Origin: Leifsonia aquatica H1aii
GTDB taxonomy: Bacteria; Actinomycetota; Actinomycetes; Actinomycetales; Microbacteriaceae
Length of the DNA: 64,000 nucleotides
Direction: 5' to 3'
Assembly (NCBI RefSeq): GCF_000633535.1
Contig: NZ_AYMR01000006.1
Coordinates: forward strand, 62,001 to 126,000
This document shows positions 1 through 64,000 of this stretch, piece after piece (the first letter of the stretch is position 1; every line of letters begins with the position of its first letter). The notes under the pieces were generated by a model. It was not told the DNA's origin. It was given only the letters and a program-made list of their open reading frames with translations, and did no database searches. Made by a program: the position numbers and the translations under genes.

Positions 1-86
1 GGGGCGGAGTCTGTGAGGGTGCCGTCGAGATCGAAGAGCACGCAGGTCCACGTCCGGGTGACGGTGGGGGTGATGGGGGTGGTCAT
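1..86 (-). CDS. HAD-family hydrolase, N-terminal fragment
   Basis: Only the first 28 or so codons are inside the window; the gene runs off the left edge. Read leftwards from the ATG at 84-86 the peptide begins MTTPITPTVTRTWTCVLFDL and continues DGTLTDSAP. The DxDGT sequence is motif I of haloacid-dehalogenase-like phosphatases, with the nucleophile Asp in the FDLDGTL stretch. Family members dephosphorylate small phosphorylated metabolites (phosphoglycolate phosphatase type), but the substrate cannot be told from this fragment. A TACCAT box lies 10 nt before the ATG, so the message may have almost no leader. Confidence 0.8.
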   Translation of the reverse strand, partial: MTTPITPTVTRTWTCVLFDLDGTLTDSA

Positions 87-124
87 AGCAGTCCCAATGG
101 TATGGGGCGTATGTGAACGTTCGC

Positions 125-547
125 TCAGCGGTCGCCCAGAGCGGACTCGATGTGCGAGCGCGCCACGACCATGGTCTGTTCCGAGCCGGGGTCGAACTGC
201 ACCGCGACGAACTCCGCGGTGCGGACGAATCCGAGCGCCTCGACGGCCGGGACGATGACCGCCTGGACCTTCGTGCCCGCACCCTCCGCCGTCCGGCCGA
301 CGGCCGAGCGCAGCGCCTTCATCGAGGTGAAGAGGGGCAGGACCGGTTCGCCGGTGGTCGAGCTGATGGTGCGCAGACGGGTGTCCTGCGGGGTGGACCC
401 GGTCACGTCGACGACCAGGCCGCCCTTCACCGCGGCGGCGAGCAGGGCCTCCAGGTTCGCGAGGGTCGGCTCCGCCGCGATGTCCGCGAGCGCGGCGCGC
501 ACGGGGACGTTCTCGTAGCTCTGCGGGAAGCGGGGTGCGGGCGCCAT
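125..547 (-). CDS. SseB-like N-terminal domain protein
   Basis: A 140-residue protein resembling the SseB N-terminal domain family, small cytosolic proteins common in actinobacteria whose molecular role is not established. It has no signal peptide or membrane segment. Typical family features are the central LPLFTS-like strand (here VLPLFTSMKAL around residue 70) and a C-terminal half rich in short beta strands. Its ATG shares one base with the stop codon of nucS (TGATG), so it is probably translated from the nucS message by coupling. Function is unknown; the link to nucS is positional only. Confidence 0.7.
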   Translation of the reverse strand: MAPAPRFPQSYENVPVRAALADIAAEPTLANLEALLAAAVKGGLVVDVTGSTPQDTRLRTISSTTGEPVLPLFTSMKALRSAVGRTAEGAGTKVQAVIVPAVEALGFVRTAEFVAVQFDPGSEQTMVVARSHIESALGDR

Positions 548-1242
548 CAGAAGAGCCTGCTGTCGCTGTCGTCGATGCCGCGCATGGCGTCGTAGTCGAG
601 CACCAGGCAGCGGATGCCCCGGTCCTCGGCGAGGGTGCGGGCCTGGGGCTTGATCTCCTGCGCGGCGAAGACGCCGGTGACGGGCGCCAGCAGCGGGTCG
701 CGGTTCATCAGCTCGAGATAGCGGGTGAGCTGCTCGACGCCGTCGATGTCGCCACGCCGCTTGAGCTCGACGGCCACCGAGGCGCCCGCGGCGTCACGGG
801 CCAGGATGTCGACCGGTCCGATGGCGGTCATGTACTCGCGGCGGACGAGCACGTGCCCGTCTCCCAGCAGGTGGATCTGCTCGGCGAGCAGCTTCTGCAG
901 GTGCGCCTCGACGCCGTCCTTCTGCAGGCCGGGGTCGATGCCGAGCTCGTGCGCCGAGTCGTGCATCACCTCGTGGATCGAGACGATCAGCATGTCGGCC
1001 GTCTTGGCCTGGGTGACGCGCCAGACCTCGGTGACGCCGGCCTCCCGCTGGAGCTCGTCCGGTTCGGTCACCGCGAGGGTGCAGGGCGGGCTCATCCAGT
1101 TGAGCGGCTTGTACGAGCCGCCGTCGGAGTGGACGAGCAGGCTGCCGTCGGATTTGAGCATGAGCAGCCGCGGGGCCAGAGGCAGGTGCGCGCTCAGGCG
1201 TCCGGCGTAGTCCACGGAGCAGTTGGCAATGACGAGACGCAC
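547..1242 (-). CDS. nucS: Endonuclease NucS (EndoMS), non-canonical mismatch repair
   Basis: A 231-residue mismatch-specific endonuclease that replaces MutS/MutL in most Actinobacteria; family members cut both strands at G-T, G-G and T-T mismatches. The C-terminal RecB-like PD-(D/E)XK nuclease domain is intact: GPVD with Asp145, the VELK strand with Glu159 and Lys161, and Gln171. The N-terminal half is the DNA-binding/dimerisation domain. The protein ends in SRLF, the type of C-terminal tail that contacts the DnaN sliding clamp in studied homologues. The GTG start at 1242 is chosen because a TAGGAT box lies exactly 6 nt upstream (1249-1254), implying a leaderless message shared with the downstream sseB-like gene. 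Confidence 0.93.
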
Positions 1243-1326
1243 CGCAACATCCTACGGGGGAGGACCGGTAGACCGGCTGCGCGCCGGGGCACTGGACGCG
1301 GAAGCGGTGCCTGGCAGGATGGGGGC

Positions 1327-2370
1327 ATGCCTCACGATCTCGTCATCGGCACGTACACCGAACGCCTCCCGCATGTCGACGGTCACGCCGACGGCGTGCT
1401 CGCGGCCCGCTTCGACGGGTCGGAGGTGTCGGACATCTCCGTCGCTGCGCGGGTGCGGAACCCGTCCTGGGTGGCCGTCGCTGCGGGCGGCACGCGCGTC
1501 TACGCGGTGTCGGAGACCGGCCCGGAGGGCGGTCTGCTCGCCTTCGAGCGCGCGGGCGACGGCACGCTCCGGCTGCTCGGCGAGGCTCCCAGCGGCGGCG
1601 CCGATCCCGCACACCTGGCCGTCCACCCGGCGGGGCACCTGCTCGCGGGCACCTACAGCGGAGGCTCGGTCTCGGTCTTCGCGCTGAACGGCGACGGCTC
1701 GATCGGCGCGCGCACCGGGTTCGTTCAGCATGAGGGGCGCGGTCCGGACGATGCGCGCCAGGAGGCGGCGCACGTCCACCACCTCAGTGCCGACCCGGTC
1801 AGCGGCGATGTCGTCGTGGTCGACCTGGGGCTGGGGGAGGTGCGCTGGTACGCCCTCGATGACGACGGTTCCCTGACCCTGCAACCGGAGGCCACGATCG
1901 CCTCCGGCGCCGCCGGCCCGCGGCATCTCGCGTTCCACCCGGACGGCCGGCACGCGTTCGTGCTGAACGAGCTCGACAGCACGCTCGACGTCCTGCGCCG
2001 CGGCGACGACCGGTTCGTGCGCGTATCGACCGTGTCCACCCGTGCGCCGGGAGCGGTCGGCGACAACCTCCCGGCGGCCGTGCGCGTCACGGAGGACGGC
2101 GCGACGGTGCTGGTCACCAACCGGGGCGACGACACGATCGCCGTCTTCTCGTTCGACGCCGATGTCTCGCGCGCCGCCCTCGTGGCCACGGAGCCGGTGC
2201 GCGGCCGTGCACCGCGCGATCTCGCCATCGCCCCCGAGGGCGACCGCGTGCTGGCCGCCTGCCAGGACAGCGACGAGGTCACCGTGTTCGCCTTCGACCC
2301 GCGCTCGCGCGCGCTGCGCTTCCTCGGCACCTCGCCGGTCCCCACCCCGGTCTGCCTCGCCTTCGTTTGA
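1327..2370 (+). CDS. Lactonase family beta-propeller protein
   Basis: A 347-residue protein of the 7-bladed beta-propeller lactonase family (6-phosphogluconolactonase Pgl/YbhE type, PF10282). It begins MPHDLVIGTYTERLPHV and carries the family's repeated blades with GTYTE, HLAVHPAG, AHVHHLSADP and RHLAFHPDGR. It may hydrolyse 6-phosphogluconolactone in the pentose phosphate pathway, but many paralogues act on other lactones or have no known substrate. The frame is open much further upstream, but that extension is antisense to nucS and is not genuine. The start at 1327 is supported by a CAGGAT box 6 nt before the ATG (1315-1320), a leaderless arrangement. Confidence 0.85.
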   Translation: MPHDLVIGTYTERLPHVDGHADGVLAARFDGSEVSDISVAARVRNPSWVAVAAGGTRVYAVSETGPEGGLLAFERAGDGTLRLLGEAPSGGADPAHLAVHPAGHLLAGTYSGGSVSVFALNGDGSIGARTGFVQHEGRGPDDARQEAAHVHHLSADPVSGDVVVVDLGLGEVRWYALDDDGSLTLQPEATIASGAAGPRHLAFHPDGRHAFVLNELDSTLDVLRRGDDRFVRVSTVSTRAPGAVGDNLPAAVRVTEDGATVLVTNRGDDTIAVFSFDADVSRAALVATEPVRGRAPRDLAIAPEGDRVLAACQDSDEVTVFAFDPRSRALRFLGTSPVPTPVCLAFV

Positions 2371-2532
2371 GCGTCCGCGACCGGCGCGCGTCGCTGTGCG
2401 GCAGCTGCCGAGGTGTGGTTCTCCCGAGGCGTGTCATTTCCTGAGATCAGTGGCGCAAGCGCCCGGATCTCCGTTCCTACGGCGACCTGAGCGGCGTGTC
2501 GCGGAGAATCTCCGGAGCTGATGCGGCGGTGC
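2371..2532. other. Convergent intergenic region, nothing distinctive
   Basis: Gap of 162 bp between the lactonase gene and the convergent MFS gene. I see no convincing ORF and no strong terminator hairpin. It is slightly less G+C-rich around 2412-2460. Confidence 0.5.
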
Positions 2533-3786
2533 TCAGGCGCTCGCGGCGGCCTTCCGTGGCCGCACCGCCGGCGCCGCGAGGAACGACGCGAGCAGCAGGG
2601 CGAGGATCAGATAGAGCGCGTTGAGGAGTCCGAACTCCTTGCCGAGGAAGCCGATGACCGGCGGACCGACCAGGAAGGCGCAATAGCCGATGATGGCCAC
2701 GGCCGACACGCGGGCGGCCGGGTTGCTCGCCCCGTCCGCGGCGGCGGACATGCCGAGCGGGAAGCCGAGGGAGACGCCGAAGCCCCAGAGCAGCGTGCCG
2801 ATCACGACGACCCACATCGGGCCGCCCAGGATGAACAGCAGCAGACCGGCGACGCCCATCGCGGCGGTGATGCGGATCGCGTTGACCCGGCCGATCCGGT
2901 CGACGATCGGGCCGCCGGCGACGCGACCGACGGTCATGGCCGCCACGAAGCAGCCGAAGACGACGGCGCCGGTCGAGTTCGCCTGGCCGTGCCCGTCGAC
3001 GACCGCCAGGGAGATCCAATCGTTGGCCGAACCTTCGCCGAACGCCATGCCGAGCATGACGACGCCGATGAGGATCAGTCGCCAGTCGGCCCATACGGAG
3101 AGCGCCGCGCGCATCCGGTCGCCGAACGGCACGCGCGGGGCGTCGGCCTGCTCGTCGCCGAGCTCGGCCTCGCGCGGGATGAAGCGGATGGCGACGGCGA
3201 TGCCGGCGACCAGCACGACCGCGATCCCCAGCAGATGCCACGCGACACCGATGTGCAGGGCGGCCGCAGCGGCGCCGATGCCCGCGCCGATCACCGTGCC
3301 GAGGCTGAAGCAGGCGTGCATGAGCGGCATCAGCGTCTTGCCGATCTCGCGCTCCACCGCTGTGCCCTCGACGTTCATCATCACGTCGAGCATCCCGTTG
3401 CCGAACCCGAGCAGGATGAGCCCGATCGCGACGACCGGGACCGAGTGGAACACGGTCGAGCCGAGCCCGAGGGTGGCCGTGCCCACTGCGGCGACGGTCA
3501 GCGCACCGAACATGGACTTGTGGGGTCCGAAACGCACGAGCACGGGGGAGGAGAGCGCGAGCCCGAGGATGGCCCCGGCCGACATCCCGAGGATCAGCAG
3601 GCCGATCGAGGAGGTGTCCTTGCCGAGATCGAGGTCGTCGCGCACGCCGGGGATCCGGGCGACCCAGGTGGCCGTCGCCAGCCCGCTCAGGACGAAGACG
3701 CCGAAGATGGCGTTGCGCCAGGCGGCGAGCTCACGGCGGCTGCGCGCCGGAGCGGCGGTGGGGGAGGTCGGGGTCGGCTGTGACAT
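2533..3786 (-). CDS. MFS transporter
   Basis: A 417-residue major facilitator with about 12 hydrophobic segments in two six-helix halves separated by a charged loop near the middle (REAELGDEQADAPRVPFGDR). The conserved loop between helices 2 and 3 is GPHKS, a degenerate motif A. The ATG at 3786 is preferred over an upstream in-frame start at 3831 because it begins just before a disordered Pro/Thr-rich tail and leaves the palindrome at 3832-3859 in the promoter. Divergent from a LacI regulator, which very likely controls it. The family includes sugar and drug exporters; the substrate is not deducible. Confidence 0.85.
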   Translation of the reverse strand: MSQPTPTSPTAAPARSRRELAAWRNAIFGVFVLSGLATATWVARIPGVRDDLDLGKDTSSIGLLILGMSAGAILGLALSSPVLVRFGPHKSMFGALTVAAVGTATLGLGSTVFHSVPVVAIGLILLGFGNGMLDVMMNVEGTAVEREIGKTLMPLMHACFSLGTVIGAGIGAAAAALHIGVAWHLLGIAVVLVAGIAVAIRFIPREAELGDEQADAPRVPFGDRMRAALSVWADWRLILIGVVMLGMAFGEGSANDWISLAVVDGHGQANSTGAVVFGCFVAAMTVGRVAGGPIVDRIGRVNAIRITAAMGVAGLLLFILGGPMWVVVIGTLLWGFGVSLGFPLGMSAAADGASNPAARVSAVAIIGYCAFLVGPPVIGFLGKEFGLLNALYLILALLLASFLAAPAVRPRKAAASA

Positions 3787-3831
3787 CGCAGGTCCTGGTG
3801 ATCGAACGGGAATCGGGCGGGTGTGTGGCAA

Positions 3832-3859
3832 TCGAATCGTTTCGATCGAAACGATTCGA
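3832..3859. promoter_or_regulatory. 28-bp perfect palindrome, LacI-type operator
   Basis: A perfect 28-bp inverted repeat centred on CGATCG with the core CGTTTCGATCGAAACG. It sits between the divergent MFS and LacI genes, immediately upstream of the LacI -10 box. The core fits the classical LacI-family pattern of a central CG flanked by symmetric half sites. Binding would block both promoters, giving autoregulation and control of the transporter. The assignment of the neighbouring LacI protein as ligand is inference from position and symmetry. Confidence 0.85.
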
Positions 3860-3873
3860 CTAAGCTAGCACAC

Positions 3874-4944
3874 GTGAACGACAGCAGCACAGCACCCGCG
3901 ACCTCTCGGCCGACCCTGGCCGCGGTCGCCCGCCTCGCCGGCGTCTCGAACTCGACGGCCTCCCTCGCGTTCTCCGGGTCCGGCCCGGTCTCCGACGCGA
4001 CGCGCGACCGAGTGCTCGCCGCGGCGAAGCAGCTCAACTACGGCGGCCCCGACCCGCGGGCGCGCTCGCTGCGCCGCGGCCGGTCGGGCATCGTCGGCGT
4101 CGTCATGGAGGAGCGCGTCGGCGACGCCTTCCGCGACCCGATCAAGATCGCGCTGCTGGACGGCATCACCGAGGAGATCGGCGCGATCGACGCCGGCCTC
4201 CTGATCCTCACCGACGCCGGGGACGCCGCGCAGCGCATCGAGGACGCCCCGATGGACGCCGTCGTGCTCATCGGCTGCAGCCCGCGCCTCGACGAGTCGG
4301 TCGCCATCCTCCGACAGCGCGGGATCCCGCTCGTCGCCATCGAGGGTGATCCGGCGGCGGGCATCGCCACCATCGGTCAGGACAACCGGGAGGCGAGCCG
4401 CGTCGCCGCCCAGCACCTCTACGACCTGGGCCACCGCGACGTCGCCGTGGTGGCCCTGCCGCTCACGCGCGACCGGGCGCGCGGACCCTTCACCGCCGCG
4501 ACGGCGCTGTCCGCCAGCTCCACCACCGCCGTGGACCGGCTCGCCGGCGCACAGGACGTCTTCCCCGGCATCGGGGGCTGGGTCACGCGCGGGTCGTTCG
4601 TCGAGGAGGGCCGGCTCGCAGGCACCGCCCTGCTCGAGAAGGCCCAGGGACGCCCCACCGCGATCATCGCCCAGAGCGATCTGCTCGCCGCGGGCGTCAT
4701 CCGCGCCGCCGAGGAGCTCGGCCTCGAGGTGCCGTGGGATGTCAGCGTCGTCGGGTTCGACGGCGCCCGCGTCGACGGCCTCTGGCCGTACGACCTCACC
4801 ACTCTCGTCCAGCCCGCCGTCGACAAGGGCCGGGCCGCGGGCCGGTCCGTCGTCGACATGCTGGAGGGGCGCGGGATCACCCCCGAGTCGTTCACCTCCG
4901 AGTTCCACCAGGGCAACACGACCGCCGCCCCCGCGCGCCGCTAG
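3874..4944 (+). CDS. LacI-family transcriptional regulator
   Basis: A 356-residue repressor. Residues 12-60 form the LacI-type helix-turn-helix and hinge (RPTLAAVARLAGVSNSTASL). The remainder is a periplasmic-binding-protein-like effector domain with GIVGVV, the dimer-face NREASR segment and the VVGFDGARV strand. The N-terminal tail before the HTH is Ser/Thr/Ala-rich. The GTG at 3874 is chosen because a TAAGCT box (3861-3866) ends 7 nt upstream, so the transcript is probably leaderless; the longer upstream reading would translate through the operator. It likely represses itself and the divergent MFS gene; the inducer is unknown. Confidence 0.9.
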   Translation: MNDSSTAPATSRPTLAAVARLAGVSNSTASLAFSGSGPVSDATRDRVLAAAKQLNYGGPDPRARSLRRGRSGIVGVVMEERVGDAFRDPIKIALLDGITEEIGAIDAGLLILTDAGDAAQRIEDAPMDAVVLIGCSPRLDESVAILRQRGIPLVAIEGDPAAGIATIGQDNREASRVAAQHLYDLGHRDVAVVALPLTRDRARGPFTAATALSASSTTAVDRLAGAQDVFPGIGGWVTRGSFVEEGRLAGTALLEKAQGRPTAIIAQSDLLAAGVIRAAEELGLEVPWDVSVVGFDGARVDGLWPYDLTTLVQPAVDKGRAAGRSVVDMLEGRGITPESFTSEFHQGNTTAAPARR

Positions 4945-4987
4945 CACCCGCGGCTCCCGCGGCACCCCCCTCGGGCTCCCGCGTCGA

Positions 4988-5042
4988 CATTTGGACCAAA
5001 TCGCGCGAAAGCGTCGCGTAAACCCACGATTCGGTCCAAATG
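4988..5042. repeat. Pair of quasi-palindromic TTTGG-N-CCAAA motifs forming an inverted repeat
   Basis: Two 16-bp arms, 4988-5003 and 5027-5042, are inverted relative to one another with a single mismatch and a 23-bp spacer. Each arm is itself an odd palindrome (ATTTGGACCAAAT and ATTCGGTCCAAAT). The element lies between the lacI stop and the -10 box of the M20 gene. It could be a long hairpin terminator for the LacI message, but the internal symmetry of each arm also suits two binding sites for a dimeric regulator of the amidohydrolase gene. Confidence 0.6.
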
Positions 5043-5098
5043 GGCCAGCACTCATCGTGCCGAATGTCGCGAAACCGCCCGCCGCGTAGGGTGAGGGT

Positions 5099-6307
5099 AT
5101 GGATCTTGAGGCCCTCTACCGCGATCTCCACGCCCACCCCGAGCTCTCGTTCGCCGAGCACCGCACCGCCGGCATCGTGGCCGAGCAGCTGACCGCGCTG
5201 GGGGTGGAGGTGCACACCGGCATCGGCGGCACCGGCGTCGCGGGCGTTCTGCGCAACGGCGAGGGCCCGACCGTGCTCCTGCGCGCCGACATGGACGCAC
5301 TGCCGGTGCGCGAGCAGACGGGGCTGCCCTGGGCCTCCACCGTCACGGCGCAGGACGACACCGGCGCGACCGTCCCCGTCATGCACGCCTGCGGTCACGA
5401 CATCCACATCACCTGCCTGCTGGGCGCCGTCGAGGAGCTCGCCGGCTCGAGGGACGCCTGGTCGGGCACGCTCGTCGTGGTGTTCCAGCCCGGCGAGGAG
5501 CACGGCGGCGGCGCCCAGGTCATGGTCGACAGCGGCCTCTACGACGTCGTCCCGGCCCCTGACGTCGTGCTCGGTCAGCACGTCACCCCGCTGCCGTCGG
5601 GCATGCTCGGCGCGCACTCCGGGCCCGCGATGGCGGCCGTCGACACGATGGAGGTCACCCTCCACGGCCGCGGCGGCCACGGTTCGCGCCCCGAGACGAC
5701 GATCGACCCCATCGTGATGGCGGCCTCGGCCGTGATGCGCCTGCAGACCGTCGTGTCGCGCGAGATCGCGCCGCAGGACACCGCCGTGGTCACGGTGGGG
5801 ACCCTGCACGCGGGGACCAAGAACAACATCATCGCGGCCGAGGCGACCCTCGGCCTCAGCGTCCGCAGCTTCAACGAGGAGGTGCGTGAGCGGGTCCTCG
5901 GTGCCGTGGACCGCATCCTGCGCGCCGAATCGGAGGCGTCCGGAGCGCCCAAGGCCCCCGACGTCGAGTGGGGTGAGCGCTACCCCGTCACCGTCAACGA
6001 CCCGGAGGCCACCGCGCGGGTGACCGCGGCCTTCACCGCCGAGTTCGGCGCCGAGCGGATCTTCGACCCGGGCGCGCTCTCGGGCAGTGAGGACGTCGGC
6101 AACCTCGCCACGGCGGCCGGCGTGCCTCTCGTCTACTGGATGCTGGGCGGAGGCGACCCCGAGGTCGTGCGGGCCGCGATCGCCGCAGGCACGGTCGACA
6201 CCGACATCCCGTCGAACCACTCGCCGTTCTTCGGCCCGCTCGCGCAGCCGACCATCCCGACCGGCGTGCGCGCCCTCGTGGTGGCGGCCCGGGAGTGGCT
6301 GGGCTGA
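5099..6307 (+). CDS. M20-family amidohydrolase
   Basis: A 402-residue zinc hydrolase of the M20 amidohydrolase group (hippurate hydrolase/N-acyl-amino-acid deacylase type). Visible metal-site motifs are ADMDALP near residue 63, HACGHDIH near residue 98 and PGEEHGGGA near residue 130, with the dimerisation lid domain in the middle (GRGGHGSRPETTIDPI). Members release amino acids from N-acyl conjugates or act on indole-acetyl-amino acids; the substrate is not predictable. It is cytosolic, with no signal peptide. A TAGGGT box at 5087-5092 sits 6 nt before the ATG, so it is probably leaderless. It converges with the MATE gene with only 6 bp between the stops. Confidence 0.88.
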   Translation: MDLEALYRDLHAHPELSFAEHRTAGIVAEQLTALGVEVHTGIGGTGVAGVLRNGEGPTVLLRADMDALPVREQTGLPWASTVTAQDDTGATVPVMHACGHDIHITCLLGAVEELAGSRDAWSGTLVVVFQPGEEHGGGAQVMVDSGLYDVVPAPDVVLGQHVTPLPSGMLGAHSGPAMAAVDTMEVTLHGRGGHGSRPETTIDPIVMAASAVMRLQTVVSREIAPQDTAVVTVGTLHAGTKNNIIAAEATLGLSVRSFNEEVRERVLGAVDRILRAESEASGAPKAPDVEWGERYPVTVNDPEATARVTAAFTAEFGAERIFDPGALSGSEDVGNLATAAGVPLVYWMLGGGDPEVVRAAIAAGTVDTDIPSNHSPFFGPLAQPTIPTGVRALVVAAREWLG

Positions 6308-6313
6308 GCCGGG

Positions 6314-7645
6314 CTAGAGCGCCCCGGCGCGCATCCACGCCCGGCCGCGGGCACGGAGCCCCAGCGTGACCGCGCGCGCCCCCAGATACCCGAACACGAA
6401 GGCCGCGGTGAGCCAGGCCAGTCCCGTCGCGTCGTGGCCGCCCCAGGCCACCACCGCGATCGCGAGCGGCACGAACACGGCGACGTTCGCGAGCCCGGTG
6501 AGGGCCAGGTAGTGGGCGTCTCCCGCGCCGATCAGCACCCCGTCGAGCACGAAGACGTATCCGCCCAGCGGCGCGCTGATGCCGACCAGGGCCAGCCCGA
6601 CGGGGAGCAGGGAGGCGACGCTCGCGTCGCTCGTGAACAGTCCGGCGGCGACGGGGCTGAGCAGCACGGTCACGGCTCCGAGCACGACGCCCGCGCCGAT
6701 GCCCCATTGCAGGCACCGGCGCAGCACGGCACGCACGTGCTCGAGATCGCCGGCGCCGAGTCCCTTGCCGATCAGGGCCTGCGCGGCGATGGCCAGCGCG
6801 TCGAGGGCGAAGGCGAGGGTCGCGAAGATCGTCATCGTCACCTGGAACGCGGCCAGTTCGTCCGGTCCGAGACGCGTGGCGGCGAAGACGGCGAGGAGCA
6901 TGGCGGCGCGCAGGCTCGCCGTGCGCAGCAGCAGCCAGCCGCCCGCGCGGGCGCTGCGCCCGATCCCGGAGTGGTGCGGGAGCAGGGGTGCGCTCACGCG
7001 CCGGGCGTGACGGGCGACCACGATCAGGTAGATCGCGACCATGCCCCACTGAGCGGCGACCGTGCCGGCGGCCGAGCCGGCGATGCCCCAGCCGGCGACG
7101 TAGATGAACAGGTAGTTCAGGGCGATGTTGGCCGCGAAGCCGGCGACCGCGACGGCCAGTGGTGTGCGGGTGTCCTGCAGCCCGCGCAGCAGACCGGTCG
7201 TCGCGAACACGATCAGCATCGCGGGGAGGCCGAGCATCGAGATCTCCAGGTAGCGGGTCGCCTGTTCGGAGATGTCCGCCGACGCGCCGAAGAGTCCGAC
7301 GAGCGCGGGGGAGGCGAACCAGCCCGCTGCCGCGAGCACCGCCCCGAGGCCGAGGGCGAGCCAGGTGCCGTCGACACCCGCGGCGACGGCCCCGCGCTCG
7401 TCGCCCGCACCGAGGCGGCGCGCGACGGCCGGCGTCGTGGAGTAGGCCAGGAACACCATCAGCCCCACGATCGTCTGCAGCACCGCGCTGGCGATCCCCA
7501 GGCCGGCCAGGGGTGCGACGCCGAGGTGCCCCACCATCGCGGAGTCGGCCAGCAGGAAGACGGGCTCGGCGATCAGCGAGCCGAGCGCAGGCACGGCGAG
7601 GCGGAGGATCTCCCGGTCGACCGGGCGGCGGAGGAGGGCGTTCAC
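6314..7645 (-). CDS. MATE-family efflux transporter (DinF-like)
   Basis: A 443-residue multidrug/toxin extrusion exporter of the DinF branch with about 12 transmembrane segments. The N-terminal helix reads REILRLAVPALGSLIAEPVF, followed by LLADSAMVGHLG, which is typical of the family, and the second half repeats the fold (LRTASLRAAMLLAVFAATRL). Members use ion gradients to expel cationic compounds. Two GTG starts are possible: 7678, or 7645, which begins VNALLRRPVDREIL. I prefer 7645 because a TAGCGT box lies about 10 nt upstream and homologues start near this point. The start is therefore uncertain by 11 codons. Confidence 0.85.
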   Translation of the reverse strand: MNALLRRPVDREILRLAVPALGSLIAEPVFLLADSAMVGHLGVAPLAGLGIASAVLQTIVGLMVFLAYSTTPAVARRLGAGDERGAVAAGVDGTWLALGLGAVLAAAGWFASPALVGLFGASADISEQATRYLEISMLGLPAMLIVFATTGLLRGLQDTRTPLAVAVAGFAANIALNYLFIYVAGWGIAGSAAGTVAAQWGMVAIYLIVVARHARRVSAPLLPHHSGIGRSARAGGWLLLRTASLRAAMLLAVFAATRLGPDELAAFQVTMTIFATLAFALDALAIAAQALIGKGLGAGDLEHVRAVLRRCLQWGIGAGVVLGAVTVLLSPVAAGLFTSDASVASLLPVGLALVGISAPLGGYVFVLDGVLIGAGDAHYLALTGLANVAVFVPLAIAVVAWGGHDATGLAWLTAAFVFGYLGARAVTLGLRARGRAWMRAGAL

Positions 7646-7707
7646 GGCGTGGTCAACGCTAGCGCGGAACACCGACACACGAGCGGCACGACCGCTACGA
7701 TCGCGGG

Positions 7708-8481
7708 ATGCGGCTCACCACTCTCGGCGTCTCGAGCCACTACCCCGTGCCTGGTGCTCCCTGCGTGGGGATGCTGCTGGAGCACGACGATGTCTCGATC
7801 TGGGTGGACGCCGGCCCGGGCAGCTTCGCCGAGCTGCAGCGCCACGTCGCCCTCGAGGACCTGTCGGCCGTCTGGGTCTCGCACGGCCATGCCGATCACG
7901 CGGTCGACCTGCTGCCGGCGTTCTACGCCTACCGCTACGGCGGCGTCCGCGCTCCCGCGGCCGTCCCCGTCCTGGCACCGGAGGACGTGCGCGGGAGGCT
8001 GATCGGCTTCCTCGGGCCGGCGTCCGGTCCCGAGCTCGACCGGGTCTTCGCCTTCGACGCCGTGGGCGACGGCGGCAGGCGGGAGCTCGGCGGGATGGTC
8101 CTGCGCTGGCGCAGTGTGCGGCACGACGTCCCCGCGTTCGCCCTCCGGGTGGAGGCCGGTGGGGCGTCGCTCGTCTACACCGGCGACTCCGGGCCGTGCA
8201 GCGCCCTCGACGAGATCGCCGCCGGGTGCGACCTGCTGGTGTGCGAGGCCGGGACCGATCGCCGCGAACCCGGCGGACCAGCCGTGCACCTCACACCGGA
8301 GGAGGCCGGAGAGCTCGCCCGGCGTTCCGGAGCGCGGCGTCTGCTGCTGACGCATCTCGCGCTCGGGCTCGAACCCGCGGAGGCCGTCGGCCGCGCCTCC
8401 GCGCACTTCGACGGTCCGGTACAGGCGGCGGCGGTGTCGAGCGCACCGGTGTCGGTGGCCGTGCCTACAGTGGACTCATGA
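7708..8481 (+). CDS. MBL-fold metallo-hydrolase
   Basis: A 257-residue metallo-beta-lactamase-fold hydrolase. The metal-binding HxHxDH signature is SHGHADH at residues 58-64. Further ligands are in the YTGDSG strand (GDSGPCSALD) and near the end (LLLTHLAL). It resembles the RNase Z/cyclic-nucleotide phosphodiesterase-like branch rather than true beta-lactamases: it has no secretion signal and is probably cytosolic. The substrate is unknown. A TACGAT box at 7696-7701 lies 6 nt before the ATG (leaderless). Its stop overlaps the next start by 4 bp (ATGA), so it is the first gene of a coupled three-gene unit. Confidence 0.85.
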   Translation: MRLTTLGVSSHYPVPGAPCVGMLLEHDDVSIWVDAGPGSFAELQRHVALEDLSAVWVSHGHADHAVDLLPAFYAYRYGGVRAPAAVPVLAPEDVRGRLIGFLGPASGPELDRVFAFDAVGDGGRRELGGMVLRWRSVRHDVPAFALRVEAGGASLVYTGDSGPCSALDEIAAGCDLLVCEAGTDRREPGGPAVHLTPEEAGELARRSGARRLLLTHLALGLEPAEAVGRASAHFDGPVQAAAVSSAPVSVAVPTVDS

Positions 8482-9089
8482 GCACCCTCATGCCGCAGCT
8501 CCTCGCCACCTGGACCTGGCGTCTGGAGCGCGTGCGCAGCGGGCGCACCATCCTGAGCCGCAGCCAGGCGAGGACGGCGCGGGCCGACCTCGTCAACGAC
8601 CGGGCCGCGCAACCCGAGGGGTACGCGGACTACGACGAGGAGTTCACGGCCGCTCTGGATGCGTTGCAGGTGCTCGCCCAGCAGCAGAACCGTCGTGACG
8701 ACCTGCTCTCCGTGTTGTCGACCGAGCGTCGTCGCCGCGAGGGTGACGATGCGCCCGCCGCGTCGACCGACCGGGGGCGGGTCTCCCTGGCCGCCGAGCA
8801 CGACCGGGTGCCTGCGGGCCTCCCCGAGATGCTGGACCAGTGGGTGCACCGGCTGATCCGGTACCGCAGCGGGGCCAAGCTCATCGCTCCCGTGGAGGCG
8901 GCGCGTGCGGAGATCCGGCTGCGCAACGAGGCCGACCTCCACCCCGGCGCGTACCGCAACACGATCGCGGGACCGTTCTACGGTCGCGTGATGCGAGAGC
9001 TGGGGGAGATCGCCACCAGTGATCGGCCCGGAGTGCATCTGGGCGGTCGCGGTCTGCACCGGGGCATCCCGAGCGACAGCCGCCGGTGA
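8478..9089 (+). CDS. Unrecognised protein with a two-fold internal duplication
   Basis: A 203-residue protein that I do not recognise. Two copies of one module are visible: about residues 8-66 and 117-176. They align without gaps at an offset of exactly 110: W12/W122, R15/R125, L16/L126, R18/R128, R20/R130, S21/S131, G22/G132, A31/A141, L38/L148, N40/N150, P46/P156, Y49/Y159. The shared pattern is W-x2-RLxRxRSG, then an Arg/Ala-rich helix, then N-x5-P-x2-Y. A hydrophilic Arg/Asp linker (about 80-110) joins them. It has no signal peptide or membrane segment. It overlaps the MBL gene (ATGA) and the following nuclease gene (GTGA), so all three are probably translated together. Confidence 0.75.
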   Translation: MSTLMPQLLATWTWRLERVRSGRTILSRSQARTARADLVNDRAAQPEGYADYDEEFTAALDALQVLAQQQNRRDDLLSVLSTERRRREGDDAPAASTDRGRVSLAAEHDRVPAGLPEMLDQWVHRLIRYRSGAKLIAPVEAARAEIRLRNEADLHPGAYRNTIAGPFYGRVMRELGEIATSDRPGVHLGGRGLHRGIPSDSRR

Positions 9090-9910
9090 CGCGGCGGCGT
9101 TCCCCCGCCCGCGTCGTGACGACGGTGGCGGGGATGGCGGTCGCCGCCGTGCTCGCTCTCTGCGGGTACGCGGTGGTGTCCGGCGGCGGAACGGACGTGC
9201 TCACCGGACCGGGTCCGCTCGCGCCGGAGCGGCCCGCGACGGCCTCTTCGGCGGCGGCCTCCCCGACGACGGCCTCCCCGACGACCGGCGCCGCCGCCTC
9301 GGCCTCGGCCGCCGCCTCGGCCTCGGCCGCGGCCGAGGGCAGGGATGCGGGCGTTCCGACCGCCGCAGAGGCCCGCGCGCTGCTCGCCGGCCTTCCCGTC
9401 AAGGGCAGCGCACCGGCCACCGGGTACGACCGGGTCGCGCGCTTCGGCGAGGCGTGGCGGGACGTCGACGGCAACGGCTGCGGCACTCGCGACGACATCC
9501 TGGCCCGCGACCTCGACGACGTCGTCCGGCGGGGGAGCTGCACGGTGCTCTCCGGCACGCTCGACGATCCCTACACCGGCACGCGCATCGCCTTCCAGCG
9601 CGGCCCCGAGACCTCGGCGCGGGTGCAGATCGATCACGTCGTCCCGCTGCTCGACGCTTGGCGCACCGGAGCTCAGGGTTTGACCAAGGAGGCGCGCGTG
9701 CGGCTCGCCAATGACCCCCTCAATCTGGTCGCGGTCGACGGGCCGACGAATCAGAGGAAGGGTGCGGGCGATGCTGCCACGTGGCTGCCGCCGTCGAAGG
9801 CGTACCGCTGCGTGTACGCGTCGCGACAGGTGGCGGTGAAGGCGGCCTACGGCCTCTGGGTCCTCCCGGCGGAGGGCGCGGCGCTCGACCGCATCCTCGC
9901 CGCCTGCTGA
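9086..9910 (+). CDS. Secreted or membrane-anchored HNH-family nuclease (DUF1524-like)
   Basis: A 274-residue protein starting at GTG, 4 bp inside the preceding gene. Residues 12-33 are a signal/anchor helix (VTTVAGMAVAAVLALCGYAV). A low-complexity Ala/Ser/Thr/Pro linker follows (about 48-86), then a nuclease domain. The domain has YDRVARFGEAW, DVDGNGCGTRDDIL, the catalytic QIDHVVPL around residue 180, and NLVAVDGPTNQRKG, the HNH arrangement seen in DUF1524-type exported nucleases of actinobacteria. The likely role is extracellular nucleic acid cleavage for nutrition or competition; the target is unknown. The linker looks like a cell-wall spacer. Confidence 0.85.
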   Translation: MTRRRSPARVVTTVAGMAVAAVLALCGYAVVSGGGTDVLTGPGPLAPERPATASSAAASPTTASPTTGAAASASAAASASAAAEGRDAGVPTAAEARALLAGLPVKGSAPATGYDRVARFGEAWRDVDGNGCGTRDDILARDLDDVVRRGSCTVLSGTLDDPYTGTRIAFQRGPETSARVQIDHVVPLLDAWRTGAQGLTKEARVRLANDPLNLVAVDGPTNQRKGAGDAATWLPPSKAYRCVYASRQVAVKAAYGLWVLPAEGAALDRILAAC

Positions 9911-10008
9911 GCCGTCCGTTCCGGAGGCGCGTCCGGCGCGCACCGCGTCCCTCGATGGGGGGCGCGAATCCCGCCCTACGGCGCGCGCTCGGGCACTAGC
10001 ATCGAGCC

Positions 10009-10962
10009 ATGCTGAGCCCTGTCGAGGCCGCGGCGCTCCTCGGAGTCGACCCGACCGCTGCCTCTCACGATGTCGAGAGCGCCTATCTCGCCCACCTGGC
10101 CGCCGTGCCCGCGCACGATGTCGAGGCCCGCGACCGCCTGGCGGCCGCCCGGGATGCGCTGGTCGCCGCCGCCCGCTGGCAGTCCCCCGGCGGCGCGGTC
10201 GCGCCGACCGTCCCCGCGCCGACCGTCCCCGCGGCTGCGTATCCGCCGCTGTCCGCGCCGCCGTACGGCGCTGCTGCGGCTCCGGGAAACCCGGCCTACC
10301 CCGGCACCGCACCGCACTCCGCCGCACCCGCCTACCCCGCCGCACCCGCCTACCCCGCCGCACCCGCCGCACCCGCCGCGCCCGCGTTCCCTGCTGCGCC
10401 CGTCTACGCCGGCGCACCGCAGTACCCGGGTGCCCCGCAGTACCCGGGTTGGCAGCAGTATCCGGGCAACCCGCAGTATCAGGGCCGCCCGCCGTATCCC
10501 GGCTACGCGCAGAGCACGGCCTACCCGGCCTACCCGCCCTACGCGCCGCCGCGCCGGGGGCCGTCGACGGGCGCGATCGTCGGCTGGGTCCTCGGCGGGT
10601 TCGCCGTGCTCCTCGTCCTCGTCGTCATCGCGGCGGTGGCGATCGTCGGTGCGGCGCGCTCGACGTCGGGCTACGACACCGCGGCCGGCACCGACGTCGG
10701 GTCGGCCTCGGGCGAGTACGTCGTCGACGGCGTTCGCGTCCAGTACGACGACACCGGGTGGGATTTCACGCTCACCTCGCCCCAGGACTGCCCCGCCGCC
10801 ACCGTCACGGTCGGGTTCAGCGACGACGAGAGCGGCCCGGCGGCCGAGGAGTTCACCGACACGGTCGCGCTCGCCGCGCACCAGCCGCACATCTACTCGG
10901 TCCCCTACGACGCCTCGAGCCTGCAGTACGCGAGCATCGACGCGATCGAGTGCGGCGCCTGA
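10009..10962 (+). CDS. Membrane protein with proline/tyrosine repeat region
   Basis: A 317-residue protein of unknown function. Residues 1-50 look like a short helical domain faintly resembling a J-domain (EAAALLGVDPTAASHDVESA) but without the HPD motif. Residues about 60-185 are a low-complexity repeat of APAYP and QYPG units. A single transmembrane helix follows (GAIVGWVLGGFAVLLVLVVI), then an extracytoplasmic domain of about 100 residues with two Cys (QDCPAAT and IECGA) that could pair. Similar Pro/Tyr-rich single-pass proteins are common in actinobacteria. A TAGCAT box at 9997-10002 lies 6 nt before the ATG (leaderless). Confidence 0.75.
   Translation: MLSPVEAAALLGVDPTAASHDVESAYLAHLAAVPAHDVEARDRLAAARDALVAAARWQSPGGAVAPTVPAPTVPAAAYPPLSAPPYGAAAAPGNPAYPGTAPHSAAPAYPAAPAYPAAPAAPAAPAFPAAPVYAGAPQYPGAPQYPGWQQYPGNPQYQGRPPYPGYAQSTAYPAYPPYAPPRRGPSTGAIVGWVLGGFAVLLVLVVIAAVAIVGAARSTSGYDTAAGTDVGSASGEYVVDGVRVQYDDTGWDFTLTSPQDCPAATVTVGFSDDESGPAAEEFTDTVALAAHQPHIYSVPYDASSLQYASIDAIECGA
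10316..10540 (+). repeat. Short tandem repeats encoding APAYP/QYPG units
   Basis: In-frame 15-bp-type tandem repeats (GCACCCGCCTACCCC units) lie at the left of this stretch, passing into 24-bp-type repeats encoding GAPQYP units. Because the units are multiples of 3, copy-number change would lengthen or shorten the protein without a frameshift. Confidence 0.7.
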
Positions 10963-11013
10963 CCGGCCCGCGCGGCCGCCGGGCGACACGCCCGTAAGGA
11001 TTCCGTAAGAACT

Positions 11014-11043
11014 TTTCACAAATTACTGAAACAAGCGTAGAGT
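11014..11043 (+). promoter_or_regulatory. Promoter of the ABC exporter operon with embedded inverted repeat
   Basis: A -35 box TTCACA (11015-11020) and a -10 box TAGAGT (11038-11043) are separated by exactly 17 bp; the ATG follows 7 nt after the -10 box, so the message is probably leaderless. TTTCA (11014-11018) and TGAAA (11027-11031) form an inverted repeat across the -35 region, a plausible operator. Upstream, CGTAAG occurs twice at 10993 and 11004, 11 bp apart. The local A+T-rich composition contrasts with the flanks. Confidence 0.75.
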
Positions 11044-11050
11044 CCCGCGC

Positions 11051-12016
11051 ATGGACACAGTGATTGAGGCCACCGGCCTCGAGAAGCGCTTCGGCCGGGT
11101 GCGCGCCCTCGACGGGCTCGACCTCTCCGTCGCGGCGGGCGAGGTGCACGGCTTCCTCGGCCCGAACGGTGCGGGCAAGTCCACCACCATCCGCATCCTG
11201 CTGGGCCTCGCCCGCGCCTCCGGCGGCAACGCGACGGTGTTCGGGCGCGACCCGTGGAAGGACGCGGTCGACCTCCACCGTCGCATCGCCTACGTACCCG
11301 GGGACGTCAACCTCTGGCCGAACCTCTCCGGCGGTGAGGCCATCGACCTGCTGTCGCGGCTGCGCGGCGGAGCGGCTGATCGGTCCGCGTACGCGGAGCG
11401 CAAGAAGCGGCTGATCGATGTCTTCCAGCTCGACCCCACCAAGAAGGGCCGGGCGTACTCCAAGGGCAACCGGCAGAAGGTCGCCCTCGTGGCCGCGTTC
11501 GCGACCCCCGCCGACCTCTACATCCTCGACGAGCCCACGAGCGGGCTCGACCCGCTGATGGAGGCCACCTTCGACGCCGAGATCGCGCGGATCGCGAAGG
11601 AGGGTGCGACGGTCCTGCTCTCCAGCCACATCCTCTCCGAGGTGGAGCAGCTCTGCGACCGCGTCAGCATCATCCGCGCCGGCACGACCGTGGAGACCGG
11701 CACGCTCGACCAGTTGCGGCACCTGACCCGCACCGAGGTGTCGTTCGCCGCCGACGGCGTCACGGAGGCCGCTCTGGCGAGCATCCCGGACGCCCACGAC
11801 CTGCACGTGCGCAACGGGCGGGTGACCTTCACCGCCGACAGCGACGCCCTGCCGCCCGTGCTGACGGCACTGGCAGGGCTGGATGCGCGGAGCCTCACCG
11901 TCGCGCCGCCCTCCCTCGAGGAGCTCTTCCTGCGGCACTACGGCGACGAGTTGCCCGGTTCCGTCGAGGAGGGTGCCGCCCGATCGGACGGCATCGAGGC
12001 GGCGACGGGACGATGA
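11051..12016 (+). CDS. ABC exporter ATP-binding protein (DrrA-like)
   Basis: A 321-residue ATPase subunit of an ABC-2 type exporter. Walker A is GPNGAGKST at residues 37-45 and Walker B is LYILDEPTSGLDP near residue 157. The signature loop is degenerate, YSKGNRQK instead of LSGGQ, which is usual in the DrrA/antibiotic-exporter subfamily. The last ~100 residues are the C-terminal extension typical of this group. The start overlaps no gene, while its stop overlaps the permease start by 4 bp (ATGA). Probably exports a hydrophobic compound together with the permease; regulation likely by the GbsR/MarR-like gene downstream. Confidence 0.9.
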   Translation: MDTVIEATGLEKRFGRVRALDGLDLSVAAGEVHGFLGPNGAGKSTTIRILLGLARASGGNATVFGRDPWKDAVDLHRRIAYVPGDVNLWPNLSGGEAIDLLSRLRGGAADRSAYAERKKRLIDVFQLDPTKKGRAYSKGNRQKVALVAAFATPADLYILDEPTSGLDPLMEATFDAEIARIAKEGATVLLSSHILSEVEQLCDRVSIIRAGTTVETGTLDQLRHLTRTEVSFAADGVTEAALASIPDAHDLHVRNGRVTFTADSDALPPVLTALAGLDARSLTVAPPSLEELFLRHYGDELPGSVEEGAARSDGIEAATGR

Positions 12017-13716
12017 GCGCCACCACCGTCCCCGACCGCACCGGCGCGCACCGCCTCGCGTCGTCCACGGTGCGCTCCGGCGGCGCCGCTCGCACGCTCG
12101 GGATCCTGCTGCGCCAGCGCCTGCGCCGCGACCGGTGGCAGCTGGTCATCTGGCTCGTCGGCATCGGCGTGCTGGCGCTCTTCTCGGCGGCGGCGATCGC
12201 GCAGACCTATGGGAACGCGACCAGCCGCGCGGAGCTGCTCCGGCTCGCGATCGCCAACCCGACCATCCTGATGCTCCGCGGGCTGCCCGACGGGACGAGC
12301 TTCGCAGCGGTCACCTTCTTCGAGATCTTCACCTTCCTCGCCCTGCTCGCGGGGCTGATGAACACCTTCCTCGCGGTCCGCCACTCGCGCGCGGAGGAGG
12401 AATCGGGGCGGGCTGAACTGATCGGATCCACGCCCGCCGGCCGTCTGCTGCCCACCGCCGCGACGGTCGTGCACGGGCTGCTGGCCGACATCGCCCTCGC
12501 GCTCGTGACCGCCCTCGGCTTCATCGCCGCCGGCCTCCCGGTCGGTGGATCCTTCGCCGCCGGTGCGGCGACCGGCGGCGTCGGTGTCGCCTTCCTCGCC
12601 GTCGGCCTGCTGCTGGCGCAGATCATGAGCACCTCCCGCGGGGCGAACGGCTTCGCCGCCGCGCTCGTGGTGCTCGCATACCTCCTGCGCGGGATCGGCG
12701 ACGCGACCGGGACGCCGACGGGCGACGGGACCCACCTGGTCGCCGGGTGGACCAGCTGGCTGAGCCCGATCGGCTGGGGCGAGCAGGTGTCGCCGTACGG
12801 GAGCGTCACCGGATGGCCGCTGCTGCTGCAGCTCGGCTTCGCCGCGGTGCTGATCGGCATCACCTTCTCCCTCCAGGCCGTCCGCGACTCCGGGGCGGGC
12901 GTCGTCGCCGAGCGCGCCGGCCGGCGAGACGCCCTGCCGGTGCTGCGCGGGCCGCTCGGCCTCGCCTGGCGGCTGCAGTGGCCGACCATCGTCGGTTGGA
13001 CGGTCGGCGGGGCCGCCACCGGTGCCCTCGCCGGCGCGCTCGGCAGCCTGGTCAGCAGCTCGATCGCGAACAACCCCGACCTCTCCGACATCCGCTCGGC
13101 CATCGGCCGGATCGGCGCCGGAGGGTCGGGTCCGCTCACGCAGCTCTTCATCTCGGCGATCTTCGCCATCGCCGGCGTGCTCGCCGCGGCGTGCGCGGTG
13201 CAGGCCGTCATCCGGCTGCGGCAGGAGGAGGCCGCCGGCACCGCCGAGGCGCTGCTCACCGCGCCGCTCTCCCGGGTCCGCTGGCTGTTCGGCTTCGTTG
13301 TCGTCGGCATCGGCGCTGTGCTGCTGGTGCTGATCGCCGCCGCCCTCGCGTCCGGGCTCTCGGCGGTCGCCTCGGGCGAGAGCGCGGCGCGCATCGGAGA
13401 CTCGTTCGTCGCCGCAGCGGCCCAGCTTCCCGTCGCCCTCGTCTATCTCGGCGTGCTGACGCTGGTGTTCGTCGTCCTCCCCGGCTGGACCATCCCCGTC
13501 GGATGGACCGCCCTCGGCCTCGGCGCGTTCATCGGGATCTTCGGCGGCCTGATCGACCTCCCCGACCCCATCCGCCACCTCTCGCCCTTCGCCGACGCGC
13601 CCGTCGTCGTCGGTGACGTCGACTGGACCGGGGGATACTGGATGTTCGGCATCGCGATCGTCGCCCTGGCCGCGGCCGCCGCCCTCCTCCGCCGCCGCGA
13701 CGTCGCGATCGGATAG
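12013..13716 (+). CDS. ABC-2 type exporter permease
   Basis: A 567-residue polytopic membrane protein made of two similar halves, each with about six membrane segments. It resembles the large fused permeases annotated as polyketide-antibiotic exporters in actinobacteria. The first helix follows a basic N-terminus (RQRLRRDRWQLVIWLVGIGV). Between the halves is a cytoplasmic stretch with AGRRDALPVLRGPLGLAWRL. It works with the ATPase encoded 4 bp upstream by overlap. The substrate is unknown; drug or lipid export are the usual roles. Confidence 0.88.
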   Translation: MSATTVPDRTGAHRLASSTVRSGGAARTLGILLRQRLRRDRWQLVIWLVGIGVLALFSAAAIAQTYGNATSRAELLRLAIANPTILMLRGLPDGTSFAAVTFFEIFTFLALLAGLMNTFLAVRHSRAEEESGRAELIGSTPAGRLLPTAATVVHGLLADIALALVTALGFIAAGLPVGGSFAAGAATGGVGVAFLAVGLLLAQIMSTSRGANGFAAALVVLAYLLRGIGDATGTPTGDGTHLVAGWTSWLSPIGWGEQVSPYGSVTGWPLLLQLGFAAVLIGITFSLQAVRDSGAGVVAERAGRRDALPVLRGPLGLAWRLQWPTIVGWTVGGAATGALAGALGSLVSSSIANNPDLSDIRSAIGRIGAGGSGPLTQLFISAIFAIAGVLAAACAVQAVIRLRQEEAAGTAEALLTAPLSRVRWLFGFVVVGIGAVLLVLIAAALASGLSAVASGESAARIGDSFVAAAAQLPVALVYLGVLTLVFVVLPGWTIPVGWTALGLGAFIGIFGGLIDLPDPIRHLSPFADAPVVVGDVDWTGGYWMFGIAIVALAAAAALLRRRDVAIG

Positions 13717-13724
13717 GAGCTGGC

Positions 13725-14213
13725 ATGGCGAAGGACCCGATCGCGCTCGCCGACGTGCGGGAGCACTCCGCCGCGATCCTCGCCGCGGCCGGGTTCCCGA
13801 AGATGCCCGCGCGTGTGCTCATGGCCCTGACCGTGACCGAGCAGCCCGGTCTCACCGCCGCCGAGCTCGCCGAGACCCTCGCCGTCAGCGCGGCCGGGAT
13901 CTCGGGCGCCGTGCGCTACCTCCAGACCCTCGGCATCATCCGCCGCGTCTCCCAGTCCACGAGCCGCCGAGACCGCTACGAGCTCCCCTCGGACTGGTAT
14001 GCCCTCATGGTCCGCAACAGCCCGATCTACGCCGCTCTCGCCGACCAGGCCGACGTGGGTCTCTCCGCGGTCGACGACCCGGCCTCCCCGGCCACCGAGC
14101 GCCTCCGCGACATGGCAGGCTTCTACCGCTTCCTCCAGGGGAGGCTGCCGGAGCTGATCGGGGAGTGGGAGGGCGTGCGCGCGGCGACGCAGCCCCATTC
14201 CGTCCCACGCTGA
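13725..14213 (+). CDS. GbsR/MarR-like transcriptional regulator
   Basis: A 162-residue winged-helix regulator. The HTH is in residues about 30-75 (MPARVLMALTVTEQPGLTAA, then ELAETLAVSAAGISGAVRYL, wing ISRRDRYEL-like STSRRDRYELP), as in the GbsR/MarR family. The C-terminal helices would dimerise. It starts 8 bp after the permease stop with a GGAGC ribosome site (about 13716-13720), so it is the third gene of the exporter operon and probably an autoregulator responding to the exported drug. The inverted repeat in the operon promoter is a candidate site. Confidence 0.85.
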   Translation: MAKDPIALADVREHSAAILAAAGFPKMPARVLMALTVTEQPGLTAAELAETLAVSAAGISGAVRYLQTLGIIRRVSQSTSRRDRYELPSDWYALMVRNSPIYAALADQADVGLSAVDDPASPATERLRDMAGFYRFLQGRLPELIGEWEGVRAATQPHSVPR

Positions 14214-14293
14214 GCCGCCTCCCGGCCGTTCGCCCCCGGGTCGGTCAGACTGGGCGGAGCACCACCACCCGCAGCCAGAACGGGTGGCGCACC

Positions 14294-14409
14294 ACCGCAC
14301 CGGCACCACCGGCGCCAGCACCACCGCGCCGGCACCGCCAGCACCAGCACCACCGCGCCGGCACCGCCAGCACCAGCACCACCGCGCCGGCACCGCCGGC
14401 ACCAGCACC
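14294..14409 (+). repeat. Four-copy 29-bp tandem repeat (minisatellite)
   Basis: Four head-to-tail 29-bp units begin at 14294, 14323, 14352 and 14381. Units 2 and 3 are identical, unit 4 has one change, and unit 1 has a few. Each unit is a G/C-only mixture of GCACC and GCCGG words apart from the A residues. The array lies directly upstream of the small membrane protein gene. Since 29 is not a multiple of 3, copy-number change would shift any reading frame crossing it and alter the leader length. Confidence 0.92.
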
Positions 14410-14422
14410 ACAGGGGGACCCC

Positions 14423-14824
14423 ATGCGTTTCACCACGCCCCGGCAGAAGGCGATCGTCATCGCCGTCCTGGTCGCCGTCGACATCGTGCTGGTCTTCCTC
14501 CTCGACGCCCTGCACTCCGAGCTCGGGTCGATCGCGCTCACCGTGCTGCAGACAGCGGGGTGGTACCTCGCGACGCGCGTCTTCCGAGGCCCCGGGGAGT
14601 CGCTGCAGGCCGCTCGACCGTGGTGGCGGATGACGAACCGTCCGCTGCTGTCGGCGGTGCTGGGTGCTCTCTACGGGGTCTCGGCGCTGGCCAACGCGAT
14701 CTTCTCGTTCGCCGGTTACGGCAGCGTCTCCGGCTGGGTGTCGATCCTCGGGCAAGCCGTCCTGGCGGCGTTGTTCGCCACCTCGGCCACGCGGTTGCGT
14801 GCCCTGGCCCGCGTCCCGGCCTGA
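14423..14824 (+). CDS. Small four-helix membrane protein, unknown
   Basis: A 133-residue protein with about four transmembrane helices: AIVIAVLVAVDIVLVFLLDA, SIALTVLQTAGWYLATRVF, LLSAVLGALYGVSALANAIF and GWVSILGQAVLAALFATSA. I do not recognise a family. The ATG at 14423 is preceded by an AGGGGGA ribosome site about 4 nt upstream. The frame is open far upstream, through the repeat and opposite the regulator gene, but codon use there is not convincing. The adjacent minisatellite would form its 5' leader. Expression may depend on read-through from the exporter operon. Confidence 0.7.
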   Translation: MRFTTPRQKAIVIAVLVAVDIVLVFLLDALHSELGSIALTVLQTAGWYLATRVFRGPGESLQAARPWWRMTNRPLLSAVLGALYGVSALANAIFSFAGYGSVSGWVSILGQAVLAALFATSATRLRALARVPA

Positions 14825-14840
14825 GCCGTAGGCTGGGGGC

Positions 14841-16814
14841 ATGACGCTCGCCTCCGGTATCGCTTCCGACGAACTCGACCCCACGATCCGCCCGCAGGAC
14901 GACCTGTTCCGGCACGTCAACGGCAGGTGGATCGACCGCACCGAGATCCCCGAGGACAAGGCCCGTTGGGGGTCGTTCATGGTGCTCGCGGAGCAGTCCG
15001 AGGCGGCGGTGCGCGAGATCATCCAGGCCGCGCAGGATGCGCCGGAGGGCACGGAGGAGCGGAAGTTCGGCGACCTCTACACGAGCTTCCTGGACGAGGA
15101 GCGGGTGGAGGCGCTGGGCATCCGGCCGATCGAGGCGCAGCTCGCGCTGGCGAGCGACGTCGACTCCATCGCGGGGCTGCTGCGGACCCTCGGCAGGCTC
15201 GAGCGTCACGGCGTCGGCGGTTTCTACCAGCTGTTCGTCGACAATGATCCGGGCGACCCGGAGCGCTACCTCGTCTTCGCCGAGCAGGGCGGCATCTCGC
15301 TGCCCGACGAGTCGTACTTCCGCGAGGAGCGGTTCGCGCCCATCCGCGAGGCGTTCGTCGCGCACATCCAGCGGCTGTTCGAACTCGCCGGCCTCGACGG
15401 CGCCCCCGAGCGCGCCCAGCGGGTGTTCGACCTGGAGACCGAGATCGCGGCCCAGCACTGGGACAACGTCGCCTCCCGCGACTCCGAGAAGACCTACAAC
15501 CTCTACACCTGGGCCGATGCCGACACCCTCTTCGCCGGTGGCGGCGGCGACCCGGAGGCGAGCCTCGACGAGTGGGCCGCCGCGCTCGGTGCCCCGGAGG
15601 GTGCGCTCGCCGAGATCGTGCTGCGACAGCCGTCGTTCACCTCCGGCCTCGCCGGCCTGCTCACCGCGTCTCGGCTCGAGTCGTGGAAGGACTGGCTCGC
15701 GTGGCAGATCATCCACGGCGCGGCCCCGTACCTGCCGGGCGACTTCGTCGACGCCAACTTCGACTTCTACGGCCGCGCCCTCACCGGCACCCCGCAGATG
15801 CGCGCCCGCTGGAAGCGCGGCGTCTCCCTGGTGGAGGGTGCGATGGGGGAGGCCGTCGGACGCATCTACGTGGAGAAGCACTTCCCGCCCGCTGCGAAGG
15901 ACGCGATGGACGACCTGGTCGCCCACCTCATCGAGGCGTACCGGCAGAGCATCCGGACCCTCGAGTGGATGGGCGAGGAGACCCGCGACCGCGCCCTGGA
16001 CAAGCTGGAGAAGTTCACCCCGAAGATCGGCTACCCGGTGAAGTGGCGCGACTACTCCGCACTGCAGATCGACGCGACCGACCTGGTCGGCAACGTGCGT
16101 GCCGCCGCCCTGTTCGAGTTCGACCGCGAGCTGGGCAAGATCGGCACGCCGCTGGACCGCGACGAGTGGTTCATGACGCCGCAGACGATCAACGCGTACT
16201 ACAACCCCGGCTTCAACGAGATCGTGTTCCCTGCGGCCATCCTGCAGTACCCGTTCTTCACGGCCGACCGCGATGCAGCGGCCAATTACGGGGCCATCGG
16301 AGCGGTCATCGGGCACGAGATCGGGCACGGGTTCGACGACCAGGGCTCCAAGTTCGACGGCGACGGGCGCCTGGAGGACTGGTGGACCGAGGCGGACCGG
16401 GCAGCGTTCGAGAAGCGCACCGGGAGCCTGATCGAGCAGTACAACGCGCTGGCTCCCGCCCAGGTGCCCGAGCACCACGTCAACGGCGCGCTCACGATCG
16501 GCGAGAACATCGGCGACCTGGGCGGCCTCGGCATCGCCTGGAAGGCCTACCTGCTGTCGCTCGACGGGCAGGAGCCGCCGGTCGTCGACGGCCTCACCGG
16601 CGCCGAGCGGTTCTTCCTCTCCTGGGCGCAGGCCTGGCAGCAGAAGGGCCGCGACGCGGAGGTCATCCGCCTCCTGGCGATCGACCCGCACTCGCCGAAC
16701 GAGTTCCGCTGCAACCAGATCGTGCGCAACATCGACGCCTTCTACGACACGTTCGGCGTGGTGGAGGGCGACGCGCTCTGGCTCGACCCGGAGTCGCGCG
16801 TCACGATCTGGTGA
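14841..16814 (+). CDS. M13-family zinc metallopeptidase (PepO/neprilysin-like)
   Basis: A 657-residue endopeptidase of the M13 family. The zinc motif HEIGH is near residues 492-496, followed by GFDDQGSKFDGDG; the third ligand is in ENIGDLGGL near residue 555; the substrate-binding NAYYNP is present near residue 453. The length is normal for bacterial members. There is no signal peptide, so it is likely cytosolic and acts on peptides. The C-terminus ends in VTIW and lacks the CxxW cysteine of mammalian enzymes, as expected for bacterial ones. A TAGGCT box at 14829-14834 is 6 nt from the ATG (leaderless). A hairpin follows the stop. Confidence 0.92.
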   Translation: MTLASGIASDELDPTIRPQDDLFRHVNGRWIDRTEIPEDKARWGSFMVLAEQSEAAVREIIQAAQDAPEGTEERKFGDLYTSFLDEERVEALGIRPIEAQLALASDVDSIAGLLRTLGRLERHGVGGFYQLFVDNDPGDPERYLVFAEQGGISLPDESYFREERFAPIREAFVAHIQRLFELAGLDGAPERAQRVFDLETEIAAQHWDNVASRDSEKTYNLYTWADADTLFAGGGGDPEASLDEWAAALGAPEGALAEIVLRQPSFTSGLAGLLTASRLESWKDWLAWQIIHGAAPYLPGDFVDANFDFYGRALTGTPQMRARWKRGVSLVEGAMGEAVGRIYVEKHFPPAAKDAMDDLVAHLIEAYRQSIRTLEWMGEETRDRALDKLEKFTPKIGYPVKWRDYSALQIDATDLVGNVRAAALFEFDRELGKIGTPLDRDEWFMTPQTINAYYNPGFNEIVFPAAILQYPFFTADRDAAANYGAIGAVIGHEIGHGFDDQGSKFDGDGRLEDWWTEADRAAFEKRTGSLIEQYNALAPAQVPEHHVNGALTIGENIGDLGGLGIAWKAYLLSLDGQEPPVVDGLTGAERFFLSWAQAWQQKGRDAEVIRLLAIDPHSPNEFRCNQIVRNIDAFYDTFGVVEGDALWLDPESRVTIW

Positions 16815-16817
16815 CCC

Positions 16818-16853
16818 GGACACGTGCGTCGCTCCTCGGCGACGCACGTGTCC
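16818..16853 (+). terminator. Strong hairpin after the M13 peptidase gene
   Basis: A perfect 15-bp stem (16818-16832 with 16839-16853) with a 6-nt loop TCCTCG, starting 4 bp after the stop codon. It lacks a T tract, as is frequent for high-GC actinobacterial terminators. Confidence 0.8.
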
Positions 16854-16938
16854 CCTGATCGGGGTAGCATCGACCCCAGTCGCGGGTTCGGGGGGACCGC
16901 GCGAACCGCACCACTCTCGCAGGAGAAACCCGAACCAC

Positions 16939-17850
16939 GTGACGATGCAGACCCAGGAGTCCGAGCGCCGCCGGCGCCACGCCACCGCCCGACGCGCCCG
17001 CCACCGCGGACCGGCCACCTCCGACGACGCCTTCTCGCGCAGCTTCAACAGCCTCGGCCAGCTCGCCCTCCAGGGCGTCCAGGTCTCGGCCCGCGCGACG
17101 GATCTGAGCACCGGTGCCGTGCTCTTCTCGGTCGACGACCACATCGTCATGCCGACCGCGAGCATCGGCAAGGTGCTCCTCCTCGTCGAGGTCGCAGCGC
17201 GCCTGCAGTCCGGCCAGCTCAGCCCGCTCGTGCAGCTGGACCGCCTGCCGCAGGACGCCGCCGGCGATTCCGGCATCTGGCAGCATCTCCAGGTCCCCGC
17301 CCTCCCCGTCGCCGATCTCGCCGCCCTGGTGGGTGCCACCAGCGACAACCTGGCCACCAACGTCCTGCTGCGCCGGGTCGGGCTGGAGGCGGTGAGCGCC
17401 CGCACCGAGGCGCTCGGCCTGACCCGCACCGCATTGCTCGACCTGGTGCGCGATCACCGTGGACCCGACGATGCGCCGCAGCTCTCGGTCGGGAGCGCCA
17501 ACGAGCTCACGTGGCTGTTCTCCTCGCTCGCGCGCGGGGAGGTCGTCGACGCCGCCACGAGTCAGCGCGTCATCTCGTGGCTCTCGCTGAACAGCGACTT
17601 CTCCCTCGTGTCGAGCGCCTTCGGTCTGGACCCGCACTCGCACCGGCAGGCCGAGCACGGCATCCTGCTCGTCAACAAGACCGGGATCGACGCCGGCGTG
17701 CGCAGCGAGGTCGGCGTCCTCCGCGGGCCGAACGCGGGCGTCACCTATGCCGTCTCGACGTATTTCGACGACACCGAGCTGCCCGAGCGTCTCGCTGTCA
17801 TCGACGGAATGCGCACGGTCGGCCTCGACCTCCTGGAGTACGTGTTCTGA
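16939..17850 (+). CDS. Serine hydrolase, class A beta-lactamase-like fold
   Basis: A 303-residue protein with the three motifs of the serine beta-lactamase/DD-peptidase superfamily: SIGK (Ser75, Lys78), SDN (135-137) and KTG (247-249). The class A Glu of the omega loop (ExxLN) is not evident in RDHRGPDDAPQLSV, so efficient beta-lactam hydrolysis is doubtful. Unusually there is no signal peptide: the N-terminus is basic (RRRRHATARRARHRG), so it is likely cytosolic or exported atypically. The GTG start has an AGGAG site 13 nt upstream; ATG at 16945 is an alternative. A TAGCAT box at 16865-16870 is the likely promoter. Converges with the epimerase gene. Confidence 0.82.
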   Translation: MTMQTQESERRRRHATARRARHRGPATSDDAFSRSFNSLGQLALQGVQVSARATDLSTGAVLFSVDDHIVMPTASIGKVLLLVEVAARLQSGQLSPLVQLDRLPQDAAGDSGIWQHLQVPALPVADLAALVGATSDNLATNVLLRRVGLEAVSARTEALGLTRTALLDLVRDHRGPDDAPQLSVGSANELTWLFSSLARGEVVDAATSQRVISWLSLNSDFSLVSSAFGLDPHSHRQAEHGILLVNKTGIDAGVRSEVGVLRGPNAGVTYAVSTYFDDTELPERLAVIDGMRTVGLDLLEYVF

Positions 17851-17863
17851 CTCGCCGCCCCGT

Positions 17864-18922
17864 TCAGCGCGCGGCCAGGAACGCGTCCTCCGCGTCATAG
17901 TCGAACCAGCGATCGGCCTCGGCCCGCTGCGCCAGGCCGGGGAAGGCCGACGTCCAGTCCTCCTGCCGCCGCTCGGCGGCCTCCGCCTCCCGCACGGCCC
18001 AGTCGACCGCGGCGGCGACGGACTCGGTGTAGCCGACCGGTTGACGATAGCCGAGTTCGACCTCGGCCGCGGCCATGCTGAGCAGCAGCGGCCGCGCCAC
18101 TGTCCACGGGGTGCCGCCCACCCCGTCCACGGGCGGCCCGGGGAAGACGTCGATCTCCACCTCCCGGTCGAGCGATCGATAGACGGCCTGAGCGATCTCG
18201 GCGACGCTGACGTCGTCGGTGTCCACGGCGTTCAGCACGCGCGTGCCCGGCTGATCCGCGCAGAGGGCCACCAGCTCCGCGATGTTGACCGTCGACGAGG
18301 TGCTGAAACGGTTCCGGCCGCGATCGGACAGCACGACACGGTCGCGCCCGTCGAGGGCGCGCTTGATGAAGTACCACTCGCGCAGGGCGGGGCTGAAGGG
18401 GCCGTGGACCGCACCGGGACGCAGGATGCTGACCGTCAGGTCATCGACGGCCAGCAGGGTGCGCTCCAGTGCCGCTTTGAGCGGCGAGTACGTGCGTTCG
18501 GCGTTGTCGATGGTCGGGTCGGTCTCGCGCAGCGGCACGGGATAGTCGGGGAAGTCGTCCGGGCCGGTCACGATGTCGAGGTAGCCGCCGTCGCGTCCCG
18601 CGTAGACGGAGCCGGTGGAGATCACGACGAGCGACCCCACCTCACCCGCGAGCCGGGCGAGCTGCTCGCCGTGGCGGGGTTCGTAGGCGACGGTGTCGAG
18701 CACCAGGTCGTGCCCGCGCGCGCGCTCGATCAGCGCGTCGGTGTCGTCGCGGTCGAGCCGGATGCTGGTGACGTCGAGGTCGGCCAGCTCGGTGTCGCCG
18801 TGGTGCTCGCCGCGGTGCGCGACGAGCACCGACCACCCGTCCGCGGCGAGTCGACGGGCGACGGCGGAGCCGATCTGCCCGGTTCCGCCGATGAGCATGG
18901 CCGTGCGTGTGGTGTCCGACAT
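17864..18922 (-). CDS. NAD-dependent epimerase/dehydratase family protein
   Basis: A 352-residue extended short-chain dehydrogenase. The dinucleotide fold begins at residue 8 with LIGGTGQIGSAVARRL (GGTGxxG). Further family marks are VISTGSVYAG, and the catalytic Tyr/Lys pair as YSPLK. A cysteine-poor C-terminal half binds the sugar or other substrate (VVLSDRGRNRFSTSSTVN). It resembles NAD-dependent nucleoside-sugar epimerase-like reductases without a defined substrate. The ATG at 18922 is preferred over GTG 18931 because a TACGGT box lies 7 nt upstream (18930-18935). Single-gene unit. Confidence 0.8.
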   Translation of the reverse strand: MSDTTRTAMLIGGTGQIGSAVARRLAADGWSVLVAHRGEHHGDTELADLDVTSIRLDRDDTDALIERARGHDLVLDTVAYEPRHGEQLARLAGEVGSLVVISTGSVYAGRDGGYLDIVTGPDDFPDYPVPLRETDPTIDNAERTYSPLKAALERTLLAVDDLTVSILRPGAVHGPFSPALREWYFIKRALDGRDRVVLSDRGRNRFSTSSTVNIAELVALCADQPGTRVLNAVDTDDVSVAEIAQAVYRSLDREVEIDVFPGPPVDGVGGTPWTVARPLLLSMAAAEVELGYRQPVGYTESVAAAVDWAVREAEAAERRQEDWTSAFPGLAQRAEADRWFDYDAEDAFLAAR

Positions 18923-19025
18923 GCGGTCCACCGTACGCCGCGACCGCTCGGGCGTCGTCGGTCCGGTCCCGGGGTCTGCGCAGGGCAGAAGGCGCTGCGG
19001 TGCCGTGCTCCGGTCCCGTACGGGC

Positions 19026-21602
19026 TCAGCGCAGCAGGGTGCGGGCCAGCGCGACGTACTCGCGTGCGTTGGCGTCGGGGAGGTAGGCCTTGCCGAGGGC
19101 GTTGCCGATGGCGGGCAGCGCCAGCGGGTCGGCGTATGCCATGGAGATCGTCGCGTAGGTCGGGTTGAACTTGCTCTTGAACGCGAAGAGCGAGGCGAAG
19201 CCGTAGGCAGGCTCCAGCGTGCGGGCGAGGAAGCCGAGGAGGCGGTCCATCGTGTCGGGTTCCGCCGGCTCCTCGCCCGGCGCGAGCGGCTTGCCGGCGA
19301 GGGGTGCGCCGGACAGGCTGAGCACCTCGACGCCCTCCTCGCGCATGCGCAGGGCGGCGGACGCGATGGTGAACTCCATGATGCCCGGGATGCTGCCGTC
19401 CGCCCGGCGCATGAAGTCGATCGTGTAGGCGATCACCCGGCCGTCCCGCCAGCTCGGCAGCCAGCTCGTCACCGCCTGCAGGCCGCCGGTGGGGTCGAAG
19501 GCCAGCAGGAGGCGCACGTCCGGGTCTTTCAGCTCGGCCATCCCGCCGAGCGTGAAGCCCATCTCCGGCAGCTCCTTCTCGGCCACCCACTGCTCGCTGA
19601 TCGAGGCGATCTGGGTCTGGTGCAGCGGCGGCAGGTCGTCCCAGGTGGACCACACGGTCGTGATCCCCTCCTTGAGGCCGCGGTTGTGCGCCTGCCGCAC
19701 CTTCTGCCACGGCTTGCCCGCCATGTCGAAGGTCTGCGGGTGCATGAGCGTCTCCTCGCCGACGGAGACGGACTGCCAGCCGAGGGAGTCGAACACCGGC
19801 AGGTACTCGTCGTGCACGCTGTAGAACACCGGCGTCCAGCCATTGGCATCGCAGAACCCGATGAACTCGATGATCGTGCGCTCCACCCGGTCGGGGTGGC
19901 AGACCGGGTCGGAGAGCGTGATCGCGATCCCGTTGATGACCCGGTACGCGACCGCAGCGTCGTTCTCCTCGCTGAACCAGTAGACGTTGCCGGGCCAGGT
20001 GCCCATGAAGCCGAGGGTGCCGCCGCCGCCCGCGCGGAGGAGCTCGCGGAAGTGCAGCTCGTCTCCCACGGTGCGACCGGTGGAGGTGGCGCGGTAGAGG
20101 CGCATCGTGGCGAGCACGAAGATCAGCCAGAAGACGGGCCCGACCCACTGGTACAGCGCGATCACGACCGGGGTGGTCGGCACGATGACCTGACCGAGCA
20201 CCGACTCGAAACCCGACGGGACGAACCGTCGGACGGTGGAGGCGAAGACGTCGCCGATGGTCGCGTCGGGGACGAACTCGACCAGGGAGGCGAGGCCGGC
20301 GATGAGGTACGCAACGCCCAGCAGCAGGAACGACGAGACGGTCAGCAGGGTGAAGCGCACCACGGCGTCCCGCGGCGCGCGGATCTGGAACTGCCGCCGC
20401 GTCAGGATCAGCAGGACGATCGACGCGAGCGGCACGACGACGACGGCCAGCAGCCACGCCAGCGCCTCGAGGGCGGGAGCCAGGGCGTCGATGCCGTCGA
20501 TGTCGATGCGGATGTCGCCGTCCGGAAGCGCCGTGAACGGCAGCACCATCATGCCGATGTTCACGACGATGCCCAGGACGAGGGCGAAGTGCCGGCCGCG
20601 CCGCAGCCCGATCGCGGTGACGATCAGCAGCACCAGGGGCAGGAGGGTCAGCAGCAGCGGACCGAGACCCTGGACAGAGACCACCGCGAGCTCCAACCGG
20701 CAATTGGAGGTGTACACCTGGTCGCACGCCTGCAGCACGGTGGAGGTGTCCAGCTGCTGGTGCTGGAAGAGCGTCGCGATGAAGGAGAACGGACCGAGCC
20801 CGCCCGGGGGCAGCAGCGCGACCAGCGGGCCGAGGGCGGTGATCGCGACGATCGCCGCGACGAGGTTGCGCGTCTCTCCGTGCGAACTGCGCCGGATGCG
20901 ATGGAGGCGTCCGCCCCGCAGCAGGGCGCCGAGCGCCAGACCCAGCAGCGCGGCGAACAGACGGTACACGTTGTTCTGGTCGCCGTTGTAGAGCACGAAG
21001 GCCAGGAGCGTCGCGAAGGTGAGCAGCCGGATCCGCCGCCGCCACAGCGCCGAGGCGAAGGCGCTCGCCGTGATCAGCGCCCCGACGATGCCGATGGTCG
21101 GATCCAGGGTGAAGTCGTACTCGGTGGCCGAGGCCCAGAGCTCGCCGATGCTCGCGGCGGCCCACTGACCCACGACGCCGATCGTGATTCCGAGCACGCC
21201 CGTCGCCACGAAGGCGATCGAGGCACGCAGGGTGCCGAGGAGACGCTCCGCGACGGCCATCAGCGTCAGCGCGAGCACCACCGCCACGGCGAGCTGCGCG
21301 GCGTCCTCCGGCACGAACAGGGCGGTGAGCGGCGTCCACCAGAATCCGCCCTGGATCGTCGTGGTCACCCCGGCCGCCCAGACGAGCGCCGTGCCGCTGT
21401 CGGTGGCCGGACTCCACAGCGTCCCGGTCACGACCGAGGTGACGATGACGACGGCGGCGACCAGGATGCTCGCCGGGGCGACGCGGGCGAAGCGGCCGAG
21501 GGCGACCCAGAAGGCCGCGGGCGGCTTTCGGCCGCGACCCGGCTCCGCGTCCGCCGGCTCGGCGTCCGCGCGTCGATCGCTCGCGGGGGGTGCGCTGCTC
21601 AT
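19026..21602 (-). CDS. MprF-like protein: membrane N-terminus plus DUF2156 acyl-transferase domain
   Basis: An 858-residue protein. Residues about 35-510 contain 10 or more membrane segments; the first block (GVTTTIQGGFWWTPLTALF to GVVGQWAAASIG) resembles rhomboid-like membrane bundles. The C-terminal ~330 residues form the DUF2156 fold of aminoacyl-phosphatidylglycerol synthases, with YRVINGIAITLSDPVC, GWTPVFYSVHDEYLP, PWQKVRQAHNRGLKEGI and the conserved SKFNPTY near the end. Homologues transfer Lys or Ala from aminoacyl-tRNA to phosphatidylglycerol, reducing sensitivity to cationic peptides; the amino acid used here is unknown. Reads in the same direction as glyS but far from it. Confidence 0.82.
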   Translation of the reverse strand: MSSAPPASDRRADAEPADAEPGRGRKPPAAFWVALGRFARVAPASILVAAVVIVTSVVTGTLWSPATDSGTALVWAAGVTTTIQGGFWWTPLTALFVPEDAAQLAVAVVLALTLMAVAERLLGTLRASIAFVATGVLGITIGVVGQWAAASIGELWASATEYDFTLDPTIGIVGALITASAFASALWRRRIRLLTFATLLAFVLYNGDQNNVYRLFAALLGLALGALLRGGRLHRIRRSSHGETRNLVAAIVAITALGPLVALLPPGGLGPFSFIATLFQHQQLDTSTVLQACDQVYTSNCRLELAVVSVQGLGPLLLTLLPLVLLIVTAIGLRRGRHFALVLGIVVNIGMMVLPFTALPDGDIRIDIDGIDALAPALEALAWLLAVVVVPLASIVLLILTRRQFQIRAPRDAVVRFTLLTVSSFLLLGVAYLIAGLASLVEFVPDATIGDVFASTVRRFVPSGFESVLGQVIVPTTPVVIALYQWVGPVFWLIFVLATMRLYRATSTGRTVGDELHFRELLRAGGGGTLGFMGTWPGNVYWFSEENDAAVAYRVINGIAITLSDPVCHPDRVERTIIEFIGFCDANGWTPVFYSVHDEYLPVFDSLGWQSVSVGEETLMHPQTFDMAGKPWQKVRQAHNRGLKEGITTVWSTWDDLPPLHQTQIASISEQWVAEKELPEMGFTLGGMAELKDPDVRLLLAFDPTGGLQAVTSWLPSWRDGRVIAYTIDFMRRADGSIPGIMEFTIASAALRMREEGVEVLSLSGAPLAGKPLAPGEEPAEPDTMDRLLGFLARTLEPAYGFASLFAFKSKFNPTYATISMAYADPLALPAIGNALGKAYLPDANAREYVALARTLLR

Positions 21603-21718
21603 GCTCGGTTCCGGTCGTCGGCGGAGGGACCCGGACGGATCCCTGAAGACGAGTATGGCCCGAGGATGCGCGCCGACCTATCCGTCACCGGCGTCGTCGC
21701 GTGTCGCCGCGGGACCGC

Positions 21719-23107
21719 TCAGAACTCGCGGAGGCGCTCCGCGAGGTAGCGGTCGAGGCCTTCGAGCGGGATGCGCTCCTGCTTCATGGAGTCGCGGTCG
21801 CGCACGGTCACGGCGTCGTCCTCGAGGGAGTCGAAGTCCACGGTCACCGCGAGCGGCGTGCCGATCTCGTCCTGCCGGCGGTACCGGCGACCGATGGCGC
21901 CCGAGTCGTCGAAGTCGACGTTGCGGCGCTGGCGGAGCCGGTCGGCGAGCGAGCGGGCCAGCGGCGAGAGGGCCTCGTTGCGGGAGAGCGGGAGCACAGC
22001 GACCTTGACCGGCGCGAGGCGGGGATCGAGGTGGAGGACGGTCCGCTTGTCGGTGCCGCCCTTGGCGTTCGGCACCTCCTCCTCGTCGTACGCGTCGACC
22101 AGGAAGGCCATGAGGGCGCGGGTGAGGCCGAAGGACGGCTCGATCACGAACGGCACGTAGCGCTCGTTCTTGTTCTGGTCGAAGTAGCTCAGGTCCTTGC
22201 CCGAGTTCTCGATGTGGGTCTTGAGGTCGTAGTCGGTGCGGTTCGCGACGCCCATGAGCTCGCCCCACTCGCTGCCCGCAAACTGGAACTTGTACTCGAT
22301 GTCGATGGTGCGCTTCGAGTAGTGCGCCAGCTTGTCCTTCGGGTGCTCGAGGCGGCGGATGTTCGCCGGGTCGATGCCGAGGTCGACGAACCAGTCCCAG
22401 CAGAGGTCGATCCAGGTCTGGAACCATTCCTCGTCGGTGCCGGGCTCGACGAAGAACTCGATCTCCATCTGCTCGAACTCGCGGGTCCGGAAGATGAAGT
22501 TGCCCGGCGTGATCTCGTTGCGGAACGCCTTGCCGATCTGGCCGATGCCGAACGGCGGCTTCTTGCGTGCGGTCTGCAGCACCGCGCCGAAGTCGGTGAA
22601 GATGCCCTGCGCCGTCTCCGGGCGCATGTAGTGCAGGCCCGACTCGTCGTCGACGACGCCGAGGTAGGTCTTCATCAGGCCCGAGAACTGTCGGATCGGC
22701 GTCCACTGGCCCACCTTGTCGGGGTGGTCGGGGTCGGCGATGTCGTCGAGACCGTTCGCCGGCGGGTGGCCGTGCTCGGCCTCGTACGCCTCGAACAGGT
22801 GGTCGGCGCGGTAGCGCTTGTGGGTGATCAGGGACTCCGTGAGGGGGTCGCTGAAGACCTTGACGTGACCGGAGGCCTCCCACACCGGGGTCGGCAGGAT
22901 GATCGCCGAGTCCAGGCCCACCATGTCGCCGCGGCCGCGCACGAAGCGGTTCCACCACTCGCGCTTGATGTTCTCCTTCAGCTCCACGCCGAGGGGGCCG
23001 TAGTCCCAGGCCGAGCGCGTGCCTCCGTAGATCTCACCCGACGGGAAGACGAATCCGCGGTGCTGTGCCAGCGTGATGACGGAATCCAGTCTCGACGTAG
23101 CGGCCAT
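21719..23107 (-). CDS. glyS: Glycyl-tRNA synthetase, alpha2 dimeric type
   Basis: A 462-residue class II aminoacyl-tRNA synthetase of the single-chain dimeric type (glyQS-like). It begins [20 protein letters not shown], with [20 protein letters not shown], class II motif 2 [20 protein letters not shown] at about 190-210, and an anticodon-binding C-terminus ([19 protein letters not shown]). Attaches glycine to tRNA-Gly. The ATG has a GGGAGC ribosome site 4 nt upstream and a TAGGAT box at 23159-23164, about 50 bp upstream. This is one of the few genes here with a conventional leader. Essential housekeeping gene. Confidence 0.96.
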
Positions 23108-23232
23108 GGTGCTCCCTGCTCGTGGTGTCGGTGCGGGTGGGTGGAGAAGTCCGCAACCATCCTAACGAGGATGCGCCTGTGCCCGCGCCGGACGCGGGAG
23201 GCGAGAGGAGGCCGGCGCCGTGCCGGTCGCGC

Positions 23233-23859
23233 TCAGCGGGCGCGCCACTCCTCTTCGAGGAGTGCGTAGACCGCGGTGTCCGACCATTCGCCCTTGAAGA
23301 TCTCGGTCTGCCGCAGGAGCGCCTCCCGCTGCATCCCGATGCGCTCGCAGAGCCGGGCGGAGGCCTCGTTGCGGGCGTCGAGCTGGGCGAAGACGCGGTG
23401 GCCGCCGAGGGCGTCGAAACAGAGCGAGAGGATCGCGTCCGCCGCCTCGCTCGCGAACCCGTTGCCGTGGAAGGCGGGGTGGAACACCCAGCCGATCTCG
23501 AACTTGCCCCACGCCGCCGACTTCAGGAAGACGCTCATGTCGCCGATGACGCGCCCGTGCCCGCCGGCCGGGTCGGGCAGTTCGACGGCGTAGACGATGC
23601 CGTCGCCGTCCTTCTCCAGGCGGTTCATCGCGATCCGCTTGCGCAGGTGCTCGGCCGACTCCTCGTGGTCGTGCACCTCCCAGTAGAGGTAGCGCACGAC
23701 GTCCTTGAGCTTCTGGTAGGCGTGCACATCGTCCAGGTCGCCGGTGTTCAGCGGGCGCAGCACGAGACGCTCGGTGCGCAGCTCCTGCGCGGCGTACGGG
23801 AGGCCGGTCGCGCCGTGCGGCTCGACGGTCTCGGTGGGGGCTGCGGCGTCGTTGCTCAC
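23233..23859 (-). CDS. GNAT-family N-acetyltransferase
   Basis: A 208-residue acetyltransferase of the RimJ/RimL-like GNAT group. The motif A region is EIGWVFHPAFHGNGFASEAA, and the protein shows the typical TERLVLRPLNTGDLDDVHAY start and FAQLDARNEASARLCERIGM. It would transfer acetyl from acetyl-CoA to a protein N-terminus, antibiotic or small amine; the acceptor is unknown. It starts at GTG with a GGAGG site 4 nt upstream and lies 20 bp after hemA in the same direction, so it probably shares the hemA transcript. Confidence 0.86.
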   Translation of the reverse strand: MSNDAAAPTETVEPHGATGLPYAAQELRTERLVLRPLNTGDLDDVHAYQKLKDVVRYLYWEVHDHEESAEHLRKRIAMNRLEKDGDGIVYAVELPDPAGGHGRVIGDMSVFLKSAAWGKFEIGWVFHPAFHGNGFASEAADAILSLCFDALGGHRVFAQLDARNEASARLCERIGMQREALLRQTEIFKGEWSDTAVYALLEEEWRAR

Positions 23860-23879
23860 GGATCCTCCGGTTCGGTGGG

Positions 23880-25175
23880 TCAGGCGGTCTGGTCGTCGAC
23901 CGCGCTCAGGCGGGGTCGCGCGGTGGCGGGTTCGATCTCGAGCCCGAAGAGGGCGGCGGCCCCGGCCACGAAGGCCTCGGCCTCGCCGTTGCGGGCGAGC
24001 TCGCGGGCGCGCACCGACGGGGTGTGCAGGAGCACGCCGGCGAGGTGGCGCAGGGCGACCTCCGTCTGCTCGTCGGCTCCGCGGGAGCGGGCGCGCTCGA
24101 TCTCGGCGTCGAGCACATCGAACACGTGCGTGCGGAGGGCGACGAGAGCCGGGGTGACGGCCTGTTCGGCGGTCTGGGCGGCGAACTCCGCGGCGGCCTC
24201 CCCGACGATGCTGCGGGCGTCGTCGGCGGCGGACAGCTCCTCCAGGGGAGCGTGGATACTGATGGTCTCGAGGTCGAGCAGCTCGACGCCGTCGAGTGCG
24301 GCGACCGCGGGGTCGACGTTGCGCGGGAGGCCCAGGTCGACGACGAGGCGACGGTCGGCGGCGCCGGGCCGTGCGGCCGCCTCGGCCAGGAGCTCGGGGG
24401 TGAGGACGTAGTCGGTGACCGTGGTGCAGGTGACGACGAGGTCGGCGCGAGCGAGGGCCTCCAGCAGGCCGCCCTCGACGACCGGGCGCACGTCGTGCGA
24501 CAGCGCGAACTTCGCGGCGCGTCCCGAGGCCGAGTAGACGCGGACGTCCTCCGCGCCCTTGTCGCGCAGCGCGGCGAGGCTCGCGCCGGCGTACTTGCCG
24601 GTGCCGACGAGCAGCACGCGGGTCTGCGACCAGTCGCTGACCCGGCTCTCGGCCAGGTCGAGTGCGAGGCGGACCATCGAGCGGCCGGCGGTCATGATCC
24701 CGGTGCGGTTCTTGACGCCGCGGGAGGTGCGCGAGGCGACCTGGAACAGGCGCTCCAGGTCACTGGTCACGGTTCCGGAGGCGCGGGCCGACTCGAGCGA
24801 GCGGCGCACCTGGCCGGCGATCTCGCCCTCGCCGACGACGACGGACTCGAGCCCGCTGGAGACGGCGAAGAGGTGCTCGGCGACCGAGTGGTCGCAGTAC
24901 ACGGCGCTGGAGGCGCGCAGCTCGTCGGCGGGGATGCCGCTGGCGGCGCTGACCGCGTCGATCACGGTCTCGGACGACACGGCCCGCGCGGAGGGCAGCG
25001 GGTCGTCGATGTCGAGGTAGGCCTCGAAGCGGTTGCACGTGGCGACGACGACCGATCCGGCGACGAGTTCACTGTGCTCCGCGAGCGCCGCGGTGACGGC
25101 GGGCGCAGAGCGCTCGAGCCGTTCGAGGAGGTCGAAATCCGCCGTGCGGTGGCTCGACGAGAAGCAGAGAAGCAC
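23880..25175 (-). CDS. hemA: Glutamyl-tRNA reductase
   Basis: A 431-residue enzyme for the first committed step of heme synthesis by the C5 route: reduction of glutamyl-tRNA to glutamate-1-semialdehyde with NADPH. It starts [20 protein letters not shown]. The nucleophilic Cys47 is in [31 protein letters not shown] follows; the NADPH domain starts [12 protein letters not shown]; the C-terminal dimerisation helix is rich in Ala/Glu. The GTG at 25175 is supported by a TAGGCT box (25183-25188) 7 nt upstream (leaderless); the upstream reading is not coding. HemL, the next enzyme, is encoded 10 kb to the right. Divergent from hemE. Confidence 0.95.
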
Positions 25176-25288
25176 GGACCGAAGCCTACGCTCGCCGGGC
25201 GCGAACCTCGAATCCGGGTGCGCGCTCTTCCGGGTCGCCGCAGGGATTCCCGGGGGATTGGCAGATTCTGGCCTGGCAGAATCAGGGG
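25176..25288. promoter_or_regulatory. Divergent hemA/hemE promoter region with inverted repeat
   Basis: The 113-bp gap holds two leaderless promoters. The hemA -10 is TAGGCT (25183-25188, minus strand). The hemE -10 is an extended TGGCAGAAT (core 25277-25282), 6 nt from the GTG. A perfect 7-bp inverted repeat GATTCTG/CAGAATC (25264-25270 and 25277-25283, 6-bp spacer) covers the hemE -10 box. A repressor bound there would block hemE; the protein is unknown (heme or iron regulators are obvious candidates). Confidence 0.65.
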
Positions 25289-26434
25289 GTGACCGCACTC
25301 GCCTCCGCCCACCCCCTCGCCTCCGGCCGCACGGCCTCCAGCCGGCTGGTCCGCGCCTATCAGGGCGACCGTCCCGAGACGACGCCCGTCTGGTTCATGC
25401 GACAGGCGGGCCGTTCCCTTCCGGAGTACCGCGAACTGCGCGTCGGCACCCGCATGCTCGACGCGTGCCTCGACCCGGCGATGGCGAGCGAGATCACCCT
25501 CCAGCCGGTGCGCCGTCACGGCGTGGACGCGGGCATCTTCTTCAGCGACATCGTGGTGCCGCTGAAGCTCGCCGGTGTGGAGGTGGAGATCCAGCCCGGC
25601 AAGGGCCCGGTCTTCGCGCAGCCGGTACGGACCGCGGCCGACGTGGACCGGCTGACCGCGGTCGACCCCGCCTCGCTCGGGGACGACGTGTTCGCCCCGA
25701 TCGCCGAAGCGGTGCGGCTCACGATCGCGGAGCTCGGCGACACCCCCTTGATCGGTTTCGCCGGTGCGCCCTTCACCCTGGCGGCCTATCTGGTGGAGGG
25801 CGGCCCCTCCAAGGACCACATCCGCGCCCGTACGCTCATGCACGCCGACCCCGACGCGTGGGCACGCCTCATGGCCTGGGCCGCCGACATCTCCGGCGCC
25901 TTCCTGCGGGCGCAGGTGCTCGCGGGCACGAGCGCGGCGCAGCTGTTCGACTCCTGGGCCGGCTCTCTGTCCCTGCACGACTACGTGCAGCACGTCGCTC
26001 CCGCCTCCGCACGGGCCCTCTCGCACGTGCGGGACCTGACCTACGACGTGCCCGGCGCGCCTGCGGCCGGCGACGAGCCGCCCGCCGAGCCGGAGACCCG
26101 CAACGTTCCGATCGTCCACTTCGGCGTCGGCACGGGCGAGCTCCTCAAGGCCATGCACGATGTCGGCGCCGACACCGTGGGTGTCGACTACCGCATCCCG
26201 CTCGACGAGGCCAGCCGCCGCCTCGGCCACGTGGTGCCGGTGCAGGGGAACGTGGACCCGGCGATGCTCGACGCCCCGTGGGAGGTGCTGCAGACCCACG
26301 TGACGGACGTGCTCGAGCGCGGCCGGGACGCTCCCGCTCACGTCCTCAACCTTGGGCACGGCGTCCCGCCCGAGACCGACCCGACCGTCCTGACCCGGCT
26401 GGTCGAGTACGTGCACGGCTGGCGCCCCGAATGA
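25289..26434 (+). CDS. hemE: Uroporphyrinogen decarboxylase
   Basis: A 381-residue enzyme converting uroporphyrinogen III to coproporphyrinogen III by removing four carboxyl groups. Signatures are [18 protein letters not shown] (about 33-50), [17 protein letters not shown] (about 153-170) and [20 protein letters not shown]. The length is about 20 residues over E. coli HemE because of a short insertion ([16 protein letters not shown] near 265). The GTG start is leaderless. Its stop overlaps hemY by 4 bp (ATGA). First gene of the rightward heme operon. Confidence 0.96.
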
Positions 26435-28017
26435 GCGAGGACGCGCTCGGCGACGAGATCCGGCACGCGGTCGAGGCGCCCCCGACCCGCATCGTGGTGG
26501 TCGGCGGCGGCGTCGCCGGCCTGGTCGTCGCGCGCGAGTGCGCCCGTCCCGGATTCGAGGTGACGGTGCTGGAGGCCTCGGGTCGTGTGGGTGGGTCGGT
26601 CGCCCCGCTCGAGCTCGACGGGCTCACCCTCGACGCCGGCGCCGAGAGCTTCGCGACCCGCGGCGGACATGTCGCCGAACTGATCGATGCGCTCGGTCTC
26701 TCCGACGACGTCGTCCAGCCGAGTGCCGCCGGCGCGTGGGTGCGACACGGCAGCCGTTCCGTGCCGCTCCCCAAGGCGGGCCTCCTCGGCATCCCGAGCT
26801 CCCCGCTGGCGCGCGACGTCGTCGCTGCGATCGGCTGGGGCGGCGCACTCCGCGCCTATCTCGACCGTCTGAAGCCCGTGCTGAAGATCGGACAGGAGAA
26901 GCGGCTCGGCACACTCGTCCGCTCCCGGATGGGCTCGAAGGTGCTCGAGCTGCTGGTCGCCCCGGTCGTCACCGGCGTCTACTCCGCTGCGCCGGACGAC
27001 CTCGACGTCGACGTGGTCGCACCCGGACTCAACGCCGCGCTCACCCGGCTCGGCTCGCTCTCCGGTGCTGTCGGCGAGTTGCGTTCCGCGGCCACGGCGG
27101 GCAGTGCGGTCGGCGGCATCCGCGGCGGCATGTGGCGGCTCCCGGCGGCGCTCGCCGCGGATGTCGCGTCGCGCGGCGGGACGATCCGCCTGCAGGCCCC
27201 GGTCACCGCGATCGAGTCGGGGGAGGCGCCGAGCGAGGAGGACCAGGCGGCGGAGGCCGTCGAAGCCGCTCTCGCGGGCGTCCTGGCCGACGAGCTCGGC
27301 CTCCCGGCGCCCTCCGTCACGGACCTCCCCGGCCTCCCGGCGCGCTGGAGTCTCCGCCTCGCCGACGGGGAGCGGATCGCCGCGGACGTCGTCGTCGTCG
27401 CCGCACCCGCCGATCCCGCGCTCGCCCTCCTCGCGACCGCCGACGACGCGCTCGCCGACCTCGCCGCGCTCGAATGGCCCGCCGCCTCCAGCGTCGAGCT
27501 GGTCACCCTCGTCCTGGCCGACGACCGCCTGGCCGCCGCGCCGCAAGGCACCGGCGTGCTGGTCGCCGACACCGCGGACGCCGACGTCACGGCGAAGGCG
27601 ATGACCCACTCCAGTGCCAAGTGGGCGTGGGTCGCGGAGGCCTCAGGCCCCGGCCGGCACATCGTCCGACTGTCGTACGGGCGCGCAGGCCGACCGGCCG
27701 AATCCCGAGATCTGGACGACACCGCGCTGCGTGCCCTCGCCGTCGCGGACGCGGGCCGCCTGCTCAATATTCCTCTTCGGGAATCCGACCTCGTCGCATT
27801 CGCGCGCACCCCCTGGACGAACGCCCTGCCCTATGCAACAGTGGGGCAGCGGGACCGCATCCAGCGAGTCCGCGACGGAGTCGATGCCGTCGAGGGCCTC
27901 GAGGTCACCGGCTCCTGGCTGACCGGAACCGGGCTGGCCTCGGTCGTCCCGGATGCCCGCCGGGTCGCCGAGAAGGCACGGGGTCTACGCTGGAAGGCAC
28001 TGACCGACAACCTGTAG
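26431..28017 (+). CDS. hemY: Coproporphyrinogen III oxidase (oxygen-dependent, HemY/CgoX type)
   Basis: A 528-residue flavoprotein oxidising coproporphyrinogen III to coproporphyrin III in the Gram-positive branch (formerly protoporphyrinogen oxidase). The FAD site is [18 protein letters not shown] at residues 20-37, followed by GRVGGS and [13 protein letters not shown]. The C-terminal FAD-contact region is [21 protein letters not shown] 60-residue acidic insertion about 265-325 ([20 protein letters not shown]) is longer than in Bacillus CgoX. Assignment to the coproporphyrin route rests on chdC and cpfC downstream. The ATG lies in the hemE stop overlap. Confidence 0.93.
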
Positions 28018-28036
28018 ACCGAGCAAAGGGGACCAC

Positions 28037-28342
28037 ATGCGCGGAAAGATTCTCTTCGTCACGGGGGCGGCCGTCGGCTACGTGCTCGGCACTCGTGCCG
28101 GCCGCAAGCGCTACGAGCAGATGAAGTCGGCGGCGACCAAGGTCTGGGAGTCGCCCGGTGTTCAGAAGCAGGTGCACGCTGTGGAGGACTTCATCGCCGA
28201 GAAGGTGGGCGAGATCCCCGAGACCGTCGTCGTGACCGTCAAGAAGTTCGTCGTCCGGGCGAACCAGCGGCGTCGCGAGGCGCGCGAGACCTACCCGTCG
28301 CCGGCCGCCGAGGCGGCTCTGCGGGCTGAACGGGACGCGTGA
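28037..28342 (+). CDS. Small YtxH-like membrane-associated protein
   Basis: A 101-residue protein with one N-terminal hydrophobic segment (ILFVTGAAVGYVLGTRAG, residues 4-21), then a basic and helical tail (KRYEQMKSAATKVWESPGV and FVVRANQRRREARETYP). It resembles YtxH-like/DUF-type actinobacterial proteins with a glycine-zipper hydrophobic start. No function is established. It starts 19 bp after hemY with an AAGGGGA site at about 28025-28031 and is followed by two more small membrane genes inserted in the heme operon. Confidence 0.8.
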   Translation: MRGKILFVTGAAVGYVLGTRAGRKRYEQMKSAATKVWESPGVQKQVHAVEDFIAEKVGEIPETVVVTVKKFVVRANQRRREARETYPSPAAEAALRAERDA

Positions 28343-28370
28343 GCGCGTCCGTGCGAAGGGAGTGAGCGGA

Positions 28371-28781
28371 ATGACCGATCAGGAACGTGCTCGGGCGAAA
28401 TCGCTCGTCCAGCTGATCTCCGACCTGCCTCGACTGCTGATCGACCTGGTCAAGGCCGAGCTGGCGCACCTCAAGGCGGAGTTCGCCGCCAAGGCGAAGT
28501 ATGCCGGGGTCGGCATAGGGCTGTTTGCCGTCGCGGCGGCCTTCCTCTTCTTCGCTCTCGGCGTGCTGGTGGCCGCCGCCATCCTCGGCCTCGCCGTCGT
28601 GCTCCCGGGGTGGGCGGCGGCCCTGATCGTGTTCGGTGCGCTGCTGATCCTCGCCGCGCTGCTGGTGCTGCTGGGCGTGGGATCGCTCAAGAAGATCCAG
28701 GGCGTCGCACCGCAGAAGACCATCGACAGCATCAAGGAAGACGCGGACGCTCTGAAGGGGCTGGGAAAGTATGACCACTGA
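28371..28781 (+). CDS. Phage-holin-superfamily-like membrane protein (Holin-X/DUF1469 type)
   Basis: A 136-residue protein of the actinobacterial holin-X-like family. An amphipathic N-terminus (SLVQLISDLPRLLIDLVKAE, LAHLKAEFAAKAKYAG) precedes two hydrophobic helices (GIGLFAVAAAFLFFALGVLV and AALIVFGALLILAALLVLLG). Despite the name, chromosomal copies are not thought to be phage holins; their role is unknown. ATG 28371 is preferred over GTG 28362 because AAGGGAG lies at the right distance. It overlaps the next gene by 11 bp. Confidence 0.82.
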   Translation: MTDQERARAKSLVQLISDLPRLLIDLVKAELAHLKAEFAAKAKYAGVGIGLFAVAAAFLFFALGVLVAAAILGLAVVLPGWAAALIVFGALLILAALLVLLGVGSLKKIQGVAPQKTIDSIKEDADALKGLGKYDH

Positions 28782-28986
28782 CCGCAGCGACGTCGATCGC
28801 GCTCGGGCCGAGCTGGCCGCGACCCTCGACGCCATCGAGTACAAGCTGAACGCTCCGAAGCGCGCCACCGAGCGTGTGAAGACGTTCGCGTCGGCGAGCC
28901 CGCTCGCCTTCGCCGGCGTGGTGGCCGGAGTGGCCGCCGCCGTCGGCGGCATCGTCTGGGGCATCGTCCGCCTCACCCGGCGCTGA
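28771..28986 (+). CDS. DUF3618-like small membrane protein
   Basis: A 71-residue protein with the DUF3618 pattern: RAELAATLDAIEYKLNAPKR at residues 11-30, then one transmembrane helix (LAFAGVVAGVAAAVGGIVWG). This family commonly follows a holin-X-like gene in actinobacteria. The function is unknown. It starts inside the preceding gene and ends before the hairpin at 28998, so it is the last gene of the hemE transcript in the absence of read-through. Confidence 0.8.
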   Translation: MTTDRSDVDRARAELAATLDAIEYKLNAPKRATERVKTFASASPLAFAGVVAGVAAAVGGIVWGIVRLTRR

Positions 28987-28997
28987 CGCCGGAGCTC

Positions 28998-29036
28998 GAA
29001 CCGCGGGCATCGCGCCCGCGGTTCCGTCGTGCGTTT
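28998..29036 (+). terminator. Rho-independent-like terminator before chdC
   Basis: An 11-bp perfect stem (28998-29008 with 29014-29024), loop ATCGC, followed by GTCGTGCGTTTTGG with a short T run at 29034-29037. It separates hemE-hemY-small genes from the chdC operon. Confidence 0.8.
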
Positions 29037-29070
29037 TGGCCTTCACAGGATTGAGAGGGAGACTGTGGGT

Positions 29071-29802
29071 ATGAGTACCCCGGCTGCCGTTCCGGCAGAG
29101 TCGACCGCCCCCGAAGAATCCAGCGACACTCCGACCGGCTTCGCCCTCTGGGCGGTTCTCCGTCGGGACCCCGCACGCCCCGACGACCTCGACGGCACCG
29201 ACGTGCCGAAGGCCGTCTCCGAGCTCGAAGGCGTGATCGATGACATCACGTTGCAGGGCGTCACCACCCGCGGCCTCTACGACGTCTCCGGCCTGCGCGC
29301 CGACGCCGACCTGATGATCTGGCTGCACGGACCCGACGCGGAGGGGCTGCAGTGGGCGCTCCGCCAGTTGCGCCGCACCCGGCTGCTGAAGGCGCTCCTC
29401 CCGACCTGGAACGCGATGGGGGTGCACCGCGACGCCGAGTTCAACAAGGCGCACGTGCCCGGCTTCCTCCGCGGCAAGGAGCCGAAGAGCTGGCTCTGCG
29501 TATACCCGTTCGTGCGCAGCTACGAGTGGTACCTGCTCCCCGACGAGGAGCGCGGCCGGATGCTCTCTGAGCACGGTCGCAAGGGCGCGGCGTTCCGCTC
29601 GGTGCTCGCGAACACCGTCGCATCGTTCGCCCTCGGCGACTACGAGTGGATCCTGCCGTTGGAGTCGGACGAGCTGGTCGACCTGGTCGATCTGATGCGC
29701 GACCTGCGCCAGACCGATGCCCGCATGCACGTGCGCGAAGAGGTCCCGTTCTTCACCGGTCGCCGGATCGAGCCGGCCGAGGTCGTGGAGGTGCTCCAGT
29801 GA
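29071..29802 (+). CDS. chdC: Coproheme decarboxylase
   Basis: A 243-residue enzyme (also HemQ) that converts Fe-coproporphyrin III to heme b by two oxidative decarboxylations, the last step of the coproporphyrin pathway. Visible are GFALWAVLRRDP, the catalytic-Tyr region YPFVRSYEWYLLPDEERG (about 148-165), and the proximal-His loop MLSEHGRKGAAFR. A 20-residue Pro/Ser/Glu tail precedes the ferredoxin-like domains. The ATG has a GAGAGGGA site upstream. Its stop overlaps hemH by 4 bp (GTGA). Confidence 0.95.
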   Translation: MSTPAAVPAESTAPEESSDTPTGFALWAVLRRDPARPDDLDGTDVPKAVSELEGVIDDITLQGVTTRGLYDVSGLRADADLMIWLHGPDAEGLQWALRQLRRTRLLKALLPTWNAMGVHRDAEFNKAHVPGFLRGKEPKSWLCVYPFVRSYEWYLLPDEERGRMLSEHGRKGAAFRSVLANTVASFALGDYEWILPLESDELVDLVDLMRDLRQTDARMHVREEVPFFTGRRIEPAEVVEVLQ

Positions 29803-30977
29803 GCGCAGAGCCCGGCGCGCGCGTCCTCGGCGCGACGCCCGCCGCCGCCGACGGCCCCGAGCATGTCACCGAGCCGGTCGCCTACGACGCGATCCTGCTC
29901 GCCGGCTTCGGCGGCCCGGAGGGGCAGGACGACGTCATCCCCTTCCTCCGCAACGTCACGCGCGGCCGCGGCATCCCCGAGGAGCGCTTGGAGGAGGTCG
30001 CGCACCACTACCGGCACTTCGGCGGCGTGAGCCCGATCAACGACCAGAACCGCGAGCTCAAGGCGGCGCTGGAGGCCGAGTTGGCCTCGCGCGGCATCGA
30101 CCTGCCCGTGCTCTGGGGCAACCGCAACTGGGACCCGTACATCGAGGACGCGCTGAAGGAGGCGCAGGAGCAGGGCTTCACGAAGCTCATCGCCATCGCC
30201 ACGAGCGCGTACTCCTCGTACTCCAGCTGCCGTCAGTACCGCGAGGACTTCGCGCGCGTCCTGGAGGAGACGGGCCTCGAGGGCACGATCCAGATCGACA
30301 AGGTGCGCCAGTTCTTCGACCACCCCGGCTTCGTCGAGCCCTTCATCGAGGGCGTGAGGAACGCGGTGACCGAGCTGCAGGAGAAGGTCCCGGGCATCGA
30401 CCCGGCGACCGAGATCCGCATCCTGTACTCGACGCACTCCATCCCGTCGACCGATGCCGCCAAGTCGGGCCCGGCCGAGCGCGGATTCGGCGAGGGAGGC
30501 GCCTACGCCGCCCAGCATCTCGCCGTCGCGGAGGTCGTCTCGCAGGCCGCGACGGGCGGGGTCATCGGATGGGATCTGGTCTACCAGTCCCGTTCCGGCC
30601 CGCCGTCCATGCCGTGGCTCGAGCCCGACATCAACGACCGCATCGCCGAGCTCCCCGCGACCGGCGTGAAGGCCGTGATCATCGTCCCGCTCGGCTTCGT
30701 GAGCGACCACATGGAGGTCCTCTGGGATCTCGACAACGAGGCCATGGAGTCGAGCGAGGAGAACGGCCTGGTGGCCGTCCGCGTCCCCACTCCCGGCACG
30801 CATGCGAAGTACGTGAAGGGGCTCGTCGATCTGGTGCTGGAACGTCGCGACGGGGTCCCGGTCGACCAGCGTCCCGCGCTGACCTCGCTCGGCCCCTGGT
30901 ACGACGTGTGCCGGCCGGGGTGCTGCGAGAACGTGCGTCTCGGCTTCAAGCCCGCCGCCGCGGGGCTCGCGCCGTGA
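29799..30977 (+). CDS. hemH: Coproporphyrin ferrochelatase
   Basis: A 392-residue ferrochelatase (CpfC) inserting Fe2+ into coproporphyrin III. Signatures are YDAILLAGFGGPEGQDDVIP, HYRHFGGVSPINDQNREL, the metal-site His in YSTHSIPSTDAAKSG (about 209-223), and GFVSDHMEVLWDLD with the second conserved Glu. Four cysteines (one in SSCRQY and three in the C-terminal DVCRPGCCEN) match the [2Fe-2S]-cluster set of actinobacterial enzymes, though the spacing is compact. Starts at GTG overlapping chdC and overlaps hemC by 4 bp. Confidence 0.95.
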   Translation: MSAEPGARVLGATPAAADGPEHVTEPVAYDAILLAGFGGPEGQDDVIPFLRNVTRGRGIPEERLEEVAHHYRHFGGVSPINDQNRELKAALEAELASRGIDLPVLWGNRNWDPYIEDALKEAQEQGFTKLIAIATSAYSSYSSCRQYREDFARVLEETGLEGTIQIDKVRQFFDHPGFVEPFIEGVRNAVTELQEKVPGIDPATEIRILYSTHSIPSTDAAKSGPAERGFGEGGAYAAQHLAVAEVVSQAATGGVIGWDLVYQSRSGPPSMPWLEPDINDRIAELPATGVKAVIIVPLGFVSDHMEVLWDLDNEAMESSEENGLVAVRVPTPGTHAKYVKGLVDLVLERRDGVPVDQRPALTSLGPWYDVCRPGCCENVRLGFKPAAAGLAP

Positions 30978-31975
30978 CCGGCGCCGTGCGCCGTGCCGAT
31001 GGGCCGGCCGAGCGTCGCGAGGGAGTGCTGCGCGTGGGGACACGCGGCAGCGCGCTCGCCGTCGCGCAGACGACGGCGGTCGCCGAGGCGATCGCCCGCG
31101 CGACCGGTCTGGACGTGGAGCTGATCACGGTCACGACGCACGGCGACACCTCGCGCGAGTCGCTCTCGGAGCTGGGCGGCACGGGAGTCTTCGCCACGGC
31201 GCTGCGGGAGGCCCTGCTCGCCGACGAGTGCGACCTGCTGGTGCACTCGCTCAAGGACCTGCCCACCGCGGCCGCACCGGGGCTCGTGATCGGAGCGGTG
31301 CCGAAGCGCGCCGATGCCCGCGACACGCTCTGCGCCCGCGACGCCCTCACCTTCGAGGCCCTGCCGGAGGGTGCCCGTGTCGGTACCGGTTCGCCGCGGC
31401 GGATCGCGCAGCTGGCGTCGGCGCGCCCGGACCTCGAGGTCGTGGACATCCGCGGCAACGTGGACACCCGCCTGGGCCGTGTCGCCGAGGGCGACCTCGA
31501 CGCCGTGGTGCTCGCGGCCGCCGGTCTCGGTCGGCTGGGGCGCCTGGACGCGGTCACCGACTACTTCTCGCTCTCCCAGATGCCGACCGCGCCCGGACAG
31601 GGCGCGCTGGCGCTGGAGGTGCGAGCCGGCGACGAGAAGGGCCGCGGGCCGATCGCCCGGGCACTCCACGCCGTCGACCACGTCACCAGCCATGCCGTCG
31701 TCACTGCGGAACGCGCAGTGCTCGCCGGACTGCAGGCAGGGTGCGCCGCGCCGATCGGTGCGACCGCCCTCGTCGACGACGGCCTGCTGTTCCTCACCGC
31801 CTCGGTCTACCGCCCGGACGGCTCGGAACGGATCACCGCATCCCACGCCGCGACCCCCGAGTCCCTGAGTGCCGGTCATCTCGACGAGGCCGCGCGGGAC
31901 GTCGGGGAGCGGGTGGTCTCCGAACTGCTCGGCGCGGGGGCCGCCGGCCTGGCCCCCCTGGGGAGTGTCCGATGA
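30974..31975 (+). CDS. hemC: Hydroxymethylbilane synthase (porphobilinogen deaminase)
   Basis: A 333-residue enzyme polymerising four porphobilinogens to hydroxymethylbilane. It has LRVGTRGSALAVAQT near residue 17, DLLVHSLKDLPTA, RVGTGSPRRIAQLASARPDL, the active-site Asp in NVDTRLGRV, and the dipyrromethane-cofactor Cys in LQAGCAAPIG near residue 257. The first 16 residues are an unconserved extension. The GTG start is within the hemH stop (GTGA), and hemD overlaps its end (ATGA). Confidence 0.95.
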   Translation: MTGAVRRADGPAERREGVLRVGTRGSALAVAQTTAVAEAIARATGLDVELITVTTHGDTSRESLSELGGTGVFATALREALLADECDLLVHSLKDLPTAAAPGLVIGAVPKRADARDTLCARDALTFEALPEGARVGTGSPRRIAQLASARPDLEVVDIRGNVDTRLGRVAEGDLDAVVLAAAGLGRLGRLDAVTDYFSLSQMPTAPGQGALALEVRAGDEKGRGPIARALHAVDHVTSHAVVTAERAVLAGLQAGCAAPIGATALVDDGLLFLTASVYRPDGSERITASHAATPESLSAGHLDEAARDVGERVVSELLGAGAAGLAPLGSVR

Positions 31976-32757
31976 CCCAGCCACCCACCGCACCGAAACC
32001 GCTCGCCGGCTGGCGCGTCCTCGTGCCGCGCGGCGGTCCCTGGGGCGATTCGGTCGCGGCGGACCTGCGCGCCAAGGGCGCCTCGCCGGTCGTCGCCGCG
32101 ATGATCAACTTCGCGCCGACCGCAGACGCGCCCGCGCTGGAGCGCGCGCTGGAGCGCCTCACGGCGGGCGAGTTCGACTGGATGACGGTCACGAGCGCGA
32201 CCACCGTCGATGTGCTGAGCGCTCAGCGTGTGGTCGTGCCGTCCACGACGCGCGTCGCCGCGGTCGGCGAGACGACGGCCGCCGCACTCGTGGCCGCCGG
32301 GTACAAGGTCGACCTCGTGCCCGCCGAGGACAATTCCGCGCGCGGACTGCTCGAGGAGTGGGAGGCCGCCACCCAGGGCGTCGTACCGTTGAAGATCCTC
32401 ACCCTCCGCTCCGAGATCGCGAAGCCTCTGCTGACCGAGGGGCTGCGCCGCATCGGCCACGACGTCGAATCGGTGGTCGCGTACCGGACCGTCGGGGTCT
32501 CCGTGCCCGAGGACGTCGTCCGCGATGTCCGCGACGGTCTCGTCCAGGCCATCCTCGTGACCAGCGGCTCGGTCGCGGAACAGGTCCAGCTGCAGCTCGG
32601 CCCGGTTCCGGAGTCGACCCTCGTCGCCGCGATCGGTCCGCAGACCGCGCGTGACGCCCGATCCTTCGGCTTGCGCGTGGACGTCATCGCCGCCGAGCGC
32701 ACGGCCCTCTCCCTCATCGACGCGGTCGCCGACGTCGCACGGTCCCGCGCCTCCTGA
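31972..32757 (+). CDS. hemD: Uroporphyrinogen-III synthase
   Basis: A 261-residue enzyme cyclising hydroxymethylbilane to uroporphyrinogen III with inversion of ring D. HemD sequences are poorly conserved; recognisable are [20 protein letters not shown], the mid-domain [29 protein letters not shown], the second-domain VAYRTVG and the [11 protein letters not shown] strand, plus [15 protein letters not shown]. The position directly after hemC confirms the call. ATG overlaps the hemC stop by 4 bp. Confidence 0.92.
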
Positions 32758-32815
32758 CCCCCTCCCGGCGTCGGCCAGGGCGGGCGCACAGCCGCACGGG
32801 CGTAGGGTGGTGAGA

Positions 32816-33796
32816 GTGAGTGAGCTGCATCCTGTCATCCGCCCTCGACGCCTCCGGCAGAGCGCGGCGCTCCGCCGCCTGACCGCGGAGACACGACTCC
32901 ACCCGGCCGAGCTGATCCTGCCGATGTTCGTGCGCGAGGGCGTCGGCGAGCCCGTGCCCATCGGGTCGATGCCCGGCGTGCAGCAGCACTCGATCGATTC
33001 TCTGAAGCGCGCGGCCGTCGCGGCCGCGGAGGCGGGGGTCGGCGGCGTGATGCTCTTCGGCGTGCCCGAGACGCGGGACGCCGTCGGCAGCTCCGCGACC
33101 GACCCGGAGGGCATCCTCAACGTCGCCACCCGCGCCCTCGCGGCCGAGGTCGGCGACGCGCTCGTGGTGCAGACCGACCTCTGCCTGGACGAGTTCACCG
33201 ACCACGGCCACTGCGGCGTGCTCGACGCCGCCGGCCACGTCGACAACGACGCAACGCTCGAGCGCTACCGCGACATGGCCCTCGCCCAGGCCGAGGCCGG
33301 TTCTCAGCTGCTCGGCCTCTCCGGCATGATGGACGGCCAGGTCGCCGCCGTGCGCGACGCGCTCGATGCCGCCGGCCGACACGACGTGGTGCTGCTCGCC
33401 TACGCCGCGAAGTACGCCTCCGCGTTTTACGGGCCGTTCCGCGAGGCCGTCGACTCGCAGCTCTCCGGCGACCGCCGCGCCTACCAGCAGGATCCGGCCA
33501 ACCGTCGCGAGGGTCTGCGCGAGGCACGGCTCGACCTCGACGAGGGCGCCGACATCCTGATGGTCAAGCCGGCGCTGAGCTATCTCGATGTGCTCAGCGA
33601 TGTGGCCTCGATCAGCGACGTCCCCGTCTGGGCTTACCAGGTGTCGGGGGAGTACGCGATGGTGGAGGCGGCGGCCGCACACGGGTGGATCGACCGCCGT
33701 CGGATCGTCGAGGAGACGCTGATCGGCGCGCGCCGGGCCGGAGCCGATGCCGTCATGACCTATTGGGCGACCGAGGCGGCGGGGTGGCTGCGATGA
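32816..33796 (+). CDS. hemB: Porphobilinogen synthase (delta-aminolevulinate dehydratase)
   Basis: A 326-residue enzyme condensing two 5-aminolevulinate molecules. It has [20 protein letters not shown], the Schiff-base lysines in [12 protein letters not shown] (about 198) and [14 protein letters not shown] (about 249). The metal-binding segment is [15 protein letters not shown]: the first and third zinc-ligand positions are Cys but the middle is Asp, a mixed site. Start GTG at 32816 is chosen because TAGGGT (32803-32808) lies 7 nt upstream (leaderless); GTG 32810 is a weaker alternative. Thus hemB has its own promoter. Overlaps hemL (ATGA). Confidence 0.94.
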
Positions 33797-35136
33797 GCGA
33801 TCTGGCAGGCCTGGCCGACGGTGCCGCGCTCGGCGACGTGAACCTCGCCCAGTTCGAGCGCGCCCAGCGCGTGATCCCGGGCGGGGTCAACTCCCCGGTG
33901 CGCGCCTTCCGCTCCGTGGGGGGCACGCCCCGGTTCATGGTGTCGGCGTGGGGACCGTACATCACCGACGCGCAGGGTCGCGGATACGTCGACCTGGTCG
34001 CCTCGTGGGGACCCGCCATCCTGGGTCACGCCCACCCGGCCGTCGTCGCGGCCGTGCAGGAGGCCGCCGCGAAGGGGCTCTCCTTCGGTGCGTCCACCCC
34101 GGCCGAGACCGAGCTCGCGGAGGCGGTGCTCGGACGCGTCCCGTTCCTCGAGAAGCTGCGCCTGGTCTCGACCGGCACCGAGGCGACCATGACGGCCATC
34201 CGGCTGGCCCGTGGGTTCACGGGTCGCCCGCTGCTGATCAAGTTCGCGGGGCACTATCACGGCCACTCCGACGGTCTGCTGGCCGAGGCCGGCTCCGGTC
34301 TCGCGACGCTCGCACTCCCCGGCTCGGCCGGCGTGACCGAGGCCACCGCGGCCCAGACCCTGGTGCTGCCGTACAACGACCTCGACGCGGTCCGGGCGGC
34401 CTTCGAGGCGAATGGTCCCGACATCGCCGCGGTCATCACCGAGGCGGCCGCGGCCAACATGGGCGTCGTCCCGCCGGATGCCGGGTTCAACGCGGCCCTC
34501 GCCGATCTCGCGCACGAGTTCGGCGCCCTGCTCATCCTCGACGAGGTGCTCACCGGTTTCCGGGTGAGCGAGGCCGGCTTCTGGGGCCTCGACCGCGGCT
34601 ACACGCCCGATCTGGTCACCTTCGGCAAGGTCATCGGCGGGGGGATGCCTCTGGCGGCCCTCGGCGGCCGTGCCGAGCTGATGGACTTCCTCGCGCCGAC
34701 CGGCCCGGTCTACCAGGCGGGCACCCTCTCCGGGAACCCCGTCGCCGTCGCGGCGGGGCTCGCGACGCTCGCGCACGCCGACGAGGCGGTCTACGACCGG
34801 CTCGACATCGTCGCGGAGTCCGTCTCCGGCGCGGTCTCCGACGCCCTCGCCGCGGAGGGCGTCGCCCACCGCGTGCAGCGGGCGGGCAACCTGTTCAGCT
34901 TCGTCTTCGGTGACTTCGCCACGGCCCCGCGCACCTACGCCGAGGTGCAGACGCAGGAGGCGTTCCGCTACCGCGCGTTCTTCCACGCCATGCTCGACGC
35001 GGGCGTCTCGCTGCCGCCGAGCGTCTTCGAGGCGTGGTTCGTGACCGCCGCCCATGACGACGCCGCTGTCGGGCGCATCCTGGACGCGCTGCCCGGTGCC
35101 GCGCGTGCTGCGGCCTCCGCGACCGCGAACGCCTGA
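33793..35136 (+). CDS. hemL: Glutamate-1-semialdehyde 2,1-aminomutase
   Basis: A 447-residue PLP enzyme converting glutamate-1-semialdehyde to 5-aminolevulinate. Signatures are [53 protein letters not shown] and the PLP lysine (about 279) in [19 protein letters not shown] 33793 overlaps the hemB stop. Just after the stop is a 12-bp direct repeat (35133-35144 and 35153-35164) with the second copy part of a small CTGAG/CTCAG hairpin, perhaps the operon terminator. Confidence 0.96.
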
Positions 35137-35166
35137 GGGTCCGGGTCGGACGCTGAGGGTCCGGCC

Positions 35167-35397
35167 TCAGTCGTCCGAAGCCGAGCGGACGGGCGACAGC
35201 GTCTGGACGAAGCTGTAGGTGGCCGTCGCCGGCCAGCCCTCGGCGTCGAGCAGGGCGTAGATGTCGTAGATCCCACCGCCGGATGCGCTGCGCCGGAGGG
35301 TGCGTGGAGGCACGTCCGAGGGTGCGCGCTCGGTGACCGTGCGCGGCGGCTCGCCCTCACGCAGAAGGCGGGCGCGGAAGGTGGTGGTGCGGGTCAC
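35167..35397 (-). CDS. Small conserved-looking hypothetical protein
   Basis: A 76-residue protein starting at GTG with an AAGGTGG site 4 nt upstream. Composition is coding-like, with SGGGIYDIYALLDAEGWPAT and YSFVQTLSPVRSASDD at the C-terminus, and no membrane segment or known motif. I do not recognise a family. It lies antisense to hemL's exit and before the sugar transport permease, which reads the same way. Confidence 0.55.
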   Translation of the reverse strand: MTRTTTFRARLLREGEPPRTVTERAPSDVPPRTLRRSASGGGIYDIYALLDAEGWPATATYSFVQTLSPVRSASDD

Positions 35398-35426
35398 CCG
35401 ACCACCTTCTCACACCCGCCCGCTGC

Positions 35427-36683
35427 CTAGGCTTGGCCGTGCGACGCTCTCGACCGGCGCGACAGCGAGTCGATGATGACCGCGAGCAGCAGCACGGCGC
35501 CGGTGATCATGAAGCGGTACGACGAGTCGAGGTTCATCAGCGTCAGGCCGTTCGAGATCGACTGGATCACCAGGATGCCGAGCAGGGCCGACCAGGCGGA
35601 GCCACGGCCGCCGAAGAGGCTCGTGCCGCCGATGACCGCGGCCGCGATCGCGTTCAGGTTGGTGTCGGTTCCGCCGGACGACGCGCTGACCGAGGCCAGC
35701 CGCGCCGCCGCGAGCAGACCGCCGACGGCCGCGAACGTCGAGCAGAGGATGAACACGCTGATGAAGACCCGGTTCACCTTGATGCCGGCGCGGCGGGCCG
35801 CTTCGACCGAGCCGCCGACCGCGAAGACCGAACGACCCCACTTGGTGCGGGTGAGGAAGTAGTTCATCACGATCACCAGCACGACGAAGAAGAGGAACAT
35901 CGCTCCCGTGCCACGATCCGTCGAGAGGTACCAGACGGCGATGCAGAGTCCGACGAGCAGCAGCGCCGCCTTCAGGGCGACCGCCGCCGTCGAGCCTTCC
36001 GAGAGGCCGGCGTTCCGGCGGCGGACGTTGCGGCGCCAATCGGAGAGGAACATCCCGCCGGCCGCGACCACCGCAAGGGCGTACGCCGCCCATGGCGGGA
36101 GGAAGGTCTGCTGCGCGAACGAGACGATCCACGAGTCGTAGGGGATGTTGATCGAGCTGTTCGGTCCGAGGATCCACAACTGCACGCCGAGGAAGCCGAG
36201 CAGACCGGCCAGCGTGATGACGAAGCTGGGCACCCCGAAGCGCGTGAAGAGCAGACCGTAGAGGTAGCCGATCACCGCTCCGGCGAGGATCGCTACGATC
36301 ACGGTCGCCCAGAGCGGCCAGTGCAGCTGGGTGAAGCCGACCCCGAGGATGGCGGCGGAGACGCCGCTCACCGACCCGACCGAGAGGTCGATCTGGCCGA
36401 GCAGCAGCACCAGCACGATGCCGATCGAGATGGTGCCGATCGCCGCGCACTGCAGTGTCAGGTTCACCAGGTTGTTGGCGCTCAGGAAGTTGGGGTTCAG
36501 CACCTGGAAGACGACCCAGATGACGACGAGGCCGATGACGACCGGGAGCGAGCCGAGGTCGCCGCCGCGCACCCGGCGGCCGAAGCCGCGCAGCGCACCG
36601 CCGAGACCCGCCTCGCGGATGAGGCGCTCGTCCTGCAGGTCGGCCGCGACCTCGGCGGGGGTCTCCGCTGTTGCCTTGCTCAT
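35427..36683 (-). CDS. Sugar ABC transporter permease (XylH/RbsC-type)
   Basis: A 418-residue permease with about 10 membrane helices of the CUT2 branched-chain-like permease family. Characteristic parts are IGIVLVLLLGQIDLSVGSVS (about 90-109), TFAAVGGLLAAARLASVSAS, and GTDTNLNAIAAAVIGGTSLF. The size is typical of xylose/multiple-sugar XylH/GguB-like proteins. The start overlaps the ATPase gene by 4 bp (ATGA), so the two are translationally coupled. Substrate: the paired binding protein points to xylose or a related aldose. Confidence 0.9.
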   Translation of the reverse strand: MSKATAETPAEVAADLQDERLIREAGLGGALRGFGRRVRGGDLGSLPVVIGLVVIWVVFQVLNPNFLSANNLVNLTLQCAAIGTISIGIVLVLLLGQIDLSVGSVSGVSAAILGVGFTQLHWPLWATVIVAILAGAVIGYLYGLLFTRFGVPSFVITLAGLLGFLGVQLWILGPNSSINIPYDSWIVSFAQQTFLPPWAAYALAVVAAGGMFLSDWRRNVRRRNAGLSEGSTAAVALKAALLLVGLCIAVWYLSTDRGTGAMFLFFVVLVIVMNYFLTRTKWGRSVFAVGGSVEAARRAGIKVNRVFISVFILCSTFAAVGGLLAAARLASVSASSGGTDTNLNAIAAAVIGGTSLFGGRGSAWSALLGILVIQSISNGLTLMNLDSSYRFMITGAVLLLAVIIDSLSRRSRASHGQA

Positions 36684-37513
36684 GCGTCGGCCTTCCCTTC
36701 GCTGATGCCCGCCTCGCCGGCGCGGCCGGCCCGACGGCTCACGACGTTGTCCGTCGCACCGGTGATGGCGGAGATGATCTCCTCGTAGCTGACGTCCGGC
36801 ACGCGGAAGTCACCGTTGTTGCGGCCGAGGCGCAGCACCGCGACCCGGTCGGCGACCGCCTGGACGTCGGCCATGTTGTGGCTGATGAGCAGCACTCCGA
36901 GCCCGCGCTCACGCAGCCGCTCGATCAGGTTGAGCACCTCGGCCGTCTGCGCCACCCCGAGGGCGGCGGTGGGCTCGTCGAGGATGACGACGCGGGGGTC
37001 GCCGATCAGCGACCGGGCGATCGCGACCGTCTGCCGCTGACCTCCGGAGAGCGAGGCGACAGCGATCCGGACGGAGGGGATGCGCGCCGAGAGCTGCCGC
37101 AGCAGGCTCCACGACCGCTTCTCCATCTCCTCCTCGTCGAGGGTGCCGTGGGTGATCTCACGGCCAAGGAAGAGGTTCGAGACGACGTCGAGGTTGTCGC
37201 AGAGGGCGAGGTCCTGGAAGACCGTCGCGATGCCCAGCTCGCGCGAGGCGGCGGGCGACGGGATGCTGACGTCCTGGCCGTCGAACGTGATCGTCCCGGA
37301 GTCCTGCGGGTGCACGCCCGCGAGGATCTTGACGAGTGTGGATTTGCCGGCGCCGTTGTCGCCTACGAGGGCGACCACCTCACCGGGATAGACATCGAGG
37401 CTGATGTCGGTGAGCGCCTGCACGGCGCCGAAGCCTTTCGAGACGCCGCTCAGCGAGAGCACGGGCCGACGCTCGGTCCGCTCCTCCTCGGCGATCGCGG
37501 ATTCCATGGTCAC
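36680..37513 (-). CDS. Sugar ABC transporter ATP-binding protein, single-domain
   Basis: A 277-residue ATPase with Walker A GDNGAGKST (51-59), signature LSGGQ (about 152) and Walker B VVILDEPTAAL. It has only one nucleotide-binding domain, whereas XylG/MglA/RbsA of enterics carry two, so it probably works as a homodimer. GTG 37513 is chosen because AAGGAGA lies 7 nt upstream (37521-37527); the reading frame is open to 37573 but that overlaps the intercistronic hairpin side. Reads on into the permease gene. Confidence 0.9.
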   Translation of the reverse strand: MTMESAIAEEERTERRPVLSLSGVSKGFGAVQALTDISLDVYPGEVVALVGDNGAGKSTLVKILAGVHPQDSGTITFDGQDVSIPSPAASRELGIATVFQDLALCDNLDVVSNLFLGREITHGTLDEEEMEKRSWSLLRQLSARIPSVRIAVASLSGGQRQTVAIARSLIGDPRVVILDEPTAALGVAQTAEVLNLIERLRERGLGVLLISHNMADVQAVADRVAVLRLGRNNGDFRVPDVSYEEIISAITGATDNVVSRRAGRAGEAGISEGKADA

Positions 37514-37570
37514 GGCGTTCTCTCCTTCGAGGTGAGCTGGGTGGTTCGGGTCCATCGTAGGGCGGGTGCA

Positions 37571-37612
37571 CACGGCCCTCCAGGTGCGATGATCCGCATC
37601 TGGAGGGCCGTG
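37571..37612 (-). terminator. Intercistronic hairpin between binding protein and ATPase genes
   Basis: A 13-bp perfect stem (37571-37583 with 37600-37612) extended by one G-T position and four further pairs (37585-37588 with 37595-37598), loop of 6 nt. It begins about 10 nt downstream of the binding-protein stop codon on the minus strand. Such hairpins typically attenuate transcription or protect the 3' end, keeping binding protein in excess over membrane components. Confidence 0.8.
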
Positions 37613-37622
37613 CTGCCAGGTG

Positions 37623-38735
37623 TTACTTGATTCCGTACTTGTCGCACGCCGCCTTGTAGTCCGCGGTGCAGATCTTCGCAGCGGAGTCCGCTCCGTAGAA
37701 CTCGTCCTTGACGACCGTGCTCTCGATGTTGTCGGTCGTGACCGCGACCGGCTTCAGGAGGAACGACGCGATCTTCGCGCCGCCGGCAGTGTCGACGCTC
37801 GTGTCACCGGCCGGCTTCTGGGCCTTGGTGAGCGCGATGACGAGCTCGGCCGCCTTCTCCGCCTCCGGCTGGATGGCCTTGTAGACCGTCATGTACTGAT
37901 CGCCGGCGAGGATGCGCTGGATGCCCGCGAGCTCGGCGTCCTGCCCGGTGACCGGCGGGATCGGCGAGACGTTGGCCGCCTTGAGTGCGGCGATCGCGCC
38001 GCCGCCCGTGCCGTCATTGGCCGCGTAGATGGCCTTGATTTGGCTGCCGAACTGCGTGATCTGACCGGACACCCAGTTCTGGGCCTGTGCCGGGTCCCAT
38101 CCTGGTGTGTCGTACTCGGCGAGCACTTTGTAGCCGCTCGTGTCGATCACGCTGTGCGCGCCCTTCTTGAACAGGGTCGCGTTGTTGTCGGTGGGCGAGC
38201 CGTTGACCATCAGGATGCCGCTGCCGGCGGGGACGCCGTCCTTCTTGAGCTTGTCGACCAGGGCCGTGGCCTGCAGCTTGCCGACCTCTTCGTTGTCGAA
38301 CGAGATGTAGTAGTCGACGTCCTTGCTGTTGATCAGGCGGTCGTAGGAGATGACCGGGACGTTCTTGGCCTTCGCCTCGCCGACGATGGAGGCCGCGGCC
38401 TCGCCGTCGAACGGGTCGAGGACGAGCACCTTGACGCCCTGGGTCAGCATGGACTCCGCCTGCTGCTGCTGCTTGCTGGCGTCGCCGTCGGCGTTCGCGT
38501 AGAGCACCTTGCAGCCGGAGCAGAGGTCCTTGATCTTGGCTTCGAAGAAGGGCTTGTCCGCCGCCTCGTAGCGGGCGGTGACGGAGTCGGGGAGGAGAAG
38601 GCCGATCTGGGCCTTGGAGGCGTCCGCCGTGGAGGTGCTTCCACTGCCGGAGCCGTTCGAACAGGCTGTGAGACTGAGTGCTGCGAGGAGGACCGCGGAT
38701 GCTGCGATCATTCCCCTCTTGGTGGCGATCTTCAT
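37623..38735 (-). CDS. Sugar-binding lipoprotein (XylF/ChvE-like)
   Basis: A 370-residue substrate-binding protein of the CUT2 class. The N-terminus is a lipoprotein signal: MKIATKRGM, hydrophobic stretch, lipobox LTAC with Cys25 as the anchor. A Ser/Gly/Thr linker follows, then the fold with KAQIGLLLPDSVTARYEA, VISYDRLINSKDVDYYISFD, VGKLQATALVDKLKK and GTGGGAIAALKAANV. The YDRLI..DVDYYISFDN stretch is characteristic of xylose-binding XylF. Binds the sugar outside the membrane and delivers it to the permease. A GGAGG site lies 7 nt before the ATG. Confidence 0.92.
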   Translation of the reverse strand: MKIATKRGMIAASAVLLAALSLTACSNGSGSGSTSTADASKAQIGLLLPDSVTARYEAADKPFFEAKIKDLCSGCKVLYANADGDASKQQQQAESMLTQGVKVLVLDPFDGEAAASIVGEAKAKNVPVISYDRLINSKDVDYYISFDNEEVGKLQATALVDKLKKDGVPAGSGILMVNGSPTDNNATLFKKGAHSVIDTSGYKVLAEYDTPGWDPAQAQNWVSGQITQFGSQIKAIYAANDGTGGGAIAALKAANVSPIPPVTGQDAELAGIQRILAGDQYMTVYKAIQPEAEKAAELVIALTKAQKPAGDTSVDTAGGAKIASFLLKPVAVTTDNIESTVVKDEFYGADSAAKICTADYKAACDKYGIK

Positions 38736-38780
38736 TGAAAAACCTCCGGTTCGAGCCCGCCATCCTTGGCGGCTGGGTTG

Positions 38781-38809
38781 AGTGTGTCAGGTGCGCGTCT
38801 TGGCGTCAA
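38781..38809 (-). promoter_or_regulatory. Promoter of the sugar ABC operon
   Basis: On the minus strand a -35 box TTGACG (38804-38809) and a -10-like CACACT (38781-38786) are 17 bp apart, giving a leader of about 40 nt that contains a small hairpin (CCGCCA/TGGCGG around 38755-38770) and the GGAGG site. Directly upstream a second TTGAC occurs (about 38817-38822), a possible operator element for the ROK regulator. Confidence 0.6.
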
Positions 38810-38882
38810 TACTTGAAGTCAACGCATTCGATAACGGTTGGTCACGTTTGGGGGGTGACGGGGGACAGCGCGCGGAGCGGGC

Positions 38883-40064
38883 TCAGTTGGCTGTGCTCTG
38901 CGGGGTCAGCGAGACCCGGTCGACCGCGTAGGCGACCGCCCCGAGGGTGGCCGCGCGCGTCCCGAGCTGGCCTTGCACGATGTCGGGCATCAGGTCCTCG
39001 CCGACGATGATGGAGCGCTCGACCGCGTGCCGCATCGGGCCGAGCAGCAGCTCGCCCGCGCGGGCCAGCTCACCGCCCACCACGACGCGCTCCGGGTCGA
39101 GCAGGTTGCAGAGATTCGCCGTGGCGACGCCGATGTGCTTGCCGGCGTCCGCGATCGCGCGGATGCAGCGCGCATCCCCGGCCATGGCCTGCAGCACCAC
39201 GTCGCCGAGCTTGAGGCTGCCGAGATGGTCGCGCAGCTCGTCCAGGATGGCCGGGCCGCCGGCGATGGCCTCCAGGCAGCCGCGGTTGCCGCAGCGGCAG
39301 AGGGGGCCGTTCTCCCGGATGGTCGTGTGGCCGAACTCGCCGGCGACGCCGTTGTTGCCGCGGAAGAGCCCGCCGTTCAGCAGCAGGCCGGCACCGATCC
39401 CGTCCCCGATGTCCAGCGTGATCGAGTTGCGCTTGCCGCGTCCGGCGCCGAAGCGCGACTCGGCCAGGGCGGTCAGATTGGCGGCGTTGTCGACGAACAC
39501 GGGGCGTTTCACCCGGCGCTCCATGGCCTCGGCGACCACCACGCCGTCCCAGCCGCGCATGATGCCGCTGCGGGCGATCGTCCCGCTCGCGCGGTCGAGG
39601 GGCGCGGGGAGGGCGATGCCGATCGCGAGCACCTCGTCGCGCGACGCCTCCACCGAGTCGAGCATGTCGCTCAGCAGCATCGAGACCTTGTCGAGCTCGT
39701 TGTCCGCGCGGTGGTCGCGTGCCAGCGGCATGTGGTTCTCGGCGACGACGGTGTGCGCGACATCGGCCAGCGCCACACGCAGATGACGGGTGGAGAAGTG
39801 CACGCCGACCACGAGGCCGAGCGCGTGCGCCAGCGTGACGTGCTGGGCCCGGCGGCCGCTGCGGATGCTCTGCGTGGTGTGCAGCACACCGGAGGTCGAC
39901 AGCTCCTTCACGATGTTGGACACCGTCGCGGGGGAGAGGCCGGTGGCACCGGCGAGCTCGACCTGGGTCAGGCCGCCGTGCTTCTTGATGGCATCGACGA
40001 TTCGAGCTCGGTTGGCTTCACGAAGTGAAGTCTGCGAGCCCGGAGTCCGTCTCTGGGTTGCCAC
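38883..40064 (-). CDS. ROK-family transcriptional regulator
   Basis: A 393-residue regulator. Residues about 20-60 form a winged HTH (LTQVELAGATGLSPATVSNI), and the rest is a ROK sugar-kinase-like domain with DIGDGIGAGLLLNGGLFRGN, EFGHTT and the zinc site CRCGNRGCLEA near 255. It resembles XylR/NagC-type repressors that respond to sugar. Placed upstream of the sugar ABC genes in the same orientation, it probably controls them. The GTG start at 40064 follows a TATCCT box (40072-40077) by 7 nt (leaderless). Confidence 0.9.
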   Translation of the reverse strand: MATQRRTPGSQTSLREANRARIVDAIKKHGGLTQVELAGATGLSPATVSNIVKELSTSGVLHTTQSIRSGRRAQHVTLAHALGLVVGVHFSTRHLRVALADVAHTVVAENHMPLARDHRADNELDKVSMLLSDMLDSVEASRDEVLAIGIALPAPLDRASGTIARSGIMRGWDGVVVAEAMERRVKRPVFVDNAANLTALAESRFGAGRGKRNSITLDIGDGIGAGLLLNGGLFRGNNGVAGEFGHTTIRENGPLCRCGNRGCLEAIAGGPAILDELRDHLGSLKLGDVVLQAMAGDARCIRAIADAGKHIGVATANLCNLLDPERVVVGGELARAGELLLGPMRHAVERSIIVGEDLMPDIVQGQLGTRAATLGAVAYAVDRVSLTPQSTAN

Positions 40065-40179
40065 GACGAGAAGGATACATGCCGCATCGGTGCTCGGACC
40101 TCCGAGGCACAACCCAAGGGTTATGGCTTTGTGAGGTTCGGCACTGCCGCACGCTCCGAGGGCTTGGCAGGATAGAGAC

Positions 40180-40566
40180 ATGGCCGATCTGTACGTGCAC
40201 CCCGACCGCCTGGAGATCCATCTCACGCGGGCCGAGAAGGTGCTCGCGCTCAAACGCGACGGCCTGGTCATCCCGCGCGACAGCATCCGCTCGGTCGCCA
40301 TCACCGAGGACCCGTGGATCTGGATCCGCGGCATCCGCGCGCCTGGTGCGGCGGTGCCGCTCACGCTGTCTGTCGGCACGTGGAAGTTCCACGGTGGGCA
40401 GGACTTCCTCGTCATCAAGGGCAAGCAGCGGGCCGCCGTCGTGATCGACCTCGATGGCGAGGAGTACTCCCGGGTGATCGTCTCCACGCCGCACGCCGCC
40501 AAGCTCGTCGAAGCGCTGAGAGTGGATGTCGCGGAACTCCCCGCCGAGGGCGAGATCATCGAGTAG
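40180..40566 (+). CDS. Conserved-type hypothetical protein, PH-like beta-rich
   Basis: A 128-residue, beta-strand-rich protein with no signal peptide or membrane segment: MADLYVHPDRLEIHLTRAEK, PWIWIRGIRAPGAAVPLTL, FHGGQDFLVIKGKQRAAVVI. The strand pattern suggests a small PH-like or beta-sandwich domain similar to uncharacterised actinobacterial proteins. Starts at ATG after a purine-rich GGATAGAGAC stretch. Single-gene unit; no role assigned. Confidence 0.6.
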   Translation: MADLYVHPDRLEIHLTRAEKVLALKRDGLVIPRDSIRSVAITEDPWIWIRGIRAPGAAVPLTLSVGTWKFHGGQDFLVIKGKQRAAVVIDLDGEEYSRVIVSTPHAAKLVEALRVDVAELPAEGEIIE

Positions 40567-40593
40567 TCGCGGCCGGAGAGGCGGGCGCGCTGC

Positions 40594-40983
40594 TCAGCCG
40601 GCCTGCGCGACGACGAACAGCACCAGACCGATCAGCGGCGGGATGCCCTGGACCAGGGCCGCGGACGGCTTCCGGCCTCCGACGGTGAGTTGCACGACCG
40701 CCGCGAGGACCATGCAGGTGCAGGTGAAGAACATCAGGCCGAAGCCGACGTGCCGCAGAGTGGTCCAGTAGAGCACCATGCCCACCACCGCCCCCGCCGC
40801 GAAGAAGAGGTTGTAGAAGCCCTGCGTGTAGGCGATCGGCCGGCTCGTGTCGGCATCGCGCTGCGACGCGACGCCGTAGCGCCGCCAGACCGAGGGCGAT
40901 GACCACGCCATCGTCTGCGACGCGAAGATCCCCAGATGCACGACGGCGGCGAGTGCGACGAAGACGGACGCGACGATGGCCAT
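40594..40983 (-). CDS. DUF1304 membrane protein (copy 1)
   Basis: A 129-residue protein with four transmembrane helices: IVASVFVALAAVVHLGIFAS, NLFFAAGAVVGMVLYW, LMFFTCTCMVLAAVVQLTV and IPPLIGLVLFVVAQ. DUF1304 features are VHLGIF, the loop MAWSSPSVWRRYGVAS, and the AYTQGFYNLFFA segment. Family function is unknown. A paralogue lies at 42280-42660 beyond the FAD gene. A TATCCT box (40990-40995) is 6 nt before the ATG (leaderless). Confidence 0.88.
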   Translation of the reverse strand: MAIVASVFVALAAVVHLGIFASQTMAWSSPSVWRRYGVASQRDADTSRPIAYTQGFYNLFFAAGAVVGMVLYWTTLRHVGFGLMFFTCTCMVLAAVVQLTVGGRKPSAALVQGIPPLIGLVLFVVAQAG

Positions 40984-41007
40984 GCCGGGAGGATACGCTG
41001 CGGAGGC
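40984..41007. promoter_or_regulatory. Overlapping divergent -10 boxes in a 24-bp gap
   Basis: Only 24 bp separate the start codons of the divergent DUF1304 and FAD-monooxygenase genes. The minus-strand -10 box TATCCT occupies 40990-40995 and the plus-strand box TACGCT occupies 40994-40999, sharing two base pairs. Both genes would be leaderless, with each -35 lying inside the other's coding region. Confidence 0.7.
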
Positions 41008-42228
41008 ATGGAAGCGCTTCAGGCGGACTGCGTGATCTCGGGAGGCGGACCGGCCGGCGTCATGCTCGGCGTCCTCCTCGCCCGCAACGGACTGGAGGTC
41101 GTGGTGCTGGAGAAGCACGCGGACTTCTTCAGGGACTTCCGCGGCGACACCATCCACCCCTCCACGATCGGCGTGCTCGGCGAACTCGGTCTGCGCGAGC
41201 GGTTCCTCGGTCTGCCGCACACGAGCGTGCGCACGCTGGACGCCGTCGTGAGCGGCACCCGCCTGCACCCGGTCGACTTCTCCCGGCTCGGTCCGCCCGA
41301 CGACTTCCTCGTGCTCGCGCCGCAGTGGGACTTCCTGTCCTTCCTCGCCGGCGAAGGCGCACGGTATCCGGGATTCCGGCTGCTGATGGAGACGACCGCG
41401 ACCGGGCTGACCTGGTGGGACGGCGCCGTGACCGGCGTGCGTGCCGCCGGGCCCGACGGAGAGCTCGAGATCGCGGCGGCGCTCACCGTCGCGGCGGATG
41501 GGCGCGACTCGATGCTGCGCGGCGCGGCCGGACTGCGCCCGCGCCGCTTCGGCGTGCCGATCGACGTGCTGTGGTTCCGGCTCCCGAAGCCGGCGGAGGC
41601 CCCACCCAGCACGCTCGCCTACCTGCGTCACGGATCGATGGTGATCACGATCGACCGCGGCGACTACTACCAGACGGGGCTCGTCATCGCGAAGGGCGGG
41701 ATCGACCAGCTGAAGGCGGGCGGCCTGTCCGCCTTCCGCGACGCAGTCGCGGCCGCGGCGCCCTTCCTTCGCGAACCGTTGGCGACGATCGACGACTGGG
41801 AGCAGATCAAACTGCTCAGCGTGCAGATCGACCGGCTCGACCGCTGGTACCGTCGCGGGTTCCTCGCGATCGGCGACGCCGCCCATGCGATGTCGCCGGC
41901 GTTCGGCGTCGGCGTGAACTACGCCGTGCAGGATGCGGTGGCCGCGGCGAACGCCCTCGTGGCCCCGCTGCGCGCCGGGCCGGTCGACCTCGGCGTGCTC
42001 GACGGCATCCAGCGGCGGCGGCTCCCACCCGTGGCCGCCATGCAGCGCATCCAGCTCGCCGCCCACCGGGGCATCGCACGCCCGGGCGGACCGGAGGGCC
42101 TCCCCGACCCTCTGCCGCCGGCGATCCGCACCGCGCTCGCCGCTGCGATGCCGCTGGTGCAGCGGGCGACGGCGCGGTTCATCGGTCGCGGGCTCCGGCC
42201 GGAGTCGGTCGCGCCCGAACTGCGCTGA
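41008..42228 (+). CDS. FAD-dependent aromatic-hydroxylase-like oxidoreductase
   Basis: A 406-residue flavoprotein of the PHBH/UbiH-like class. FAD motif ISGGGPAGVMLG (about 10-21), the AADGRDSMLR (GxxS/DG) fingerprint, and the second FAD motif FLAIGDAAHAMSPAFGVGVN near residue 287. It would use NAD(P)H and O2 to hydroxylate an aromatic or polyketide-like substrate, unidentified. The ATG follows a TACGCT box by 8 nt. Flanked on both sides by DUF1304 genes reading towards the left, the left one divergent from it and the right one convergent. Confidence 0.86.
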   Translation: MEALQADCVISGGGPAGVMLGVLLARNGLEVVVLEKHADFFRDFRGDTIHPSTIGVLGELGLRERFLGLPHTSVRTLDAVVSGTRLHPVDFSRLGPPDDFLVLAPQWDFLSFLAGEGARYPGFRLLMETTATGLTWWDGAVTGVRAAGPDGELEIAAALTVAADGRDSMLRGAAGLRPRRFGVPIDVLWFRLPKPAEAPPSTLAYLRHGSMVITIDRGDYYQTGLVIAKGGIDQLKAGGLSAFRDAVAAAAPFLREPLATIDDWEQIKLLSVQIDRLDRWYRRGFLAIGDAAHAMSPAFGVGVNYAVQDAVAAANALVAPLRAGPVDLGVLDGIQRRRLPPVAAMQRIQLAAHRGIARPGGPEGLPDPLPPAIRTALAAAMPLVQRATARFIGRGLRPESVAPELR

Positions 42229-42279
42229 CGTCCCGGCCGCGCACGGACGACTCGATGCGGCGGCGTCAGCAGCGCGACA

Positions 42280-42660
42280 TCAGGACAGCAGCATCAGGAT
42301 GAAGCCGATGAGCGGCAGCGCGCCCTGGGTGATCGCGGCCCGCCAGTAGCCCTTGCCGGTGGTGAGCAGCACCACCGACGCGGCGAACATGCAGGCCATG
42401 GTGAAGAGGATGAGGGCCAGGCCGGCGGGGTGCAGACCGACGCCGTAGAGGATGAGCCCGACGACCGCACCGATCGCCAGGAAGAGGTTGTAGAAGCCCT
42501 GGTTGTAGGCCATCGGCTTGGTGGTGTCGGCCGCCGCCTGGTCGGCCACGCCGAACCGCTTCCAGACGGACGGGCGCCCCCAGGCCACGCTCTCCATGAA
42601 GAAGATCGCGACGTGCAGGGCGGCGGCGAGGGTGACCACGACGGTGGCGAGGACGATCAT
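42280..42660 (-). CDS. DUF1304 membrane protein (copy 2)
   Basis: A 126-residue paralogue of the protein at 40594-40983, with the same four-helix topology and matching segments: SVAWGRPSVWKRFGVADQ against MAWSSPSVWRRYGVASQ, and AYNQGFYNLFLAIGAVVGL against AYTQGFYNLFFAAGAVVGM. Function unknown. A TATGCT box lies 6 nt before the ATG (leaderless). The pair frames the FAD-monooxygenase gene. Confidence 0.88.
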   Translation of the reverse strand: MIVLATVVVTLAAALHVAIFFMESVAWGRPSVWKRFGVADQAAADTTKPMAYNQGFYNLFLAIGAVVGLILYGVGLHPAGLALILFTMACMFAASVVLLTTGKGYWRAAITQGALPLIGFILMLLS

Positions 42661-42696
42661 GCCGCCAGCATACGGGCGGGCCCAGCGGTTGCGCGC

Positions 42697-43719
42697 TCAG
42701 GCGCGCACGTCGACCACCGTGCGTCCGCGCAGCCGTCCGGCCAGGATCTCCTCCGCGGCGGGCACGGCCGCGGCGAGCGGGATGACGCTCGTCATGGCGG
42801 CGAGCGCCTCCTCGTCGAGATCCGTGGCGAGTCGTCGCCAGGCAGCCTCGCGCAGGGCGGCCGGAGCCTCCACCGAGTTGATGCCGACCAGGGTCACGCC
42901 GCGCAGGATGAACGGGAGCACGGTCCCCGGCAGGTCGGGCCCCTGGGCGAGACCGCACGCGGTCACGGTGCCGCCGTACCGGGTCTGCGCCAGGGCGTTA
43001 ACGAGGGTGTGGCTGCCCACGGCGTCCACCACCCCGGCCCAGCGCTGGCTCTGCAGGGGCCGTCCCGGATCGCCGAGCTCGGCCCGATCGATGATCGCCG
43101 TCGCCCCGAGGTCGGTCAGGTAGCCGGCGAGCTCGTCCACACGTCCGGTCGAGGCCGTCACCGGATAGCCGAGACCCGACAGCACCGCGACGGCGACGGA
43201 GCCGACCCCGCCCGCCGCTCCGGTCACGAGCACACTGCTCCCGCTCTCGCGCACCTCCACCGGGTCGACGCCGTGACGCTCGAGGGCCAGTACCGAGAGC
43301 ATCGCGGTGAAGCCGGCGGTGCCGATCGCCGCCGCCTGCGCCGACGAGATCGCGGCGGGGACGCGCACCAGGGCGTCGCCGCGCACCCGGGCCCGTTCGG
43401 CCAGGCCACCGTGGTGGGACTCGCCGATCCCGTCGCCGTTGAGCACGACGCGGTCGCCGGCCCGCCAGCGCGGATCGGCGCTCGACTCGACGGTGCCGAC
43501 CAGGTCGATGCCCGGGATGAGGGGCGAGGTCCGCGCCACCCCAGGCCGTCCGCCGATGGCCAGCCCGTCCTTGTAGTTGAGCCCCGAGTATTCGACCGCG
43601 ACGGTCACGTCGCCCGGCAGGAGGAAGGCGTCGGTGACCCGCCGCACCTCCGCCGTGTGGGCGGTGATCCTGCCGCCCTCGATCTCCTGCTCGATCACGA
43701 TCGCCCGGAAGTCGCTCAT
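42697..43719 (-). CDS. MDR-family NADPH oxidoreductase (AcuI/YhdH-like)
   Basis: A 340-residue zinc-free medium-chain reductase of the acryloyl-CoA reductase AcuI/YhdH group. Start MSDFRAIVIEQEIEGGRIT, then VEYSGLNYKDGLAIGGR, LIPGIDLVGTVESS, the NADPH fold SSVLVTGAAGGVGSVAV, and the C-terminal GINSVEAPAALREAAWRRLA, all characteristic of the family. Possible role: reduction of acryloyl-CoA to propionyl-CoA, which would feed the prp genes 7 kb away; this link is inferential. TAGGCT lies 6 nt before the ATG. Confidence 0.88.
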   Translation of the reverse strand: MSDFRAIVIEQEIEGGRITAHTAEVRRVTDAFLLPGDVTVAVEYSGLNYKDGLAIGGRPGVARTSPLIPGIDLVGTVESSADPRWRAGDRVVLNGDGIGESHHGGLAERARVRGDALVRVPAAISSAQAAAIGTAGFTAMLSVLALERHGVDPVEVRESGSSVLVTGAAGGVGSVAVAVLSGLGYPVTASTGRVDELAGYLTDLGATAIIDRAELGDPGRPLQSQRWAGVVDAVGSHTLVNALAQTRYGGTVTACGLAQGPDLPGTVLPFILRGVTLVGINSVEAPAALREAAWRRLATDLDEEALAAMTSVIPLAAAVPAAEEILAGRLRGRTVVDVRA

Positions 43720-43751
43720 GTCTGCAGCCTACGCGGGGCCCCGGGCGGTCG

Positions 43752-44528
43752 TCAGTTCAGCGTGCGGGTGCCGTCCGGCAGCGCCCCTCCGGCGTAGAGC
43801 GCCTGCGCCGCGTCCTGCAACGCGGTCAGGGCGACGCGCTGCGTCCACGGGCCGTACGAGACCCGGGCGACGCCGAGCTCCTGCAGCCGGGCGGGAGAGA
43901 GGGAACCGGGGACCGCGATGACGCTGAGCGTGCGCTCGCCCAGGCCGCCGACCAGCGCGGCCACCGTCGCCTCGTCGAGCAGCCCGGGCACGAAGACGCT
44001 CGTCGCTCCGGCGTCGAGGAAGGCCCCTCCGCGGCGGACGGCCTCCTCGGTCTTCTGCGCGACCGACGGCAGAGTGTCGCGGAGGAAGACGTCGGTGCGC
44101 GCATTGAGGGCGAACGGCACCCCCTCCGCCTCGGCCGCCCGCACCGCGTCCCGTACAAGGGCCACCGCGTCCTCGAACGGACGCATCCGGTCCTCCAGGT
44201 TGGCGCCGACGACTCCCACGCCGATCGCTCGGCGGATCGTCTCGCCGGCGTCACCGTACCCGCCCTCGAGGTCGGCGCTCACCGGCAGGTCCGTCGCCGC
44301 GACGATCCGGCCCACCATGTCGAGCATGAGGTCGAGCGGGATCTTCTCGCCGTCGTCGTATCCGAGCGTGGCGGCGATGGAGTGGCTGGCGGTCGCGAGG
44401 GCGCGGGTCTCGGGCAGAGCGGCGATCGCGGTCGCGCTGATCGCGTCCCAGACATTGACGACCTGCAGCAGTTCGGGGGCGTGGTGGAGGCGGCGCAGCT
44501 CGGAGCCGCGTTCGGTGATGGTGGCCAT
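43752..44528 (-). CDS. Isocitrate lyase/PEP mutase superfamily protein
   Basis: A 258-residue TIM-barrel protein of the PEP phosphonomutase-like branch: NVWDAISATAIAALPETRAL, PVSADLEGGYGDAG, GANLEDRM, ALNARTDVFL. The KKCGH catalytic loop of true isocitrate and methylisocitrate lyases is absent, so it is not a PrpB paralogue in function; the reaction is unknown (C-C or P-C cleaving). TAGGGT (44535-44540) is 6 nt before the ATG. It reads in the same direction as the AcuI-like gene, 32 bp away. Confidence 0.82.
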   Translation of the reverse strand: MATITERGSELRRLHHAPELLQVVNVWDAISATAIAALPETRALATASHSIAATLGYDDGEKIPLDLMLDMVGRIVAATDLPVSADLEGGYGDAGETIRRAIGVGVVGANLEDRMRPFEDAVALVRDAVRAAEAEGVPFALNARTDVFLRDTLPSVAQKTEEAVRRGGAFLDAGATSVFVPGLLDEATVAALVGGLGERTLSVIAVPGSLSPARLQELGVARVSYGPWTQRVALTALQDAAQALYAGGALPDGTRTLN

Positions 44529-44573
44529 GCCGCCACCCTACGACCACGTGCGCGTGCCCTCTAGGATGGCCCC
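44529..44573. promoter_or_regulatory. Compact divergent promoter pair (45 bp)
   Basis: The gap between the start codons of the PEP-mutase-like gene and the LssY-C gene holds two leaderless -10 boxes back to back: TAGGGT on the minus strand (44535-44540) and TAGGAT on the plus strand (44562-44567), each 6 nt from its start codon. Confidence 0.7.
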
Positions 44574-46019
44574 ATGACCCAGCCGGAGGCTCCCAGCGCG
44601 GCGCCGAACGACGCTCCGGGGGCCGGGCGCAAGACCCGGTCGGCGACCGCCCGGCGGTTCTCGGTCAATGCGGTCGTCGACTACGCGTTCTTCCTGTTCG
44701 GGGGCGTCGCCGCGGTCTGGCTGGCCTGGCTCGTGCTCACCGAGAGCTTCGGGTGGGGATGGTTCCTCGTCCTGTTCTTCATCCTGTTCTGGCTCGTCCT
44801 CGCCTATCTGGTGCTGCCGAGACTGCACCGGATCCTGACCCAGATCTACGTTCCCGACTACTTCATCGGCCGGGCCCGCACCAGCGATGGACTGCTCGGC
44901 GACCCGGTCAACCTCGCGCTGCTCGGGTCGGAGGAGCAGCTCGACGACGCGATGCGCGCCGCCGGCTGGACCCGCGCCGACGACGTCACCCTGGCCTCCA
45001 GCCGCCGCATCGTGACCTCGACGCTCCTGCGCCGCAGCTACGACGAAGCGCCGGTCAGCCCGCTGTTCCTGTTCGGCCACCAGCAGGACGTCGCCTATCA
45101 GCAGGAGGTGCTCGGCAACCCGGCCAAGAGGCATCATGTGCGGTTCTGGAAATGCCCGGAGGGCTGGCTCCTGCCGGGCGGGCACCAGGTCGACTGGCTC
45201 GCGGCCGGCACCTTCGACAAGTCCGTCGGCTTCTCGCTGTTCACCCTGCAGATCACGCACAAGATCGACGCGAACACCGACATCGAGCGGGACCACATCG
45301 TCTCCACACTGCTGACGGCCGACATCGGGGTGGAGGTCGAGGTCATCCGCGACTTCTCCAGCGGCTACCACTCGCGCAACGGGGGAGGCGACAGCATCGA
45401 GACCGATGGCGACCTGCCTGTGGTCGATCTGGGACGCGTCCCCGTCGACGCCGAGGCCGAGCGCGTGGTGCAGCAGGCGGAAGCACGCCGCATCGCCCTC
45501 GCCGAGCGTCGACCGATCCCGACGGCGCTCGGCTTCCTGCTCATGCTGCTGCGGGTCGGGGCGGGTGCGCTCTTCGTCGCCCTCACGGTGCTGAGCTGGC
45601 GGGAGTGGGTGGGGTCGCTCTTCGACGCCGGTGATCTGGAGGGGGTGACCCGCCATCAGGCGGACGTCGTCTTCGGGGTTCTGCTCGGGATCTTCGCCGC
45701 CGGCCTCGTCTTCTACTTCCTCCTCGCGCTCCTCGTCCTCTTCGGCAGCAATTGGGCCCGGATCGCGTCCATGTCGTACAGCGCCGCGCTCATCGTGTTC
45801 GCGGCCATCGACTTCTTCAACGGCGGCCCGCAGATCACGCTGCGCAACAACCTCCTCGGCCTGCCGCTCGACATCCTGGTCGTACTGGCCCTGTCGTCCC
45901 AGAGGTCCCGGCTCTGGGCTCGCCGTCCCAGGGGCTCGCGCCGCGCCGGGGGCGCAGAAGCGACGGCCCACGCCCTCGCCGCGGCCCGGGCGCCCGCGGA
46001 CGACACGACGCTGCGCTAG
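44574..46019 (+). CDS. LssY C-terminal domain membrane protein
   Basis: A 481-residue protein with two N-terminal helices (YAFFLFGGVAAVWLAWLVL and GWGWFLVLFFILFWLVLAYL), a large middle domain (about 110-300) of the LssY C-terminal type with GDPVNLALLGSEEQLDDAMR, AGWTRADDVTLASSRRIV and RHHVRFWK, and a C-terminal block of about four helices. In other bacteria this domain is fused to phosphatase modules; here it stands alone. Function unknown, probably a membrane or envelope process. Leaderless ATG after TAGGAT. Confidence 0.78.
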   Translation: MTQPEAPSAAPNDAPGAGRKTRSATARRFSVNAVVDYAFFLFGGVAAVWLAWLVLTESFGWGWFLVLFFILFWLVLAYLVLPRLHRILTQIYVPDYFIGRARTSDGLLGDPVNLALLGSEEQLDDAMRAAGWTRADDVTLASSRRIVTSTLLRRSYDEAPVSPLFLFGHQQDVAYQQEVLGNPAKRHHVRFWKCPEGWLLPGGHQVDWLAAGTFDKSVGFSLFTLQITHKIDANTDIERDHIVSTLLTADIGVEVEVIRDFSSGYHSRNGGGDSIETDGDLPVVDLGRVPVDAEAERVVQQAEARRIALAERRPIPTALGFLLMLLRVGAGALFVALTVLSWREWVGSLFDAGDLEGVTRHQADVVFGVLLGIFAAGLVFYFLLALLVLFGSNWARIASMSYSAALIVFAAIDFFNGGPQITLRNNLLGLPLDILVVLALSSQRSRLWARRPRGSRRAGGAEATAHALAAARAPADDTTLR

Positions 46020-46060
46020 CGCGGCCGCATCGCGGCCCGGCGCCGGCGGAACGGCCGTCG

Positions 46061-47656
46061 TCACATGAGCGGCTTCTTGCCACCGGGACCGGACGACTTG
46101 AGCGCCGCCTCCTCCGCGTCGAGGAAGGCGAGGACCGAGCGCACGGCCGGCTCCTGGTAGCGGCCTTCGGCGCGGGCGGTCAGCACAGCCTGCCGCTCCG
46201 CGACGATCATGGTGCGGCGCAGGTGCCGGTACTCGAGCGGGGTGTCCTCGCTCTCGTCGGCGGAAGGGTTCTCCAGGGCGTCGGAGAGGAAAACGGCATT
46301 GATCCGCAACCGCTCGATCACGCGCTGGTCCTCGTTGCCGGTGACCTGGGTCTCCAGGTGCTCCAGTCCGGCCGTCTGCGCTTCGGCGAGCAGCCGCTGC
46401 ATCTCGCTCGCCTCCTGCGCGAAGTCGGGCGACGGCAGATGCAGGCGACGGATGATCCACGGCAGTGCCAGACCCTCGAGCAGGGTGGCGACCACGACCA
46501 CGAACGCCAGGAACTGCAGGAACTCGCGGTGCGGGGTCTCCGTGGGCAGCAGGAACACCGCGGCCAGCGTGACCACGCCGCGGATCCCGGCGAACGACAC
46601 GGCGATGCCCGTCGGCCACGACCAGCCGCGCTCCCGCAGGCGCCGAGGGCCGTACTTGTACAGCGCCGTCGTGCCGACCATCCACGCGAACCGGGCGAGG
46701 AACAGTGCCAGCAGCACCACGACGCTGATGATCACCGTCTCCCACACGGTGATGCCCGAGCGGAACGCGCCGCTCAGGATGCTCGACAGCTCCAGCCCGA
46801 TGAACAGGAAGACGGCGTTCTCCAGCAGGAACTGGATGGTGCGCCAGTTGATCGTCTCGGCGATGCGGGCCTCGGCCGTCTGGATGGTCGGCGACCGGTA
46901 GCCGAGGTAGAGGCCGGCGACGACGACCGAGAGGATGCCGGAGCCGTGCAGGAACTGCGAGGGGATGAATGCGAGGTACGGAGTGATCAGCCCGAGCGAC
47001 GTGTCCAGCACGGGGGAGCGCAGTTGCTTGCGGATGAGCGAGAGCACCCAGCCGACCGCGAGACCGACGCCGATGCCGACCACGACGGCCAGCCCGAACT
47101 CGCCCGCGATCGCCCACGGGTTGATCACGCTCACGATCGCGGCGATGCTCGCGTTCAGGGCGACCAGCGCGGTCGCGTCGTTGAGCAGGCTCTCGCCCTC
47201 CAGCACCGTCACGAGTCGGCGGGGGAGGTGTCCGCGACCCGCGATCGCGGTCACCGCCACCGTGTCCGTGGGGGCGACCACCGCCCCGAACGCGAACGCG
47301 GCGGCGAGTGTGATCGCCGGGACGATCAGCCAGGTCGCGAACCCGACGACGATCACGGTGAAGGCCACGAGTCCGACCGAGAGCAGCAGGATGCCGTCGC
47401 GGCGGGCCCGCACATCCACGATGGAGGTCTGGATCGCCGCCGCGAACAGCAGGGGCGGCAGCAGGCCGTAGAGCACGACCTCGGGCTCCAGCGCGATCTG
47501 GGGGACGCCCGGGATGAACGACGCGATGGCGCCGACGACCACCAGCACCACCGGAGCGGACCAGCCGACACGGCGCGACAGCCCCGTGACGGTGACCGTG
47601 ACGAGGACGAACGACACGATCCAGACGATGGCTGCTACCGGATCCATGGTGTTCAT
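46061..47656 (-). CDS. CPA1-family Na+/H+ antiporter
   Basis: A 531-residue monovalent cation/proton antiporter: about 12 helices in residues 1-410, then a cytosolic tail of 120 residues. Characteristic are AAFAFGAVVAPTDTVAVTAI with the ion-binding Asp in PTDT, GESLLNDATALVALN, and FAGIRGVVTLAAVF. Members extrude Na+ or K+ for pH and salt tolerance. ATG 47656 (MNTMDPVAAIVWIVSFVL) is chosen; the frame is open upstream, but that region is antisense to trhO. ATG 47647 is an alternative. Converges with the LssY-C gene. Confidence 0.92.
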   Translation of the reverse strand: MNTMDPVAAIVWIVSFVLVTVTVTGLSRRVGWSAPVVLVVVGAIASFIPGVPQIALEPEVVLYGLLPPLLFAAAIQTSIVDVRARRDGILLLSVGLVAFTVIVVGFATWLIVPAITLAAAFAFGAVVAPTDTVAVTAIAGRGHLPRRLVTVLEGESLLNDATALVALNASIAAIVSVINPWAIAGEFGLAVVVGIGVGLAVGWVLSLIRKQLRSPVLDTSLGLITPYLAFIPSQFLHGSGILSVVVAGLYLGYRSPTIQTAEARIAETINWRTIQFLLENAVFLFIGLELSSILSGAFRSGITVWETVIISVVVLLALFLARFAWMVGTTALYKYGPRRLRERGWSWPTGIAVSFAGIRGVVTLAAVFLLPTETPHREFLQFLAFVVVVATLLEGLALPWIIRRLHLPSPDFAQEASEMQRLLAEAQTAGLEHLETQVTGNEDQRVIERLRINAVFLSDALENPSADESEDTPLEYRHLRRTMIVAERQAVLTARAEGRYQEPAVRSVLAFLDAEEAALKSSGPGGKKPLM

Positions 47657-47718
47657 GATGGCCGCAACGCGAAGCGGCCAGCAATGGTTCCCACCGGTCG
47701 GGGAGGACGCGTTCGCCG

Positions 47719-48615
47719 TCAGCGAGGGGGAGAGGCGTGCGCTTCGCAGCGCAGCATGTCGCACCTCTCGCAGACCACCAGCTGCTCGCGGCACGACGGA
47801 TCCGCGCAGTTCCGCATCCGGCTGGTCGCCGCACCGCAGGCCGCGCACCGGCCGAGGACGGCGGGATCCGGGCCGAACGACACCGACCCCCGTCCGTCGA
47901 AGACGTACAGCGACCCCTCCCAGAGCCCGGCGTCGCCGAACGCCTCGCCATACCGGACGATGCCGCCGTCGAGCTGGTAGACCTCCTGGAACCCGCGGGA
48001 CTTCATCAACCCCGAGAGCACCTCGCACCGGATGCCGCCGGTGCAGTAGGTGACGACCGGCTTGTCCTTGAGGTGGTCGTACCTCCCGCTCTCCAGCTCG
48101 GCGACGAACTCGCGGGTGTTCGACACCTCCGGCACGACCGCATCGCGGAACCGTCCGATCTCGGCCTCGAACCGATTGCGCCCGTCGAAGAAGACCACGT
48201 CGTCGCGTTCGTCGACCAGTCGCTGCACGTCCTCAGGGGCGAGGCGCTCGCCGCCGCCGACGACACCGGAGCCATCGACCCGCAGCTCGTCCGGAGCCCC
48301 GAAGGAGACGATCTCGTCGCGCACGCGCACCGAGAGCCGGGGGAAGTCACGGCTGAGACCGTCCTCGTCCAGACCGGAGCCTTCGCTCCACTTCGCGTCG
48401 AGCCCGTGGAACCCCGGATACTCGCGGGTCGACCGCAGATACCGCTTCACGGCATCGAGCTCCCCGCCGACCGTGCCGTTGATGCCGTCCTTCGAGATCA
48501 GGATGCGTCCGCGCAGTCCCAGCGACGCGCACAGGTCGCGCTGCCACAGCCGGATGGCCTCCGGATCGGGCAGCGGAGTGAACGCGTAGTAGAGCAGGAT
48601 CTTGGGGACGGGCAC
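47719..48615 (-). CDS. trhO: tRNA uridine(34) hydroxylase (rhodanese-like)
   Basis: A 298-residue enzyme of the TrhO/YceA family that introduces 5-hydroxyuridine at tRNA wobble U34. It starts [20 protein letters not shown], has [19 protein letters not shown], a rhodanese domain with the active-site loop CTGGIRC at residues 191-197, and a C-terminal Cys-rich stretch (CAACGA, CADPSC, CERCDML) likely binding zinc. GTG 48615 is leaderless, with TACCAT 6 nt upstream. Reads towards the antiporter gene in the same direction. Confidence 0.92.
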
Positions 48616-48774
48616 CTGTCGATGGTAGGCGACGCGGGCGAGACGGGGCCCGGAGGGCAGCGGGCCACGCGCCCGAAGCTGCGAACGCCGGAAGTTTCGT
48701 TCGCCAAGTGTTCAGCCAGCTCAGGCATGGTGGGAGTAGCCTCCAGGCGCGCAGTACGGCAGAAAGGCGGTTCC

Positions 48775-49548
48775 GTGCGAACCATCGTCATCATCCCCAC
48801 CTACAACGAGCGGGAGAACGTCGGCCCGATCGTGGGTCGGGTGCGCGCGTCCGTGCCTGTCGCCGAGGTGCTCGTGGTCGACGACAACTCGCCGGACGGC
48901 ACCGGGGAGATCGCTGATGCGCTCGCCGCCACCGACGCGAACGTGCACGTGCTGCACCGCGCGGGCAAGGACGGTCTCGGAGCCGCCTACCGCGAGGGGA
49001 TGCGCTGGGCGCTCGACGCCGGCTACGACCGGATCGTCGAGATGGACGCCGACGGCTCGCACCGTCCGGAGGAGCTCCCGCGACTGCTCGACGCCCTGGA
49101 CGGGGACGGGCGCGGTGCCGATCTCGTGCTCGGCTCCCGTTGGGTGCCCGGCGGTGGCGTGGTCAACTGGCCGGCCCGGCGCCGCCTGCTCTCCCGCGGC
49201 GGCAGCGCGTACTCCCGGATCGCCCTCGGGGTCCCGGCGCGCGACGTGACCGGCGGCTATCGCGCCTTCACCGCCGACGCACTCCGCCGCATCCACTTCG
49301 CCGATGTCGAGAGCCAGGGCTACTGCTTCCAGATCGACATGCTCCGTCGTGCCTACCGTGCCGGCCTGACCGTCGCGGAGGTGCCGATCACCTTCGTGGA
49401 GCGCGAGCACGGCGCGTCGAAGATGACCGGCGGGATCGTCGCCGAGGCGATGCTGCGGGTCACCGGGTGGGGCATCACCGGACTCCCGTCCCGCTTCCGC
49501 CGCCGACCGGTGCCCGCCGCCGTCTCCGAATCCGCTCAACGCGTCTGA
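48775..49548 (+). CDS. ppm1: Polyprenol-phosphate mannosyltransferase (Ppm1-like)
   Basis: A 257-residue GT2 glycosyltransferase that would transfer mannose from GDP-mannose to polyprenyl phosphate, the donor for lipoglycan and protein mannosylation in actinobacteria. Start VRTIVIIPTYNERENVGPIV, nucleotide loop LVVDDNSPDGTGE, DxD-like MDADGSH, GSRWVPGGGVVNWPARRRLL and FVEREHGASKMTGGIVAEAM. Domain 2 (acyltransferase) of mycobacterial Ppm1 is absent, as in Corynebacteriales-free lineages. GTG start with AAAGGCGG 4 nt upstream. Confidence 0.9.
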   Translation: MRTIVIIPTYNERENVGPIVGRVRASVPVAEVLVVDDNSPDGTGEIADALAATDANVHVLHRAGKDGLGAAYREGMRWALDAGYDRIVEMDADGSHRPEELPRLLDALDGDGRGADLVLGSRWVPGGGVVNWPARRRLLSRGGSAYSRIALGVPARDVTGGYRAFTADALRRIHFADVESQGYCFQIDMLRRAYRAGLTVAEVPITFVEREHGASKMTGGIVAEAMLRVTGWGITGLPSRFRRRPVPAAVSESAQRV

Positions 49549-49579
49549 GCCGGGCGCCGCCCGAGCGTAGGTTACGGGT

Positions 49580-50113
49580 ATGACCTCGAACGATCCCCTG
49601 GAGCGCTTCGGCGCCGTTCCCCTCTTCACGCTGATCAGTGACGACATCGCCGACGGACGGCCGCTCGCGCGGGAGCAGTGGGGCGCCGGCGGTGGCGGCG
49701 GAGACGTCTCCCCGCAGCTGGCCTGGAGCGGCTTCCCCGCCGAGACCCGGAGCTTCGCGGTGACCATCCACGACCCGGACGCACCGACCGGCTCCGGCTT
49801 CTGGCACTGGGCGGTGTTCAACATCCCGGCCGAGGTGACAGCGCTCGCCGCGGGCGCCGGGGCGGAGGGCGGCGCGGGATTGCCGCAGGGAGCCGCCATG
49901 CTCTCGAACGAGCTGCGCTCGAAGAGCTTCACCGGGGCGGGTCCGCCGCCCGGGACGGGGACGCACCACTACCACGTGGTCGTGCACGCGCTGGATGTCG
50001 ACCGGCTGGACCTCGACCCCGAGTCGACCCCCGCGGTTCTGGGCTTCAACGCGCACTTCCACACGCTCGCGCGCGCCGTGCTCACCCCGGTCGCGACCGC
50101 CGGCGACATCTGA
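49580..50113 (+). CDS. YbhB/YbcL-family PEBP-like protein
   Basis: A 177-residue phosphatidylethanolamine-binding-protein-fold protein. Signatures are GGDVSPQLAWSG, the anion-binding TIHDPDAPTGSGFWHWAVFN (about 59-80), and GTHHYHVVVHALDVDRL. The E. coli relatives have no proven biochemical role. Cytosolic. TAGGTT lies 6 nt before the ATG (leaderless). It converges with the LysE gene; both stop codons fall in the arms of an inverted repeat. Confidence 0.88.
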   Translation: MTSNDPLERFGAVPLFTLISDDIADGRPLAREQWGAGGGGGDVSPQLAWSGFPAETRSFAVTIHDPDAPTGSGFWHWAVFNIPAEVTALAAGAGAEGGAGLPQGAAMLSNELRSKSFTGAGPPPGTGTHHYHVVVHALDVDRLDLDPESTPAVLGFNAHFHTLARAVLTPVATAGDI

Positions 50114-50162
50114 CCGGGGCGCGTCGCCCGAGCCGCCCGGGGCCACGGGTGCGGCCGGTCAG
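50110..50162. terminator. Inverted repeat carrying both convergent stop codons
   Basis: CTGACCGG at 50110-50117 and CCGGTCAG at 50155-50162 form the 8-bp outer arms of a structure that encloses G/C-rich inner hairpins. The TGA of the YbhB gene and the TGA of the LysE gene lie one in each arm. A shared bidirectional terminator is plausible. Confidence 0.5.
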
Positions 50163-50794
50163 CTCTTGCTTCCGGTGAGAGCCAGGATCCCCCCGAGTCC
50201 GATCATCATCACGCCTCCGGTGGCACCCAGTCGCTCGACCCGCTTCGGTGACCGCGCGAACCACAGCCGCGCGCTCCCCGCGGCGAGCGCCCAGATGCTG
50301 TCGCAGATCAGCGCGAGCACGAGGAACACCACGCCCAGCGCGAACAGCTGGATCGGGATGCCGCCGGCCTGGGGATCGACGAACTGCGGTAGCACGGCGA
50401 CGAAGAACACGAGCGATTTCGGGTTGGTCAGACCGACCACGAAGCCCTCGCCCAGGATCCGCCAGGCCGACCGCGCCGCTGCCGACTCGTGGGTGACCGC
50501 CGTGCGGCGCCGGTGGCGGATCGCCTGGACGCCCAGGTAGACGAGATAGGCGGCGCCCGCGAACTTGATGATTGCGAAGACGACGGCGGACTGCGCGACG
50601 AGCGCACCGATTCCCACGGCCACGGCGATCACGAGCGGCAGCATCCCGAGCGCGTTGCCGAGCACGCTGAGCAGGCCGCCCGCACGGCCGAGCGCGAGAG
50701 ACCGGCCGATGACGAACAGCACACTCGGCCCCGGGATGACGATCAGCGCCACAGCGGCGAGCGCGAACGCCAGGAGGGAGGGGGCGGGCACCAT
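50159..50794 (-). CDS. LysE-family amino-acid exporter
   Basis: A 211-residue exporter with about six membrane segments. The family motif ALIVIPGPSVLFVIGRSLAL (about 17-36) and LVGLTNPKSLVFFVAVLPQF-like VVGLTNPKSLVFFVAVLPQF are intact. Members export basic or hydrophobic amino acids, homoserine lactones or similar. ATG 50794 is leaderless, with TACGCT 6 nt upstream. Divergent from prpD with a 30-bp gap, where the two -10 boxes are a few bases apart. Confidence 0.88.
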   Translation of the reverse strand: MVPAPSLLAFALAAVALIVIPGPSVLFVIGRSLALGRAGGLLSVLGNALGMLPLVIAVAVGIGALVAQSAVVFAIIKFAGAAYLVYLGVQAIRHRRRTAVTHESAAARSAWRILGEGFVVGLTNPKSLVFFVAVLPQFVDPQAGGIPIQLFALGVVFLVLALICDSIWALAAGSARLWFARSPKRVERLGATGGVMMIGLGGILALTGSKS

Positions 50795-50824
50795 GAGCAG
50801 AGCGTAGCGAGGTAGGTTCGATAC
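50795..50824. promoter_or_regulatory. 30-bp divergent promoter between lysE-like and prpD
   Basis: The minus-strand TACGCT (50801-50806) and plus-strand TAGGTT (50813-50818) -10 boxes are only 6 bp apart and each 6 nt from its start codon, so the two leaderless promoters must compete. No room is left for a separate operator, so any prp control would act inside the coding ends. Confidence 0.65.
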
Positions 50825-52396
50825 GTGAAGATCCACAACGTCCGTGTGCACCGCAGCGAAGAGAACCTCGCCCGACAGGACCAGCTCGCCTGGAAGATCG
50901 CCGAGGTCGCCGCCGATCCGGTGGAGGTCGACACCGAGGTCGCCGACATGGTGATCAACCGCGTCATCGACAACGCCGCCGTCGCCGTCGCCTCCCTCAC
51001 CCGCCGCCCGGTCGTCTCGGCGCGGTCGCAGGCGCTCGCCCACCCGCTGCCGGCTCGCCAGCTGGAGGAGCTGGCGGCGTCAGCGGACCGGCCGCAGGAC
51101 GGCGCCACCGTCTTCGGCGAGCAGGAGGCCGTCCGCGTGTCGCCCGAGTGGGCCGCGTGGGCCAACGGTGTCGCGGTGCGCGAGCTGGACTACCACGACA
51201 CCTTCCTGTCGGCGGAGTACTCGCACCCCGGCGACAACATCCCGCCGATCACGGCGGTGGCCCAGCATGCCGCACGCGCCTTCGGTCTCACCGGCCACGA
51301 CCTCGTGCGCGGGATCGCCACCGGCTACGAGATCCAGATCGACCTCGCGAAGGCGATCAGCCTGCACGCCCACAAGATCGACCATGTCGCCCATCTCGGC
51401 CCGTCGGCCGCGGCCGGCATCGGAACCCTGTTGCGACTGCCGACGGAGGTCGTCTTCCAGGCGATCGGGCAGGCCCTGCACACCACGACGGCCACACGGC
51501 AGTCCCGCAAGGGTGAGATCTCGAGCTGGAAGGCGCACGCCCCCGCCTTCGCAGGCAAGATGGCGGTCGAGGCGATCGACCGGGCGATGCGGGGCGAGAC
51601 CAGCCCGACCCCGATCTACGAGGGCGAGGACGGCGTCATCGCCTGGCTGCTCGACGGGCCGTCCGCGTCGTACGACGTGCCGTTGCCGGCGGCGGGAGAG
51701 GCCAAGCGCGCCATCCTCGACTCCTACACGAAGGAGCACTCGGCCGAGTACCAGGCACAGGCCTGGATCGACCTCGCCCGCAAGTTGCACCGCGAGCATC
51801 CCGAGGCCGCCGACCCGTCGCGGGTGGAGTCGATCCTCATCCACACGTCGCACCACACCCACTACGTGATCGGCTCGGGTGCGAACGACCCGCAGAAGTA
51901 CGATCCTTCGGCGTCGCGGGAGACGCTGGACCACAGCATCCCGTACATCTTCACCGTCGCCCTGCAGGACGGCGGGTGGCACCACGTGGAGTCCTATCTC
52001 CCGTCGCGTGCCGCTCGTCCCGACACGGTCGCGCTCTGGGGCAAGGTCACCACCACGGAGGACCCGGAGTGGACGCGTCGCTACCACTCGACCGATCCGG
52101 CGGAGAAGGCGTTCGGCGGCCGGGTGGAGATCCACCTCGCCGACGGCCGCGTGATCACCGATGAGATCGCTGTCGCCGACGCCCACCCGCTCGGGGCTCG
52201 GCCCTTCGTCCGCGCCGATTACGTGGCGAAGTTCCGCACCCTCGCGACCGACGTGCTGGAGCCGGCCGAGATCGAGCGCTTCCTGAGCGTCGCCGAACGA
52301 CTGCCGGAGCTGTCGGCCGCCGAGCTCGGCGGGCTCACCATCACCGCCGCTCCGGGGGTGCTCGCCTCCGTCCCGGCCCCGAAGGGACTCTTCTGA
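50825..52396 (+). CDS. prpD: 2-Methylcitrate dehydratase
   Basis: A 523-residue MmgE/PrpD-family enzyme, second step of the methylcitrate cycle (2-methylcitrate to 2-methyl-cis-aconitate). It starts [20 protein letters not shown] and contains [56 protein letters not shown] and [16 protein letters not shown]. Length fits PrpD of the AcnD-free class. Followed by prpB with a 1-base stop/start overlap (TGATG) and prpC. Acts in propionyl-CoA catabolism. Confidence 0.94.
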
Positions 52397-53295
52397 TGTT
52401 GTACTCCACCGTTCCCGCGCACGAGAAGCGTGCGGCGTTCCGCGCCCGACTTGCGTCCGGGGAACTCGTGCGGATGCCCGGAGCCTTCAACCCGCTCAGC
52501 GCCCGCCTCATCGAGCGCAAGGGCTTCGAGGGCGTGTACATCTCGGGCGCCGTGCTCTCGGCCGATCTCGGCCTGCCGGACATCGGCCTCACGACGCTCA
52601 CCGAGGTCGCGGGCCGGTCCGCTCAGATCACGCGGATGACCGACCTCCCCGCCCTTGTCGATGCCGACACCGGCTTCGGCGAGCCGATGAACGTGGCGCG
52701 CACCGTCCAGTCCCTCGAGGACGCCGGGGTGGCCGGGCTGCACATCGAGGACCAGGTCAACCCCAAGCGCTGCGGCCACCTCGACGGCAAGCAGGTGGTG
52801 GACGAGAGCACGGCGCTCAAGCGCATCCGTGCGGCCGTGGACGCCCGCCGCGACCCCAACCTGCTGATCATGGCGCGCACCGACATCCGGGCCGTGGACG
52901 GTCTGGATGCGGCGCTCGACCGGGCGAAGGCCCTGGTCGACGCGGGCGCCGACGCCATCTTCCCCGAGGCGATGGCCGACCTGTCCGAGTTCGAGGCCGT
53001 GCGGCGGGCCATCGACGTGCCGATGCTCGCCAACATGACCGAGTTCGGCAAGAGCGACCTGTTCACGGTGGACCAGTTGCGGGACGTCGGGGTGAACATC
53101 GTGATCTGGCCGGTGTCGCTGCTCCGCCTCGCGATGGGCGCCGCCGAGCGTGGTCTCGACCAGCTCGTCGCGGGCGGCTCCCTCGAACCGCTCCTCGGGT
53201 CGATGCAGCATCGCGCCGACCTCTACGACCTGATTGACTACGAGGGCTACAACACGTTCGATTCGTCGGTCTTCACCTTCGACGTGCGTCGGTAG
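52396..53295 (+). CDS. prpB: 2-Methylisocitrate lyase
   Basis: A 299-residue member of the isocitrate lyase superfamily cleaving 2-methylisocitrate to pyruvate and succinate. The catalytic loop KRCGH is at residues 124-128 (Cys126), preceded by VDADTGFGEPMNVART and followed by IMARTDIRAVDGLDAALDRA, as in PrpB. The start shares the stop base of prpD, so translation is coupled. Closest family: methylisocitrate lyase rather than PEP mutase. Confidence 0.94.
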   Translation: MLYSTVPAHEKRAAFRARLASGELVRMPGAFNPLSARLIERKGFEGVYISGAVLSADLGLPDIGLTTLTEVAGRSAQITRMTDLPALVDADTGFGEPMNVARTVQSLEDAGVAGLHIEDQVNPKRCGHLDGKQVVDESTALKRIRAAVDARRDPNLLIMARTDIRAVDGLDAALDRAKALVDAGADAIFPEAMADLSEFEAVRRAIDVPMLANMTEFGKSDLFTVDQLRDVGVNIVIWPVSLLRLAMGAAERGLDQLVAGGSLEPLLGSMQHRADLYDLIDYEGYNTFDSSVFTFDVRR

Positions 53296-53333
53296 CGCCC
53301 CACCCGCTTGGCAGCTGTAGCGAAGGAGCTCGA

Positions 53334-54461
53334 ATGACCGATCCGCAGATCCACAAGGGCCTCGCCGGTGTCGTGGTGGACACCACGACCATCTCGTCCG
53401 TGAACCCGGAGACGAACTCGCTGCTCTATCGCGGCTATCCCGTCCAGGAGCTCGCCGCTCAGTGCTCGTTCGAGGAGGTCGCGTACCTGCTCTGGAACGG
53501 CGAGCTCCCCACCGCCGAACAGCGCGAGGAGTTCGAGGCCCGGGAGCGCTCGCTGCGTCGGCTCGACGACCGCACCCGTCGTGCGCTCGACGACATCCCC
53601 GCCTCGGCCCACCCGATGGACGCGCTGCGCACCGCGGTCAGCCAGCTCGGAGGGCTGGACGACACCCTCCAGCAGACGGACGGCGTCCTCGATCCCGAGC
53701 TGAACGCCGGACGTGCGCTCTACCTGCTGGCCCAGCTGCCCACCATCGTCGCCTACATCCAGCGCCGCCGGCGCGGCCTCGAGCCCGTGGAGCCGCGCGA
53801 GGATCTCGACTACTCGCGCAACTTCCTCTGGCTCACGTTCGGGGAGGTGCCGGACGACGTGGTCGTCGACGCATTCCGGGTCTCGCTGGTGTTGTACGCG
53901 GAGCACTCGTTCAACGCGTCGACCTTCACGGCCCGGGTGATCGCCTCGACGCTGTCCGATGTCTACTCCGCCGTCACCGGTGCGATCGGCGCCCTCAAGG
54001 GCCCGCTGCACGGTGGCGCGAACGAGGCCGTCATGCACGCCTTCGACGAGATCGGCACCGCCGACCGCGCCGAGGAGTGGCTCGACGCGGCTCTCGCCGA
54101 GAAGCGCAAGATCATGGGCTTCGGCCACCGGGTCTACAAGAATGGCGACTCGCGCGTGCCGACGATGAAGGCGGCTCTGGAGTCGCTGGTCGAGCACTAT
54201 GACCGCCCGGAGGTGCTCGAGCTGTACAACGCCCTCGAGTCCACCATGGTCGAGCGCAAGAACATCAAGCCCAACCTCGACTACCCGTCCGGCCCCGCAT
54301 ACAACCTGATGGGCTTCGACACCGACACCTTCACTCCGCTGTTCGCCGCCGCGCGCCTCACCGGCTGGACCGCCCACGTCTTCGAGCAGTATGCGGCCAA
54401 TTCCCTGATCCGCCCGCTCTCCCAGTACACGGGTCCCGAGGAGCGCCACCTGGCGGGTTGA
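53334..54461 (+). CDS. prpC: 2-Methylcitrate synthase
   Basis: A 375-residue citrate-synthase-family enzyme joining propionyl-CoA and oxaloacetate. Signatures are LAGVVVDTTTISSVN, LYRGYPVQELAAQCSFEEVA, ALKGPLHGGANEAV (catalytic His), MGFGHRVYKNGDSRV (second His) and the CoA-site GFDTDTF. It follows prpB by 38 bp with a GAAGGAG site. First enzyme of the cycle though last in the operon. Ends facing the thiolase gene. Confidence 0.94.
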   Translation: MTDPQIHKGLAGVVVDTTTISSVNPETNSLLYRGYPVQELAAQCSFEEVAYLLWNGELPTAEQREEFEARERSLRRLDDRTRRALDDIPASAHPMDALRTAVSQLGGLDDTLQQTDGVLDPELNAGRALYLLAQLPTIVAYIQRRRRGLEPVEPREDLDYSRNFLWLTFGEVPDDVVVDAFRVSLVLYAEHSFNASTFTARVIASTLSDVYSAVTGAIGALKGPLHGGANEAVMHAFDEIGTADRAEEWLDAALAEKRKIMGFGHRVYKNGDSRVPTMKAALESLVEHYDRPEVLELYNALESTMVERKNIKPNLDYPSGPAYNLMGFDTDTFTPLFAAARLTGWTAHVFEQYAANSLIRPLSQYTGPEERHLAG

Positions 54462-54525
54462 CCCTACCGCCGCGGCGGGGCCGGCTCGACCGTTCCGTCG
54501 TGTCGGCGCTGCCGGCCGATGCAGG

Positions 54526-55713
54526 TCAGCGCCAGAGCAGCAGCGCGTCTCCCTGCCCGCCTCCGCCGCACAGCGCGACCGCCGCTCGCCCCGACCCGCG
54601 GCGGGCGAGTTCGTGCGCGGCGTGCCCGGCGAGCCGTGCCCCCGAGGCGCCGATCGGGTGCCCCAAAGCGATGGCGCCGCCGTGGATGTTCACGGTCGCG
54701 TCGTCGACGCCGAGATCGGCCATCGACTGAAGGGCGACGGCCGCGAACGCCTCGTTGATCTCGATGAGGTCGAGGTCGTCGGCCGTCCATCCGGCTCGGG
54801 CGAGGGCCGCCTCGATGGCGTGGGACGGCTGCGAGTGCAGCGAGTTGTCCGGCCCTGCGACCTGGCCGCTGGCACCGACGACGGCGAGCCACTCGAGCCC
54901 GAGCCGCTCGGCGTTGGCCCGGCTCGTCAGCACGAGCGCGGCCGCACCGTCGCTCAGTGGGGACGAGTTGCCGGCCGTCAGGGTGCCGCCCTCGGCGAAG
55001 CTGGGGGACAGTCGGGCGAGTGTCTCGGTGGAGGAGTCCGGGCGGACGCCCTCGTCGTCGGCGACGACCACTGGCTCGCCCTTCCGCTGCGGGATGCGGA
55101 CCGGCGCGATCTCGGCGTCGAAGATCCCGGCGGCTGCGGCCGCCCCGGCCCGCTGGTGCGACCCGGCGGAGAACGCATCCTGTGCCTCGCGGGTGAGGCC
55201 GAGCCGCTCCGTGTACCGCTCGGTCGAAGCGCCCATGGAGATCCCGTCGAAGGCATCCGTCAACCCGTCGTGCGCCGCGGAGTCGAGCGCCGGGATGGAC
55301 CCGTATGTCCATCCCATACGTGATCCGGGCAGGAGGTGCGGTGCATTGGTCATGGACTCCTGGCCGCCCGCCACGACCACCGTCGCCTCGCCCGCCCGGA
55401 TCAGCCGGGCCGCGTCGATGACCGCGGCGAGGCCGGAGAGGCACACCTTGTTGATCGTGGTCGCCGGCACGTCCCAACCGATCCCGGCGGCGATGGCCGT
55501 CTGCCGCGCGGGGTTCTGGCCGGCGCCCGCCTGGAGCACCTGCCCGAAGATCACCGCGTCCACCGCGGCGGCGTCGATGCCGGAGCGCTCCAGCGCCTGC
55601 GCGAGCGCCGCAGACCCGAGCTGCACCGCGCTCTGCGAGGCGAGCGCTCCCTTGATCTTGCCGAACGGGGTTCGGGCGGCGGACAGGATGACGACGTCGT
55701 CCGGGCTGGCCAT
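54526..55713 (-). CDS. Acetyl-CoA acetyltransferase (thiolase)
   Basis: A 395-residue thiolase. The acyl-accepting Cys91 is in TINKVCLSGLAAV, the base His in GHPIGASGARLAGHAA, and the second Cys in ALCGGGGQGDAL. This is the biosynthetic/acetoacetyl-CoA-forming pattern, but beta-ketothiolase in fatty-acid or propionate-related degradation is also possible. The ATG at 55713 has AAGGAG 6 nt upstream, one of few classic Shine-Dalgarno sites here. Converges with prpC with 64 bp between. Confidence 0.92.
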   Translation of the reverse strand: MASPDDVVILSAARTPFGKIKGALASQSAVQLGSAALAQALERSGIDAAAVDAVIFGQVLQAGAGQNPARQTAIAAGIGWDVPATTINKVCLSGLAAVIDAARLIRAGEATVVVAGGQESMTNAPHLLPGSRMGWTYGSIPALDSAAHDGLTDAFDGISMGASTERYTERLGLTREAQDAFSAGSHQRAGAAAAAGIFDAEIAPVRIPQRKGEPVVVADDEGVRPDSSTETLARLSPSFAEGGTLTAGNSSPLSDGAAALVLTSRANAERLGLEWLAVVGASGQVAGPDNSLHSQPSHAIEAALARAGWTADDLDLIEINEAFAAVALQSMADLGVDDATVNIHGGAIALGHPIGASGARLAGHAAHELARRGSGRAAVALCGGGGQGDALLLWR

Positions 55714-55800
55714 GTGCTGCTCCTTCGTTGCGTGATGACTCCATTGTGTCTCCACGGCGCACGAAGGCCACGGGGTCCGCTGAATCCGTGGACAGATCGT

Positions 55801-55870
55801 TCATCCACAGCTCTGGGGAGAGATTTCGTCGCGTTGTCCACAGCGTGGGTCGAGCAGGCACTTATCCACA
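55801..55870 (+). other. Cluster of three DnaA-box-like 9-mers
   Basis: TCATCCACA (55801-55809), TTGTCCACA (55834-55842) and TTATCCACA (55862-55870) are in one orientation with starts 33 and 28 bp apart. The last is the E. coli consensus and the middle is the mycobacterial-type consensus. They lie in the 207-bp gap between the divergent thiolase and radC genes, close to the radC -10 box (TACCGT, 55909-55914). Not an oriC: no dnaA/dnaN context and no AT-rich stretch. Confidence 0.75.
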
Positions 55871-55920
55871 GATTGTGACCGGCGACCCCGGGGGCCCGAG
55901 CGGTTTCCTACCGTGAAGGC

Positions 55921-56685
55921 ATGTCCCACGAAGCGTCAGACGAGGAGGAGTCCCTTGCGAGCATTCCCGTGCACGATCGGCCGAGGGAACGGATGCGTCG
56001 GCTCGGCGTCGGCGCGCTCACGGACGACGAGGTGCTCGCGCTCGTGCTCGGCTCGGGCCAGTCCGGCAAGAGCGTGCGGGCACTCGCCCGATCGATCCTG
56101 CGCCGCACCGGCGGGTTCCCGGGTCTGGCGACCATGGACTTCGCCCGCCTGGAGACCCTTGCCGGCGTCGGGCCTGCCACCGCGGGTCGCCTGGTCGCCA
56201 TCATCGAGATCTGGCGGCGGGCCGGGGCATCATCGGCCTGGACCCGGTTGGTCGACGACAAGGCGGTCGCCGACATCGTCCGGCCGGAGCTTCTGCATCG
56301 CGACAGCGAGAGATTCGTGGTTGTGGTCGCGGACCGGGCCGCGCGGCCGCTCGAGCTCGTCCTGCTGCACGACGGCGGCGTGGACGAGGCGCGCATCCAA
56401 CCCGCCGACGTGCTGCAGTCCGTCCTCACGCGTGGGGGGAGGTCGTTCGCCGTCGCGCACAACCATCCGTCGGGCGTCACCGATGCGTCGGTCGCCGACC
56501 TTGTCCTCACCCGACGGTTGGATCAGGCCGCGGCGACGATCGGCCTGCGCTTCCTCGGGCACATCCTGGTCGCGGGCGATCGCTGGGCGGCGATCGGTGC
56601 GACCGGTGGCGGCTCTACGGGGTCAGGCGGGTCGGTCCACGGAAGAGATAAGTCGTCTCGCGCAGGTTCGAGAGGTGCAGCATGA
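55921..56685 (+). CDS. radC: RadC-family JAB-domain protein
   Basis: A 254-residue protein with an N-terminal helix-hairpin-helix region (LGVGALTDDEVLALVLGSG and LETLAGVGPATAGRLVAI) and a C-terminal JAB/MPN domain whose HNHPSG motif (about 180) with S and D at 189 and 192 fits the metal-site pattern of RadC. Despite the name a DNA-repair role is doubtful; natural transformation and mobile-element links have been proposed elsewhere. Leaderless ATG after TACCGT. Its last 71 bp overlap the convergent aspS gene, giving a Gly/Ser-rich tail. Confidence 0.88.
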   Translation: MSHEASDEEESLASIPVHDRPRERMRRLGVGALTDDEVLALVLGSGQSGKSVRALARSILRRTGGFPGLATMDFARLETLAGVGPATAGRLVAIIEIWRRAGASSAWTRLVDDKAVADIVRPELLHRDSERFVVVVADRAARPLELVLLHDGGVDEARIQPADVLQSVLTRGGRSFAVAHNHPSGVTDASVADLVLTRRLDQAAATIGLRFLGHILVAGDRWAAIGATGGGSTGSGGSVHGRDKSSRAGSRGAA

Positions 56686-57943
56686 GCATCAGCACACGGG
56701 CGAGGCCCATGCCGAACCCGCCGTGCGGCGGGACGCCGTACCGGAAGAAGGCCAGCACGTCCTCGAGCTCCTCGACGGACAGGCCCTTCTCCCGCGCCTG
56801 CTTCTCGATGACGTCCACGCGGTGCTCGCGCTGGGCGCCCGTCGAGATCTCGACGCCGTTGAAGATGAGGTCGTAGCTCTTGGTGATCGTCTCGTCGTCC
56901 GCGTGACGCATGTGGTAGTACGGCCGGATGGTCGAGGCGTAGTCGGTCAGGAAGACGAACTCGTGGCCGTAGGTCTCCTTGACGTACGCCGAGATCTGGC
57001 GCTCACCCTCCGGGTCCATGTCATCGTCGTCGCGAGGCACCTCGTAGCCGCGCTCGGCGACGATCCGCTTCGCCTCCGCGAGCGGGATGCGCGGGAACGG
57101 CGTGGCCGGAACCGTGACCTCGACGCCGAACAGCGCCTCGATCTCCGCGCCGTGCTTCTCCTTGACCGCCGTGAACCCGGCGACGAGGAGCTCCTCGTGC
57201 ACCTTCATGACGTCCTCATGGCTGTCGATCCAGCTCAGCTCGGTGTCGATGCTGGTGAACTCCGTCGCGTGGCGGCTGGTGAAGCTGGGGTCGGCGCGGA
57301 ACGCCGGGCCGATCTCGAACACGCGGCCGAAGCCGGCGGCCTGGGCCATCTGCTTGAAGATCTGGGGGCTCTGCGCGAGGTACGCGGTGGTCTCGAAGTA
57401 GTCCAGCTCGAACAGCTCGGCGCGCGACTCGGACGCCGACGCCATGAGCTTCGGCGTGTGGATCTCGACGAAGTCGTTCTCCACCCAGTACTGACGGAGG
57501 GCGTGCTCGAACGTCGTCTGCACCCGGAAGATGAGGTTGTTCTTCGGCTCGCGCAGGTCGAGGAAGCGCCAGTCCATCCGCTTGTCGATGCCGCTGTCGG
57601 CCGCGATCGGTGTCTCGGGGATGGCGACCGTCTCGACCGTGAGTGTGCTCAGCTTGATCTCGATGCCGCCGAGCTTGACGCGCTCATCGTGCTTGAGCTC
57701 GCCGGTGGCCCGCACGAAGCTTCCCTGAGAAAGACCGGAGATCGTGATGGCGGGCTCGTCGGCGACGATCGTGCCGTCCTCGGCGACGGTGCGCGGGTTG
57801 ACCAGCTGCACCGCCCCGGACTCATCGCGCAGCACGACGAACTGCACCTTCTTCTGGTCCCGGACGGTCTCCACCCATCCGGCGACGCTGACGGGTCCGT
57901 CCGAGTGGGCGGCGAGGTCCTTGATCAAAACGCGTGCGGTCAC
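56615..57943 (-). CDS. aspS: Aspartyl-tRNA synthetase, archaeal/short type
   Basis: A 442-residue class IIb synthetase: OB-fold anticodon domain (VSVAGWVETVRDQKKVQFVV), motif 2 region GPAFRADPSFTSRHATEFTS, and motif 3 GGFGMGLARVLMLMLHLSNL. It lacks the GAD insertion (normal bacterial AspRS is about 590 residues), so it is the archaeal-type short form. Such enzymes often charge tRNA-Asn as well as tRNA-Asp, requiring GatCAB amidotransferase; specificity is not shown here. GTG 57943 has TAGGCT (57952-57957) 8 nt upstream; TTG 57952 is an alternative start. Confidence 0.94.
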   Translation of the reverse strand: MTARVLIKDLAAHSDGPVSVAGWVETVRDQKKVQFVVLRDESGAVQLVNPRTVAEDGTIVADEPAITISGLSQGSFVRATGELKHDERVKLGGIEIKLSTLTVETVAIPETPIAADSGIDKRMDWRFLDLREPKNNLIFRVQTTFEHALRQYWVENDFVEIHTPKLMASASESRAELFELDYFETTAYLAQSPQIFKQMAQAAGFGRVFEIGPAFRADPSFTSRHATEFTSIDTELSWIDSHEDVMKVHEELLVAGFTAVKEKHGAEIEALFGVEVTVPATPFPRIPLAEAKRIVAERGYEVPRDDDDMDPEGERQISAYVKETYGHEFVFLTDYASTIRPYYHMRHADDETITKSYDLIFNGVEISTGAQREHRVDVIEKQAREKGLSVEELEDVLAFFRYGVPPHGGFGMGLARVLMLMLHLSNLRETTYLFRGPTRLTP

Positions 57944-58049
57944 GATCAGCAAGCCTACCGCCCGCGCTTACCGCCCGGAGGAGGGCCGCGAGGGGCTCCC
58001 GTGCCCGCGCTCAGTGAATTCAGGGGAAACGCCTCCGTAGACTGGGGTC

Positions 58050-58763
58050 GTGGTAGCAAGCCAGGTTCATCTCGTCCGCCATGGCGAGGTGTTCAATCCC
58101 GACGGCATCCTGTACGGCAGGCTGCCGGGCTTCGGCCTCTCCAGACTCGGGCACCGGATGGCTCAGGCCGCGGCCGACGAGATCGTCGCCCGTGGCCGCT
58201 CCGTGTCGTCGGTGCGCGTCTCCCCGCTGCAGCGCACGCGCGAATCGGCTGCGCCGATCCTGGCCGCGCTCGGCCTCGAGCCCGAGATCGACGACCGGAT
58301 CATCGAACCCACCAACCACTTCGAGGGCACTGTGATGAAGCGCGCCCTCGCCAAGCCTCGCAACTGGCCGTTCCTGGTGAACCCGTTCCGGCCGAGCTGG
58401 GGCGAGGCCTACACGAGCATCGAGAAGCGCATGCTCGCCGCGATCGACGACGCCTTCGACTCCGTCGAGGACGGCGACGTCGTCCTGGTCAGCCACCAAC
58501 TCCCGATCTGGGTCTCGCACCTCTCGGTCGCCGGCGAGCGTTTCTGGCACGATCCGCGGTCCCGGCGGTGTGCGTTGTCGAGCATCACGACGTTCGAGCG
58601 CACGACCGAGCCCGCAGCGTCGCCCGCGGACCGGACTCCCGATCCCTCCGAGCCCGGCACGGCGCCCTCGCCGGCCACGCCCGTCCTCCGTCTCGTCGAG
58701 GTCGGGTACGTCGAGCCCGCAGCCGAGCTCCTCGCCTCGGCGACCGATGTGGGAGCCGTGTGA
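58050..58763 (+). CDS. Histidine phosphatase family protein
   Basis: A 237-residue phosphoglycerate-mutase-like phosphatase. RHGE is at residues 10-13 (His11 nucleophile), with a second Arg in RVSPLQRTRES and a second His in VVLVSHQLPIWV. The C-terminal 50 residues are Pro/Thr/Ser-rich and unconserved. Broad-specificity phosphatase; substrate unknown. GTG start leaderless after TAGACT (58038-58043). Its stop overlaps the ResA-like gene (TGATG), so it heads the cytochrome c maturation operon. Confidence 0.9.
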   Translation: MVASQVHLVRHGEVFNPDGILYGRLPGFGLSRLGHRMAQAAADEIVARGRSVSSVRVSPLQRTRESAAPILAALGLEPEIDDRIIEPTNHFEGTVMKRALAKPRNWPFLVNPFRPSWGEAYTSIEKRMLAAIDDAFDSVEDGDVVLVSHQLPIWVSHLSVAGERFWHDPRSRRCALSSITTFERTTEPAASPADRTPDPSEPGTAPSPATPVLRLVEVGYVEPAAELLASATDVGAV

Positions 58764-59398
58764 TGCGCACCCTGAACACCCGCCCGTCCCAGCGCCGCGC
58801 TCATCGCCGGCTCGCCCTGGCGCTTCCGGCGGCCGCCGCCGCGGTGGCGCTGCTGCTGAGCGGCTGCACCTCCGACGACAGCCTGGCGAAGCAGTACCGC
58901 TCCGGCAGCGGCCAGAACTACATCGCCGGCGACGGCACCGTCAGCGAGTTCGCGGCCGGCAATCGCGGCGAGCCGGTCAGCTTCCAGGGCACGCTCGCCG
59001 ACGGTTCGCCCGTCTCGTCCAAGGACTACGCCGGGGACGTCCTCGTCGTGAACTTCTGGTACGCGGGCTGCCCGCCGTGCCGGGTGGAGGCCCCGGACCT
59101 GGAGGCGCTCTACCAGAAGTACAAGGCCGAGGGCGTCGGCTTCCTGGGCGTCAACCTCTACGACACCGCGAGCACGGCCGCCAGCTTCGACAAGGACAAG
59201 GGCGTCACCTATCCCTCCGTGCTCGACCGCGACACCGGGTCGGTCCTCCTGGCGTTCAGCAAGACCGTCCCGCCGAAGGCGACGCCGACCACGCTGGTGA
59301 TCGACAAGAAGGGCCGCGTCTCCGCGCGCATCCTGGGTGCCATCCCCGACCGCAGCATCCTGGACTCCCTGATCTCCGACGCCGTGGCCGAGAACTGA
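58763..59398 (+). CDS. TlpA/ResA-like thioredoxin lipoprotein
   Basis: A 211-residue extracytoplasmic thiol oxidoreductase. Signal with lipobox LLSGC (Cys35), then a thioredoxin fold with redox motif CPPC (Cys103, Cys106) in FWYAGCPPCRVEAPDL, and LGVNLYDT. As in ResA, it would reduce apocytochrome c heme-binding cysteines, receiving electrons from the CcdA-like protein encoded next. Stop is 1 nt before the CcdA start. Confidence 0.93.
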   Translation: MRTLNTRPSQRRAHRRLALALPAAAAAVALLLSGCTSDDSLAKQYRSGSGQNYIAGDGTVSEFAAGNRGEPVSFQGTLADGSPVSSKDYAGDVLVVNFWYAGCPPCRVEAPDLEALYQKYKAEGVGFLGVNLYDTASTAASFDKDKGVTYPSVLDRDTGSVLLAFSKTVPPKATPTTLVIDKKGRVSARILGAIPDRSILDSLISDAVAEN

Positions 59399-59399
59399 C

Positions 59400-60140
59400 G
59401 TGGGCGGCGTAGGACAGATCGTCTTCAGCGGCCAGCTCCTGGTGGCGCTCCCGATCGCGCTGCTCGCGGGGCTCGTCTCCTTCGCTTCGCCGTGCGTCCT
59501 CCCGCTCGTGCCGGGCTACCTCGCCTACGTCGGCGGCATCAGCGACCCGGGTGCCAAGCGGGACCGCTCGCGGGTGCTCACCGGGGTCGCCCTGTTCATC
59601 CTCGGGTTCGCGATCGTGTTCGTCGCCTACGGCGCGGCCTTCGGGGCCCTCGGGCTCTGGCTCGTGCGCTGGCAGGAGACGGTCATCCAGATCCTCGGCG
59701 TCCTCGTCATCGTGATGGGGCTGGTGTTCATCGGGCAGTTCTCCTTCCTGCAGCGCACGATCAAGCCGGGCTGGCGCCCGGCGACCGGCCTCATCGGAGC
59801 CCCCTTGCTCGGGATCGTCTTCGGCCTCGGTTGGACTCCCTGCATCGGGCCGACGCTGGCGGCGATCAGCGCGCTGAGCGTGGGCACCGGCTCGCCGTGG
59901 CGCGGCGCGCTCCTCGGCCTGTTCTACTGCGTCGGCCTCGGCATCCCGTTCCTCCTCGTCGCGCTCGGCTTCGACTGGGTCGCCGGATCCGTCGCCTTCG
60001 TGAAGCGTCACATCCGTACCATCAACATCATCGGCGGCGTGCTGCTGGTGATCATCGGCATCCTCATGGCAACCGGCCTGTGGAGCGCGATCATGTCCCA
60101 GTTCTTGGCGGTGATCCAAGGTTTTGAGCCGGCCCTCTGA
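59400..60140 (+). CDS. ccdA: CcdA-like thiol-disulfide transporter
   Basis: A 246-residue six-helix membrane protein passing electrons from cytosolic thioredoxin to exported thiol reductases. The two redox Cys are in SFASPCVLPLVPGYLAY (about 27-43) and GLGWTPCIGPTLAAI (about 137-151), as in CcdA/DsbD-beta. GTG start 2 bp after the ResA-like stop. The next gene starts within its last 17 bp. Confidence 0.93.
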   Translation: MGGVGQIVFSGQLLVALPIALLAGLVSFASPCVLPLVPGYLAYVGGISDPGAKRDRSRVLTGVALFILGFAIVFVAYGAAFGALGLWLVRWQETVIQILGVLVIVMGLVFIGQFSFLQRTIKPGWRPATGLIGAPLLGIVFGLGWTPCIGPTLAAISALSVGTGSPWRGALLGLFYCVGLGIPFLLVALGFDWVAGSVAFVKRHIRTINIIGGVLLVIIGILMATGLWSAIMSQFLAVIQGFEPAL

Positions 60141-61749
60141 CCACATCGACTCCGCGCCCCCGCACGTGGACCCCGACGTCGTCCAGCCGAAGCTGGGCCC
60201 GATCGGGTGGCTGCGCTGGTTCTGGCGCCAGCTCACGAGCATGCGCACGGCACTGTTCCTGCTGCTGCTGCTGGCGATCGCGGCCGTTCCCGGTTCCCTG
60301 GTCCCGCAGCGCAGCTCCGACCCGAACGGCGTCACGCAGTACTTCACGGACAACCCGCAGCTCGCGCCCGTGCTCGACAAGCTGCAGTTCTTCGACGTCT
60401 ACACGTCGGCGTGGTTCTCCGCGATCTACCTGCTGCTGTTCGCGTCGCTCATCGGTTGCATCATCCCGCGCACCAAGCACCACTTCCAGGCCATGCGCGC
60501 GAAGCCGCCCAAGACGCCGGTGCGCCTCACCCGGATGGCCGGCTTCCAGGCCGGCATCCTCCCGGCCGGCCTCCGCGCCGACGCCCCGGAGCCGATCGCC
60601 ACTGCGCAGGACATCCTTCGCCGGGCGCACTACCGCACGGCGATCTATGAGGACGCGCGATCGGTGTCCGTCTCGGCCGAACGCGGCTACCTGCGCGAGA
60701 CGGGGAACCTCGTCTTCCACATCGCGCTGCTCGGCGTCCTGGTCGCGATCGGCGTCGGGGGCGGCTTCGGCTACACCGGTCAGAAGGTCGTCGTCGAGGG
60801 GCAGAGCTTCGTGAACAGCCTGCCCTCCTACAACTCGTTCAATCCGGGACGGTTCTTCAGCGACGCCGCACTCGAGCCGTTCTCGATCCGGGTGGACAAG
60901 CTCGATGTCTCATACGAGACGAAGAACCAGAATGCGGTCGGAACGCCGCTCGACTACACGGCGCATGTCTCCACGATCGGCCCGGGCGACGCGAGCCAGA
61001 GCACGACCATCAAGGTGAATGAGCCGCTGGCGATCGGTGGCACCAACGTCTACCTTCTCGGCAACGGCTACGCCCCGACGATCACGGTGCGCGATCCGAA
61101 GGGCGACGTCGTCTTCACCGACTCCGTCCCGTTCCTGCCCCAGGACGCCCGGCTCACCTCGCTCGGGTTCATCAAGGTGCCGGACGGGCTCGCGGAGCAG
61201 CTCGGGATGATCGGCTTCTTCTATCCGACGGTCGGCGACAGCCAGACCGCGAGCGGTGCCCTGACCTCCACGTTCCCGGGACTGAACGATCCACTCCTGA
61301 GCCTGAACGTCTACGTCGGCGACCTGGGGGTCGACAGCGGAGTGCCCCAGTCCGTCTACAGTCTGAACACCGACAAGCTGAAGCAGCTCGCCGGACCACC
61401 GACCAAGGCGAAGGCGCTCCAGCTGCGCCCCGGCGAGGCCGTCGAGCTACCGAACGGCCTCGGGACGATCTCCCTCGACGGTGTCAAGCGCTACGCCTCG
61501 CTCGACGTCCATCACGATCCTGCCCAAGGATGGGTGCTCGCTTTCGCCGTGCTCATCTTCGCCGGCCTGCTCACCGCGCTCTTCGTCCCTCGGAGACGCA
61601 TCTGGGTGAAAGCCGTCGAGAACAGTGACGGTTCGCTCACCCTGGAGTACGCTGGCCTCGCCCGTGGTGAGGACCCCAACCTGATCGCCGCCGTCTCGGC
61701 CGTCGCCGAAGAGCATGCGGCCTCCCTCACCCGTCAACGGAAGAATTAG
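60124..61749 (+). CDS. resB: Cytochrome c biogenesis protein ResB
   Basis: A 541-residue System II cytochrome c synthesis protein (ResB/Ccs1) with three N-terminal helices and one near the C-terminus. Typical are TSMRTALFLLLLLAIAAVPG and the large extracytoplasmic domain between helices 3 and 4 (HHFQAMRAKPP, GYLRETGNLVFHIALLGVLV). Acts with CcsB to export heme and attach it to CXXCH apocytochromes. TTG at 60124 is chosen because the residues after it (SRPSDHID) look like the conserved actinobacterial start; GTG 60166 is an alternative. Confidence 0.9.
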   Translation: MSRPSDHIDSAPPHVDPDVVQPKLGPIGWLRWFWRQLTSMRTALFLLLLLAIAAVPGSLVPQRSSDPNGVTQYFTDNPQLAPVLDKLQFFDVYTSAWFSAIYLLLFASLIGCIIPRTKHHFQAMRAKPPKTPVRLTRMAGFQAGILPAGLRADAPEPIATAQDILRRAHYRTAIYEDARSVSVSAERGYLRETGNLVFHIALLGVLVAIGVGGGFGYTGQKVVVEGQSFVNSLPSYNSFNPGRFFSDAALEPFSIRVDKLDVSYETKNQNAVGTPLDYTAHVSTIGPGDASQSTTIKVNEPLAIGGTNVYLLGNGYAPTITVRDPKGDVVFTDSVPFLPQDARLTSLGFIKVPDGLAEQLGMIGFFYPTVGDSQTASGALTSTFPGLNDPLLSLNVYVGDLGVDSGVPQSVYSLNTDKLKQLAGPPTKAKALQLRPGEAVELPNGLGTISLDGVKRYASLDVHHDPAQGWVLAFAVLIFAGLLTALFVPRRRIWVKAVENSDGSLTLEYAGLARGEDPNLIAAVSAVAEEHAASLTRQRKN

Positions 61750-61758
61750 GCTGTCATC

Positions 61759-62829
61759 GTGACCGAGACCCTGTCCCAGCTGTCCACCGTGTTCATCTAC
61801 GTGGCCATGGGGGTCTACGCCGCAGCGTTCATCGCGTTCGCACTCGACCTCGCCCGTCGAGGCGCGCGCGTGACGGCGGTCGAGGCCGCGTCCGTGCCGA
61901 GCGCCGTCGCGCGGAGGTCGGCGGTTCCGGCGCAGGTGGGGGCCTCCCGGACGATCACCGCCGACACCGGCGGACCGTCGCCGGACGACGCCCCGCCGAG
62001 CTCCGCGCTGGGGCGCCTGTCTTCGCGGATCAGCACGCGCATCGAAGACGACGTCATGAACGGCTCCGTCTCGTCGGCGTCCATCCGCTGGGCGTTCACG
62101 CTCACGATCATCGGCTTCGCGTTCCATCTGGTGGCCACGGTGCTGCGCGGTATCGCTGCGGCCCGAGTCCCGTGGGCCAACATGTGGGAGTTCTCGATGA
62201 CGGGGACCCTCGTCATCATCGGTGTCTTCCTGGTCGCCAACCTCAAGTGGGACATCAAGTACCTGGGGACCTTCATCGTCGGGCTGGTCCTGGTGCTGCA
62301 GGGGATCGCGCTGCTGCGGTACTACGTTCCGGTGGTTCCGCTCCAGCCCGCCCTGCAGTCGTACTGGCTGGTCATCCACATCATCGTCGCCGTCCTCGGC
62401 ACGGCATTCTTCGCACTGGGCTTCGCCTTGTCCGGTCTGCAGCTGCTGCAGTACCGGCGCGAGCGTCAGATCGCCGAGTCCCGTCCGCAGCAGTTCCGCT
62501 TCCTGGGCACACTGCCCAGTTCGGTCGCGCTCGAGAACCTCGCCTACCGGATCAACATCGTCGGCTTCATCGCGTGGACCTTCACGCTGATCGCCGGAGC
62601 CATCTGGGCCGAGAAGGCGTGGGGGCGTTACTGGGGTTGGGACACGAAGGAAGTCTGGACCTTCATCATCTGGGTGATCTACGCCGGCTACATCCACGCC
62701 CGAGCTACGCGCGGATGGCGCGGATCCCGTTCGGCCTGGCTCGCGATCATCGGGTTCGCGGCGGTGCTGTTCAACTTCGGCGTCGTGAACGTGTTCTTCA
62801 AAGGACTGCACGCGTACTCGGGTCTGTGA
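61759..62829 (+). CDS. ccsB: Cytochrome c synthesis protein CcsB/ResC
   Basis: A 356-residue heme-handling membrane protein with eight or so helices. The tryptophan-rich heme-binding WWD segment is WGRYWGWDTKEVWTFIIW (about 295-312), with conserved His around it (YIHARATRGWRG). It completes heme export and ligation with ResB. GTG start is leaderless: TAGGCT at 61747-61752 is 6 nt upstream, overlapping the resB stop, so it also has its own promoter. Last gene before the hairpin at 62857. Confidence 0.93.
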   Translation: MTETLSQLSTVFIYVAMGVYAAAFIAFALDLARRGARVTAVEAASVPSAVARRSAVPAQVGASRTITADTGGPSPDDAPPSSALGRLSSRISTRIEDDVMNGSVSSASIRWAFTLTIIGFAFHLVATVLRGIAAARVPWANMWEFSMTGTLVIIGVFLVANLKWDIKYLGTFIVGLVLVLQGIALLRYYVPVVPLQPALQSYWLVIHIIVAVLGTAFFALGFALSGLQLLQYRRERQIAESRPQQFRFLGTLPSSVALENLAYRINIVGFIAWTFTLIAGAIWAEKAWGRYWGWDTKEVWTFIIWVIYAGYIHARATRGWRGSRSAWLAIIGFAAVLFNFGVVNVFFKGLHAYSGL

Positions 62830-62856
62830 TCCCGGGCCGTCACGCACTCCTCGTGA

Positions 62857-62898
62857 GCGCCGGTTGGAATCCTCGTCGGATTCCGGCCGGCGCTTTCT
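62857..62898 (+). terminator. Terminator of the cytochrome c maturation operon
   Basis: A 16-bp stem (62857-62872 with 62878-62893, two G-U pairs) with a 5-nt loop, followed by TTTCTGC. It starts 28 bp after the ccsB stop and insulates the rRNA operon from upstream transcription. Confidence 0.85.
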
Positions 62899-63040
62899 GC
62901 ATTCCTGGCGGCGGCCATCCCCGCCGGCGGCCATCCCGCCGGCGCAGGGGCGCAACACCGGGGGCGACGACGGCGGCTCGGGGAAAAACCGCGTGATTCC
63001 GCGGAAGTCAAGCGCGACACGCCCGGGATGAACGCGAGAT

Positions 63041-63069
63041 TTGCGCGGTTCTGGGGACCTGCGTAAAGT
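63041..63069 (+). promoter_or_regulatory. rrn promoter P1
   Basis: -35 TTGCGC (63041-63046), 17-bp spacer, -10 TAAAGT (63064-63069). About 515 bp upstream of the mature 16S 5' end. Confidence 0.6.
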
Positions 63070-63284
63070 ACTTACTTGTCACCCCAAAGGTGCGGGAGAG
63101 CGGAAGAGCTTCCCGGCCTCAAGAGGGACCAAATCCTGAGCTTAGCGGCAAATCTGAACTTGTAAGAGTTCCTTTGTTGCGCTTAGGATTAACACCCCAC
63201 TCACTGAGCAGGTCTAACCGGTTCGGTTCGTGCAAATCGGATGTATCCCACGATGGATGAACGAAAGAGCGCGAAACGGCCGAC

Positions 63285-63312
63285 TTGACAAACTGACTGA
63301 GAGTGGTAAGGT
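63285..63312 (+). promoter_or_regulatory. rrn promoter P2
   Basis: A consensus -35 TTGACA (63285-63290), 16-bp spacer, -10 TAAGGT (63307-63312), about 270 bp upstream of 16S. The strongest promoter-like sequence in the window. Confidence 0.75.
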
Positions 63313-63584
63313 AGAGAAGTTGCCTCACAGAGCAGCCCGAGAGGGTGAAAGGTGAGAGCGTCCGATCCTTGAGAACTCAACAGCGTGCACAATGTCAAAT
63401 GCCAAACAACCTCGGCATTGACTTGAAAGACTCCGGTCTGATGGTCGATGCGAGATTCCTTTGGATTAGAAACAGAATGTCAGTAGATATTCGAAACTAG
63501 TCAAGACAAACTCGCAGTGCTTGGACACATTTCCTGTCCAGCCTGCACTATGTTTCCAGTCGCTTGCGACTTGGAGCAAAACAT

Positions 63585-64000
<416 letters not shown>

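Follow-up and report, generated by a model that had tools for sequence, protein, structure and literature searches.

A conserved box upstream of radC in Leifsonia, a candidate competence operator of Microbacteriaceae

Three 9-mers resembling DnaA boxes stand in one orientation within 70 nt upstream of radC in Leifsonia aquatica H1aii, in the 64,000-nucleotide stretch of DNA analysed here (the window). What are such sites doing there, away from dnaA? The sequence-only reading took them for DnaA boxes that might titrate or reactivate DnaA, or make transcription of radC and the divergent thiolase gene depend on the state of replication. The comparisons below support the view that the sites look regulatory and belong to radC, and point to another regulator.

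Sites between radC and the thiolase gene

All three 9-mers are present as described. TTGTCCACA and TTATCCACA match TTRTCCACA exactly and TCATCCACA with one mismatch (Table 1). Matches with at most one mismatch are ordinary in number over the window as a whole (eight, against 5.4 expected, a count reached by 21 of 100 shuffles), which is the one point in favor of clustering by chance. Triplets on one strand within 70 nt occurred in none of 150 windows simulated from a first-order Markov model, on both strands, so the claim of clustering beyond chance held. This simulation, together with conservation across genera (see below), led to the rejection of chance clustering, whose probability is negligible. 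A genome-wide count of TTRTCCACA, obtained like the other whole-genome counts by pattern searches, gave 22 exact sites in 4.58 Mb and 2 + 7 for the reversed control. The radC pair forms a close group among these, and the only other close groups lie on contig C34, which carries dnaA and dnaN (both identities confirmed). One of these regions, C34:28309-28455 (L090), is a second cluster of DnaA-type boxes with three exact copies of TTATCCACA and near matches, about 16-18 kb from dnaA/oriC.

Table 1. Features of the radC-thiolase region, in window coordinates
Feature	Position	Strand	Remarks
Acetyl-CoA C-acyltransferase (thiolase) gene	54526..55713	-	divergent from radC; TIGR01930 4.6e-127, above cut-off
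-10-like hexamer CACAAT	55743..55748	-	47 nt from start of inverted box
Inverted com box CTGTCCACGGAT	55784..55795	-	9/10; possibly serving divergent thiolase
9-mer TCATCCACA	55801-55809	+	
Third box-like site TCATCCACAGCT	55801..55812	+	lineage-specific; 33 bp upstream of distal box
9-mer TTGTCCACA	55834-55842	+	
Distal com box TTGTCCACAGCG	55834..55845	+	8/10; 28 bp upstream of proximal box
9-mer TTATCCACA	55862-55870	+	
Proximal com box TTATCCACAGAT	55862..55873	+	10/10; starts 59 nt upstream of radC ATG
-10-like hexamer TACCGT of radC	55909..55914	+	six bases before ATG
radC	55921..56685	+	254 aa; UPF0758 N-terminal and RadC-like JAB domains

The radC product matches PF04002 (7.5e-23) and PF20582 (9.4e-19) above their cut-offs and the NCBIfam RadC models below theirs; it is 90-92% identical over the best segment to RadC of Leifsonia sp. 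71-9 and L. aquatica DSM 20146. Given how close TACCGT lies to the ATG, the radC transcript is probably leaderless. The third box-like site, whose counterpart in L023 and L024 is TGATCCACAG, falls outside the two-box arrangement that is widely conserved. In the window, Rfam and tRNA scans returned nothing but the start of a 16S rRNA gene, at 63585-64000.

On the other strand, the inverted box is separated from CACAAT by the same spacing as the radC box from its -10 hexamer. L023, L024, and L117 keep this inverted 12-mer and its 47-nt distance from CACAAT (L116 and L115 seem to duplicate the genomes of L023 and L024). In five other loci, L027-L030 and L032, the hexamer reads GACAAT and no box stands 47 nt from it. 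Because the inverted box and CACAAT are kept at a radC-like spacing, both divergent genes in the window's clade may answer to one regulator. Thus the proposal of joint control survives in part, the inverted copy fitting a divergent thiolase promoter, although such control would not run through DnaA. A thiolase transcript from this promoter would not be leaderless, since the thiolase start lies further downstream of CACAAT.

A 12-mer at a fixed promoter position

The site, called the com box here, is an asymmetric 12-mer, YTnTCCACnGAT. Its first base stands 59-60 nt ahead of a leaderless ATG, a -10 hexamer lies between the two, and often a further copy is present some 28 bp upstream of this proximal box. 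Absence from close relatives would have refuted the sequence-only reading; an alignment of 13 radC loci (the window, 11 named Leifsonia, and one Diaminobutyricibacter) instead shows the proximal box conserved. TT-TCCACAGAT of the proximal box is invariant in 13/13 loci, as are the ATG and the T, A, C, and T of the -10 hexamer TAnCnT, and there are zero invariant columns between box and hexamer. All four bases occur at position 3 of the 9-mer. By reading, the box stays at radC where the upstream neighbor is a different, non-thiolase gene (L025, L026, L031, and L033).

Across the genus, radC was found in 27 of 28 genomes, and 26 of the 27 loci score at least 9/10 against TTnTCCACnGAT with a TCC-to-ATG distance of 56-58 nt; the 27th radC is frameshifted, yet bears TTCTCCACAGATTG. 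In the 2.6-Mb genome G222, radC is split by a frameshift (L138/L139) and the comEA and tadA boxes were not found; decay of the uptake system is probable there. Nine radC loci from other Microbacteriaceae genera divide into five that reach 8/10 or better, three with TCCACAG at 58 nt, and one with no such site. Outside the family, none of 15 scored loci reaches 8/10; the best scores 7 (L044), and L065 is without a scorable start. These 15 are the actinobacterial subset of 40 radC loci from outside Leifsonia and Diaminobutyricibacter. The radC counts outside the genus leave out two weak partial matches (L087 and L088) and a second fragment (L089).

Is the conserved element a DnaA box? Two exact TTRTCCACA sites and a near match within 70 nt speak for it, and TCCACA is the DnaA-box core. 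The proximal sites before radC, comF, comEA, and tadA across the genus give 103 boxes for comparison. Positions 1 and 2 favor T (81 T, 19 C, and 3 G; then 98 T), each position of TCCAC (4-8) is kept in 98-103 of the 103, and positions 10-12 read G in 100, A in 86, and T in 99. Position 3 is mixed (63 C, 21 G, 11 A, and 8 T), and so is position 9 (53 A, 22 C, 20 G, and 8 T). In contrast, 14 H1aii boxes from oriC, from upstream of dnaA, and from the neighboring cluster have A at position 3 in 11 and at position 9 in 12, and their next three positions carry little information, with no preference for GAT. Selection bears on both samples: the 103 were chosen by a score that counts GAT and ignores positions 3 and 9, so that GAT is inflated in them and the freedom at positions 3 and 9 is unbiased, and the 14 were chosen by likeness to TTRTCCACA, so that their missing GAT is unbiased.

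The fixed position in the promoter likewise speaks against DnaA boxes. The TCC-to-ATG offset spans 55-58 nt and is 56 or 57 in 100 of 102 genus promoters. In the 12-mer 28 bp upstream, a box-like core is present at 22/26 radC, 24/28 comF, 18/22 comEA, and 13/26 tadA promoters; at comEA, on reading, the distal box often falls inside the loop of a terminator-like hairpin, and its conservation there may therefore have another cause. Like this site, the known DnaA box clusters (oriC, datA, and DARS) have the core TCCACA, and two of the three sites are known DnaA-box 9-mers. Com boxes differ from them in the free positions 3 and 9, the GAT extension, the fixed promoter position, and the set of uptake genes. 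Actinobacterial DnaA tolerates variation at box positions 1-3, which counts for the DnaA reading. On balance, the motif and a gene set concerned with DNA uptake rather than replication make it most likely that the three 9-mers are something other than DnaA boxes; the proposal that they titrate or reactivate DnaA, or let DnaA act as a transcription factor on radC and the thiolase gene, was rejected and is now improbable.

Genes that share the box

Which genes bear the com box? Among the 28 genus genomes, a box of at least 8/10 at the common offset precedes the comF-like gene in 28, comEA (with comEC downstream) in 22, and the Flp-pilus ATPase gene, tadA, in 26; the best-scoring start within range was taken per locus, and the scores are therefore somewhat inflated. 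The tadA test was a prediction from one boxed CpaF/TadA-type gene in the family-wide search and from the need for Flp pili in transformation of Micrococcus luteus. It counts one tadA-type locus per genome, from the group at about 130-155 bits; a second is present in some genomes. The two tadA misses are H1aii, whose gene is interrupted, and G222, and the six comEA misses include two small genomes, G200 and G222. H1aii comEA has TTCTCCACCGAT at the regular offset and a further box-like copy 28 bp upstream.

In H1aii, a gene for a large serine recombinase, preceded by a Cro/CI-type HTH gene, interrupts tadA at L340 (contig C30, 1235-3998); the recombinase frame ends at 3565, and the match to the ATPase picks up again at about 3603. 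A comparable case of a mobile element in a DNA-uptake gene is the prophage in comK of Listeria. With tadA interrupted, this Leifsonia strain may not be transformable by the Flp-pilus route.

Searching the H1aii genome for TCCACAG, a gap, a -10 hexamer, and an ATG gave nine sites (reversed control, 1 + 1). Seven precede radC, the comF-like gene, recQ, a DUF4916/NUDIX gene, and three AbiEi/restriction-endonuclease-like genes; of the others, L145 opens 28 codons only and L147 is without an assigned gene. The comF-like protein has a phosphoribosyltransferase domain above cut-off and matches the NCBIfam ComF model below cut-off. A wider pattern adds a second RecQ-like helicase gene, a crotonase gene, and transporter-like and dehydratase-like genes, the last two of which may be chance matches. 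Six further genomes have 17 pattern sites, whose genes were named by eye: nine precede repeated members (radC twice, NUDIX twice, recQ, crotonase, and three nuclease-like genes) and eight precede other genes or no open frame. The crotonase (enoyl-CoA hydratase) gene is boxed in two genus genomes (L397 and L161).

For crotonase, NUDIX, and thiolase a role in competence is not obvious. Some of the matches, crotonase and NUDIX, are metabolic genes, as might be expected of a general element of leaderless promoters unconnected with DNA uptake. Control starts speak against such an element, which we regard as very improbable. The box rule selects 4 of 4965 starts (frames of at least 100 codons at 60 T2SSE/dprA loci), and two of the four are true tadA starts; the 60 loci include five further T2SSE loci, with two true tadA starts among them. 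On the oriC contig the rule selects 2 of 759 starts, and in the window 2 of 1587, one of which is radC. At 30 T2SSE loci a pattern of the box kind matched twice within the 1.5-kb span, never before the ATPase frame. The usual competence gene dprA was rejected as a member of the regulon: neither TCCACnGAT nor TCCACAG occurs in any of 30 loci from 28 genomes over the 5' 1600 nt covered, a span that a promoter further upstream would escape. Likewise, no box was seen within 1.5 kb of pilB, whose operon starts may lie outside that span.

Of 199 Microbacteriaceae genomes, 126 contain the composite pattern and 7 its reversed control (the latter counted by eye); in 73 the strict pattern is without a match. 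Among the matches listed, 28 new loci were read, of which seven open short frames only and others include tadA, an alkB-like gene, a cytosine methylase gene, and AbiEi-type genes. Nineteen further matches, also among those listed, were hand-picked, nine for a LexA-like palindrome and ten for a good -10, and are thus not a random sample of genes. In eighteen of them the frame runs to 96 codons or more; these are tadA, comEA, two prepilin peptidase genes, recQ, ogt, eight DUF222 genes (picked for their palindromes), and four others. The AbiEi/restriction-endonuclease-like genes that bear a com box are single genes, possibly expressed during DNA uptake. Of 18 AbiEi/nuclease-type genes scanned, six have a Pfam match above cut-off (L141, L284, L300-L302, and L402), four have one below it (L142, L146, L149, and L152), and eight have none.

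The presence of recQ, ogt, an alkB-like gene, and radC among the boxed genes raises another explanation, that the box is the operator of a DNA-damage regulon, distinct from that of LexA, in which uptake genes take part. Consistent with this, eight DUF222 genes (L457-L461 and L463-L465), of which some encode an HNH domain, and the alkB-like gene L296 combine a com box with a LexA-like palindrome, seen by eye, that sits between box and -10. A damage regulon is nevertheless unlikely, because the most regular members, comEA, the comF-like gene, and tadA, are not repair genes. A LexA-like palindrome (CGAAC-N4-GTTCG type) was not seen on reading 55714-55920 of the radC region, and no recA or uvr gene was recognized among the H1aii box matches read. 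Mycobacterial RecA-NDp/PafBC promoters have the form TTGTCRGTG-N8-TANNNT and resemble the com-box promoter in joining an actinobacterial element to a TANNNT -10. They differ from it in sequence and in spacing, which is 8 nt there and 35 nt from box to -10 at radC (55873 to 55909); with no such motif 8 nt upstream of the hexamer, this promoter type was rejected for radC.

How far does the box extend beyond the genus? Regions of comEA were sampled in 51 of 113 ComEC-bearing genomes, with comEA outside the genus defined by its position upstream of comEC rather than by a family search (L469 was checked). Five of six further comEA loci within the family are without a box of 8/10. Of 45 comEA regions from other families of the order, ten that lack a leaderless start were set aside, which left 35 promoters. 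TCCAC occurs in the corresponding 17 nt of 23 of the 35 promoters, leaving 12 without it, and TCC[AC]C in 29, against local backgrounds of 1.4% and 2.8% per 17-nt stretch, respectively; TCC[AC]C also occurs 75-93 nt upstream in 17 of the 35. Order-wide use of the full 12-mer was rejected, as it is not kept outside Microbacteriaceae, where only the TCCAC core holds at comEA.

A putative activator of DNA uptake

The shared box at a shared distance from the ATG of comEA, comF, and pilus ATPase genes looks like the DNA-uptake switch of this group, and the fixed distance to a leaderless start, along with the gene set, fits a transcription-factor operator. We therefore consider it likely that Microbacteriaceae have a regulon for competence (natural DNA uptake) and that the site is the operator of its member radC, read by a candidate activator. 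Such a protein would recognize the 12-mer, often as two direct repeats 28 bp apart, centered about 54 and 82 bp upstream of the leaderless start. The asymmetry of the box suggests that the protein would bind as a monomer or in tandem. With a -10 present but no conserved -35, the leaderless promoter would be weak by itself, and the activator probably would recruit RNA polymerase to it. In the genus it would act on comEA with downstream comEC, the comF-like gene, and tadA; in single genomes across the family it may also act on recQ, ogt, alkB, prepilin peptidase genes, and putative nuclease genes, and in the window's clade the inverted copy may couple the thiolase gene to the radC signal.

Several known systems use one operator for DNA-uptake and DNA-processing genes, as proposed for the com box. 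They include the ComK box and the cin-box/com-box of ComX/SigX in Bacillota and the CRP-S sites of Pasteurellaceae; the streptococcal competence operator is common to uptake and processing genes, radC and comF included. The com box described here differs in sequence, in its position relative to a leaderless start, and in phylum.

Within Actinomycetota, the gene set resembles that of M. luteus competence, with comEA/EC and the Flp pili of two tad clusters. Transformation of M. luteus needs ComEC and Flp pili (PMC4322843). According to PMC12849477, from 2026, M. luteus is without ComK and ComX, and its competence regulon and regulators are described there as unknown. A mutant screen in M. luteus pointed to the HTH_17 protein Mlut_14660 as a candidate regulator (PMC8467076); for the protein that might read the box it is a lead only. 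Competence as the condition for activity is suggested by the gene set and by natural DNA uptake during dark incubation in the freshwater actinobacteria Rhodoluna lacicola and Aurantimicrobium photophilum (PMC11577799). PMC8591293 reports that tad/com genes of R. lacicola rise in the dark, comEA excepted in the results, and that those of A. photophilum are not coordinated. In the literature search, a box of this kind was not announced in any title or abstract found.

More tentatively, and short of an even call, one conserved operator may control natural transformation across the actinobacterial order of Leifsonia; one operator would in turn suggest one conserved activator, probably. AbiEi/restriction-endonuclease-like and DUF222-HNH genes, some of them with a LexA box, may have adopted the operator for expression when foreign DNA enters. 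An operator with fixed geometry would serve as bait for its regulator, predict the regulon, and enable a reporter search for inducing conditions in transformable species, and so bears on how competence is switched on in Actinomycetota.
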